DNA of 42,237 nt, taken from Betaproteobacteria bacterium. GTDB taxonomy: Bacteria; Pseudomonadota; Gammaproteobacteria; Burkholderiales; Casimicrobiaceae. Made by a program: the position numbers and the translations under genes. Where the stretch lies: the NCBI GenBank assembly GCA_027492485.1, contig JAPUER010000067.1:1-42237 (forward strand), written 5' to 3'. The notes below the pieces were generated by a model. The model did no database searches. It was given only the letters and a program-made list of their open reading frames with translations, and was not told where the DNA came from. This document shows, piece after piece, positions 1-42,237 of this stretch (its first letter is position 1; each line of letters begins with the position of its first letter).

Positions 1-10
1 CCCCACACCA
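1..10 (+). tRNA. possible 3' end of a tRNA cut by the window edge
   Basis: The first ten bases end in ACCA and are followed within a few bases by a terminator hairpin. That is what the last acceptor-stem bases, discriminator A and encoded CCA of a plus-strand tRNA would look like. The rest lies outside the window, so neither identity nor existence can be confirmed. This is a weak inference. Confidence 0.2.
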
Positions 11-15
11 ACCTA

Positions 16-45
16 CGCCCCACCTCATACGTGGGGCGTTTGTTT
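16..45 (+). terminator. factor-independent terminator hairpin
   Basis: CGCCCCAC (16-23) and GTGGGGCG (31-38) form a perfect 8-bp stem around a 7-nt loop, followed by TTTGTTT. This fits an intrinsic terminator for a plus-strand transcript entering from the left. It also separates that unit from the convergent spoT gene, whose stop codon is at 127-129. Positions 46-126 contain nothing I can identify. Confidence 0.65.
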
Positions 46-126
46 ATGTGTAATGCGTAATAGACGCGCGGAGATAACAGACGCTCCGCACCGTTGCTTC
101 CACAAACGCGCCATGCGTCATCTGCA

Positions 127-2244
127 CTAAAGGATAAGACGGTCAACCGGCACGTTGGCTGCGACGGGCGAAACCCGCGCGACATGTCTCACGCCGACTA
201 CCGCACCGATTAATTCCATGCAGCGAGCCAACTTGGCGCGACTATTCACGTGAACTGTGAATCGTAACTCGGCAAGGCGCGAGGCCGGGTCACCAACGAA
301 AGATGTCGTCGCCGCGGCCGTCACGTTTACGTTCGCGTCCGCAATGACTCGAGCGCAATCAGCAAGCAACCCTCGCCGATCTACCGCAGCAATCATCAAC
401 TGCGCCGGCAACGGCGCCCCCAATCTGCTCGCCCATACTGGTACCAAGTACTCGATCGACGAGCGGCGCGAGGCTAGGGCCGTGCAGCCGGCACGGTGCA
501 CGACAGCCCCCGAATATGACGCGAGCACCAACACGTCATCGCCGGGCAGCGGCATACACAGCTGACAGTACTGCAGCCCCTCGCTTGCCCGACCATCAAG
601 CACCAGTTGCCGGCGCGAATCCATGCCCGCCGTGTCGTTGATTACATCGTGAGTATCAACGCCATTCGCCTTTGAAACAACGGCGAATGGCGATAGTTGA
701 CCGGTACCGACCAAACGCCACAAGTCATCGAGATTCACAGCACCAAAAGACAATAAGAGCGCGTGACCTGAAGGCGATCCCAAAAAACCATCAATATCAA
801 AGCTGCCGCTCGCATTTGCAAGCAGCCGACGACCAAAGGTTATCGCTTCGCGTTTCTCGGCTTCGCGAAGCCAAGCGCGAAGCTTGGCGCGGCTGCGCGG
901 CGAACGAAGTTGCGACAACCAATCTGGTCTCGCAACAACAACGTCGCCGGCAATCACTTCCACAATGTCGCCGGATACCAGGTCAGCCTTGAGATCGCGA
1001 ACAGTACCGTTCACTAGAACGGACAGCGCCCGTAGTCCGAGGTCCGTATGAATCGCAAAAGCGAAATCGAGGCCGGTCGAGTGACGGGGCAACGAAAGGC
1101 GCTTACCCTTAGGCGAGAAAACTTGGATGGAGTCTTGGTTGACCAAGTCACGCAGGACACGCGTGAACTCACCCGTAGCCTCGCCACCATCGGCCACCGC
1201 CAGAAAATCCTCGCTGCTACCAATCGAGTCGCCGCCACTGCGCACCCACGAGCCGCGAGAAACACGCGGGAACCAAAACTTAAAATTTGCGACGAGCCCG
1301 CGCCGGTCGAACTGGACCTTGGTCGCCACAACACCTTCGCCGGCGTCGCTATAGAAACTACCGGGGATGTAGACGAAATGGCTGTGCAGGTCGCAGAGGC
1401 GACGATATGCATCTTCAACGGCAAAACAAAGCACGTCAGCCGACGGAACCGAGAACAGCGCACGACCGGCGCGGTCCTCCCGCAATAACGCAAATGCACG
1501 AACCATCATGTCGTCGGCAACGCGAGGATCGCACGAAACGTCAGGCTCGGCCCCAGAAATGGTTGCCAGCGTGGGCGCCGGGACGGCAACGGACAACCGC
1601 TTCAAATCAACGGCATGCTTGTAGTTGCACCAACGCGCGATAACACCCCAACGCCAGGGATACAGCGCACGCAAGGAAAGCGCTTGCAGTTCGCGCGCGA
1701 TGCCGGCGAAGCCAACATAGCGCGCCAGTGGGAAAAAGATGCGATATGTTTCGAGCGCAACACGACGCTTCTTCTCCGGACTCACCGCATCAAGCGTGCG
1801 CATATTGTGCAGCCGATCGCACAACTTTACGGCAAAGACTCGCCAGTCGCGGCCTCCAGCCGCCACTAGCTTGCGCAAAGTTGCCTCCTTGGCATTGGAA
1901 GAGCCGCCGGTGCGTACGTCATCGAGCTTGGAAACACCGTCGACGATATGCGCGACCGAAGCGCCGAAGCGGCCTTCGATATCGCCTACCGCGACACTGG
2001 TGTCCTCTACGACATCGTGCAACAGTGCCGCGCACAGCGCATCGGCATCCGCTTCAAGACACTCGAAAAGTATCTGTGCGACTGCTAGCGGATGCGTGAC
2101 ATAAGGTTCGCCGGACTGCCGTGTCTGTCCGGAGTGCGCCGCGTCTGCCAAGATCCAAGCTTGGCGAATCCGTTCAAGCTCGTCTGGTCGAAAGGAAGGC
2201 GCTAGGAGTTCAAAAAAAGCAGAGACTTGAGGGGCGTGCCCCAT
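127..2244 (-). CDS. spoT: RelA/SpoT-family (p)ppGpp hydrolase with degenerate synthetase domain
   Basis: A 705-aa cytosolic stringent-response enzyme that should degrade (p)ppGpp. The N-terminal HD hydrolase domain is complete: R42, H51, H76-D77, E80-D81 and D143/N147 match the metal- and substrate-binding positions of Rel/SpoT. The next ~160 residues (about 200-365) should be the synthetase domain. The conserved lysine/YSI region, the catalytic acidic stretch and the G-loop YQSLHT motif are all missing. A recognisable TGS domain (about 370-432), a Cys/His zinc-finger-like region (C560, C563, H583, C587) and a C-terminal ACT domain (about 614-690) follow. The ATG at 2244 lies 7 nt after the rpoZ stop, so the two genes are probably cotranscribed. 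Full length and intact frame argue against a pseudogene. I infer a hydrolase-only SpoT. Confidence 0.9.
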   Translation of the reverse strand: MGHAPQVSAFFELLAPSFRPDELERIRQAWILADAAHSGQTRQSGEPYVTHPLAVAQILFECLEADADALCAALLHDVVEDTSVAVGDIEGRFGASVAHIVDGVSKLDDVRTGGSSNAKEATLRKLVAAGGRDWRVFAVKLCDRLHNMRTLDAVSPEKKRRVALETYRIFFPLARYVGFAGIARELQALSLRALYPWRWGVIARWCNYKHAVDLKRLSVAVPAPTLATISGAEPDVSCDPRVADDMMVRAFALLREDRAGRALFSVPSADVLCFAVEDAYRRLCDLHSHFVYIPGSFYSDAGEGVVATKVQFDRRGLVANFKFWFPRVSRGSWVRSGGDSIGSSEDFLAVADGGEATGEFTRVLRDLVNQDSIQVFSPKGKRLSLPRHSTGLDFAFAIHTDLGLRALSVLVNGTVRDLKADLVSGDIVEVIAGDVVVARPDWLSQLRSPRSRAKLRAWLREAEKREAITFGRRLLANASGSFDIDGFLGSPSGHALLLSFGAVNLDDLWRLVGTGQLSPFAVVSKANGVDTHDVINDTAGMDSRRQLVLDGRASEGLQYCQLCMPLPGDDVLVLASYSGAVVHRAGCTALASRRSSIEYLVPVWASRLGAPLPAQLMIAAVDRRGLLADCARVIADANVNVTAAATTSFVGDPASRLAELRFTVHVNSRAKLARCMELIGAVVGVRHVARVSPVAANVPVDRLIL

Positions 2245-2251
2245 GAAGGCC

Positions 2252-2461
2252 TCAAACCCCGATCTTCTTCAGCACAGAACGATCAATCTTTCGCCCGGCG
2301 ATTTCGCGTAAGGCCACCACTATGGGCTTATCCCGTTTCCCAGAATCGACGAGCGGCTGGTGACCTCCCGCGAGCTGCCGCGCCCGAACGGCAGCAGCCA
2401 GCGACAACTCAAAGCGATTGTCGATAGTCGACAAACAGTCCTCTACAGTAATACGTGCCAT
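2252..2461 (-). CDS. rpoZ: RNA polymerase omega subunit
   Basis: A 69-aa protein starting [10 protein letters not shown], the classic omega N-terminus, followed by [16 protein letters not shown], the segment that contacts the beta' subunit. Omega promotes assembly of RNA polymerase and in proteobacteria forms part of the ppGpp site 1. The gene is first in a two-gene minus-strand unit with spoT, a common proteobacterial pairing. The guanylate kinase gene gmk, usually just upstream in this order, is absent. A divergent kinase gene lies there instead. Length is slightly short but within the family range. Confidence 0.95.
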
Positions 2462-2774
2462 ATTTACCTCAGTCTCGATTTTTGCGTGGTGCCGGCATTT
2501 CCGCTAAAGCGTAGATCTCCACAATCCAATGGTACACCGACCAACACCTACGACCAGCCGCCCCGAACCGGGAAATCCTCGGAGACCGAGCCGGCGGTGC
2601 GGCTTGATGTATGCTCAATCCATGGGTACAGACAGGCCGAACCGCCCCCAGATTGGCGCAATGTTGTTGCCGCGCTTCCGGCAGTGCGGGAGCATATGCT
2701 GTCCGGACAGCGGCCAAGCCTTCAATGGGATTGTCAACGCAGTGGCTTGAAGGCCTGCGTGAGAATTGCCGACT
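2462..2774. promoter_or_regulatory. divergent intergenic region between rpoZ and the kinase gene
   Basis: A 313-bp stretch without a convincing gene. Short open frames on both strands look like chance. It must carry promoters for the minus-strand rpoZ-spoT unit and the plus-strand kinase unit. I could not pick a strong sigma-70 promoter by eye. The clearest structure is a pair of overlapping palindromes at 2691-2711, listed separately. Confidence 0.6.
2691..2711. promoter_or_regulatory. overlapping perfect palindromes, candidate operator
   Basis: AGCATATGCT (2691-2700) is a perfect 10-bp palindrome. GCTGTCCGGACAGC (2698-2711) is a perfect 14-bp palindrome sharing its first three bases. They end 63 nt before the kinase ATG, a suitable place for a dimeric regulator. 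The CTG-N6-CAG core is too short for a LexA box (CTG-N10-CAG). No binding protein can be assigned. Confidence 0.4.
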
Positions 2775-3734
2775 ATGTCAATCGTTGCCAATCGGGCGCT
2801 CCCGCAAGGTTACACCTTACATAACTACCGAATTGACCGCGCCATCAGCCGCGGTGGATTTTCCATTGTGTACCGTGCGGTCGACGACAACGGCACGGTT
2901 GTGGCAATCAAGGAGTATTTACCGAGCGGTCTTGTACTTCGTTCGGAAGGGTCTCGTGTGCACGCGAGTTCGATAGAAAATATCGACTCATTCCGATTTG
3001 GCATGAAGTGTTTCTTTGATGAAGGCAAGTCGCTGGCTACGATCAGTCACCCAAATGTAGTACGCGTGCTCAACTTCTTTCGCGCCAATGAAACTGTCTA
3101 CATGGTCATGAAGTACGAGCGTGGGCGAACGCTCCAGCAGTACATTCAAGGCAATCAAGGAATGCTGCCGGAAGGCCTGATACGACATGTGTTCTCCCGG
3201 CTCCTGAATGGCTTGCGGGAAGTGCATTCCCGCCGTCTTCTGCACCTGGATATCAAGCCTGCCAACATCTACATACGCACCGACGGTTCACCGGTGCTGC
3301 TTGACTTCGGCGCCGCGCGGCAAGTGCTTGCATCGCGCGGCAGCCGGCTGACGCCGATGTATACCCCTGGCTTCGCAGCGCCTGAGCAGTATAAGGAGGG
3401 AGACTCCGATCGCCTTGGTCCGTGGACCGATCTGTATGGTGTCGGCGCGTCGTTGTTCGCATGCTTTGCCGCGTTTGCGCCGCAAGCCGCCGACAGCAGA
3501 GTCAAAGACGACCACTACGTTTCGGCAACAAAGTTGTGGGCGGGCAAGTATTCACCCCGGCTCCTTGAACTAGTCGATCAGTGTTTGAAACTCGATCCAC
3601 TGCAACGACCGCAATCGGTCTACCAAGTACAAAAAATGCTCATCGCTGTACCGGAGCCACCGAAGCGCGCGCTACTGGCGCGCATCTCCGAAAAATTGGG
3701 CCTGTCGACAAGCGGCGGTAACCGCCGTGCGTAA
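2775..3734 (+). CDS. Hanks-type serine/threonine protein kinase
   Basis: A 319-aa soluble eukaryotic-type protein kinase. Visible motifs are a glycine loop (ISRGGFSIVYRA, about 24-35), the ATP-binding lysine in VAIKEY (K46), the catalytic loop HLDIKPANI (H157, D159), DFG at 177-179 and APE at 202-204. The catalytic loop is HLD rather than HRD, so this is a non-RD kinase, which may not depend on activation-loop phosphorylation. There is no transmembrane segment or PASTA sensor domain, so it is probably cytosolic. The ATG at 2775 is preferred over an upstream in-frame TTG at 2766. A PP2C phosphatase follows 60 nt downstream, giving a kinase/phosphatase pair. The substrate is unknown. Confidence 0.9.
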   Translation: MSIVANRALPQGYTLHNYRIDRAISRGGFSIVYRAVDDNGTVVAIKEYLPSGLVLRSEGSRVHASSIENIDSFRFGMKCFFDEGKSLATISHPNVVRVLNFFRANETVYMVMKYERGRTLQQYIQGNQGMLPEGLIRHVFSRLLNGLREVHSRRLLHLDIKPANIYIRTDGSPVLLDFGAARQVLASRGSRLTPMYTPGFAAPEQYKEGDSDRLGPWTDLYGVGASLFACFAAFAPQAADSRVKDDHYVSATKLWAGKYSPRLLELVDQCLKLDPLQRPQSVYQVQKMLIAVPEPPKRALLARISEKLGLSTSGGNRRA

Positions 3735-3794
3735 CCGAGTTCCTAGTCTTCCTGGCGATACCCCGATAAGCGATACTAATCGCGCGTACTGACG

Positions 3795-4724
3795 ATGGAA
3801 TTTTCCATTTTCCAGGAAACCCGGCGAGGCGGTCGCAAAGTCAATCAGGACCGCGTTGGCTACATCTACACGCGCGACGCCCTGTTCGTGGTCGTTGCGG
3901 ATGGGATGGGCGGACACGTTGGCGGCGAAATTGCGGCTCACATCACTGTCAGGCTGCTGCTGGAACGCTTTGAGCAAGAGGCCAAACCGGTGTTGCCATC
4001 CCCCGTTCTCTTTTTGCAGAACGCATTGAAGGCGGCACATAGCGCGCTTGCAGACTACGCGCAACGGTTCCGCCTGGTGGACACGCCACGAACCACCTGT
4101 GTGGCCTGCGTGATACAGGACGACGGAGCTTACTGGGCACACGCCGGCGACTCTCGCCTGTATCACGTTCGCCGCGGGTCGCTTCATACGCGGACGCGAG
4201 ACCACTCAAAGGTGCAGTATCTGCTGGATAACGGCATCATCACTGCGGCCGAGGCGGGCCGGCATCCCGATCGCAACAAAGTGTTTAGCTGCCTTGGCGG
4301 CGCCTTCGAACCAACTGTCGATTTCTCGCCTCGGGTCCCGCTGCAGTCCAACGATTTGCTCGTCCTGTGCACGGATGGGTTGTGGAGCGCTTACAGCGAC
4401 GGCGAGTTAGTCGCCCGCATTGGTCAATCCGAACTAAGCAAGGCGATCCCCGAATTGCTTAACGACGCCGAAAGGCGCGCCGGTGCCGATTGCGACAACT
4501 TGAGTATCATCGCCGTCAGATGGGCGGGCAGCAACGGTGAATGGTCTGACACGCTAACGACGACTCATACCGAGACGCTGGCCATGGGCGAGTTCAGCAC
4601 GCAGATGGACCGAACCATTACTCTTGTTGAACCGACGACGGGACGTCGCGCCTTGAGCGACTCCGAGATCGAACTTGCCATCAAGGAGATCCAGGAAACA
4701 CTTAATCGGCATGGAAGCAACTGA
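3795..4724 (+). CDS. PP2C-family serine/threonine phosphatase
   Basis: A 309-aa metal-dependent phosphatase expected to reverse the action of the adjacent kinase. PP2C metal-site motifs are present: NQDR (17-20), VADGMGGH (D36, G37), AHAGDSRLY (D119), CTDGLW (D194) and CDN (D234). The catalytic core ends near residue 243. About 65 further residues carry a Thr-rich run (253-265) and two later Thr-containing segments, which are not part of the PP2C fold. The last 14 nt overlap the start of dnaQ, so translation of the two is likely coupled. No membrane segment is seen. Confidence 0.9.
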   Translation: MEFSIFQETRRGGRKVNQDRVGYIYTRDALFVVVADGMGGHVGGEIAAHITVRLLLERFEQEAKPVLPSPVLFLQNALKAAHSALADYAQRFRLVDTPRTTCVACVIQDDGAYWAHAGDSRLYHVRRGSLHTRTRDHSKVQYLLDNGIITAAEAGRHPDRNKVFSCLGGAFEPTVDFSPRVPLQSNDLLVLCTDGLWSAYSDGELVARIGQSELSKAIPELLNDAERRAGADCDNLSIIAVRWAGSNGEWSDTLTTTHTETLAMGEFSTQMDRTITLVEPTTGRRALSDSEIELAIKEIQETLNRHGSN

Positions 4725-5418
4725 GCGTATTGTCTTTCTTGATACTGAAACCACAGGTCTGGATGCTCGCTCCGGTCACCGCATCATCGAAGTTGCGGCT
4801 GTCGAGGCTATCGGCCGTGACCTAACCGGACGGCACCTCCATTTCTATGTCGACCCCGAACGAGAGATAGACGCAGGCGCCACTGCAGTACACGGCTACA
4901 CTTGGGAAGATCTGCGCGGCAAGCCGAAGTTCGCGACCATTGTCGATGAGTTGGTTAACTTTTTGACCGGTGCCAGCGTTGTCATACACAATGCTCCGTT
5001 CGATGTGTCATTCCTGAACCACGAACTGGCACGATTGCGCCGCTCACCGTTGTCCAGTCTGGACCTGGACGTTGTCGACTCGCTCGCTCTCGCAAAAGGA
5101 AAATATCCAGGCAAGCGAAATTCACTGGATGCGCTATGCGACCGCCTTGGGGTCGACAATTCGCAGCGCAATTTGCATGGCGCCCTACTTGATGCGCGAC
5201 TGCTCGCGGAGGTTTACTTCGGCTTGACGCGGGGGCAAGGCGCATTCGAAATGGAGATTCCAGTACCGACAGCGCCGCTTTCCGGGGAATCCAGACTGGC
5301 CAACGATGTACCAGCCGTCGTATACCCCGTTGCGTTGGACGATAGCGTGTTGACCGTACACCGCGACTACGTGTCGCGACTCGCCAAGCAATCGGGTGTT
5401 GAACGGGAATGGTGTTAG
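4711..5418 (+). CDS. dnaQ: DNA polymerase III epsilon subunit (3'-5' proofreading exonuclease)
   Basis: A 235-aa DEDDh exonuclease that proofreads replication. Catalytic residues are D11 and E13 (FLDTETTG), D98 (NAPFDVSF), H156 (NLHGALLDA) and D161, closely matching the spacing of E. coli DnaQ. KYPGKRNSLDALC and the C-terminal region also follow the housekeeping epsilon subunit rather than a generic DEDDh nuclease. I chose the ATG at 4711 because family similarity begins there. It lies inside the end of the PP2C gene. The stop TAG (5416-5418) overlaps the convergent rpiA stop. No rnhA, a frequent dnaQ neighbour, is present. Confidence 0.92.
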   Translation: MEATERIVFLDTETTGLDARSGHRIIEVAAVEAIGRDLTGRHLHFYVDPEREIDAGATAVHGYTWEDLRGKPKFATIVDELVNFLTGASVVIHNAPFDVSFLNHELARLRRSPLSSLDLDVVDSLALAKGKYPGKRNSLDALCDRLGVDNSQRNLHGALLDARLLAEVYFGLTRGQGAFEMEIPVPTAPLSGESRLANDVPAVVYPVALDDSVLTVHRDYVSRLAKQSGVEREWC

Positions 5419-6089
5419 CTCCAGCGACGGCGAATTGCGACACCCCCATGTGACGCAACGATGCACACGTCGGCGGGGCGTCTGGCAAAGACGCCATTGC
5501 AGACAACGCCAGGTAACTGGTTCAACTCCGACTCAAGGGCAACAGGATCTGCGAACGACAGGCCCGTTACATCGACTATCGAGTTGCCATTGTCAGTGAC
5601 GACGCCTGGACGCAGACGCGGCGTACCGCCCAGAGCGGTGATGCTCCGGCCGACAGATCGGACCGCCATCGGGACTACCTCGATAGGTAGTGGGAATGCG
5701 CCCAATCGCTCGACCACCTTTGATTGGTCCACGATACAAACAAAAGTCTCGGCGGCGCTGCCGATGATCTTCTCACGCGTAAGCGCAGCACCGCCGCCTT
5801 TGATCATGGCGAACTGCGGATCAATTTCATCCGCGCCATCGACATACACCTGGATGCGATCGACGGCATTCAGATCCAGCACCTCGATTCCCGCCTCTCG
5901 AAGAGCGGTCGCACTTGATTCCGACGCTGCCACGGCGCCGCGCAGGCTTGATGCCATAGGTTTGAGCAGCGAAATGAAGCGACTGACGGTGCTGCCGCTA
6001 CCGACTCCCAGCACCGATCCCGAAACAACAAATTCGAGGGCCGCGCTCGCAGCCATAAGTTTCAACGCTTCTTTGTCTTCGGTATGCAT
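5415..6089 (-). CDS. rpiA: ribose-5-phosphate isomerase A
   Basis: A 224-aa enzyme interconverting ribose 5-phosphate and ribulose 5-phosphate in the non-oxidative pentose phosphate pathway, supplying ribose for nucleotide synthesis. Diagnostic RpiA segments are GVGSGST near the N-terminus (phosphate binding), YVDGADEID, IKGGGAALTREKI (with the catalytic acid region) and CIVDQSKVV. The open frame extends to 6140, but family similarity starts at MHTEDKEAL, giving a length close to E. coli RpiA (219 aa). It is convergent with dnaQ and divergent from ilvA. Confidence 0.95.
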   Translation of the reverse strand: MHTEDKEALKLMAASAALEFVVSGSVLGVGSGSTVSRFISLLKPMASSLRGAVAASESSATALREAGIEVLDLNAVDRIQVYVDGADEIDPQFAMIKGGGAALTREKIIGSAAETFVCIVDQSKVVERLGAFPLPIEVVPMAVRSVGRSITALGGTPRLRPGVVTDNGNSIVDVTGLSFADPVALESELNQLPGVVCNGVFARRPADVCIVASHGGVAIRRRWS

Positions 6090-6243
6090 AAAGGGAGTAT
6101 GGGGCGGAAGGTAGTCGCTGATGCAATGCATGGCCAACAACGGCCAAGATTGCCCGACTAAAATTCGAACGAATCACCAGAGAAAGACTAACACAGGGCA
6201 CGCGGGCACTTTTCCAACAGGCCTGTAACCGTGAGGAACGACC

Positions 6244-7770
6244 TTGGACTATTTGATACGCATTCTGAACGCGAAGGTATACGACGTGGCGGTTGAGACG
6301 TCGCTGGCGACCGCACGGTTGCTTTCCGAGCGCACTGGCAATCGGGTGCTGATCAAGCGTGAGGACGAGCAGTCGGTGTTCTCGTTCAAGCTGCGCGGCG
6401 CTTACAACAAGATGGCTCACCTTTCGCCGGCACAGCTGGCCAAGGGCGTAGTTGCCGCCAGCAGCGGAAATCACGCGCAGGGCGTTGCGCTTGCGGCGCA
6501 GCGGTTAGGTGCAGAAGCGACCATCGTCATGCCGCGGACCACGCCCGCCATCAAAGTGGATGCAGTCAAAGCGCGTGGCGCCAAGGTCGTCCTGCATGGC
6601 GAATCTTACTCGGACTCCTATGAGCATGCACAGAGCCTCGTCAAGAAAGGAAACAAGGCTTTCATCCACCCCTACGACGACCCGGACGTGATCGCCGGTC
6701 AGGGTACGATCGGCATGGAAATCCTGCGACAGCATCAGGGCGACATCGACGCAATTTTCGTCGCGGTTGGCGGTGGCGGCCTAATCTCGGGTATTGCTGC
6801 GTATGTCAAAGCCGTGCGACCCAAGACCAGGATCATCGCCGTGCAACCGGTGGATTCGGCGGCCATGGTTGAGTCGTTGCGGACCGGGCGCCGCATAACG
6901 CTGCCGACGGTGGGTTTGTTCGCCGACGCGATTGCGGTGAAGCAGGTTGGGGTGGAAACGTTTCGACTTTGTCAACAGTATGTCGACGACACCATACTGG
7001 TTACGACCGATGAAATTTGCGCGGCGATCAAAGACGTCTACACGGATTGCCGTTCGATCCTGGAACCGGGCGGCGCCGCTGCAATTGCAGGGCTGAAGAA
7101 GTACGCGAACAAGCACCGCTATCGCGACAAAACGCTGGTTGCCGTTGCTTGCGGTTCAAACATGAATTTCGATCGCCTGCGATTTGTGGCGGAGCGTGCA
7201 GTGATCGGAGAGTCGCGAGAGGCGGTACTGGCAGTCACGCTGCCAGAAAAGGCGGGCAGTTTTCGGGCATTTTGCGATGTGCTTGGCCCGCGATCGGTCA
7301 CTGAATTCAACTATCGGTATGCGGGGGGCGCGCAGGCCCATGTGTTTGTTGGCATCGAGCTCGCGCACAGGCGCGAAACGGCGGGTCTGATTCGCGAATT
7401 CAAGCGGGCGGGCATCGGCGCGGTCGACCTGACCGAGAATGAATTGGCAAAGCTGCACGTTCGACATTTGGTAGGCGGTCATGCACCCGGGGCAGTCGGC
7501 GAGAGACTGTTCCGGTTTGATTTTCCCGAACGACCCGGAGCGCTGGCGCAGTTCTTGCGCGTCATGAACAGTGAGTGGAATATCACGCTCTTTCACTACC
7601 GGAACCACGGCTCGGATATCGGACGCGTCCTGGCAGGCATTCAGGTGCCAGAGCGCGATGCTGCGGAACTGGACATGTTTTTGCACCGAATCGGGCAGTT
7701 GGGCTATGCATGGATAGAGGAGACGCAAAACGTCGCCTATCGCCTCTTCCTTGGCCTCAAGGAGCGCTGA
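6244..7770 (+). CDS. ilvA: threonine ammonia-lyase (biosynthetic threonine deaminase)
   Basis: A 508-aa PLP enzyme converting threonine to 2-oxobutanoate, the committed step of isoleucine synthesis. The PLP lysine is in SFKLRGAYNK (K49), and the phosphate-binding glycine loop VGGGGL is at about 175-180. The C-terminal third contains two ACT-like regulatory repeats (roughly 330-410 and 425-505), as in the isoleucine-inhibited biosynthetic form. The start is TTG at 6244: an in-frame stop at 6232-6234 leaves no room for an upstream ATG, similarity begins immediately, and GAGG lies about 8 nt upstream. It appears monocistronic. Confidence 0.95.
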   Translation: MDYLIRILNAKVYDVAVETSLATARLLSERTGNRVLIKREDEQSVFSFKLRGAYNKMAHLSPAQLAKGVVAASSGNHAQGVALAAQRLGAEATIVMPRTTPAIKVDAVKARGAKVVLHGESYSDSYEHAQSLVKKGNKAFIHPYDDPDVIAGQGTIGMEILRQHQGDIDAIFVAVGGGGLISGIAAYVKAVRPKTRIIAVQPVDSAAMVESLRTGRRITLPTVGLFADAIAVKQVGVETFRLCQQYVDDTILVTTDEICAAIKDVYTDCRSILEPGGAAAIAGLKKYANKHRYRDKTLVAVACGSNMNFDRLRFVAERAVIGESREAVLAVTLPEKAGSFRAFCDVLGPRSVTEFNYRYAGGAQAHVFVGIELAHRRETAGLIREFKRAGIGAVDLTENELAKLHVRHLVGGHAPGAVGERLFRFDFPERPGALAQFLRVMNSEWNITLFHYRNHGSDIGRVLAGIQVPERDAAELDMFLHRIGQLGYAWIEETQNVAYRLFLGLKER

Positions 7771-7939
7771 CAAACCGGATGATCCCCGTGGTTCATGTCG
7801 CCGCGGTCGGGAACCGTGGTTTCTCAAAAAGTTGCAACGCTCCTACAACCTACAGAAAAGTCGTAGAAAATCGCCGCAGTTCGATGCAAATTTGGTCGAG
7901 GCATGGCAAACTGTATGACACTGTATTTACTCTGACGGC

Positions 7940-8365
7940 ATGCACATGCAGGCGACAGGCGCTAGCGCAGACGCGTCCGACGTGGACGGGATAAAGGTGA
8001 TGATCATTGACGACAGCAATACGATTCGTCGTAGCGCCGAAATTTTCCTGCTGCAAGCCGGCTGCCAAGTCATTCTTGCCGAAGACGGTTTCGATGCCCT
8101 CGCCAAGATTGCCGATCACCGGCCAGATGTCATCTTTGTCGACATCATGATGCCGCGACTGGACGGCTACCTGACCTGCGCCTTGATCAAAAAAAACGCC
8201 AAGTTCAAGTCCACACCTGTAGTGATGCTGTCGTCGAAAGACGGTCTTTTCGATCGTGCACGAGGACGTATGGTTGGTTCCGATCAATATCTGACCAAAC
8301 CGTTTACCAAGGAGAGCCTCATTTCGGCGGTGGCGTCTTTCGCGGGCCGCGAACGAGCCAATTAG
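7940..8365 (+). CDS. pilG: PilG-type response regulator
   Basis: A 141-aa single-domain CheY-like receiver. IIDDSNTIRRSAE contains the acidic pocket, the phospho-acceptor is D68 (FVDIMMPRLDG), and KPFT carries the conserved lysine. GYLTCALIKKN and SSKDGLFDRARGRMVGSDQYLTKPF match PilG closely. In Pseudomonas, PilG passes the ChpA signal to pilus extension and cAMP control. It is the first gene of the Pil-Chp cluster, with a 169-nt upstream gap after ilvA. A second ATG two codons downstream could also serve as the start. Confidence 0.93.
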   Translation: MHMQATGASADASDVDGIKVMIIDDSNTIRRSAEIFLLQAGCQVILAEDGFDALAKIADHRPDVIFVDIMMPRLDGYLTCALIKKNAKFKSTPVVMLSSKDGLFDRARGRMVGSDQYLTKPFTKESLISAVASFAGRERAN

Positions 8366-8377
8366 CTAGGAAACACC

Positions 8378-8746
8378 ATGCCTGTGAAGAAAGTTCTCGT
8401 CGTCGACGATTCTCCTACCGAGCGCCACGCGCTCTCCGAAATCCTCCGCCGAGCCGGATATGAGGTCAACACCTGCGACAGCGGTGAAGACGCAGTGGCT
8501 CAGTCGAAGGTGTTGTTGCCTGATCTGATTCTGATGGACGTAGTTATGCCCGGTCTCAATGGTTTCCAGGCGACCCGGGTGATTGCGCGCGATGACGTCA
8601 CAAAAAACATTCCGGTGATCATCTGCACGACGAAAAGCCAGGAGACCGACAAGATTTGGGGCTTGCGGCAGGGCGCACGCGACTACATTGTCAAGCCAAT
8701 CGATGCCAATGATCTGTTGGGCAAGATCGCGCGTCTTGACAGCTAG
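8378..8746 (+). CDS. pilH: PilH-type response regulator
   Basis: A 122-aa CheY-like receiver, the second Pil-Chp response regulator. VVDDSPTERHAL forms the acidic pocket, D54 in LMDVVMPGLNG is the phospho-acceptor, and KPID carries the conserved lysine. TTKSQETDKIWGLRQGARDYIVKP is typical of PilH. In the Pseudomonas model PilH opposes PilG or drains phosphate from ChpA. It starts 12 nt after pilG, preceded by AGGAAAC as a ribosome binding site. Confidence 0.93.
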   Translation: MPVKKVLVVDDSPTERHALSEILRRAGYEVNTCDSGEDAVAQSKVLLPDLILMDVVMPGLNGFQATRVIARDDVTKNIPVIICTTKSQETDKIWGLRQGARDYIVKPIDANDLLGKIARLDS

Positions 8747-8802
8747 TTGCATTACTCCACCCGGCGGGGCGGAACGGGACAATGTCGAAGGGGGAGCGCT
8801 AA

Positions 8803-9318
8803 GTGGCGCGAGATCGTAACCGGCTACGGGATTTTCAGGAAGCGCTGGCAATGCGCCTGCGTCAGGCTACGGAGTTGCCACCGCGGCAGTCGCGCCTCGC
8901 CGTCCGGGTCGGCGACCGAGGTTTCCTGATCAACCTTGATGACGTTTCCGAGGTTTCACCTGTTAGTGCGATAACGCCCGTACCGTTGACGCAGCCATGG
9001 TTCTTGGGCGTCACCAATGTGCGGGGTACGCTCTATGCAGTGACCGATTTTGCAACCTGGCTGGGACTGCACCTAACTTCGGACATCGGCGCAAGGCGGT
9101 TGATCTTGCTGGGCCAAAGGCTCGGCAAGGTCAGAGCAGGACTGGTTGTCACGCGCGTCGTTGGGCTGCGCCTTCTAGATGAGATGGGAGCAGGTGACGC
9201 GCCGCTAATGCGCTCTTGGGAGATCGCCTGCTGGGTAGACAGGGACGGCGCGAATTGGACCGAAGTTGACCTGGAACGACTTGCCGCAGAGGCTGATTTT
9301 TTGCAGGTTGTCCGCTGA
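8803..9318 (+). CDS. pilI: CheW-like adaptor PilI
   Basis: A 171-aa CheW-domain protein expected to link the receptor PilJ to the histidine kinase ChpA. It starts with GTG, preceded by a purine-rich GGGGGAG. The CheW fold is recognisable from LAVRVGDRGFLINLDDVSEVSPV through WFLGVTNVRGTLYAVTDFATWLG, the usual central CheW signature. Its position between pilH and pilJ supports PilI. No second CheW gene (chpC) is present. Confidence 0.9.
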   Translation: MARDRNRLRDFQEALAMRLRQATELPPRQSRLAVRVGDRGFLINLDDVSEVSPVSAITPVPLTQPWFLGVTNVRGTLYAVTDFATWLGLHLTSDIGARRLILLGQRLGKVRAGLVVTRVVGLRLLDEMGAGDAPLMRSWEIACWVDRDGANWTEVDLERLAAEADFLQVVR

Positions 9319-9339
9319 ATAATTTATGGGATAGGGGCT

Positions 9340-11535
9340 ATGAAGCTAAAGTTAGGTAAGGTCTTCAAGGGCAAAGGCTCGGCGCCGGTAGCCGACATAC
9401 CTACTGTTGTCGCTGCGCCACTGGCCGGTGACACAGGCATGGCAAGCGCCTACGATCCGACCCGTGCAGTGTCGGTGGTGGAGCAACTGCGGGCTGCCGC
9501 CCGCGGCGGCAAGGCGGTTCGACAACTGCCGCTGATTGGCCATTTGTCAACCGCGAAGCAGTTCCAATACCTTGCGGTCGCGCTGACAATCAGCTTCGTG
9601 CTCATGCTCATCCTTTTCGGTCTGTATGCAATCGAAGCGCGCAAAAATGGCGCGCAAAAAGAAGCGGCAACCGAGATGCAAATGCTCGCCCAACGTCTGG
9701 CGCGTGGCGGCGCGCAGTCCGAAATGGGCGGCGCGGCCGGCTTTGAAGTATTGCAGTCCAGCCGTGAACAGTTTCGCAACAACCTGAAAGCGCTTTCCTC
9801 CGGCGGTGAGTTTCGCGGCGTAACCGTGAGCGAACCGCAATCGGATGCGGTGCGCGCGGCGATGACGGAGCTTGAAAAGCGCTGGGCACTGGTTGACGGC
9901 AAGGTCGACGAACTGGTCGAGGCCCGAGGCATTCTTACGTCGCTGTCGCAGGCAGTCAGCAACGTGAACCAGGGTAACCAGGGTTTGCTTGAGCTGGCGG
10001 AGCAACTGGCAACACAACTCACATCCGGGAGTGGTCGTGAAAACGCGCTCGCCAACAACCTTGTCATGCTGACGCAGCGAATTGCCAAGAACGCCAATGC
10101 GCTTGTGGGCGATGAAGTTGATTCCGACGTGGCTTTCTTGCTCGGCAAGGATACGGCGACGTTCCGCGATATCGTGAATGGCCTCCTGCAGGGTAGTGAT
10201 GCATTGCGAGTCAGTGCCATACGCGATGGCGAGGCCCGGCAAACGCTCACTGAACTGGGTGCGCGCTTCCAGGAGACGGAAAAACGCCTGGTCGAAGTGT
10301 TGCGGGCCATGCCGCGACTGCTCGCCGGCAAACAGGCGGCCAAGGTAATTACCGTGGAGGCCGAACCACTGATGGCCGGCGCCAAGAATCTCTCGAACGC
10401 TTACGAAGGGGCGGGCAATACGGCCAACTTCGCGTTGTACTTCGCGGCCGTGCTAGGCGTGCTCTCCTTGTTGCTGGGTGCAGCGCTCGGGTACTTGTTC
10501 CTTAACGAAGCGCGCGTTCGCGCCGCCGAGAACGAACGTGAAAACCAGCGTAACCAGGAAGCCATTCTGCGATTGCTCAACGAAATGGGTACGCTCGCCG
10601 ACGGGGACTTGACCGTCAAGGCGAGCGTTACGGAAGACGTGACCGGCGCGATTGCGGACTCAATCAACTTCACTGTCGATGAGTTGCGCAAGGTAGTGTC
10701 TGACATTAACGCGACGACAGGCGAAGTTGCCGGCGCCACTCAGGCAGCGCAAGCCATCTCGCAACGACTTTATCAAGCATCGCAACGGCAATCCGGCGAA
10801 ATTCAGCGATCCAGTGCGCTTGTCTTGCAGATGGCGCAGTCGATTAACGAAGTGTCGGCGTCCGCGACGCAGGGCGCGAAAGTGGCGGAGCAATCGCTTA
10901 GCGTGGCGGAGAAGGGGTCGCTCGCGGTGCACAACCAGATCGCCGGCATGAACGAAATACGCGCGCAAATCCAGGAAAGCTCCAAGCGCATCAAGCGCCT
11001 CGGCGAAAGCTCGCAGGAGATCGGCGAAATCGTGGAGCTGATCTCCGACATTACCGAACAGACGAACGTGCTGGCGCTTAACGCCGCCATTCAGGCGGCA
11101 TCGGCCGGCGAAGCGGGCCGGGGCTTTACGGTGGTTGCGGAAGAAGTGCAGCGCCTCGCGGAGCGGTCTGCCGAGGCGACCAAACAGATTGAAGCGCTGG
11201 TGCGCGCCATTCAGTCCGATACGCAGGACGCCGTTAACGCTATGGAAAAGACGACTCAGGGCGTGGTCGAAGGAACACGCTTGTCCGACGCCGCCGGTCA
11301 AGCGTTGTCGGAAATCAGCCGTGTGTCGCGCGACCTGGCGGGGCTTGTGGGCAACATTTCGGCACAGACGCAAACTCAATCCGCATCGGTGTCGGAAGTA
11401 ACCCGCGGCATGCAAGACATTTTGGCCGTGACCGAGGAAACCTCGCGCGGCACCCAGCAAACCAACGTATCTATTGAAGAACTGGGCCGGCTGGCGCAAA
11501 CCCTGCGTAGTTCCGTGGCCGGCTTCAAGGTGTAA
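9340..11535 (+). CDS. pilJ: type IV pilus chemoreceptor PilJ
   Basis: A 731-aa methyl-accepting chemotaxis-like protein. An N-terminal cytoplasmic stretch precedes a membrane helix at about 75-97. A long helical, probably periplasmic region (about 98-365) with PilJ-type repeats follows, then a second membrane helix (about 365-390), a HAMP region and a cytoplasmic signalling domain. The hairpin tip is [21 protein letters not shown] at about 575-595, followed by [13 protein letters not shown]. It should sense pilus-surface state and control ChpA. It ends 20 nt before chpA, and no methyltransferase gene (pilK) lies between them. Confidence 0.93.
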
Positions 11536-11555
11536 TCGGACGGGATCGGAGAACC

Positions 11556-14500
11556 GTGGCAATTGACATTCCGCTCGAGCTCGACAGCGGCCCCATCACG
11601 TGGGTAAAGGCGGAGATCGATAGCGCGTTGTACCGTGCGCTGGAGAACATCGACAAGTTGCGCAGCGCCCCAACGCCCGAGTTGCGTGGGGCCGTGCGCT
11701 CGGATTTGCATCAGGTTGCCGGCGCCTTCGAATTGGTCGGAATCGAAGGCCTCGCGGTGCTCGTGCAGGAGTTCGAGCGGCACTTCGGCAACGACGTCGA
11801 ATCGACGCCGAAAGAGGCGCTGGATCTGGTTGACCGCGGGTGTCGACGACTTCTGTCTCATCTGAAGGAAATGGCCAGTGGTTCGCCACCGGTGCCACTT
11901 CGTTTTTTCCCCGAGTACCTGGCGCTAGGCAGGTTGCACAACGCCAAGTACGGTCCCGCCGACCTCTTTTTTCCGGATTTGTCGCGTCGCCCTGCGCGCG
12001 CTCAGAGCGGAGAGCCGCCGGAACCGTCACGGATGCCGGCTTTCCTGCTGCGCCAGCGTCGCGATTTCCAGCAGGGTTTGCTGCAATGGCTGCGCGGTAG
12101 CGAGGCGGGGCTTGATCAAATGCGTCGGGTCATCGCGGACATTGAGGCCGCTTATCCGCTACCCGCGCAACGTTCGTTCTGGTGGACGGCACATGCCCTG
12201 CTGGTCGCCACCCAGTCGGGATTGGTAGAGCCATCGACTGCGCTTAAGCAACTGCTTGCGCGCATCGACTTGCAAGTACGCCGCTTTGTGGAGGGTTCCA
12301 CGCGCGTCGCCGATCGCCTGCGTCGGGAAGTGCTCTATCACGTTGCACGCGCTCGCAATGGCAATTCGCACGTCGATGAAGTCAAGAACCTGTATGAACT
12401 CGACGTCTTGGTGCCGAAACGGGTACGGCGCGAAATCGATGTGGTCGCCTTGCAACCGGCGATCAACGCGCTTACCGCCATCGTTGGCCGCTGCAAGGAC
12501 GCATGGACCAGCCTGAATGCCGGTCGCGGCAACGCGCTTGCCAAGCTGCGCGAAGCGACTGGTGAATTGCCGGCCGCGTGCGACGCGTTGCACATGCCCG
12601 AGTTCTCCAATCTCGGCCGGGGCATCGCCAACGCTGCAACGTCGGTCAGTGAAGGCAAGACGATCGGAGACGACCTTTCCATCGAATTCGCGACCAGTCT
12701 GATTCTGATCGAAACTGCGCTCGATCATATTGCGGCGTTGCCCTCGTCGTTCCGGACGCAAGTCGATCGCGCGCTGCAGCGGCTGCACTACGCGACGACC
12801 AAGGCGCCGATCCCGATCGAATTGAGAGCCGAAAACGAGGACAATTCGCTTACCCGTCTTGCCCAGGAACGGCAAACGATCTCGCAGGTTGCGAAGGAAA
12901 TTCGCGCCAACATGCGTCTCGTCGAACAGGCGCTGGACGCAGTATTTCGCGACCGCAATGCAAGCGAAGAACTCAAGCCCCTGCCGGCGCTTCTTGGGCA
13001 GGTTTCCGGCGCGATGCGGATGCTTGGATGGAACGATGCCAACGAGCTGCTGACCAAGACGTCGAATCGCCTGATTGACGCCGTGCGTAACCAGTCCGAG
13101 CTGAGTGCGCTGGACATCGATTCGCTAGCCGATGTATTGGCGGGACTCAGCTTCTACATTGACGTGCGTGAGCGTCGTGACCGCGATGCCGACGAGATTC
13201 TCGCGGGACTGAAACGCCGCTTGCTGGGTGATGGCGCGGGCAATGCCGACGCCGGAGAAGATGACAGCGTCGAGGCATCCCTGGCGGAACGGCAGCGCAT
13301 GTTGCGTCCGCTCGCTCGCGCCATCGGCGACCAGCCAGTGCAGTCGGATCTGCGCGAAACCTTGCGTTCGACATTGCAAGGTGTTCGACAGGATGCCGAG
13401 TTGCTTTCCGATCCCGATCTGTCGCATGCCTCCAGCGAAGCGTTGCGTCTGCTCGAAAGCCACGACACTCAGTCCTCGGCGCTAAGCGCCGCCGTCGCCG
13501 CGGTCGTTGGCGGCAGCGCGGAAGTGCCGCCGACGTCGGCGGAAACCTTCCGGCTGGTGGAATCGCAGCCGGAGGAACGCGACAGTGCACTGCTCGATAT
13601 TTTCGTCGAAGAAGCGACCGACGTTGTGCAAGCGGTCAGAATCAAACACATCGACTTGCAGGCGCAACATGGACGCCGCGATGTGCTAGTAGACATTCGT
13701 CGCGCCTTTCACACGCTCAAGGGTAGCGGTCGCATGGTCGGACAGGCGGATCTGGCCGAGGTGGCGTGGCGCGTGGAGCGCGTTCTCAATGCCACACTGG
13801 AAGAAGAACGACCCGCGACCGAGGCCGAATTGCGACTGATCGGTGCGGCATCGCAAGCGTTCACGGACTGGATCGACACGTTGCGCGACCAACGGGCAGT
13901 CAGCGTTGACGTGTCGGCACTTGACGACCTCATCGCGCAGTGTACTCACAAGCCGCTTTCCGCGGCAGCGACGACACTTGCGTCGGAGATGCGGTTGGCG
14001 GCGACGTCGCCGTCCGATGCAACCACCGGCGTTGCCGCGACACCTTCGGCCGGCTCGGACACCGTGCTCGGCTCGACGCGGACGGAGCCTCTGCACGACA
14101 TAGTGTTGCCACTTGTCGAGGCGACCTCGGAGCCGGTTGTCAATCTTCTACCGACGCTGCATCTTGCAAAGCCGATGGTCGCTCCCGACCGTGCCGATGC
14201 GCCGGCGCACGATTTTCCCGAAGACGACCTGAATGTCCTTGGCGTAACGGTGTCGCGCGCGCTGTTCTCCATTTTGACGGACGAGACGCGCGTACATTTG
14301 CAGACACTCGAGTACGAGTTGACGCTGATGCAGTTCGATACCGCGTTGCTGCCAAGCGACGCAATGGTGCGGGCCAGTCACACCCTGTGCGGGATTCACC
14401 GGACGGCCGGATTCCTCGATGTCGGCGATTTTGCCGGCTTGCTTGAAGGCGCGTTGATGGCGGTTCGCCGCGCCGGACGTTCGCCGCAATCGGTAACCAC

Positions 14501-17500
14501 ATTCGCGTCGGCGATCCAGTGTTTGCGCACGGCCACATTGCGGCTGCAGGCCCAATCCCGCGTGTCGCCCGAGGAAGAGGCCGATCAGGCGCAGACGCGA
14601 TCACAGCTGCAAGCATTGATTGCCGAGACGGGCAGTCGTGACCTCGGTGTCGAGGTCGAGTTGATCGAACAGACGCACGCGGAAGAGCAGGCGCTCGCCA
14701 GTACGGTGCATGCTGTCGCGGTAGCGGTGCCGAGTCAGGCGCCGGCAAGTCCGCTACCGGCTCTGACTACGGAGCCGGTAGCGACGGGTGACGCCGATGT
14801 GGTCGTGCGCATTGAGTCGTCGCATGCGTTTGTGGCGCCGGAAGCCATCGCGCCGGATGTACCGGCGCCCACAGAGGCGGCACTGTCGCAATTCATGCCC
14901 GACGCGGCGACGTTGCTCACCGGCGTTGCCGCCGCAGCGGCGACAGCGGCTGCCGTTGCGGCCGTGTCACCGATCGCCCCGACAGCGCCGCCCGGGCCCG
15001 ATTCGTCGGACGTCTTGCCGACAACGGACACCGCAGCACCGGTGGTCGCATCGGCAGGCGCATTCGTTTCGACTCCGGCGGCGACCGGCGTCAGTCTGCG
15101 GGTTGCGACACCATCGCTGTCGGTTTCGAATACGGCGCACGAGCAACGACCAATCACCACGCCCGCGCGCGGTGCTCCCAAAGTGGCGACAGATCCGCTG
15201 CTGGACATTCGCGACGATATCGACGAGCAGGTCTTGCCGATCTTCCTGGAGGAAGCCCAGGAGCTCTATCCGCGCGCAAGCGAGCAGCTGATCGGCTGGC
15301 GTGATAGCCCGCAGGATGGCAGTTTTTCCGACGGCCTCAAGCGAACCCTGCATACCCTCAAGGGTAGTGCGCGCATGGCCGGTGCGATGCGGCTGGGCGA
15401 GCTTGCGCACAATTTCGAAACGCGACTGGTCGACGTTGCCGGTGTGCCGGCGGCATCGGTGTTCGACGACTTCGACGAGTATCTTGACGATATCGCCTAT
15501 TTGCTGGAACGCCTGACGCGGGGCGAAAAAGATGTCGTTTTGCCGCGCTACCTGCCGCAAGCGGGCGACATGGCCTCGGGCCCCGCGGAGGTCATTTCAG
15601 TTGAGCCGTCTGGCGTCGCTGAAGCAGCGGTGTTCCCGGTCGCCGCCACCACGGCAGAGGCGGCACCTGCGATTGCCGCAGCGCCGTCGGTCGCCGAAAT
15701 TGCACGGCGTCTTGCCGTCCAGCCTGCGGTCGCGGCGCCGGTAGCTGCTGCGGCGCCTGACACCGCCGCCGCTTTCCTCCGGGTCCGCAGCGATGCCGTG
15801 GAGCAGCTTGCCGATGAGTCGGGCGAAATTTCGATCGCGCGATCGCGAATCGAGGCGGAGATGCGCAGCCTCAAAGGCGGGCTGCTGGATCTCACCGCGT
15901 CGGTAGTCCGTTTGCGCGGTCAGCTGCGCGAGATCGAAATTCAGGGCGAGTCGCAGATCCAGTCGCGACTGGATCAGGAGTCGCAATTCGATCCGCTGGA
16001 GTTCGATCGTTACACGCGATTCCAGGAGCTAACCCGCGGTCTCGCCGAAGGCGTAAACGACGTTGCGACGGTGCAGCAGAGTTTGCTCAAAAATCTGGCC
16101 GATGCCGAAAACGCCCTGTCGACGCAGACGCGCCTGTCGCGCTCAGTGCAGTTGCGTTTGCAGACGCTGCGCACGGTGCCGTTCACCAATGTGTCTGACC
16201 GGCTCTATCGCACGCTCCGGCAGACCGCGAAGGATCTCAAGAAGCGCGCCAACCTCGATATTCGCGGCGGACGCATCGAAGTCGACCGCAGCGTGCTGGA
16301 ACGCCTGACGCCGGTGCTTGAGCATCTGGTGCGCAATGCGCTGGCACACGGCATCGAGAGCGAACAGATTCGGCGAGATCGCGGCAAACCGGACATCGGC
16401 GAGATCGCACTGACGGTGCGCCAGCAGGGCAACGAGGTCGCGATCTCGCTCGCCGATGACGGTGGCGGCATCCCACTGGACAAGGTGCGCGAGCGTGCCG
16501 TCGCCCAGGACTTGATCGGTGCCGGCGACGCGGTCAGCGATTCGCAGCTGCTTGAGTTCATCTTCCAGCCGGGCTTTACCACGGCCGATGTGGTGACCGC
16601 CGTGGCCGGACGTGGCATCGGCATGGACGTTGTCCGCAACGAGGTCACGGCGCTCGGCGGTCGCGTGGAAGCGCACACCACCACTGGTGTCGGTTCGACG
16701 TTCACGGTGTCGGTCCCGTTGACGCTTGCGGTGACGCAGGTGTTGCTGGTTGGGGTCGGCAAATCGGTGTTCGGAATCCCATCGTCGATCATCGATCAGG
16801 TGCGGCAGATTCCGACTCGCGAGCGCGTTGCTGCTGCGGCGACAGGCGTGTTGCAGCACGGGGGGCAACCGATTGTCTATCGCTCGCTCGGCACGCTGAC
16901 GCGCGTGTCGCACGACACCACCGATCAGCGCACGGCGCCGGTCATGGTGTTGCGTTCCGGCGATCTGCTGGCGGCGGTCGGGGTCGATCGCATCATCGGC
17001 AACCAGGAGGTCGTTGCCAAACCCTATGGACCGCAGATGGCGCGGGTACCCGGTTTGGCCGGGTTGACGGTGCTGGCCGACGGGACCATCACGCTGCTGT
17101 TGAATCCGATCAACCTGCTGCTCACCCAGGAGGCCGACGCCGCGCGCCGTTCACAACCGGTCGTAGCGCCGACACCCGCTACGCTGTTGCCGTCGACCGC
17201 CGTCATGGTTGTCGCGCCGTCAGTTGCGGGCACCCTTGCCGTTGCCACCGCCCCCACGCCTGCAAGCGAACCGGCGGCGCCGGCGGACGATCATGTTGCG
17301 CTGTCGCCTCCCGCGGCGGCCGAGGATCATGCATCCGCGATGGAGCAACCCGTGGCGATCGCACCCAGCACACCGCCGCCAGTTGTACCGCCGGCGGCGG
17401 CGTCAGAACCGCGCGTTCCGCTGGTGCTGGTGGTTGACGATTCGCTCACCGTGCGCAAGATCACCACCCGCCTGCTGGAGCGCGAAGGCTATCGCGCGCT

Positions 17501-17786
17501 GACGGCGAAGGACGGTCTCGACGCGCTGCAGGTGCTCGCCGACGCCAATCCGGACGTCATCCTGCTCGACATCGAAATGCCGCGCATGGATGGCTTCGAG
17601 TTCACCAAGACGATCAAGGCCGACGACCGGCAGAGCAATATCCCGATCATCATGATCACCTCGCGCACGGCGGAAAAACACCGCAGTCACGCGATGGAAC
17701 TGGGCGTCAATGAGTATCTTGGCAAACCGTACCAGGACGATCAACTGCTGGGCCTGATCGTCAAGTACGCGGGCAAGCCGGCATAA
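11556..17786 (+). CDS. chpA: hybrid chemotaxis histidine kinase ChpA (PilL)
   Basis: A 2076-aa multidomain kinase, the core of the Pil-Chp pathway controlling twitching motility. Phosphotransfer-like sites are H52 (LHQVAGA), H719 (FHTLKGSGRMVG), H942 (SHTLCGIHRTAGF) and H1266 (LHTLKGSARMAG). A further HPt-like site has Gln at the phosphosite position (Q482, GQVSGAMRMLG). A CheA-type catalytic core follows: RNALAHG (N1594), DDGGGIPL (D1634) and GRGIGMDVV. A CheW-like domain covers roughly 1725-1865. A C-terminal receiver has D1961-D1962 and phospho-acceptor D2005 (LLDIEMPRMDG). Ala/Pro/Val-rich linkers join the modules. It starts with GTG. The stop lies 29 nt from the convergent RNase P RNA gene. 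Confidence 0.95.
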   Translation: MAIDIPLELDSGPITWVKAEIDSALYRALENIDKLRSAPTPELRGAVRSDLHQVAGAFELVGIEGLAVLVQEFERHFGNDVESTPKEALDLVDRGCRRLLSHLKEMASGSPPVPLRFFPEYLALGRLHNAKYGPADLFFPDLSRRPARAQSGEPPEPSRMPAFLLRQRRDFQQGLLQWLRGSEAGLDQMRRVIADIEAAYPLPAQRSFWWTAHALLVATQSGLVEPSTALKQLLARIDLQVRRFVEGSTRVADRLRREVLYHVARARNGNSHVDEVKNLYELDVLVPKRVRREIDVVALQPAINALTAIVGRCKDAWTSLNAGRGNALAKLREATGELPAACDALHMPEFSNLGRGIANAATSVSEGKTIGDDLSIEFATSLILIETALDHIAALPSSFRTQVDRALQRLHYATTKAPIPIELRAENEDNSLTRLAQERQTISQVAKEIRANMRLVEQALDAVFRDRNASEELKPLPALLGQVSGAMRMLGWNDANELLTKTSNRLIDAVRNQSELSALDIDSLADVLAGLSFYIDVRERRDRDADEILAGLKRRLLGDGAGNADAGEDDSVEASLAERQRMLRPLARAIGDQPVQSDLRETLRSTLQGVRQDAELLSDPDLSHASSEALRLLESHDTQSSALSAAVAAVVGGSAEVPPTSAETFRLVESQPEERDSALLDIFVEEATDVVQAVRIKHIDLQAQHGRRDVLVDIRRAFHTLKGSGRMVGQADLAEVAWRVERVLNATLEEERPATEAELRLIGAASQAFTDWIDTLRDQRAVSVDVSALDDLIAQCTHKPLSAAATTLASEMRLAATSPSDATTGVAATPSAGSDTVLGSTRTEPLHDIVLPLVEATSEPVVNLLPTLHLAKPMVAPDRADAPAHDFPEDDLNVLGVTVSRALFSILTDETRVHLQTLEYELTLMQFDTALLPSDAMVRASHTLCGIHRTAGFLDVGDFAGLLEGALMAVRRAGRSPQSVTTFASAIQCLRTATLRLQAQSRVSPEEEADQAQTRSQLQALIAETGSRDLGVEVELIEQTHAEEQALASTVHAVAVAVPSQAPASPLPALTTEPVATGDADVVVRIESSHAFVAPEAIAPDVPAPTEAALSQFMPDAATLLTGVAAAAATAAAVAAVSPIAPTAPPGPDSSDVLPTTDTAAPVVASAGAFVSTPAATGVSLRVATPSLSVSNTAHEQRPITTPARGAPKVATDPLLDIRDDIDEQVLPIFLEEAQELYPRASEQLIGWRDSPQDGSFSDGLKRTLHTLKGSARMAGAMRLGELAHNFETRLVDVAGVPAASVFDDFDEYLDDIAYLLERLTRGEKDVVLPRYLPQAGDMASGPAEVISVEPSGVAEAAVFPVAATTAEAAPAIAAAPSVAEIARRLAVQPAVAAPVAAAAPDTAAAFLRVRSDAVEQLADESGEISIARSRIEAEMRSLKGGLLDLTASVVRLRGQLREIEIQGESQIQSRLDQESQFDPLEFDRYTRFQELTRGLAEGVNDVATVQQSLLKNLADAENALSTQTRLSRSVQLRLQTLRTVPFTNVSDRLYRTLRQTAKDLKKRANLDIRGGRIEVDRSVLERLTPVLEHLVRNALAHGIESEQIRRDRGKPDIGEIALTVRQQGNEVAISLADDGGGIPLDKVRERAVAQDLIGAGDAVSDSQLLEFIFQPGFTTADVVTAVAGRGIGMDVVRNEVTALGGRVEAHTTTGVGSTFTVSVPLTLAVTQVLLVGVGKSVFGIPSSIIDQVRQIPTRERVAAAATGVLQHGGQPIVYRSLGTLTRVSHDTTDQRTAPVMVLRSGDLLAAVGVDRIIGNQEVVAKPYGPQMARVPGLAGLTVLADGTITLLLNPINLLLTQEADAARRSQPVVAPTPATLLPSTAVMVVAPSVAGTLAVATAPTPASEPAAPADDHVALSPPAAAEDHASAMEQPVAIAPSTPPPVVPPAAASEPRVPLVLVVDDSLTVRKITTRLLEREGYRALTAKDGLDALQVLADANPDVILLDIEMPRMDGFEFTKTIKADDRQSNIPIIMITSRTAEKHRSHAMELGVNEYLGKPYQDDQLLGLIVKYAGKPA

Positions 17787-17815
17787 CAACCGGCAGGCGG
17801 GCGCAAAGCGAAGAT

Positions 17816-18163
17816 GGAAGCCGGCCTGTAGGCCGGGTTCTGTCGGCCGCCGGTTACCCGAACCGCCGCAGCAGTCATTCCTCTAGGCCCACCGTTGCCG
17901 ATGGGCTCAAGCTACCTACCCGCACGCTCCGACGAGCCGCCTTGGGTGAGCGATTGCTCGCTCACGGCGCATGCCTATTTGGTATTGCTCCGGGTAGAGG
18001 TTGCCGCGTTTCACCGTAACTGAATACGCTCGTCTCTGTGGCCCTGGTCCTCGCCTTATGCCTTGCGGTTTTCGGCGGACGGCCGTTAGCCGTTACCCTG
18101 CTCTATGGAGCCCGGACCTTCCTCCCGTTGATTGCTCAACCAGCGACTGCCCAGCCGGCTTCC
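17816..18163 (-). ncRNA. rnpB: RNase P RNA, bacterial class A
   Basis: The ribozyme of RNase P, which matures tRNA 5' ends. On the minus strand the 5' end GGAAGCCGGC (18163 downwards) pairs with GCCGGCTTCC at the 3' end to form P1. Between them lie GGCTGGGCAGTCGC, GAGGAAGGTCCGGGCTCC (P4 5' strand region), CCGGAGCAATACCAAATAGG, GCGGGTAGGTAGCTTGAGCC, CCTAGAGGAATGACTG and GACAGAACCCGGCC (P4 3' strand), the universal class A landmarks in order. The length of 348 nt is typical. A -10-like GATAAT sits at the right distance upstream. The gene is convergent with chpA. The P4 helix carries a compensated substitution relative to E. coli. Confidence 0.96.
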
Positions 18164-18169
18164 ACCTGA

Positions 18170-18175
18170 ATTATC
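18170..18175 (-). promoter_or_regulatory. -10 element of the rnpB promoter
   Basis: On the minus strand GATAAT ends 6 nt before the first base of the P1 stem of rnpB, which is standard spacing for a sigma-70 start. No good -35 hexamer is visible at 16-18 nt. The call rests on position and the five-of-six match to TATAAT. Confidence 0.5.
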
Positions 18176-18229
18176 CCGCATCGCCGCGCTGCGACGGTCC
18201 TGGCGGGAACGCCGGCGTAGATGAATCAA

Positions 18230-18346
18230 CTTTTATGCAAGAGGCCCATCTGCATTGGGCTAACGTCGCGAAATAATCAAAAGTCGACTTACGCAAAAAT
18301 ATCGATTCTGCCCATACTAAATAGGCCTTTCAGCAAAAAGCTGTTA
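18230..18346 (-). repeat. structured intergenic element, copy A (117 nt)
   Basis: Minus-strand element starting TAACAGCTTTT five nt after the puuD stop codon and ending AAAAG. It shares ACAGCTTTT, a GTCGACTTT block, TTAGCCCAATG and terminal AAAAG with copy B at 40361-40478, at the same spacing apart from one single-base indel. Stems: CTTTT/AAAAG closing, GCCTAT/ATGGGC with a TTAGT loop, and AATCGA/TTGATT, each with different bases from the matching stem of copy B. It lies between puuD and the rnpB promoter. I do not recognise a named family. Confidence 0.65.
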
Positions 18347-18351
18347 GCCGC

Positions 18352-19539
18352 TCAGTCGGCCTTGGCGCCGGCCTTGACCCAGGCCGCGAGCTTTTGCCGC
18401 TCGTCTTCGGTCATCTGCGTCGAATTGGCCATCGGCATCACGCGCGCCACCACCGCCTGCTGATACATCGCCTGCGCGTTTTTCAGGATCAGCTCGGGTG
18501 TGTGCAACTGGATGTTCTTCGAGGTCACCTGCGCGTTGTGGCAGAGCTGGCAGCGCTGCTCGACGATCGCCCGAATTTCGGCGAACTTCGGCGCCGCCGC
18601 GGCGGCGGGCGCAGCCGGCTGCGGCGCCGGCGCGATCCAGACGGCGACGGCCGCCAGCAGTGCGGCGCCGATCGCGAAAAATTTGTAGTCGCGCTTGCCT
18701 TTGTGCTTGAGCACGAAGAACTGGCGGATCAGCGCGCCGGCCAGCATGATGAGCACCAGCACCAGCCAGTTGTTCGGCGCGCCGTAGGTCATGCTGTAGT
18801 GATTCGACAGCATCGCAAACAGCACCGGCAGCGTGAAATACGTGTTGTGCACGCTGCGCTGCTTGGCGCGCAGCGGGTGGATCGGGTCGGGCTTCTGCCC
18901 GGCCTTCATCGCCGCCACCGTCTTGCGCTGCCCTGGAATGATCACCATCAGCACGTTGGCGCTCATCGCCGTTGCCAGCATCGCGCCGGTGAGCAGAAAG
19001 GCCGCGCGACCGGCGAACAAATGGCAGGCGATGAAGGTGGCCGCCACCACATAGACGAACACCAGCACGCCGACGATCAGGTCGCCGTTCTTGCGCTGGC
19101 CGAACAGCCGGCAGATGCCGTCGTAGACGACCCAGCCCATCACCAGATAGACCAGCGAGGCGACGATCGCCGCGGCCGACGACTGCCACGCAAAGACATT
19201 GTTGTCGATCAGGAAGGTCTGCGCGTTGAACAGGTAGAGCACGACGAACAGCGCGAAACCGCTCATCCACGTCCAGTAACTTTCCCAGTAGAACCAGTGC
19301 AGATGTTCGGGCAGGGCTTTCGGCGCCACCATGTACTTCTGCGGGTTATAGAAACCGCCGCCATGCACCGCCCACAGCTCGCCGTCGACGCCCTTGTCCT
19401 TTAGATCCTGCGCGGTCGGCTTGACCAGACTGTTGTCGAGCCAGACGAAGTAGAACGACGAGCCGATCCACGCGATGCCGGTGATCACGTGCAACCAGCG
19501 CAACAGCAGATTCAGCCAGTCGCCGATGTAACTTTCCAC
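18352..19539 (-). CDS. puuD: urate hydroxylase PuuD, membrane-bound with C-terminal cytochrome c domain
   Basis: A 395-aa inner-membrane protein oxidising urate to 5-hydroxyisourate with electrons passed to a c-type heme. The first ~300 residues carry about eight hydrophobic helices, starting with LLLRWLHVITGIAWIGSSFY. The C-terminal cytochrome c domain has one heme motif, CQLCH (C330, C333, H334), and a downstream Met-containing segment (VVARVMPMANSTQMT) typical of the sixth heme ligand region. It starts with GTG at 19539, 3 nt after the uraH stop, as last gene of a four-gene operon with HIU hydrolase and OHCU decarboxylase. That context fixes the function. Confidence 0.92.
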   Translation of the reverse strand: MESYIGDWLNLLLRWLHVITGIAWIGSSFYFVWLDNSLVKPTAQDLKDKGVDGELWAVHGGGFYNPQKYMVAPKALPEHLHWFYWESYWTWMSGFALFVVLYLFNAQTFLIDNNVFAWQSSAAAIVASLVYLVMGWVVYDGICRLFGQRKNGDLIVGVLVFVYVVAATFIACHLFAGRAAFLLTGAMLATAMSANVLMVIIPGQRKTVAAMKAGQKPDPIHPLRAKQRSVHNTYFTLPVLFAMLSNHYSMTYGAPNNWLVLVLIMLAGALIRQFFVLKHKGKRDYKFFAIGAALLAAVAVWIAPAPQPAAPAAAAAPKFAEIRAIVEQRCQLCHNAQVTSKNIQLHTPELILKNAQAMYQQAVVARVMPMANSTQMTEDERQKLAAWVKAGAKAD

Positions 19540-19542
19540 GAT

Positions 19543-19893
19543 TCAGCTGCCCCGATACGTCGAATACGTCCACGGCGAGCACACCAGCGGCACGTGATAG
19601 CTGCCGCCGTCCTCCGCGATGCCGAAATCGATCGGCACCACGTCCACGAACGGCGGATCGGGCAGCGGCACGCCCTTGCTGCGGAAGTGCTCGCCGATGT
19701 GAAACAGCAGCCGATAGCGGCCGCGCTTCACCTCCGCATCCTTCAGCAGCGGCGCATCGGTGCGGCCGTCGGCGTTGGTGCGCGTCGACACCAGCAATTT
19801 CGGCGTCGGGTCCATCGAGTAAAGCTCAACGGCGACATTCGCGGCCGGTCCGCCGTGCACGGTGTCGAGGATATGAGTCGAGAGCTTGCCCAC
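19543..19893 (-). CDS. uraH: 5-hydroxyisourate hydrolase
   Basis: A 116-aa transthyretin-like enzyme hydrolysing 5-hydroxyisourate to OHCU, the second step of urate breakdown. LSTHILDTVHGGPA at the N-terminus and the C-terminal YRGS tetrapeptide are the family signature. The substrate-site His, Arg and His are present (STHILD, RTNADGR, YHVPL). There is no signal peptide, so it is cytosolic. It starts with GTG, 6 nt after uraD, and is followed 3 nt later by puuD. Confidence 0.95.
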   Translation of the reverse strand: MGKLSTHILDTVHGGPAANVAVELYSMDPTPKLLVSTRTNADGRTDAPLLKDAEVKRGRYRLLFHIGEHFRSKGVPLPDPPFVDVVPIDFGIAEDGGSYHVPLVCSPWTYSTYRGS

Positions 19894-19899
19894 CGCCGC

Positions 19900-20418
19900 T
19901 TACTCCGTGATGATGTCGAGCAGGCGCAGGCGGGCGATCTCGCCCACCTGCATCAGGTTGTTGTTGAACTCCATGTCGCGGCTGTTGAGCAGGCGCGACT
20001 TGATGGCGCCGAAGATGGCGCCCTGCGTGTTGTTGCGCGCCGCGATGATGAACGGAAAGCCGAACTTCCCGCGATAGCGCGCGTTGAGCTCGCGCAGTTG
20101 CGCCACATCGTCCGCCGTCAGCGCCGACAGGCCCGCCGCTGCCTGCTCCTTCGTCGATTCCGCCGTCAGCGTCCCCGCCGCCGCCTCCCGGCCCGCCAGT
20201 TCCGGATGTGCATTGAGCAACGCCAGTTGCTCGTCGGTCGCCGCCGATTGCACCGTCGCCACCAGCGCCGCGTGCACCGCCGGGCGCGACGCGAATCCGC
20301 CCGGGGGTTTCAGCGCGAAGGCGCGCGCGGCAATCCACGGCGAGTGCTCGTAGACGGCGCCGAAGGCGCGCGAGAACTCTGCCGGCGTGTAGGCATTGAT
20401 TTGCTGCAGGGTTGGCAT
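19900..20418 (-). CDS. uraD: OHCU decarboxylase
   Basis: A 172-aa 2-oxo-4-hydroxy-4-carboxy-5-ureidoimidazoline decarboxylase giving (S)-allantoin. The catalytic His is H71 in the HPEL motif (NAHPELAGREA). SPWIA near residues 26-30, the TAESTKEQ segment and RYRGKFGFPFIIAARN are all characteristic. The open frame extends upstream to 20517, but MPTLQQINAYTP is the family N-terminus, so the ATG at 20418 is used. It lies 37 nt downstream of the permease and 6 nt before uraH. Confidence 0.93.
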   Translation of the reverse strand: MPTLQQINAYTPAEFSRAFGAVYEHSPWIAARAFALKPPGGFASRPAVHAALVATVQSAATDEQLALLNAHPELAGREAAAGTLTAESTKEQAAAGLSALTADDVAQLRELNARYRGKFGFPFIIAARNNTQGAIFGAIKSRLLNSRDMEFNNNLMQVGEIARLRLLDIITE

Positions 20419-20455
20419 GAAAGCTCGGATGCTCCGGTTGGCGGCGGTTGAAGTT

Positions 20456-21946
20456 CTAGTGCGAGTCTGCCTGCTTCGCAGCGGCAATGGCTGCGCCGGC
20501 ATCTTCGCGTGCGCCATTGAAGAAGAGATTCAGCAGCACCGCGGCCAGCGACGACAGCAGGATGCCCGACTCGATCAGCGGATGAATGTCGTGCGGCATC
20601 CACTGCTTGAAGTTCGGCGCGACCAGCGGAATCATGCCGATGCCGATCGACACCGCTACGATGAACGCGTTGTAGCGGTTGCTCTTGAAATCGACGTTGG
20701 CCAGGATGCGGATGCCGGTGGCGGCCACCATGCCGAACATCACCAGACCGGCGCCGCCCAGCACGACCGTCGGCAGCGATTCGACCAGTGCCGCCAGTTT
20801 CGGCAGCAGACCGAGCAGGATCAGGATGATGCCGCCGGCGACGCAGACAAAGCGCGAGCGCACGCCGGTTACAGCCACCAGCCCGACGTTCTGCGAGAAG
20901 CTGGTGTACGGGAACGTATTGAAGATGCCGCCGAGCAGGGTGCCCAGGCCATCGGTGCGCAAGCCGGCGGTCAGCGCCTTGCGGTCGACGGCGCGCCCGG
21001 TCATTTCGCCGAGCGCGAGGAACATCCCGGTGGATTCGATCATCACCACGATCATCACCAACGTCATGGTCAGGATCAAGATGGGGTCGAAGGTCGGAGT
21101 CGCGATTTCAAACGGCAGCACCATGTCGAACCAGTCGGCTTTGGCCACCTTGTCGAAATTCATCTTGCCAGCAAGCGTTGCCACCACGCCGCCAATGACG
21201 ATGCCGATGAGCACCGCCACGTTGGCAAGAAAGCCCTTGGCGAAACGTGCGATGAGCAGAATCGACACCAGCACCAACGTGGCAATGCCGACACCGGCCA
21301 GTTCGGCGTATTTCGGGTTGGGTACGCTCGGAGCGAGGCTGACGCCTTTCGGCATCGCGGGCAAGGCAGAACCGGGCGCCGATGCCGCCGCGGTGACGTC
21401 CGCCAGCCACTTGGCGTGGTCCGGATTGACGATCGACGGCGCCGTCGGCCCGATCGGTGTGCCGAATATCCAGTTGATACCGATGCGCATCAGGCTGATG
21501 CCGATCACCGCGATGATGGTGCCGGTGACCACCGGCGGGAAGAATCGCAGCATGCGACTGACCAGCGGCGCGATCAGGATGCTGACGACGCCGGCACCGA
21601 TGATGGCACCAAAGATGGCGCCCGCACCGGCAACGCCCGGATTGCTGCCTGCCATTGCCACCATCGGGGCGACCGAGGCAAACGTCACCCCCATCATCAC
21701 CGGCAGACGGATGCCAAACCATTGCGAGGCGCCCAGGGACTGGATCAGTGTGACCAGGCCGCAGCAGAACAAGTCGGCCTGGATCAGCATCGTGATCTGC
21801 TCGGGCGTCAGCTTGAGCGCCCGTCCGACAATCAATGGCACCGCAACGGCGCCGGCATACATCACCAGCACATGTTGCAGGCCCAATGCGCCAAGCCGGG
21901 GCAGCGGCAACTTCTCGTCTACCGGATGAACAGCAGCATCGGACAT
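20456..21946 (-). CDS. NCS2-family purine (urate/xanthine) permease
   Basis: A 496-aa polytopic membrane transporter of the nucleobase-ascorbate (NCS2) family, probably a proton symporter for urate or xanthine. About 12-14 hydrophobic segments are visible, and the NAT signature QNVGLVAVTGVRSR is intact. GLQHVLVMYAGAVAVPLIVG near the N-terminus is typical of the PucK/UacT branch. The start MSDAAVHP at 21946 has a strong AAGGAGGG ribosome binding site 5-6 nt upstream. The frame reads nine codons further but without such a site. As first gene of the operon with uraD, uraH and puuD, urate is the likeliest substrate, though specificity cannot be read from sequence. Confidence 0.9.
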   Translation of the reverse strand: MSDAAVHPVDEKLPLPRLGALGLQHVLVMYAGAVAVPLIVGRALKLTPEQITMLIQADLFCCGLVTLIQSLGASQWFGIRLPVMMGVTFASVAPMVAMAGSNPGVAGAGAIFGAIIGAGVVSILIAPLVSRMLRFFPPVVTGTIIAVIGISLMRIGINWIFGTPIGPTAPSIVNPDHAKWLADVTAAASAPGSALPAMPKGVSLAPSVPNPKYAELAGVGIATLVLVSILLIARFAKGFLANVAVLIGIVIGGVVATLAGKMNFDKVAKADWFDMVLPFEIATPTFDPILILTMTLVMIVVMIESTGMFLALGEMTGRAVDRKALTAGLRTDGLGTLLGGIFNTFPYTSFSQNVGLVAVTGVRSRFVCVAGGIILILLGLLPKLAALVESLPTVVLGGAGLVMFGMVAATGIRILANVDFKSNRYNAFIVAVSIGIGMIPLVAPNFKQWMPHDIHPLIESGILLSSLAAVLLNLFFNGAREDAGAAIAAAKQADSH

Positions 21947-22204
21947 CGTTTCCCTCCTTGCGATGACATTCAAAGATGACCTGGTGCAGGCGACGCAATA
22001 ACCGCGCCAATCGTTCCCGGGTCATCCACCGCGACCGACGCTCCTCCGCCGGTTGCGCGCATGCTGGTTGAACCGCCCCTGTCTCGTCGTGCGCAAGCAG
22101 TGGGTAACGGGTTCAGCCAGGACGTCGCAGTCTAAAGTCGGCCCTCGGTCTTTGCCATAAGCGGCCATCTATGAGGCTCATGGCGGCCTCCGGTCGATGC
22201 TTTG

Positions 22205-22981
22205 CTATCGATAGCGCGACATCCAGCCGAGACCAGCCTCCGTCGTGCTCCGCGGCCGGTACTCGCAGCCGATCCAGCCGTCGTAGCCCAGCGCGTCGAT
22301 ACGCCCGAGCACCCACTCATAGTTGATTTCGCCGGTGCCCGGTTCGTGGCGACCGGGGTTGTCGGCGATCTGGATGTGGCCGATACGCCCGATCTGGGCG
22401 CTGAGCGTGGCGCCGAGTTCGCCCTCCATGCGCTGGGCATGGTAGACGTCGTACTGCAGGAACAGGTTGTCCGAGCCCACCTCGTCCATGATGGAGAGCG
22501 CGTCGGCGGTGCGGTTGACGAAGTAACCGGGGATGTCGAAGCAGTTGATCGGCTCCGTTACCAGCCGGATTCCTTCGCGCTGGCACTCGGTCGCCGCGTA
22601 GCGCAGATTAGCCACCATCGTGGCGCGGGCAGCGACCGGATCGATATTCTCGGGGCGCCGTCCGGCGAGGCAATTGAGACGTTCGCAGCCCAGCGCGACG
22701 GCGTAACCAATCGCCTTCGCCACGCCATCGCGAAACTCCGCCTCCCGTCCCGGCAGGCAGGCCAAGCCCCGCTCGCCGTTGTCCCAGTCACCCGCCGGCA
22801 GGTTAAACAGCGCCTGCGTCAGGCCGTTGTTGCGCAGCGCTGCCGCCAGTTCGCGGACGTCGTAGGGATAGGGCGCCATGTACTCGACCGCACGAAATCC
22901 CGCGCGGGCCGACGCTTCCAGACGTTCCATGAAGGGCAGCTCCGGAAACAGGAAGGACACATTGGCGGAGAATCTGGGCAT
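22205..22981 (-). CDS. hyi: hydroxypyruvate isomerase
   Basis: A 258-aa TIM-barrel enzyme interconverting hydroxypyruvate and tartronate semialdehyde. This carries glyoxylate carbon from allantoin towards glycerate. It begins MPRFSANVSFLFPELPF and matches E. coli Hyi in length. Metal-site segments include TEPINCFDIPGYF, LQYDVYHAQRMEG, IGHIQIADNPGRHEPG and GEINYEW, then GYDGWIGCEY. The gene is divergent from puuE across 141 nt and lies upstream of the permease operon with a 258-nt gap, so it may be transcribed separately. I saw no gcl or glxR homologue in the window. Confidence 0.93.
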   Translation of the reverse strand: MPRFSANVSFLFPELPFMERLEASARAGFRAVEYMAPYPYDVRELAAALRNNGLTQALFNLPAGDWDNGERGLACLPGREAEFRDGVAKAIGYAVALGCERLNCLAGRRPENIDPVAARATMVANLRYAATECQREGIRLVTEPINCFDIPGYFVNRTADALSIMDEVGSDNLFLQYDVYHAQRMEGELGATLSAQIGRIGHIQIADNPGRHEPGTGEINYEWVLGRIDALGYDGWIGCEYRPRSTTEAGLGWMSRYR

Positions 22982-23122
22982 GGCTCGATAGGGGGCACCC
23001 GAACGCGGCAAGTATGCCAAGAATCGGGCGCGTGCCGGTGCACAATAGGCCCTATAACCGCGAGACGCTATGGGCGGGCCGCCGCGCTCGCTAGACTGCG
23101 CGGCTCGCCCGTTTGCATCATC

Positions 23123-24055
23123 ATGACCTGGACTTCCGACTATCCCCGCGATCTCACCGGCTATGGCCGCACGCCGCCGCACGCGCAATGGCCCATGCGG
23201 GCGAAGATCGCCGTCAACTTCGTGCTGAACTACGAGGAGGGCGCCGAGAACTGCATCCTGCATGGCGATCCTGCGTCGGAGACGTTTCTCTCGGAGATTG
23301 CGTTTGCGCAGGCCTTTGAGGCGCGCCACCTGTCGATGGAATCGATGTACGAGTACGGCTCGCGGGTGGGCGTCTGGCGATTGCTGCGTGAATTTGCCAA
23401 ACGCAACCTGCCGCTCACCGTCTTCGGTGTCGCCACGGCACTGGATCGCAATCGCGAGGCGACGGCCGCATTCTGCGAACTGGGCCATGAAATCGCGTCG
23501 CACGGCCTGCGCTGGATTCACCATCAACATATGGGTGAAGATCGGGAACGGCAGCACATCGCGCGGGCAACTACGCTGATCCGCGAGTTGACCGATGGCC
23601 AGTGGCCGTTCGGCTGGTACACCGGCCGCGATGGCCCCAACACCAAGCGCCTGGTGCTGGAACACGGTGGTTTCGAGTACGACAGCGACTACTACGGCGA
23701 CGATCTGCCGTTCTATCTGCCGGTGACAATGAGCGACGGTTCGATCCGGCGGCAGCTGATCGTGCCTTACACGCTGGACGCCAACGACATGAAGTTTTCG
23801 TCGGCGGCGGGTTTCGTCAACGGCGAGGATTTTGCACGCTACCTGATCGACACTTTCGACGTTCTCTACGCCGAAGGGGAGGAAGCGCCGAAGATGATGA
23901 GTATCGGCATGCATTGCCGCTTGCTTGGCAAGCCCGGTCGCCTGCGTGGCCTGCAGAAATTTCTCGACCACGTTGAAAAACATGACCGCGTATGGGTGAC
24001 GCGGCGCATCGACATCGCCCGCCATTGGCGCGCGGTGCATCCCGATGCGGTGTAG
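23123..24055 (+). CDS. puuE: allantoinase PuuE (polysaccharide-deacetylase fold)
   Basis: A 310-aa metal-independent type allantoinase hydrolysing allantoin to allantoate. It begins DYPRDLTGYGRTPPHAQWP, a diagnostic PuuE N-terminus. NFVLNYEEGAE, EYGSRVGVWRLLREF, GHEIASHGLRW, WYTGRDGPNTKRL and MSIGMHCRLLGKPGR follow, all family landmarks. It is unrelated to the amidohydrolase-type AllB. The ATG at 23123 is chosen because the reading frame upstream is only the antisense of hyi. The last two bases of the stop codon lie inside a REP-like palindrome. Confidence 0.95.
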   Translation: MTWTSDYPRDLTGYGRTPPHAQWPMRAKIAVNFVLNYEEGAENCILHGDPASETFLSEIAFAQAFEARHLSMESMYEYGSRVGVWRLLREFAKRNLPLTVFGVATALDRNREATAAFCELGHEIASHGLRWIHHQHMGEDRERQHIARATTLIRELTDGQWPFGWYTGRDGPNTKRLVLEHGGFEYDSDYYGDDLPFYLPVTMSDGSIRRQLIVPYTLDANDMKFSSAAGFVNGEDFARYLIDTFDVLYAEGEEAPKMMSIGMHCRLLGKPGRLRGLQKFLDHVEKHDRVWVTRRIDIARHWRAVHPDAV

Positions 24056-24125
24056 GAGCGGCTTGCCGCGACTGCCAGCGCGCCATACCTACTGCGTAAC
24101 GAGGTCGCGGCGAGCCGCTCCTACA
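24051..24125. repeat. REP-like palindromic element (REPIN-type)
   Basis: Two 22-nt arms, 24051-24072 and 24104-24125, are inverted copies that differ at one base, which still allows a G-U pair in RNA. The arm core GTAGGAGCGGCTTGCCGCGA is the same kind of sequence as the REP elements of Pseudomonas and related bacteria. The 31-nt centre is not palindromic. The left arm overlaps the puuE stop codon and the whole element fills most of the gap before allC. No REP-associated transposase gene is in the window. Confidence 0.8.
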
Positions 24126-24148
24126 AGCATTCAAGGGCACCAGAAGTC

Positions 24149-25426
24149 ATGAAATTCGGACCCGACATCCTGCAACAGGCCGACGTGCTGGCAACGTTCA
24201 GCGAGGACGCGCCGCAAGTCACGCGCACTTACCTCTCGGAAGAGCACAAACGGGCTGGCGAGTACCTTATCGGATTGATGCGCGATGCTGGCATGACGGC
24301 CGGTTTCGATGCACTGGGCAACATCGTCGGCCGCTACGAGGCCGGCGTGCCGTTCGCGCCGGTGGTGATGACCGGCTCGCACCAGGACAGCGTCCGCAAT
24401 GCGGGCAAATATGATGGCCTGTTCGGCATTCTTTCGCCCATCGCCTGCGTGCGCGAACTCAACCGTCACGGCAAACGACTGCCGTACACGCTGGAGGTCG
24501 TCGCTTTCGGCGATGAGGAAGGCGTTCGCTTTCCGGCGACGCTGGTCGGCAGCCGCGCAATGGCGGGGCAGTTCGACTCGGCGTGGCTCGATCGCACCGA
24601 CGCCGGCGGCACTACCATGCGGCAGGCGATCGCCGACTTCGGCGGCGACCCCGATGCCTGGCAAACACTGGACCGGCGCACTGGCGAACATGACGAGGTC
24701 GTCGCTTTTGTCGAGTCGCACATCGAACAGGGGCCGGTGCTGCTCAACGAGGGGCTTGCCGTGGGCGTTGTGACCGCCATCGCCGGCGCCACGCGGATGC
24801 GGCTAACCGTCACCGGACTGGCCGGGCATGCCGGCACCGTACCAATGGGCGCCCGCCAGGACGCACTGGCGGCTGCCGCTGAGATGATTTTGTACGTCGA
24901 ACGCTATTGCACCGACAACGCCGGCCTCGTCGGCACGGTGGGCAAGCTGGCGGTCAAGCCCGGTGCCATCAATGTCATTCCGCAGGATGTGGAATTCACT
25001 ATCGATGTGCGTTCCGGCAACGATGCGATCCGGCGTGCTGCGGTTGATGCGTTCAGGGCCGGGTTGGCGGGCATTGCCGCGCGCCGCAATGTCGGGCTGC
25101 ACGTCGAAACGCTCTACGACGAGCCGGCCGCGCAGTGCGACGCCGCGTTGCAGAAGCAGTTTGAGTCTGCCATTGCAGCGCAGGGCATCGCTCCGCGCTA
25201 CCTCGCCAGTGGCGCCGGACATGATGCGATGGTGTTTCCTGCGGTGGCGCCGATGGCGATGCTGTTCGTGCGCTGCGGCAACAACGGCATCAGCCACCAT
25301 CCCGACGAGACGATGACTGAGGAAGACGCGGAAGTGGCGACGCAAGTCCTGCTGCACTTCTTCGAGCACTATCAACCGCCGGAATTCAAGACGGATCGGG
25401 CGCAGCGCGTCGAACGTCCCATTTGA
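24149..25426 (+). CDS. allC: allantoate amidohydrolase (M20-type AllC/hydantoinase-carbamoylase family)
   Basis: A 425-aa binuclear metallohydrolase that should convert allantoate to ureidoglycine/ureidoglycolate with release of ammonia and CO2. Metal-site residues are H78 and D80 (TGSHQDSV), D89 (KYDG), E123-E124 (FGDEEGVRF), the HIEQGP segment and the late His in ISHHPDE. AGHAGTVPM is the dimerisation-domain signature. The N-carbamoyl amino acid hydrolases share these motifs. Position directly after puuE supports AllC. It follows the REP-like element, so coupling to puuE transcription may be partial. Confidence 0.9.
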   Translation: MKFGPDILQQADVLATFSEDAPQVTRTYLSEEHKRAGEYLIGLMRDAGMTAGFDALGNIVGRYEAGVPFAPVVMTGSHQDSVRNAGKYDGLFGILSPIACVRELNRHGKRLPYTLEVVAFGDEEGVRFPATLVGSRAMAGQFDSAWLDRTDAGGTTMRQAIADFGGDPDAWQTLDRRTGEHDEVVAFVESHIEQGPVLLNEGLAVGVVTAIAGATRMRLTVTGLAGHAGTVPMGARQDALAAAAEMILYVERYCTDNAGLVGTVGKLAVKPGAINVIPQDVEFTIDVRSGNDAIRRAAVDAFRAGLAGIAARRNVGLHVETLYDEPAAQCDAALQKQFESAIAAQGIAPRYLASGAGHDAMVFPAVAPMAMLFVRCGNNGISHHPDETMTEEDAEVATQVLLHFFEHYQPPEFKTDRAQRVERPI

Positions 25427-25429
25427 TTC

Positions 25430-26707
25430 ATGCCAACCGACCCGGAGACGAACCGCCGGACGACCTTTATGACCATCGAAGCAAACATCGCCCAATACAT
25501 TGATTCGCATCACCCGGAGCAGATCGAGTTTCTGCGCCAGATCGTTCGCGTTCCCTCGGACACGCCACCGGGCAACAACAATCCGCCTGCTGAAAAGGCG
25601 GCCGAGTTGCTCACTGCAAAGGGCTACACGGTGGAGCGCGTTGCGGTGCCGGAGCAGCGCGTGCGCGACTACGGGATGCAGTCGATCACCAACCTCATCG
25701 TGCGCCAGAAGTTCGGCGCCGGTACCGGTCCTACGATTGCGCTCAACGCGCATGGCGACGTGGTGCCGCCGGGTGAGGGCTGGTCGTTCGATCCTTACGG
25801 GGGCGAGATCAGGGACGGCCGCATGTATGCGCGCGGCGTCGCCGTGAGCAAGAGCGACATTGCGAGCTTCACCTTCGCGTTGGACGCGCTGCGGGCGGCC
25901 GAGAAAGCCGGCGCCCGACTCAACGGCACAGTCGAATTGCACCTGACTTACGACGAGGAATTCGGCGGCCTGCTCGGCCCCGGCTATCTGCTGGAGCAGA
26001 AGGCCACGCGACCAGACTATGTCATCGGCGCCAGCTTCAGCTATGCGATCGTTACCGCACACAACGGCTGCCTGCAATTCGAGGTCACCGTGCATGGTAC
26101 GGCGACGCACGGCTCGATGCCCGAGACGGGGCATGACGCGCTGCAGGCCGCCAATGCGATTCTCAATGCGATCTACGGCAAGTTGCCCGACCTTGCCAAG
26201 ATCAAATCGAAAGTGCCAGGCATCAACACGCCAACCATGCTGGTCGGCCAGATCGCCGGTGGCACCAACACCAATGTGGTGCCCGGCAAAGTTGTCATGA
26301 AGATGGACCGGCGCCTGATCCCGGAAGAGAACCCCGTTGAAGTCGAAGCGCAGGTGCGCGCGATGATCGAAGGGGCCGTGGCCGGCCGCACGGGCATTCG
26401 CGTAGAGATCAGGCGCATCCTGCTGGCCAACGCGCTGAAACCGCTGCCCGAACACGAAAAACTGGTCGCCGCACTGCAAAAGCATGGCGAACGCATTATG
26501 GGCGAACCGATCCCGGCGATTGGCGTACCGCTGTACACCGATGCCCGTCTCTATGGCGAAGCGGGGATTCCGGTGGTGCTTTACGGCGCTGGCCCGCGCA
26601 CCGTGCCGGAGTCAAATGCGAAGCGCGCCGACGAAAACCTGCTGCTGGAAGACTTGCGCAAGGCGACTCAGGTGGTTGCCTGCGCGCTCGCAGACTTGCT
26701 GTCCTGA
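25430..26707 (+). CDS. M20-family hydrolase (ArgE/DapE-like) with non-canonical metal site
   Basis: A 425-aa member of the acetylornithine deacetylase/DapE superfamily of unknown substrate. The first metal motif is intact (H108, D110 in LNAHGDVVPP), as is the catalytic EE (E176-E177 in TYDEEFGG). The usual bridging Asp region GRGxxDxKG reads ARGVAVSKSD, lacking Asp at the expected position. The terminal AHxxDE reads NAKRADE, lacking the last His. It starts 3 nt after allC, so it is part of the allantoin-degradation unit and may act on a late ureido intermediate. That is inference. Codon 14 (ATG at 25469) is an alternative start, and neither has a clear ribosome binding site. Confidence 0.8.
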   Translation: MPTDPETNRRTTFMTIEANIAQYIDSHHPEQIEFLRQIVRVPSDTPPGNNNPPAEKAAELLTAKGYTVERVAVPEQRVRDYGMQSITNLIVRQKFGAGTGPTIALNAHGDVVPPGEGWSFDPYGGEIRDGRMYARGVAVSKSDIASFTFALDALRAAEKAGARLNGTVELHLTYDEEFGGLLGPGYLLEQKATRPDYVIGASFSYAIVTAHNGCLQFEVTVHGTATHGSMPETGHDALQAANAILNAIYGKLPDLAKIKSKVPGINTPTMLVGQIAGGTNTNVVPGKVVMKMDRRLIPEENPVEVEAQVRAMIEGAVAGRTGIRVEIRRILLANALKPLPEHEKLVAALQKHGERIMGEPIPAIGVPLYTDARLYGEAGIPVVLYGAGPRTVPESNAKRADENLLLEDLRKATQVVACALADLLS

Positions 26708-26722
26708 CCGCTGCTTCAAACT

Positions 26723-26740
26723 TGCGGCCATCAGGCCGCA
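26723..26740. terminator. hairpin between convergent genes, likely bidirectional terminator
   Basis: TGCGGCC (26723-26729) and GGCCGCA (26734-26740) form a perfect 7-bp stem with loop ATCA. It overlaps the pyrC' stop codon and lies 15 nt after the M20 hydrolase stop. The minus-strand tail AAGTTTG is only weakly U-rich, so termination strength is uncertain. Confidence 0.5.
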
Positions 26741-27993
26741 GCCTCGTAGGCCACATGGCCGCCCGCGATGGTGGCCCGCACCACACCCGGCAGTTCGTAA
26801 CCGACGAAGGGCGAATTTTTCCCGGCGCTGCGCAAGCCCGCACGGGTCACCAGCCGATACGCACCGGGATCGAACACGCAAATGTCCGCCGGACGATCTG
26901 CCGCGATGCGCCCCGCCGGCAGACGCGCGACACCTGCGGGGCGGCACGTGATCCAGCCCAAGGCTTCCAGCAGGGGACGCTGTGCGCTCTCGGCGAAACG
27001 CAACACCAGGGACAGCAGCACTTCCAGACCGGAAGCGCCGGGTGCGGCCTCACCAAAAGGCAACTGCTTGGCGTCGTCGGGACAGGGTGTGTGATCGGAC
27101 ACCACGGCATCGATGGTGCCGTCGATGACACCGCCGCGCAGCGCGTCGCGATCGCGTCCAGCACGCAGCGGAGGCGACAGACGGAAGTCAGGATCGAAGT
27201 GCCCGATATCGACGTCGGTCAGATGCAGGTGATTGATCGACACGTCGGCGGTGACGGCAATACCTCGCGCCTTGGCATCGCGGAGCATCGCCACCGACTC
27301 CGCCGCCGATACCTGGCAGACATGCAGACGCGCGCCGGTTGCACGGGCAAGCTCGATATGCGTGGCCAGGGCCACGATTTCAGCGCTCGACGGTATACCG
27401 GCCAAGCCAAGGCGGGAGGCGACCTCGCCGTCGTGGGCGACCCCTTGTTTGGCCAGATGCATATCCTCCGGCTGCAACCACACCGCATAGTCAAAGGTCG
27501 CCGCGTATTGCATTGCACGCAGCAGCACCTGGGTGTCGGCAATCGCACAATCGGCCTGCGAGAACGCAATGCAGCCCGCCTGCGCGAGCTTCGACAACTC
27601 CGCCAGTTGTGTGCCCGCCAGTGCACGGGTCAGCGCGCCGAGAGGATAGAGGTGAGTGGCGTGGAAGGATTGCGCCCGCAGTCGCAGCATGTCGACCAGA
27701 CCAGGCTCATCGAGCACCGGGTCGGTGTCGGGTGAGCAGACCATGCTGGTGATGCCGCCGGCTGCTGCCGCTGCGATTTCGGTCGCCAGCGTCCCGCGTT
27801 TGACGTGCACCGCAAGATCGACCAGCCCGGGCATGACGACGCAGCCCTCGGCGTTGATCTCCCGGTTGCTGTGCCAGTCGGTTGGCGCGGCCCCGATGCC
27901 GACAATTTTTCCGGCGGCGACGAAGACGTCCGCCTGCTGGTCGAAGGCGGTGGCGGGATCGACCACGCGTCCTTTGCGGATTGCAATCTTCAT
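26731..27993 (-). CDS. pyrC: dihydroorotase-like PyrC' (probably non-catalytic partner of PyrB)
   Basis: A 420-aa amidohydrolase-fold protein of the class I dihydroorotase family. The overall fold is clear (start [38 protein letters not shown], late TIAGGHV), but zinc-site motifs are damaged. HxH reads A61-V-H63, PHH reads INH, and TDHAPH reads SDHTPC (300-304). In Pseudomonas an inactive PyrC' of this kind is needed to assemble the aspartate carbamoyltransferase dodecamer. By analogy this is a structural subunit. Its ATG overlaps the pyrB stop by 4 nt, and a true dihydroorotase should be encoded elsewhere. Confidence 0.85.
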
Positions 27994-28967
27994 CGGGTCG
28001 CTCCGGCGAGAATGGCCATGACCGCCATGCGCACGGCGATACCGAACGTGACTTGCGGCAGTATGACCGACTGGCTGCCATCGGCCACCGCCGAGTCAAT
28101 CTCCACGCCCCGGTTCATCGGGCCGGGATGCAATACGATGGCATCCGGTTTGGCGTGCGCGAGTTTCTGTGGCGTCAGGCCATAGCGCGAGAAGTATTCG
28201 CTGGCGGATGGCAGCAGCGCGCCGCTCATGCGCTCGTTCTGCAAGCGCAACATGGTGACGACGTCCACGTCCTTGAGGCCATCTTCCAGCGATGTGAACA
28301 CGCGAACGCCCAAACGCTCGATGTCTGCCGGCAGCAGGGTGCGCGGCCCGATGATGCGCACTTCGGGAACGCCGAGCGTGGTCAACGCGTGAATCTGCGA
28401 TCGTGCCACCCGCGAATGCAGGACGTCGCCTACGATCGCCACGGTCAGACGGCTGAAATCCCGTTTGTAGCGCCGGATGGTAAACACATCCAGCAGCCCC
28501 TGCGTCGGGTGCTCATGACGACCGTCGCCGGCGTTGACCACATGCACATGCGGTGCCGCATGCTGCGCGATCAAATATGGCGCACCGCTCTCGCTGTGGC
28601 GAACGACGAACATGTCGGCGTGCATGGCAGTCAGGTTGGCAATGGTGTCGAGAATGGTCTCGCCCTTGCTGGTGCTAGAGCGCGCAACATCGAGACTCAC
28701 CACGTCGGCAGACAGGCGCTTCGCCGCGATTTCAAATGTCGTCCGCGTCCGTGTCGAATTCTCGAAGAAGATATTGAAGATCGATTTGCCGCGCAGCAAT
28801 GGGACGACCTTGACTTCGCGCTCGTTGATGCCAACGAAGCTCTCGGCGGTGTCGAGAATGCGCTCGATGATTCGCCTGGGCAAGCCTTCGATTGCCAGCA
28901 GGTGATGCAAATCGCCGTTGTCGTTGAGCTGCAGGTTTTTCTTCGGGAGCATCAACGTGCTTTCCAT
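27990..28967 (-). CDS. pyrB: aspartate carbamoyltransferase catalytic subunit
   Basis: A 325-aa enzyme joining carbamoyl phosphate and aspartate in the first committed step of pyrimidine synthesis. The carbamoyl-phosphate loop [13 protein letters not shown] is intact, as are [20 protein letters not shown] and [12 protein letters not shown] short N-terminal extension before [17 protein letters not shown] is typical of the Pseudomonas-type enzyme that pairs with PyrC'. It overlaps pyrR by 16 nt at the start and pyrC' by 4 nt at the end. No pyrI is present. Confidence 0.96.
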
Positions 28968-29464
28968 TGTTCGGTTGTCAATGCGAACTTGCCGCTTTCA
29001 TCCCTGCCCAGCGCAAGCATCAGCTCGCGAGCCACAATCAGCGGCGCTCCCACATAGTCGGCAGCAATCGGGATTTCGCGTCCGCCACGATCGACCAGTA
29101 CCGCGAGCTGCACCGACGCCGGGCGGCCATAGTCGAACAGCGTGTTGATTGCGGCACGTATGGAACGGCCGGTAAACAGCACATCGTCCACCAGAACAAT
29201 GTGCGCGTCCTGTACCGAAAACGGGATCTGCGTACTGCGCACATTGGTCTTGAGACCGCTGGTCGACAGGTCATCGCGATAGAACGAGACGTCGATATAG
29301 CCCACCGCATGATCGCCATCGAGCTCGGCCGCCAGACGATCCGCCAGCCAGGCGCCGCCGGAATAGACACCGACCAGTTTTGCGTCAAGCGCAATGGCGG
29401 GCACCATTTGCGCTTTCAAATCGGCAAACAGCTGCTCGGCGTCGGGACGTATGTTCTCGCTCAT
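28952..29464 (-). CDS. pyrR: PyrR bifunctional regulator / uracil phosphoribosyltransferase
   Basis: A 170-aa phosphoribosyltransferase-fold protein. The PRPP-binding signature [16 protein letters not shown] lies near residues 89-104, and the [14 protein letters not shown] and SFYRDDL segments match PyrR. In Gram-positives PyrR is an RNA-binding attenuator. In proteobacterial pyrRBC operons its role is less settled. The longer frame to 29578 runs into ruvX, and [11 protein letters not shown] is the likely start. No obvious PyrR-type anti-antiterminator was found by eye. Confidence 0.9.
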
Positions 29465-29489
29465 GTTTGCTCCGATCTCGCTCCGATCG

Positions 29490-29945
29490 TCAATGCGCCG
29501 CGGTCTGCGCGAGGCCGCCATTGCCGAGCGCACCCTCCGCAAAAAAACGGCGCAGAATCTGCGCCGCGGCTTCGGCATCGATCGCCTGTTTTCTGCGTTG
29601 GCCGGTCAGCTTGCTGCCCGATAGCACTTGCGCGGCCTCGACACTGGTGTAGCGCTCGTCCACCAGATGCGCCGGGCGCGCAAAACGGCCGCTCAACTGG
29701 CGTGCAAATCGTTCGCAGCGGCCGGTCATCGCGTGAGCCGCGCCGTCGGGATGCGACGGGCGACCGACAACGAAAGCGGCCGGCTGCCACTCGGTCACCA
29801 GCGCCGTCAGCGCCGCGAAGCGCGCCTCGTCGTTGCCGGCGTCGATCGTAGCCAGGGGACGTGCCGTTGCCGTCAGATCGTTGCCGATTGCGACTCCGAT
29901 GCGGCGCTCGCCGAAGTCGAAGGCGAGGTAGGTCCTGGGGTTCAC
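29490..29945 (-). CDS. ruvX: Holliday junction resolvase-like / pre-16S rRNA nuclease RuvX (YqgF)
   Basis: A 151-aa RNase H-fold nuclease implicated in 16S rRNA 5'-end maturation. Catalytic landmarks are FDFGERRIGVAIG with D10, VVGRPSHPDG, and VDERYTSVEA with the second acidic pair. DAEAAAQILRRF near the C-terminus supplies the last Asp. The start is GTG at 29945, overlapping the yqgE stop by 4 nt (GTGA). pyrR begins 25 nt after the stop. yqgE-ruvX-pyrR-pyrB-pyrC is a well-known proteobacterial order. Confidence 0.93.
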   Translation of the reverse strand: MNPRTYLAFDFGERRIGVAIGNDLTATARPLATIDAGNDEARFAALTALVTEWQPAAFVVGRPSHPDGAAHAMTGRCERFARQLSGRFARPAHLVDERYTSVEAAQVLSGSKLTGQRRKQAIDAEAAAQILRRFFAEGALGNGGLAQTAAH

Positions 29946-30502
29946 GCGTGTCCCGCAATGTCCGAAAGCGACAGCCGCGAAATACCAAGCCGCGCAACCG
30001 CCGCGTCCAGCAATTCCTCCGGCGCGGTCTCGAAGAGCAACCCGGCATCGGCCGGTACCGTAAGCCAGGCATTGGCCGCGATTTCTTCTTCGAGCTGGCC
30101 GGCGCCCCAGCCGGCATAGCCCAGCGTCAGCAGCCATTCGCGTGGTCCGCCGCCCTGTGCGACCGCTTCCAGGATGTCTTTCGAGGTGGTCAGGGACAGC
30201 TCGTCGCTGACCACGATCGAGGAGTTCCACGATCCGTGCGAGCGGTGCAGGACAAAGCCATGCTCGACGCTGACCGGTCCGCCGAAATGAACCTTGCGCT
30301 GCGAGAGCGCGAGGTCGGAAACCTGGATTTCGATCTGCTCCAGCAGTGACTCCATGGTCAGATCGGTTGGCCGATTGACCACCACACCGAGCGCGCCGCG
30401 CTCGTTGTGCTCGCACAAATAGGTCACGGTCCCCTTGAAATTGGGGTCAGCCATGGCGGGCATGGCAATCAGAAAGTGGCCGGCCAGGCAACTGGATTCC
30501 AT
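29942..30502 (-). CDS. YqgE/AlgH family protein (UPF0301)
   Basis: A 186-aa protein of the YqgE/AlgH family, biochemical function unknown. Family landmarks are LAGHFLIAMPAMADPNF at the start, TYLCEHNERGALGVVVNRPTDL, HFGGPVSVEHGFVLH and TLGYAGWGAGQLEEEI. ATG at 30502 is at the family N-terminus. A TAGAAT (minus strand 30515-30510) lies just upstream and may be a -10, which would give a very short leader. It is first in the pyr operon and divergent from phrB across 57 nt. Confidence 0.92.
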   Translation of the reverse strand: MESSCLAGHFLIAMPAMADPNFKGTVTYLCEHNERGALGVVVNRPTDLTMESLLEQIEIQVSDLALSQRKVHFGGPVSVEHGFVLHRSHGSWNSSIVVSDELSLTTSKDILEAVAQGGGPREWLLTLGYAGWGAGQLEEEIAANAWLTVPADAGLLFETAPEELLDAAVARLGISRLSLSDIAGHA

Positions 30503-30559
30503 AGGCTCTATTCTACGTGCCGTTTCCCGCCGTTTTTTCTGCCATTGGCGACGCCACCC

Positions 30560-32023
30560 ATGCAATACCGGTCCGCCTTGATGTGGTTTCGCCGCGACTT
30601 GCGCGCGTTCGACAACGCCGCCTTGCATGCGGCGCTGTCGAACGCCGCACAGGTTCATTGTGTCTTTGTCTTCGATCGCGAAATACTGGATGTCCTGCCG
30701 GATCGCCGCGATCGGCGGGTGGAGTTCATCCATGCGTCGGTCGTCGAGCTCAAGGCAGCGCTGGAGGCGTCAGGCGGCGCGCTGCACGTACTGCACTCGG
30801 CGACCAGCGCTGCGATTCCGCGGCTGGCACTGGCGCTGGACGTGGACGCCGTGTTCGCCAACCACGACTATGAACCCGACGCCAATGCCCGCGATGCCCG
30901 CGTGGCGGCGCAACTGGCGGGACACGGCATTGCTTTTACGACATGCAAGGATCAGGTCATTTTCGAGAAGGACGAGGTACTGACCGGTGCCGGACGCCCT
31001 TTCTCGGTTTTCACGCCCTACAAGAATGCATGGTTGCGACGACTGGAAGCGTTTTACGTCAAACCCTACCCGATAGAAAAGTACCAGACGAAACTGGCAG
31101 GCGCGCCGGCACAGGACGTGCCGGCGCTGGCGGAGCTGGGGTTTGTGCCGACCAACCTGCGCCAGCTTCCGTTGCCCACCGGCATGTCCGGCGGCGCCGG
31201 CCTGTTCGCCGCGTTCCTGCAGCGAATCGACCGCTATGCCGACAGTCGCGATTTTCCCGGCAGCAAAGGACCCTCCTATCTGTCGACACATCTGCGCTTT
31301 GGCACGGTGTCGATCCGCACGCTGGTGGCGGCCGCATGGCAGCGCTGGCAGGAGGGGTCGAGAGGGGCCGAGGTGTGGCTGTCGGAGCTGATCTGGCGCG
31401 ACTTCTATTTCCATGTGCTGCATCACAATCCACAGGTGCCGACGCAGTCGTTCAGGCCGGAATACGATGCCATTCGCTGGCAAAACGACGAACTGCAATT
31501 TGCGGCGTGGTGCGAAGGAAGAACGGGGTATCCGATCGTGGACGCTGCCATGCGCCAGCTCAACGAGACAGGCTACATGCACAACCGGCTGCGCATGATC
31601 GCGGCCAGTTTCCTGACCAAGGATCTGCTGGTCGACTGGCGCTGGGGAGAGCGCTACTTCGCGCAGAAGCTCAATGACTACGACCTCGCCGCCAACAATG
31701 GCGGCTGGCAATGGGCGGCCTCTACCGGCTGCGACGCGCAGCCCTACTTCCGTATCTTCAACCCGGTCAGCCAGAGCGAAAGGTTCGATGCCGGCGGTGC
31801 GTTTATCCGGCGCTATGTGCCCGAAATCGCCATGCTCTCCGACCACGACATCCATGCGCCGTGGCTGACGTCGCCAGTGGAGCAGCGGTCGCGCAACTTC
31901 GAGCCCGGCCGCGACTATCCGCTGCCGCTGGTTGACCACGCCGCCGCCCGTACCCGGACGCTCGCCGAGTACAAGCGGGCGCTGGGCAGCAAGGCGATCG
32001 CCGCCGTCAGGATCGAGGAATGA
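30560..32023 (+). CDS. phrB: deoxyribodipyrimidine photo-lyase (CPD photolyase, class I)
   Basis: A 487-aa flavoprotein that reverses UV-induced cyclobutane pyrimidine dimers using blue light. The N-terminal antenna domain starts ALMWFRRDLRAFDNAAL. The C-terminal FAD domain shows GPSYLSTHLRFGTVS, SELIWRDFYFHVL, EGRTGYPIVDAAMRQLNETGYMHNRLRM, VDWRWGERYF and DYDLAANNGGWQWAASTG, matching class I CPD photolyases including the DNA- and FAD-binding regions. ATG at 30560 is chosen because family similarity starts immediately. The upstream frame is antisense to yqgE. Confidence 0.95.
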   Translation: MQYRSALMWFRRDLRAFDNAALHAALSNAAQVHCVFVFDREILDVLPDRRDRRVEFIHASVVELKAALEASGGALHVLHSATSAAIPRLALALDVDAVFANHDYEPDANARDARVAAQLAGHGIAFTTCKDQVIFEKDEVLTGAGRPFSVFTPYKNAWLRRLEAFYVKPYPIEKYQTKLAGAPAQDVPALAELGFVPTNLRQLPLPTGMSGGAGLFAAFLQRIDRYADSRDFPGSKGPSYLSTHLRFGTVSIRTLVAAAWQRWQEGSRGAEVWLSELIWRDFYFHVLHHNPQVPTQSFRPEYDAIRWQNDELQFAAWCEGRTGYPIVDAAMRQLNETGYMHNRLRMIAASFLTKDLLVDWRWGERYFAQKLNDYDLAANNGGWQWAASTGCDAQPYFRIFNPVSQSERFDAGGAFIRRYVPEIAMLSDHDIHAPWLTSPVEQRSRNFEPGRDYPLPLVDHAAARTRTLAEYKRALGSKAIAAVRIEE

Positions 32024-32068
32024 AACTCCGATATGATGCGTCGCAGCATTTTGACTAAAAGCCCAATC

Positions 32069-32857
32069 ATGAGAAATCTCGAAAACCGTGTTGCTCTGGT
32101 TACCGGTTCCACCAGCGGAATCGGCCTTGCCATGGCGCGTCGCCTGGCGCACGCCGGCGCCGAAGTGGTGATGAACGGCTTTGGCGACCCGGCGGAAATC
32201 GACCGTCTGCGCGAGGAGATCGCCGAAGCGGCAAAGACGCGAGTGCACTTTGTCCCGGCCGATCTGTCGAAAGGCAGTGAAGCGCAGATGCTGGTCAAGC
32301 AGACCATCGCGCTATGCGGTCGCATCGACATCCTGGTCAACAACGCCGGCATCCAGCACGTGTCGTCGATTCCGGACTTCCCGGACGAGAAATGGGACGC
32401 CGTCATCGCCATCAACCTGTCCAGCGCCTTCCACACCAGCAAGATTGCCCTCGCCGACATGCAAACGCGCGGCTGGGGGCGAATCATCAACGTGGCATCG
32501 GCCCACGGCTTGGTGGCGTCGGTCAACAAGAGCGCCTATGTCGCCTCCAAACACGGCATCGTTGGCCTGACCAAGGTGACGGCGCTGGAAAACGCGAAAA
32601 CGCAAATCACCTGCAACGCCATTTGCCCCGGCTGGGTCGACACCCCGCTGGTGCGCAAACAGATCGAGGCGCGCGCTGCCGCACAGGGCATCTCGATCGA
32701 CGAAGCGACGCGGCAACTGGTGGGCGAGAAGCAGCCGAGCGAGCGCTTCGTTGCCCCTGAGCACCTGGCCGAGCTCGCACTGTTCCTGACCACCGAAGCC
32801 GGCGGCTCCATTACGGGCAGTGCCTACACAATGGATGGCGGCTGGACCGCGCAGTAG
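32069..32857 (+). CDS. bdhA: D-3-hydroxybutyrate dehydrogenase
   Basis: A 262-aa short-chain dehydrogenase interconverting D-3-hydroxybutyrate and acetoacetate with NAD, used in polyhydroxybutyrate breakdown. The cofactor motif is GSTSGIG (13-19), NNAG is present, and the catalytic triad is S144, Y157 and K161 (SAYVASK). NKSAYVASKHGIVGLTKVTALE, CNAICPGWVDTPLVRKQI and QPSERFV are specific to the 3-hydroxybutyrate dehydrogenase branch. ATG at 32069 gives the family length. An upstream in-frame ATG at 32033 is less likely. Confidence 0.92.
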   Translation: MRNLENRVALVTGSTSGIGLAMARRLAHAGAEVVMNGFGDPAEIDRLREEIAEAAKTRVHFVPADLSKGSEAQMLVKQTIALCGRIDILVNNAGIQHVSSIPDFPDEKWDAVIAINLSSAFHTSKIALADMQTRGWGRIINVASAHGLVASVNKSAYVASKHGIVGLTKVTALENAKTQITCNAICPGWVDTPLVRKQIEARAAAQGISIDEATRQLVGEKQPSERFVAPEHLAELALFLTTEAGGSITGSAYTMDGGWTAQ

Positions 32858-32890
32858 CAGCGCGCGGAAGCGGCTGACTGCCGGTCTCCC

Positions 32891-33316
32891 GTGAACCGTC
32901 TGGTTATCGACACCAACGTATTGATCTCTGCGCTCGTATTCCGGGACTCGCGCCATCAGCCGTTGCGTGAGGCCTGGCAAGCGCGGACGCTGGTTCCGTT
33001 GCTGTCGACCGCGACCCACGACGAACTGAAGCGGGTTCTCGCCTATCCGATGTTCAAGCTCGACGAGGGGCGTATGGCCGCCGCGCTGGCGTCGCTTGAT
33101 CCCTTCGTCGAATGGGTTGCGATCGATGCGGCGAGAAGCGCGACCTTGCGGCGCTGCGGCGATCGCGACGACCAGAAATTTCTCGAAACTGCGCTCTGCG
33201 GCAACGCCGATGCGCTGCTTACCTACGATCGCGCGTTGCTGAAAATGCGCCGCCGAGTGCCGTTTGCGGTCCTGTCGCCGGAACAATGGCGCGCGGCGGC
33301 GACGGCGGACGCCTAG
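32891..33316 (+). CDS. PIN-domain putative toxin-like nuclease
   Basis: A 141-aa PIN-domain protein, expected to be a metal-dependent ribonuclease. Acidic active-site residues are D7 (VIDTNVLISAL), E45 (HDELKRVL), D93/D94 (DRDDQKFLE) and D113 (TYDRALL). It matches the family annotated as a putative toxin component of the PIN family. The gene starts 33 nt after bdhA. No small antitoxin gene precedes or follows it: the upstream gap is too short and the 125 nt downstream holds only the dusB promoter region. Role unknown. Confidence 0.85.
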   Translation: MNRLVIDTNVLISALVFRDSRHQPLREAWQARTLVPLLSTATHDELKRVLAYPMFKLDEGRMAAALASLDPFVEWVAIDAARSATLRRCGDRDDQKFLETALCGNADALLTYDRALLKMRRRVPFAVLSPEQWRAAATADA

Positions 33317-33391
33317 GCACGCACGTCTATTGCGCAGCAAACTGGCGGGCAATGCGCTCGCCCGTGCCTAAATTTCGGGCATGACAGTCGC

Positions 33392-33397
33392 TATAAT
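33392..33397 (+). promoter_or_regulatory. -10 element for dusB-fis
   Basis: A perfect TATAAT 44 nt before the dusB ATG. The matching -35 region at 17 nt (TAAATT) is poor. Three copies of CGGGC/GCCCG lie just upstream and could form alternative small stems. In enterobacteria the dusB-fis promoter is stringently and growth-rate controlled, but nothing here shows that directly. Confidence 0.5.
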
Positions 33398-33441
33398 TTC
33401 TTTCCCGCGTCGTTTTCCCCACCACGATTTTCTGCACAGAC

Positions 33442-34473
33442 ATGCTGCGCATCGGCCCTTATTCCCTCAAAAATCGGCTCGTGATCGCGCCGATGGCCGG
33501 GGTCACCGATCGCCCGTTCCGCAAACTTTGTCGCGAACTGGGCGCCGGCTACGCGGTGAGCGAAATGGTGGCATCGAGGGCCGAGCTGTGGCAGACGCCG
33601 AAGTCGATGCGGCGCATGAACCATGATGGCGAGCAGGCGCCGATTTCCGTGCAGATCGCCGGCAACGATCCGGCAATGATGGCGGAGGCGGCGCGGTTCA
33701 ACGTTTCCCGCGGCGCACAGATCATCGACATCAACATGGGTTGCCCGAAGAAAAAAGTCTGCAAGGCCGATGCCGGCTCGGCGCTGTTGCGCGACGAAGC
33801 GCTGGTCGCGCGCATCCTTGCCGCCGTGGTCGGCGCCGTCGACGTGCCGGTGACGTTGAAGACGCGCACCGGCTGGAGCCCGGAGAACCGCAACGCCATT
33901 CGCATCGCAAAGATTGCCGAAGACGCGGGCGTTCAGGCGCTGACGCTGCATGGCCGCACGCGCGCATGCGATTTCGATGCCGGCACGGTCGAATACGACA
34001 GCATCCGTGCCGTCAAGGCCAGCGTTGCGATCCCGGTGATCGCCAATGGCGACATCGACTCGCCGCAAAAGGCCAAGGCCGTACTTGACTACACCGGCGC
34101 CGATGCCGTGATGATCGGCCGTGCCGCCCAGGGGCGCCCCTGGATCTTTCGCGATACCGAGTACTTCCTCGCCACCGGCGAAGTACCCGGCGCACCGGGG
34201 ACCGGCGAAGTCGCCACTCTGATGACGGCGCATCTGCAGGACCACTACACACTGTACGGCAACGACAGCGGCGTGCGCAGTGCCCGCAAGCACATCGGCT
34301 GGTATACCGACAGTCTGCCGGGGGGCGAAGGCTTTCGCGATGAACTCAACCGGCTGACCGATGCCGACGCCCAGCTCGCTGCCGTTCGCCGCTATTTCGC
34401 GCACCTGGCCGCTCGCCATGAGGTGCTGCCGCTGGCGCCGTACGCATCGACGGCCGGCAAACCCTTGCACTGA
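33442..34473 (+). CDS. dusB: tRNA-dihydrouridine synthase B
   Basis: A 343-aa FMN enzyme reducing a uridine in the tRNA D-loop. The N-terminus LKNRLVIAPMAGVTDRPFR, INMGCPKKKVCKADAGSALLRD with the catalytic cysteine C107, LTLHGRTRACDF and ANGDIDSPQKAK are all Dus landmarks. GRAAQGRPWIF matches DusB. Linkage to fis 36 nt downstream is the classic proteobacterial dusB-fis operon and supports the B paralogue. Confidence 0.95.
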   Translation: MLRIGPYSLKNRLVIAPMAGVTDRPFRKLCRELGAGYAVSEMVASRAELWQTPKSMRRMNHDGEQAPISVQIAGNDPAMMAEAARFNVSRGAQIIDINMGCPKKKVCKADAGSALLRDEALVARILAAVVGAVDVPVTLKTRTGWSPENRNAIRIAKIAEDAGVQALTLHGRTRACDFDAGTVEYDSIRAVKASVAIPVIANGDIDSPQKAKAVLDYTGADAVMIGRAAQGRPWIFRDTEYFLATGEVPGAPGTGEVATLMTAHLQDHYTLYGNDSGVRSARKHIGWYTDSLPGGEGFRDELNRLTDADAQLAAVRRYFAHLAARHEVLPLAPYASTAGKPLH

Positions 34474-34509
34474 ATAATCAATCGAGAAACGAACGAGAGA
34501 ACAACAACA

Positions 34510-34773
34510 ATGAAACGGCCCAAACTGAATGGTCACGGAGCAATCGCCGAGGCGGTCGGCAATTCGCTCAACGAGTATCTGGAAAAACTGGACGGCGAAC
34601 CCGCCGACAATCTCTATGAGCTGGTCATCGGCAGCGTCGAGAAATCGCTGATCGCGGACGTGCTCACGCGAACCAAAGGCAACCAGTCGGAAGCAGCCGG
34701 CATGCTGGGCATCAACCGCAACACGCTGCGCGCCAAGCTCGACAAATACAAGATCAAACCCTACCAGGCATAA
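34510..34773 (+). CDS. fis: Fis family DNA-binding regulator
   Basis: An 87-aa nucleoid-associated protein. The C-terminal helix-turn-helix [23 protein letters not shown] is nearly invariant in Fis and NtrC-type regulators, and here it stands alone without an AAA+ domain. [24 protein letters not shown] is the dimerisation helix region. It shares an operon with dusB and is followed 19 nt later by purH. In gammaproteobacteria Fis shapes growth-phase transcription, and that role is assumed here. Confidence 0.94.
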
Positions 34774-34792
34774 GCCGCAGAGCGCGAATATC

Positions 34793-36367
34793 ATGAACCG
34801 AAAAATCACCCGCGCACTGCTCTCCGTCTCCGACAAAACCGGCCTCCTCGACTTCGCCCGTGCGCTGTCTGCGCAGGGCGTCGAGTTGCTGTCGACCGGC
34901 GGAACGGCCAAACTCATTCGCGATGCCGGCCTCAAGGTCATCGATGTCGGCGACTACACGGGCTTTCCAGAGATGCTCGACGGTCGCGTCAAAACCCTGC
35001 ACCCGAAAGTGCATGGCGGCATTCTTGCGAACCGTCTGCTGCCCGAACACATGAAGGCTGTAGCGGGCGCCAACATTCCCCTGATCGACCTCGTAGTCGT
35101 TAACCTCTACCCGTTTCGCGAGACGGTCGCGAAGCCGGGTTGCTCGCTGGACGATGCCATCGAAAACATCGACATCGGCGGCCCGACGATGGTGCGCGCC
35201 GCGGCCAAGAACTGGGAAGGCGTCGCCATCGTCGTCGACGGCGCGGACTATGCGGCGCTCGTCGACGAGATGAAAGCGAACGCCGGTGCGCTGTCGCGCA
35301 AGACCCGTTTCGCGCTGGCGAAGAAGGCATTCACCCATACGGCCGCCTACGACGCCGCGATTGGCAACTATCTGACCTGCCGCGAACTCGACGGCGAACC
35401 GCGCGTATATCCCGACGTGCTGACGCTGCAATGGCGCAAGGCGCAGGACATGCGCTACGGCGAGAACCCGCACCAGAGCGCGGCGTTCTATCGCGACGAG
35501 ACGCCCGCTGCTGGCACACTGTCGAAATATACACAGTTGCAGGGCAAGGAGCTCTCGTACAACAACGTGGCTGACGCCGACGCGGCTTGGGAATGCGTGC
35601 GTGCCTTTGCCGATACCTGCTGCGTGATCGTCAAGCACGCCAACCCCTGCGGCGTGGCGCTAGGCGACTCCCCACTTGCCGCCTATCAGCGCGCGTTCGC
35701 CACCGATCCCACCTCCGCGTTCGGCGGCATCATCGCCTTCAACCGCACGGTCGACGCGGCCTGTGCCGAGGCTGTCAGCAAGCAATTCCTCGAGGTGTTG
35801 ATCGCACCGGAATACACCGCCGACGCACTTGAACTGCTGGCCAAAAAGACCAATGTCCGCGTGCTGACGGTGCCGGTGAAAAGCCTTTACGACAGCGCCA
35901 ACGCGATCGAGATGAAGCGCGTTGGCGGCGGTCTGCTGGTGCAGAGCGCCGACACCCATCGCCTCGATCCGGCGGCGCTCAAAGTTGTTACCGCCAGGGC
36001 GCCCAGCGAACAGCAGTTGAAAGACATGCAGTTCGTGTGGACCGTCGCGCAGTTCGTCAAGTCGAACGCCATCGTCTTCGCCAAAGATGGGCAGACGCTC
36101 GGCATCGGTGCCGGCCAGATGAGCCGCCTCGACTCGGCGCGTATCGCCAGAATCAAGGCCGAACATGCCGGGTTGACGCTCGCAGGTTCGGTGGCGGCGA
36201 GCGACGCGTTCTTCCCGTTCCGCGACGGCCTCGACGTGCTGGCCGACGCCGGCGCCGTCGCCGTCATCCAGCCGGGCGGCAGCATGCGCGACGAGGAGGT
36301 CATCAATGCCGCCAACGAGCGCGGCGTCGCGATGGTGACGACCGGCGTGCGTCATTTCCGGCACTGA
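34793..36367 (+). CDS. purH: bifunctional AICAR transformylase / IMP cyclohydrolase
   Basis: A 524-aa enzyme for the last two steps of de novo IMP synthesis. The N-terminal IMP cyclohydrolase (MGS-like) domain has [33 protein letters not shown] and [17 protein letters not shown]. The C-terminal AICAR transformylase domain has [68 protein letters not shown] and AFFPFRDG. Length is typical. It starts 19 nt after fis, so readthrough from dusB-fis is possible. A palindromic element lies between its stop and purD. Confidence 0.96.
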
Positions 36368-36371
36368 TGGG

Positions 36372-36546
36372 CTGGCGCCCAAGGACGAGACACGAATGAC
36401 GAATGACGAAATGGGGTTGAGTGTGGTGAATCGGGAGCGCTCCAGTGCGTATGCCGGCAACGTGATCGGCGCGCGGCCGCGCAATGGTGTTTTGGAGCGG
36501 GGATCTCATCGTCATTCGTCTCTCGTCTCTCGTCCTGCGCGGCGCT
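36372..36546. repeat. imperfect long palindrome between purH and purD
   Basis: The gap holds two inverted arms of about 45 nt, near 36372-36417 and 36500-36546. The left arm contains the 7-nt tandem unit CGAATGA (36393-36409). The right arm read on the minus strand contains GGACGAGAGACGAGAGACGA and the same ACGAATGACGA core. Outer ends CTGGCGCC and GGCGCTAG also pair apart from one mismatch. Arms are about four-fifths complementary by eye. It looks like a dispersed non-coding repeat. No promoter is obvious, although purD must be expressed across it. Confidence 0.6.
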
Positions 36547-36559
36547 AGCGGAGCAAACA

Positions 36560-37828
36560 ATGAAAGTTCTGGTGATCGGCGCCGGCGGGCGCGAGCATGC
36601 GCTGGCGTGGAAGCTGGCGCAAAGCCCGCGTTTGCGCAAGGTGATCGTGGCACCCGGCAATGCCGGCACCGCGACCGAAGAAGGCTGCGACAACGCGCTG
36701 GCCAGCAATGTCGAGCAGTGGCTGGCGCTGGCCAAGAACGAGAAGGTGGCGCTGACCGTGGTCGGCCCCGAGGCGCCGCTGGCGGCGGGTGTGGTGGACG
36801 CGTTCCGTGCCGAGGGGCTGAAAATCTTCGGACCGACCCAGGCCGCCGCGCAACTCGAATCGTCGAAGGATTTTGCCAAGGCATTCATGAAGCGGCACGG
36901 CATCCCGACCGCTGCCTATGAAACCTTCAGCGATGCTGCCGCCGCGCATGCCTACGTGGAAGCCCACGGCGCACCGATCGTCATCAAGGCCGATGGCCTG
37001 GCCGCAGGCAAGGGCGTGGTGGTGGCGATGTCGCTCGCCGAAGCGCACGCAGCGATCGACATGATGCTCGCCGACAACACATTCGGCGCGGCTGGCGCAC
37101 GCGTGGTGATCGAGGAGTTTCTGGCCGGCGAAGAAGCGAGCTTCATCGTCATGGTCGATGGCAAAAATGTGCTCGCGATGGCATCCAGCCAGGACCACAA
37201 GCGCCTGCTCGACGGCGATGGCGGGCCCAACACCGGCGGCATGGGGGCCTACTCGCCGGCGCCGATCGTGACGCCGCAGATGCATGCGCGCATCATGCGC
37301 GAGATCGTCCTGCCCACGGTGGCCGGCATGGCGAAGGACGGCATCGCCTACACCGGGTTTCTCTACGCCGGCGTGATGATCGACGACGCCGGCAACCCGA
37401 AGACGCTCGAATTCAACTGCCGTTTTGGCGACCCGGAGACGCAGCCGATCATGATGCGCCTGAAGAGCGATCTGGTCGATTTGCTCGAGCACGGCATCAA
37501 CGGCACGCTTGATCGGGTCGATGCCGAATGGGACCGCCGCGTCGCCCTTGGCGTGGTGATCGCCGCGCACGGCTACCCCGACCATCCGCGCAAGGGTGAC
37601 GCGATTCGCGGCCTTGGCGCCACGCCGGACGATGCACACGTGTTTCACGCCGGCACCGTCGCGCAGGGCATCGAGGTGGTCACTGCGGGCGGCCGTGTGC
37701 TCTGCGTGACGGCACTGGGCGACACCGTGAAGATCGCGCAGAAGCGGGCCTATGAGGTCGCCGACGGTATTGCCTTCGACGGCATGCAGATGCGCCGCGA
37801 CATCGGCTGGCGGGCGATCAGGCGATGA
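36560..37828 (+). CDS. purD: phosphoribosylamine-glycine ligase (GAR synthetase)
   Basis: A 422-aa ATP-grasp enzyme joining phosphoribosylamine to glycine in the second step of purine synthesis. The start [86 protein letters not shown] and [13 protein letters not shown] cover the N-domain, ATP-grasp and metal-site motifs. It begins 192 nt after purH. Its stop overlaps the hemF start (ATGA), linking purine and heme genes in one unit. Confidence 0.96.
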
Positions 37829-38754
37829 GCGCACCGCAGTCGGCTGCCGTTGCCCGCGACGACGTCGCCCGCGTTCGCGATTTTCTGGTCGCGTTGCAGA
37901 GCGACATCGTCGCCGCGCTCGAAGGCGCCGATGGCGGCAGCTTCCGGCGCGACGAATGGCAACGACCGGAAGGCGGTGGCGGCATCTCGCGCCTGATCGA
38001 AGGCGGCCGCGTCATTGAGCGCGGCGGCGTGAATTTCTCGCACGTGCTGGGCAGCAGGATGCCGCCCTCGGCCACCGCGCAGCGGCCCGAACTCAAGGGC
38101 GCGCCGTGGGAGGCGATGGGCGTCTCGCTGGTGATCCATCCGCGCAACCCCTACGCGCCCACCACGCATATGAACGTGCGCTTCTTCATCGCGACGCCGG
38201 ACAACGCCGCGCCCGTGTGGTGGTTCGGCGGCGGCATGGACCTCACGCCGTACTATGGTTTCGCCGAAGATGCGATTCACTGGCACACCCAGGCGCAGGC
38301 ATCGGTGCATCGCTTCGGCGCGCAGTTCTACCCGCGCTTCAAGCGGCAGTGCGACGAGTATTTCTTTCTCAAACACCGCAACGAGCCGCGCGGCATCGGC
38401 GGCACCTTTTTCGACGATTTCAGCGAGCTGGGCTTTGCCGAAAGCTTCGCGCTGATGCGCTCGGTCGGCGAGCATTTCGTGCCCGGCTACCTGCCGATCC
38501 TGACGCTGCGCTGCGATACGCCCTACGGCGAGCGCGAGCGCGACTGGCAGCTCTACCGCCGTGGCCGTTACGTCGAATTCAATCTGGTCTGGGATCGCGG
38601 CACCCATTTCGGCCTGCAATCGAACGGCCGCACCGAGGCGATCCTGATGAGCATGCCGCCCGAGGTGCGCTGGCGTTACGCCTACGCGCCCGAACCGGGG
38701 ACGGCGGAGGCTGCGCTGTACACCGATTTCCTGATCGCCAGGGACTGGCTGTGA
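37825..38754 (+). CDS. hemF: oxygen-dependent coproporphyrinogen III oxidase
   Basis: A 309-aa cytosolic enzyme decarboxylating coproporphyrinogen III to protoporphyrinogen IX with O2. Family landmarks are [72 protein letters not shown] and [19 protein letters not shown]. The conserved histidines of the active site are retained. Both ends overlap neighbours (ATGA with purD, GTGA with the Nudix gene), so the three are probably translationally coupled. Presence implies aerobic growth. Confidence 0.96.
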
Positions 38755-39341
38755 GCGGCCATCCCGCGCCCGGCGCCGCGCCGGAGCCGGACGACGCGCA
38801 TCTCGCCGAGACCTTCGTCAGCGGCGAAGACGTCTTTCGCGGGCGCCTGCTGCACGTCGTGCGCGACAGCATTCGCCTGCCCAATGGCCGCAGCGGCACC
38901 CGCGAGTACATCAAGCATCCCGGCGCCGCCTGCATCGTGGCCGAGTTCGAAGACGGCCGTCTACTGCTCGAACGCCAGTATCGTTATCCGATCGGGCAGG
39001 TGGCGATCGAATTCCCCGCCGGCAAGCTCGACGCCGGCGAGAACCCGCTGGTCGCGGCACAGCGCGAACTGAAAGAAGAAACCGGCTACTGGGCGCGCTC
39101 CTGGCACACGCTCGGGCACATGCACCCGCAGATCGCCTACGCCACCGAGGTGATCCACCTGTTTCACGCCAACGGACTGGTGCAGGGCGACGCCGTGCTC
39201 GATCAGGACGAATTTCTCGACGTGTTTTCGGCGTCGGCCGACGAAGTCGCCGCCATGATCGCCGACAACCGCATCACCGACGGCAAGACCATCACCGCCT
39301 TCTGCCGCTGGCAATTGCTGCGCCGGCCGGGCATCGTTTAG
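38751..39341 (+). CDS. nudF: Nudix hydrolase, ADP-ribose pyrophosphatase type
   Basis: A 196-aa Nudix enzyme, probably splitting ADP-ribose to AMP and ribose 5-phosphate. The Nudix box is complete from G91 to Y113 with E97, R105-E106 and E109-E110. [15 protein letters not shown] and [20 protein letters not shown] upstream are typical of the ADP-ribose branch. The start is GTG at 38751, sharing GTGA with the hemF stop. The larger frame upstream is out of phase with hemF and is not coding. A palindromic element follows immediately. Confidence 0.9.
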
Positions 39342-39342
39342 C

Positions 39343-39460
39343 TTTTGACGCAGATTGCGCTGATTTCGCAGATTGACGCAGACGATCTTTTATTTGCCGC
39401 GATGAAGTGCCAGCAGGCAATCTGCGTTCATCAGCGTCATCTGCGTAATCCGCGTCAAAA
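39343..39460. repeat. palindromic element with microrepeat arms between the Nudix gene and purU
   Basis: TTTTGACGC (39343-39351) and GCGTCAAAA (39452-39460) pair perfectly over 9 bp, and the pairing continues imperfectly inward for about 45 nt per arm. Each arm is built from diverged units of the form CGCAGATT at ~9-11-nt spacing. The centre (about 39388-39415) is unpaired. The element begins two bases after the Nudix stop codon and could act as a terminator-like stem. It is not the same family as the elements at 24051, 36372 or 40361. Confidence 0.65.
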
Positions 39461-39508
39461 TTTTCACTGACCGAATTACAGACCAAGTGTCACTGAAGAA
39501 CGAACTTC

Positions 39509-40363
39509 ATGAAGCCGCAATTCGTCCTCGCTCTCTCCTGCCCCGACCGGCCCGGCATCGTGCATCGGGTGTCCGGTTTTCTGGTCGAACAGGGCGCCAA
39601 CATTCTCGAAGCCGCGCAGTTTGACGACGTCGGCACCGGCCGCTTCTTCATGCGCGTGCAGTTCGAGCTCGGCGATGCCGCGCTGACGGCCGCCGTGCTG
39701 CACGAGCGCTTCGCCACGATCGCCGGCGAGCTGGCCATGCAGGCCACCTTTCATCCGCTGGCGAAGCGGCCGCGCACGCTGATCCTGGTGTCCCGGCAGG
39801 GCCACTGCCTGAACGATCTGCTGTTCCGCCATCGCAGTGGACAGTTGCCGGTCGACATCCCGGCCATCGTCAGCAACCACATGGACTACTACCAGCTGGC
39901 GGCGAGCTACAACATCCCGTTCTTCCATCTGCCGGTCAGCGCCGAGACCAAGCCGGTGCAGGAGGCGAAGCTGCGCGAGATCATCGCCGACAAGCAGATC
40001 GACCTCGTCGTGCTCGCCCGCTACATGCAGGTGCTGTCGCCGGCGCTGTGCGAGCATCTCGCCGGCCGCGCGATCAATATCCATCACTCGTTCCTGCCCA
40101 GCTTCAAGGGCGCGCGGCCGTACTTTCAGGCGCACGAGCGCGGCGTCAAACTGATCGGCGCCACGGCGCACTACGTGACGACCGACCTCGACGAAGGCCC
40201 GATCATCGAGCAGGACGTCGCCCGCGTGAACCACTCGATGAGCGCTGAGGCGCTGACCGCGGTCGGCAGCGATCTCGAATGCCGCGCCCTGGCCCGGGCA
40301 GTGAAGTGGCACGCCGAGCATCGGGTGCTGCTCAACGGCAACAAGACGGTGGTGTTCAACTGA
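39509..40363 (+). CDS. purU: formyltetrahydrofolate deformylase
   Basis: A 284-aa enzyme releasing formate from 10-formyltetrahydrofolate, balancing one-carbon pools and supplying formate for purine synthesis. The N-terminal ACT domain (about 1-80) starts LALSCPDRPGIVHRVSGFL. The catalytic domain has SNHMDYYQLAASYNIPF, LARYMQVLSP and INIHHSFLPSFKGARPY with H192-H193, then GATAHYVTTDLDEGPIIEQD. Its TGA stop is the first three bases of structured element copy B. Confidence 0.96.
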   Translation: MKPQFVLALSCPDRPGIVHRVSGFLVEQGANILEAAQFDDVGTGRFFMRVQFELGDAALTAAVLHERFATIAGELAMQATFHPLAKRPRTLILVSRQGHCLNDLLFRHRSGQLPVDIPAIVSNHMDYYQLAASYNIPFFHLPVSAETKPVQEAKLREIIADKQIDLVVLARYMQVLSPALCEHLAGRAINIHHSFLPSFKGARPYFQAHERGVKLIGATAHYVTTDLDEGPIIEQDVARVNHSMSAEALTAVGSDLECRALARAVKWHAEHRVLLNGNKTVVFN

Positions 40364-40478
40364 CAGCTTTTCGGTAGAACGCCCATTGGCAATGGGCGGG
40401 GCGGCCAATTCGGCCAATTGTCGACTTTCGCCAAAACAGGGCGCTTAGCCCAATGTGGACGCCGCTTTCACCGAAAAG
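40361..40478 (+). repeat. structured intergenic element, copy B (118 nt)
   Basis: It begins at the purU stop (TGACAGCTTTT) and ends AAAAG. CTTTTCGGT (40367-40375) pairs perfectly with ACCGAAAAG (40470-40478). Inside, CGCCCATT/AATGGGCG (40380-40398) is a perfect 8-bp hairpin. GGCG (40400-40403) pairs with CGCC (40429-40432), just before the second half. GTCGACTTT and TTAGCCCAATG match copy A at equal spacing, while the stems differ in sequence but remain paired. Function unknown. Confidence 0.7.
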
Positions 40479-40534
40479 ATGCTAACCCTGCGGCCGTCGC
40501 GACAAAGCCCCGGCGCGCCCGACTGCCCAGCGCC

Positions 40535-41386
40535 TCAGACCGCCTGCGGCCCTGCCAGCAGCGTCTTGCGGTATTTGTTCAGGTCGCCCAGCGATTCCAG
40601 GCTCTTGCCGAACAGGTTCGACAGGTTGTGCAGGATCATCTTCACGACCTTGCCTTCCCATTCCTTGTCGAACTTGATCTGCACGTCGAGCCAGCGTTCC
40701 AGCCATTCCGGGTCGGGCAGCTTGCTTTGCACGGTGTCGTTCGGGAACAGCGCCTGATTGACGTGCAGGTTGGTCGGGTGCATCGGCTTGCCCGAGCGGC
40801 CGCTGGCCGCCATCAGGAAGCCGATCTTGGCAAACCCGGCCTTCACTTCGTTGACCTTGTCGGCGGCGGCACGGCCGATCGCCTGCTTCAGGTATTTCAG
40901 GTAGGCGCCGGCGTGACGGGCTTCGTCCTTCGCGATCAGGCCGTAGATGTGCTTGATCAGCGGCTCGGTGTGCCACTCGGCAGCGCGGCGGTACCAGTGA
41001 TTGAGCCGCACTTCGCCGCAGAAATGCATCATCAGCGTTTCCAGCGCCGGCGCTGGGTCGAACTCGAAGCGCACGTTGTCGAGCTCGGCCTCGGTCGGCA
41101 CCAGCTCGGGGCGGAAGCGGCGCAGGTATTCCATCAGCACCAGCGAATGCTTCTGCTCCTCGTAGAACCACACCGACATGAACGCCGAAAAATCGCTGTC
41201 GCCGCGGTTGTCGCGCAGGAACATCTCGGTCGCCGGCAGCGCCGACCATTCGGTGATGGCGTTCAGCTTGATCGTCTGCGCCTGCTCGTCGGAGAGTTTG
41301 CCGGCATCGAAGCTGTCCCAGGGCACGTCGGTCGCCATGTTCCAGCGCACGCGCTCGAGATCCTTGAACAGTTCGGTGTAAAGCAT
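40535..41386 (-). CDS. ferritin-like diiron protein (acyl-ACP desaturase-like)
   Basis: A 283-aa helical protein with a full six-ligand diiron pattern. E46, E77 and H80 (EEQKH), E125 and then E155 with H158 (DEARH) are spaced as in the ferritin-like/acyl-ACP desaturase superfamily. It may be an oxygenase or desaturase rather than an iron store, being longer than ferritins. There is no signal peptide or membrane helix. Substrate unknown. It starts MLYTELFKDLERVRW at 41386. A possible -10 (TACAAT, minus strand 41493-41488) lies about 100 nt upstream. The long plus-strand frame opposite it looks antisense. Confidence 0.8.
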   Translation of the reverse strand: MLYTELFKDLERVRWNMATDVPWDSFDAGKLSDEQAQTIKLNAITEWSALPATEMFLRDNRGDSDFSAFMSVWFYEEQKHSLVLMEYLRRFRPELVPTEAELDNVRFEFDPAPALETLMMHFCGEVRLNHWYRRAAEWHTEPLIKHIYGLIAKDEARHAGAYLKYLKQAIGRAAADKVNEVKAGFAKIGFLMAASGRSGKPMHPTNLHVNQALFPNDTVQSKLPDPEWLERWLDVQIKFDKEWEGKVVKMILHNLSNLFGKSLESLGDLNKYRKTLLAGPQAV

Positions 41387-41559
41387 GACGGGGAGACTTT
41401 CGATGAGTTGGACGGGGCGCGGTTAGCCCTGTTCCGGCAGCAGACCGGTGCCGATACGGTCCGATTAAAACGCTGTGCTGGGTCGCGATTGTAGCGACGC
41501 GAGGCAGGCATCTTCGGCGCCGGTTCTTACAGTCTTCTTACGCTTGCGTGTCGTTAGGG

Positions 41560-42237
41560 TTACCGATAGTCCGGCGGCGACAGGCCCATGCTGCGCTGCG
41601 TCAGGGTCATCCCGGCGCTGCGGGCGTTGATCGCCACGCCTTTTGCGCACTGGCGGATATCGTCGACCGCCGGCAGTAGCGTGACGCCCGGTATCTCGCG
41701 GCGCAGTCGCGGAATCAGCGCGCCGATCGCCCACACCGCAGTCTCCGCCGGCAGCGCGTCGCGCAGCGCCTGCAGGCTGGCCAGCGCAATCTTCGGGCTC
41801 AGCGTCGCCGCGAACGACGGCACCACCGCCGCCACCGGCAGCCGCCGCGCGGCGGCCGCGATGTCCGCCACCGGCACCTGCATGCCCAGCGACAGGCAGC
41901 GCATGCCTTCGCCGAGCAGCAGCGCTTCCGCCGCCAGCAGGTGCAGATCGTCGCCGTCCTGCGGCAGCGTCGCCAGCACGGCCAGCGCCCGCCGCTCGCC
42001 GCTGTCCGCCGCCGCCAGCATGCCGCGGGCGGCCTGCAAGGTGCGGCGAAGCTGCTCGCGGCACAACTGCCCGGCGAGCGGCGCCATGTCGCCGCGCAGC
42101 CGGGCGTCATCGCTGCGCTCAAGCAGCGGCAGCATGACATCGTGCACGAAGGCGGGCAGGCCGCGCCGCAGCAGCGACGCCGTCAGCGCCTCGCCGAGGC
42201 GGCCGCCGTCGCAGGCGCAGGCCGCACCGAGCAGGGC
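41560..42237 (-). CDS. MerR-type regulator, C-terminal B12-binding-like domain (partial)
   Basis: Only the last 225 codons are in the window. The frame is open to the right edge, so the N-terminal DNA-binding domain is missing. The remaining part has a helical bundle then a Rossmann-like domain: ALAVLATLPQDGDDLHLLAAEALLLGEGMRCLSLGMQVPVADIAAAARR resembles the cobalamin-binding half of CarH/LitR-type MerR regulators. The expected W and E-H ligand motif of the helical bundle reads as LAGQLCREQ, lacking both Glu and His at that place, so B12 binding is doubtful. The call as MerR-type is inferred from domain order. Confidence 0.65.
   Translation of the reverse strand, partial: ALLGAACACDGGRLGEALTASLLRRGLPAFVHDVMLPLLERSDDARLRGDMAPLAGQLCREQLRRTLQAARGMLAAADSGERRALAVLATLPQDGDDLHLLAAEALLLGEGMRCLSLGMQVPVADIAAAARRLPVAAVVPSFAATLSPKIALASLQALRDALPAETAVWAIGALIPRLRREIPGVTLLPAVDDIRQCAKGVAINARSAGMTLTQRSMGLSPPDYR

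Follow-up and report, generated by a model that had tools for sequence, protein, structure and literature searches.

The window, by which we mean the whole 42,237-nucleotide stretch that was analysed, holds two copies of a 124-bp element, one beside purU (copy 1) and the other upstream of rnpB (copy 2). The spacer of copy 1 is bounded by purU, whose stop codon (40361-40363) overlaps the edge of the element, and by a convergent gene at 40535-41386; that of copy 2 runs from a urate-oxidase-domain gene to rnpB, the element lying about 62 bp upstream of the latter. The features are listed below together with the matches of R1, a sequence-only family model built from 75 elements, both window copies among them.

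17813-18162, minus strand: rnpB, the RNase P RNA gene (Rfam RF00010, 215.9 bits), a neighbour used for the orthology test and not part of the element
18224-18347, minus strand: copy 2, the element upstream of rnpB; dyad axis at 18285/18286
18225-18345: R1 match to copy 2, 82.1 bits on the minus strand and 63.4 bits on the plus strand
18283-18288: GTCGAC, dyad centre of copy 2
18352-19539, minus strand: urate-oxidase-domain gene
39509-40363, plus strand: purU, formyltetrahydrofolate deformylase (NCBIfam TIGR00655, 333.7 bits; cut-off 285.95)
40361-40484, plus strand: copy 1, the 124-bp element beside purU; dyad axis at 40422/40423, ends set at ±62 from the family stack
40363-40482, plus strand: R1 match to copy 1, 79.9 bits; 40363-40483 on the minus strand, 69.2 bits
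40364-40371, plus strand: left end block CAGCTTTT of copy 1, outside the search pattern
40394-40397, plus strand: GGGC, left mirror of the inner word of copy 1 (offset -29 to -26), outside the search pattern
40420-40425: GTCGAC, dyad centre of copy 1, from family column counts; this block belonged to the search pattern
40448-40455, plus strand: right inner word GCCCAATG of copy 1 (offset +26 to +33), within the search pattern
40473-40481, plus strand: right end block GAAAAGATG of copy 1, mirroring the left end, outside the search pattern

Some neighbouring genes deserve a remark of their own. The gene at 18352-19539 combines a urate oxidase N-terminal domain (PF06181) with a sub-threshold cytochrome c (CBB3-type) match, and we take it to resemble PuuD-type urate oxidase; a xanthine permease is encoded at 20456-21973. 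At 22205-24040 (minus strand) lies a 611-aa open reading frame with a hydroxypyruvate/2-oxo-tetronate isomerase match in its second half (354-607), where all of its listed NCBIfam matches fall, which may point to a fusion or to a wrongly chosen start. The gene at 11556-17786 (plus strand) encodes a CheA-like hybrid kinase of 2076 aa, in which two Hpt stretches are combined with CheW and receiver domains; it adjoins a methyl-accepting chemotaxis protein gene (9340-11535).

The initial annotation had aligned 40361-40478 (plus) with 18346-18230 (minus). Both copies are present at these positions, with an alignment that extends over about 124 bases, and the four common blocks it named (ACAGCTTTT, GTCGACTTT, TTAGCCCAATG and AAAAG) stand in each copy and keep register but for a single-base indel. 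Its view of a constrained element with conserved blocks was borne out by the R1 scan of the window, which returned only these two copies, each on both strands, at 82.1 and 79.9 bits for the better strand and with the next-best match at E = 3.3; the family is found on both strands because it is dyad-symmetric. We likewise found no described family on the element: at the gathering threshold rnpB was the sole Rfam match in the window, and when four copies were searched permissively against Rfam, admitting E values up to 5, the four matches obtained all lay off the element.

A dyad-symmetric family with species-specific inner words

An exact core pattern, which includes the centre and the right inner block, occurs four times in the genome from which the window comes (G000). 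With up to three mismatches it gave 90 matches, against none for the reversed-pattern control, and there are more in relatives, so that the further copies on which the initial annotation had staked its case do exist. Merging opposite-strand matches that overlap at the palindrome AGTCGACT left 77 distinct elements, and their stack yields a single dyad-symmetric consensus that runs from a GTC/GAC centre (TCGA core) out to ±62. Read from the centre outward in majority letters, one half of this consensus is GACTTT.....aaat...gc..t.aGCCCaat...aatg.gg.TTtc...aAAAAGctg.t. Terminal inverted repeats are present (ends CAGCTTTTT / AAAAAGCTG), as part of a symmetry that takes in the entire element, and beyond ±62 information is near background (0.01-0.16 bits per column from 63 to 74; 54 elements). 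The element is therefore dyad-symmetric, with edges near ±62.

Since the centre and the right inner block were in the search pattern, their frequency in the stack partly reflects selection, whereas the left half and both end blocks lay outside the pattern and the conservation of the left GGGC is independent of it. The three letters of the left GGG stand at a fixed distance from the centre in 60, 69 and 74 of the 77 elements of the ungapped stack. Symmetrised information, in both cases inflated by selection, amounts to 101.7 bits over 124 columns for the 77 pattern-selected elements and to 88.8 bits over ±65 for 54 PWM-selected elements from contiguous stretches.

The PWM scans of contiguous stretches counted strong elements only (score > 15, against a Markov null maximum of -33 or lower). 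In G000 there were 25 in 359 kb (C79), 14 in 174 kb (C58) and 13 in 146 kb (C75), which with the window makes 54 elements in 722 kb, or one per 13 kb; extrapolated, this corresponds to roughly 300 elements per genome. Elsewhere the scans found 31 in 400 kb of G005 and 15 in 200 kb of G013, and G012, scanned with the G000 matrix, showed 8 in 200 kb. Near 52700-52900 of C58, a repeat-like spacer sequence of CTCCCCGGC...GGGGAGG type lies beside an element.

Matrices re-estimated genome by genome largely agree in the TCGA centre and in ends of AAAAGC type and differ from +22 to +43. The inner word is GCCC..T..AATG-like in G000 and G005, CCAAGCCCGTTATGGATGCG in G013, AACGACCGC....CGGTCG.T in G012 and TCGCCCAATT.AAT.GGGC in G007, where n-AA follows the centre in place of CTT; by eye, some of the peaks behind the G007 and G002 matrices resemble coding sequence. 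Palindromic EM without a prior recovered a matching motif in all four genomes of the genus that were tried (G000, G002, G007 and G012; 48-66 bits) and, in the one genome of another genus compared (G017), a 36-bit motif without the features of the element. Inner words specific to the species thus sit inside a constant frame.

Pairing and folding tests

The initial annotation had read the differences between the two copies as compensatory changes in paired stems, and hence the element as a covarying RNA or structured single-stranded DNA. This part of its account did not hold. Across 75 copies its three helices have 60.6% paired cells versus 59.2% after shuffling, a value that 22 of 500 shuffles reached, and RNAalifold predicts 0 pairs; the four inner pairs of helix 1 are unpaired in 44-68% of sequences. 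Five measures of helix pairing were reached by 22, 295, 14, 68 and 17 of 500 shuffles, a marginal excess, so that significant covariation is absent or nearly so and what is left of the claim is a slight excess in this one test. With a mean z of 0.03 for Watson-Crick excess over 61 dyad column pairs, symmetric columns vary independently of each other. Two of the roughly 7,400 column pairs have z above 4 (-54/-27, which stems from one sequence, and -55/-26), neither of them dyad, and two fall below -4. The apparent compensation between the two window copies can be put down to a mirror-symmetric consensus plus chance.

Folding energies lead to the same view. Both window copies fold better than dinucleotide shuffles (z -2.64 and -3.07), as a mirror-symmetric sequence would. 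The 77 copies have a mean MFE of -36.1 versus -30.7 for column-shuffled stacks, and the separate halves are also more stable than their column-shuffled null (-13.2 vs -11.6 and -12.2 vs -11.4). Exchanging left and right parts among elements at 17 cut points nevertheless leaves the mean MFE between -35.5 and -36.6, around the real value, and an element's own halves pair as well as swapped ones (-38.2 vs -37.9, sd 0.6). Because part-swapping costs nothing, we take the folding stability to reflect local composition and symmetry and not the matching of partners. A hairpin within the half, around ±34, shows a weak excess in G000 and G013 and none in G007 and G012 (four species). The RNA or single-stranded DNA reading is largely refuted, and the element is most likely a double-stranded DNA site.

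Placement, spacing and conservation of the sites

In three stretches other than the window, 67 of 71 elements lie in predicted spacers; an earlier and poorer gene calling had left 59 of 77 clear of predicted open reading frames and 18 overlapping them, copy 1 of the window included. All four classes of neighbour-gene orientation are used (-- 20, +- 18, -+ 16, ++ 13), with median distances of 27 bp to gene 3' ends and 96 bp to 5' ends. Convergent spacers make up 18 of the 67 occupied spacers versus 43 of the 327 spacers of 100 bp or more, a comparison that is affected by the element itself lengthening the spacers in which it lies.

The sites are spaced more evenly than chance would have it. Over 75 gaps in four stretches the coefficient of variation is 0.598 versus 0.945 under uniform placement, a value that none of 5000 simulations matched, and gaps below one third of the mean account for 4% versus 27% expected, the smallest being 3.2 kb. 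The same holds against random choice of predicted spacers in three stretches (0/3000 in both versions of the test). On the complete G005 chromosome, 101 positions from the best 150 matches are present in all tenths of the chromosome, with 0 gaps below 5.5 kb versus 11.6 expected (0/5000) and a coefficient of variation of 0.83 versus 0.98 (p 0.029).

We compared positions between species by means of 209 reciprocal best proteins (mean identity 88.9%) that join the G000 stretches C58, C75 and C67 to a stretch of G005. Of 158 orthologous spacers, 15 carry the element in both genomes, none in one only and 143 in neither; the 15/15 agreement refers to this one species pair and to spacers whose two neighbour genes are both conserved and adjacent. 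An earlier, partly overlapping test with looser placement had given 7/7 shared. Sequences were compared for 14 of the 15 shared sites, without the one that is weak in G000. In gapped alignments of these 14 pairs, conserved columns are 0.733 identical versus 0.664 between non-orthologous elements and variable columns 0.404 versus 0.346, and whole-element alignment scores are 23.6 versus 11.0. Without gaps, variable columns show no clear excess (0.327 vs 0.309; for 7 pairs 0.28 vs 0.30). For comparison, identity at fourfold codon sites is 0.631 (0.371 would be expected at saturation), and orthologous spacers that lack the element reach 0.774 when aligned, versus 0.649 for mismatched pairs. These values show common descent and a maintained consensus, and more change in the free columns than at fourfold sites or in other spacers, a pace faster than expected. 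Expressed as similarity above background, unconstrained columns of G000/G005 orthologues keep about 9%, versus about 41% at fourfold sites.

Within G000, no recent near-identical copies were seen among the 77 elements. Over 40 variable columns their mean pairwise identity is 0.315, equal to that of the column-shuffle null, and the most similar pair reaches 0.625 versus a null maximum of 0.60 in ten shuffles. Beyond the edges of 54 elements, no direct-repeat offset stands out that would mark a target-site duplication.

No orthologous spacer of the 158 differs in presence between G000 and G005, yet the site beside purU and the one upstream of rnpB are not constant within the genus. Ten of the 17 genus genomes have an element upstream of rnpB, with the matched parts 58-96 bp away, and three variant forms at this position score weakly (G003, E 3.9e-5; G012, 0.0019; G008, 0.0028). 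At purU the model finds it at 2 of 15 loci, one of the 15 (in G009) having no downstream sequence, and a diverged copy can be made out by eye downstream of purU in G002. Other repeats were noticed at both sites. Upstream of rnpB in G014 (L108), a TGTAGGAGCGG...CCGCTCCTACA-type inverted repeat stands where other genomes have the dyad element; downstream of purU, G011 (L124) and G014 (L123) have other palindromic repeats, of CGTTCGTGGTGAGC and TTCGACAAGCTCA types, and in G011 several such repeats share one spacer.

R1 has matches in all 17 genomes of the genus, eight of which have fewer than 130 among the matches listed (best 150 per genome), and in 1 of 47 family genomes outside it (E = 0.008; stricter filters). 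The 3-mismatch pattern matches 12 of 119 genomes, 10 of them in the genus, G000 included; the other two have one match each, no more than the reversed control (3 matches in all). The exact core pattern hit three stretches among public genome contigs, one being a contig of genus member G006; the other two, in a Tissierellia and a Bacteroidales MAG, differ in their inner gaps (24 and 29, not 16) and were taken for chance. To judge from these matches, and as far as searched, the family appears restricted to one Burkholderiales genus. The two smallest genomes of the genus are G016 (2.6 Mb), with a single marginal match (E = 0.007), and G009 (2.5 Mb), with 24; loss with genome reduction is a possible reason for their few elements. 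Among viral contigs the first pattern had no match, and a looser one gave one partial match (14.7 bits) inside an open reading frame, which we took for chance. Copy 1 had no match among plasmids, nor copy 2 among phages.

A putative chromosome-organising platform, its rivals and known systems

The largely position-conserved and evenly placed sites suggest an unknown chromosome-organising system. We propose, at about even probability, that the roughly 300 dyad-symmetric 124-bp double-stranded DNA sites are putative landing platforms for a symmetric nucleoprotein complex that organises the chromosome. Half-sites that are symmetric and vary independently point to a symmetric protein assembly on double-stranded DNA and suggest a dimeric or paired binder, and the constant offset of the left GGG from the centre argues for one complex. 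The even spacing, together with the indifference to gene orientation, would fit a task at the level of the chromosome. A putative dimeric or paired protein might contact the element at its centre, around ±34 and at its ends, and the sites could serve, for example, as border markers or factor-loading points of topological domains of about 13 kb. More tentatively, and at slightly less than even probability, the family would represent a chromosome-architecture system of a hitherto unknown kind, with about 300 evenly spaced, position-conserved dyad landmarks and a putative symmetric reader, in which the ±34 word and the sites change together so that each species has a code of its own within a fixed frame. 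Several points speak against a platform: the even spacing could record the target immunity of an old transposon, the purU site has been gained or lost across the genus, and, in alignments without gaps, orthologous elements resemble each other in their variable columns scarcely more than non-orthologous ones do.

The first of these leads to the strongest rival, which we nonetheless think unlikely: that the elements are relics of a MITE family whose parent transposon, now extinct, had target immunity, and whose copies stayed put. Immunity would impose a minimum spacing, as seen in the absence of gaps under 3 kb (0/75), and the size, copy number, intergenic placement and mirror symmetry of the elements all fit, as do the variable purU site and the short median distance to gene 3' ends, as if copies had inserted into short spacers. 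Against it, the 54 elements examined for target-site duplication gave no signal, no pair of the 77 copies stands clearly above the column-shuffle null, so that recent copying is not seen, and in orthologues the consensus columns have been held with the other columns nearly saturated; the searches of plasmids with copy 1 and of phages with copy 2 were likewise without a match. The immunity of an extinct transposon could also explain how sites later put to use were initially laid down.

A bidirectional insulator, a terminator or the site of a global transcription factor is, we consider, decidedly improbable. The element's position upstream of rnpB speaks for a transcriptional element, and the prominence of convergent spacers leaves room for a transcription-linked role, but all four gene-orientation classes are in use, a conserved hairpin is lacking in the RNAalifold prediction, and a regulon site would hardly need 124 bp, about 90-100 bits and even spacing.

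Of similarly low standing, and if anything a shade lower, is a specific version of the platform explanation in which the sites are strong topoisomerase (gyrase-type) sites, each a wrapped, centrally cleaved platform of 120-130 bp serving one topological domain. Bacterial supercoil domains are of the order of the observed spacing of about 13 kb, and G007 and G002 show some weak secondary power around 11 bp. The length and symmetry resemble those of the 130-bp E. coli gyrase motif in the passages of PMC6379681 that describe it, but that motif is degenerate with 10.75-bp periodic flanks, and the element is strongly sequence-specific. In its A+T profiles (seven stacks, six species) the peaks fall at 7.5-8 and 9.5 bp and the power at 10.5 bp is low throughout, and gyrase-like helical phasing was rejected since no 10.75-bp periodic flanks were found in them. 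A structured RNA or single-stranded DNA is the least credible explanation, and scarcely so at all, because the better-than-shuffle folding of copies and halves and the slight pairing excesses are outweighed by independent dyad columns, neutral part-swapping, equal pairing of own and exchanged halves and the empty RNAalifold prediction.

The topological domains of bacterial chromosomes measure roughly 10 kb, and a regularly spaced sequence by which they are set is not known to us. If the platform reading is right, a genus with about 300 even, conserved landmarks would make the question of how domains are set directly testable, with the DNA itself usable as bait for the protein. It would also offer, with 17 genomes for study, an example of a joint shift in specificity by hundreds of long sites and, presumably, by their reader. 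In searches of open-access literature we found no description of the element; one may exist elsewhere.

No kind of element known to us fits all of the tested features, and the function is one that we infer. REPs are short stem-loops. PMC2817692 gives often more than 100 copies per genome for REP/BIME and ties REPs to REP-associated transposases, and the relevant part of PMC6379681 reports gyrase cleavage sites to be over-represented in intergenic BIME-2. Our element resembles the REP/BIME of enterobacteria and pseudomonads in its many intergenic copies per genome and differs in its 124 bp, in the want of a convincing covarying stem and in its over-even spacing; a REP/BIME-type hairpin with compensatory changes was not found, the weak excess around ±34 being confined to G000 and G013. 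ERIC, Correia (NEMIS) and similar MITEs are described in part of PMC2229807 as mobile inverted repeats of about 107-155 bp with target duplications and long stem-loops. They share with our element the inverted-repeat design and the size, and differ from it in that the element has no duplication signal, no recent copies among the 77 and positions common to two species. The CIR of Caulobacter and relatives, intergenic repeats of about 110 bp with a conserved internal motif, GANTC, that are conserved between species (PMC2229807), come close in placement, approximate length, inner conserved motif and persistence across species; compared by description alone, they differ in that GANTC is not seen by eye in our consensus, and the CIR passages of that source mention neither even spacing nor full dyad symmetry. 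The E. coli gyrase motif and the Mu strong gyrase site, in the portion of PMC6379681 that covers them, are also centre-symmetric and about 130 bp long, and differ from a sequence-specific element with peaks at 7.5-8 and 9.5 bp in being degenerate and 10.75-bp periodic. For each of REP/BIME, ERIC, Correia and the gyrase motif, at least one defining feature was looked for in our element and not found. The dispersed chromosomal sites bound by organising proteins, namely matS, parS, the Noc and SlmA sites and KOPS, are about 8-20 bp long. Our element differs from them in its 124 bp and is like them in being dispersed across the chromosome, where it displays the chromosome-wide non-random spacing by which we would recognise a chromosome-organising site.
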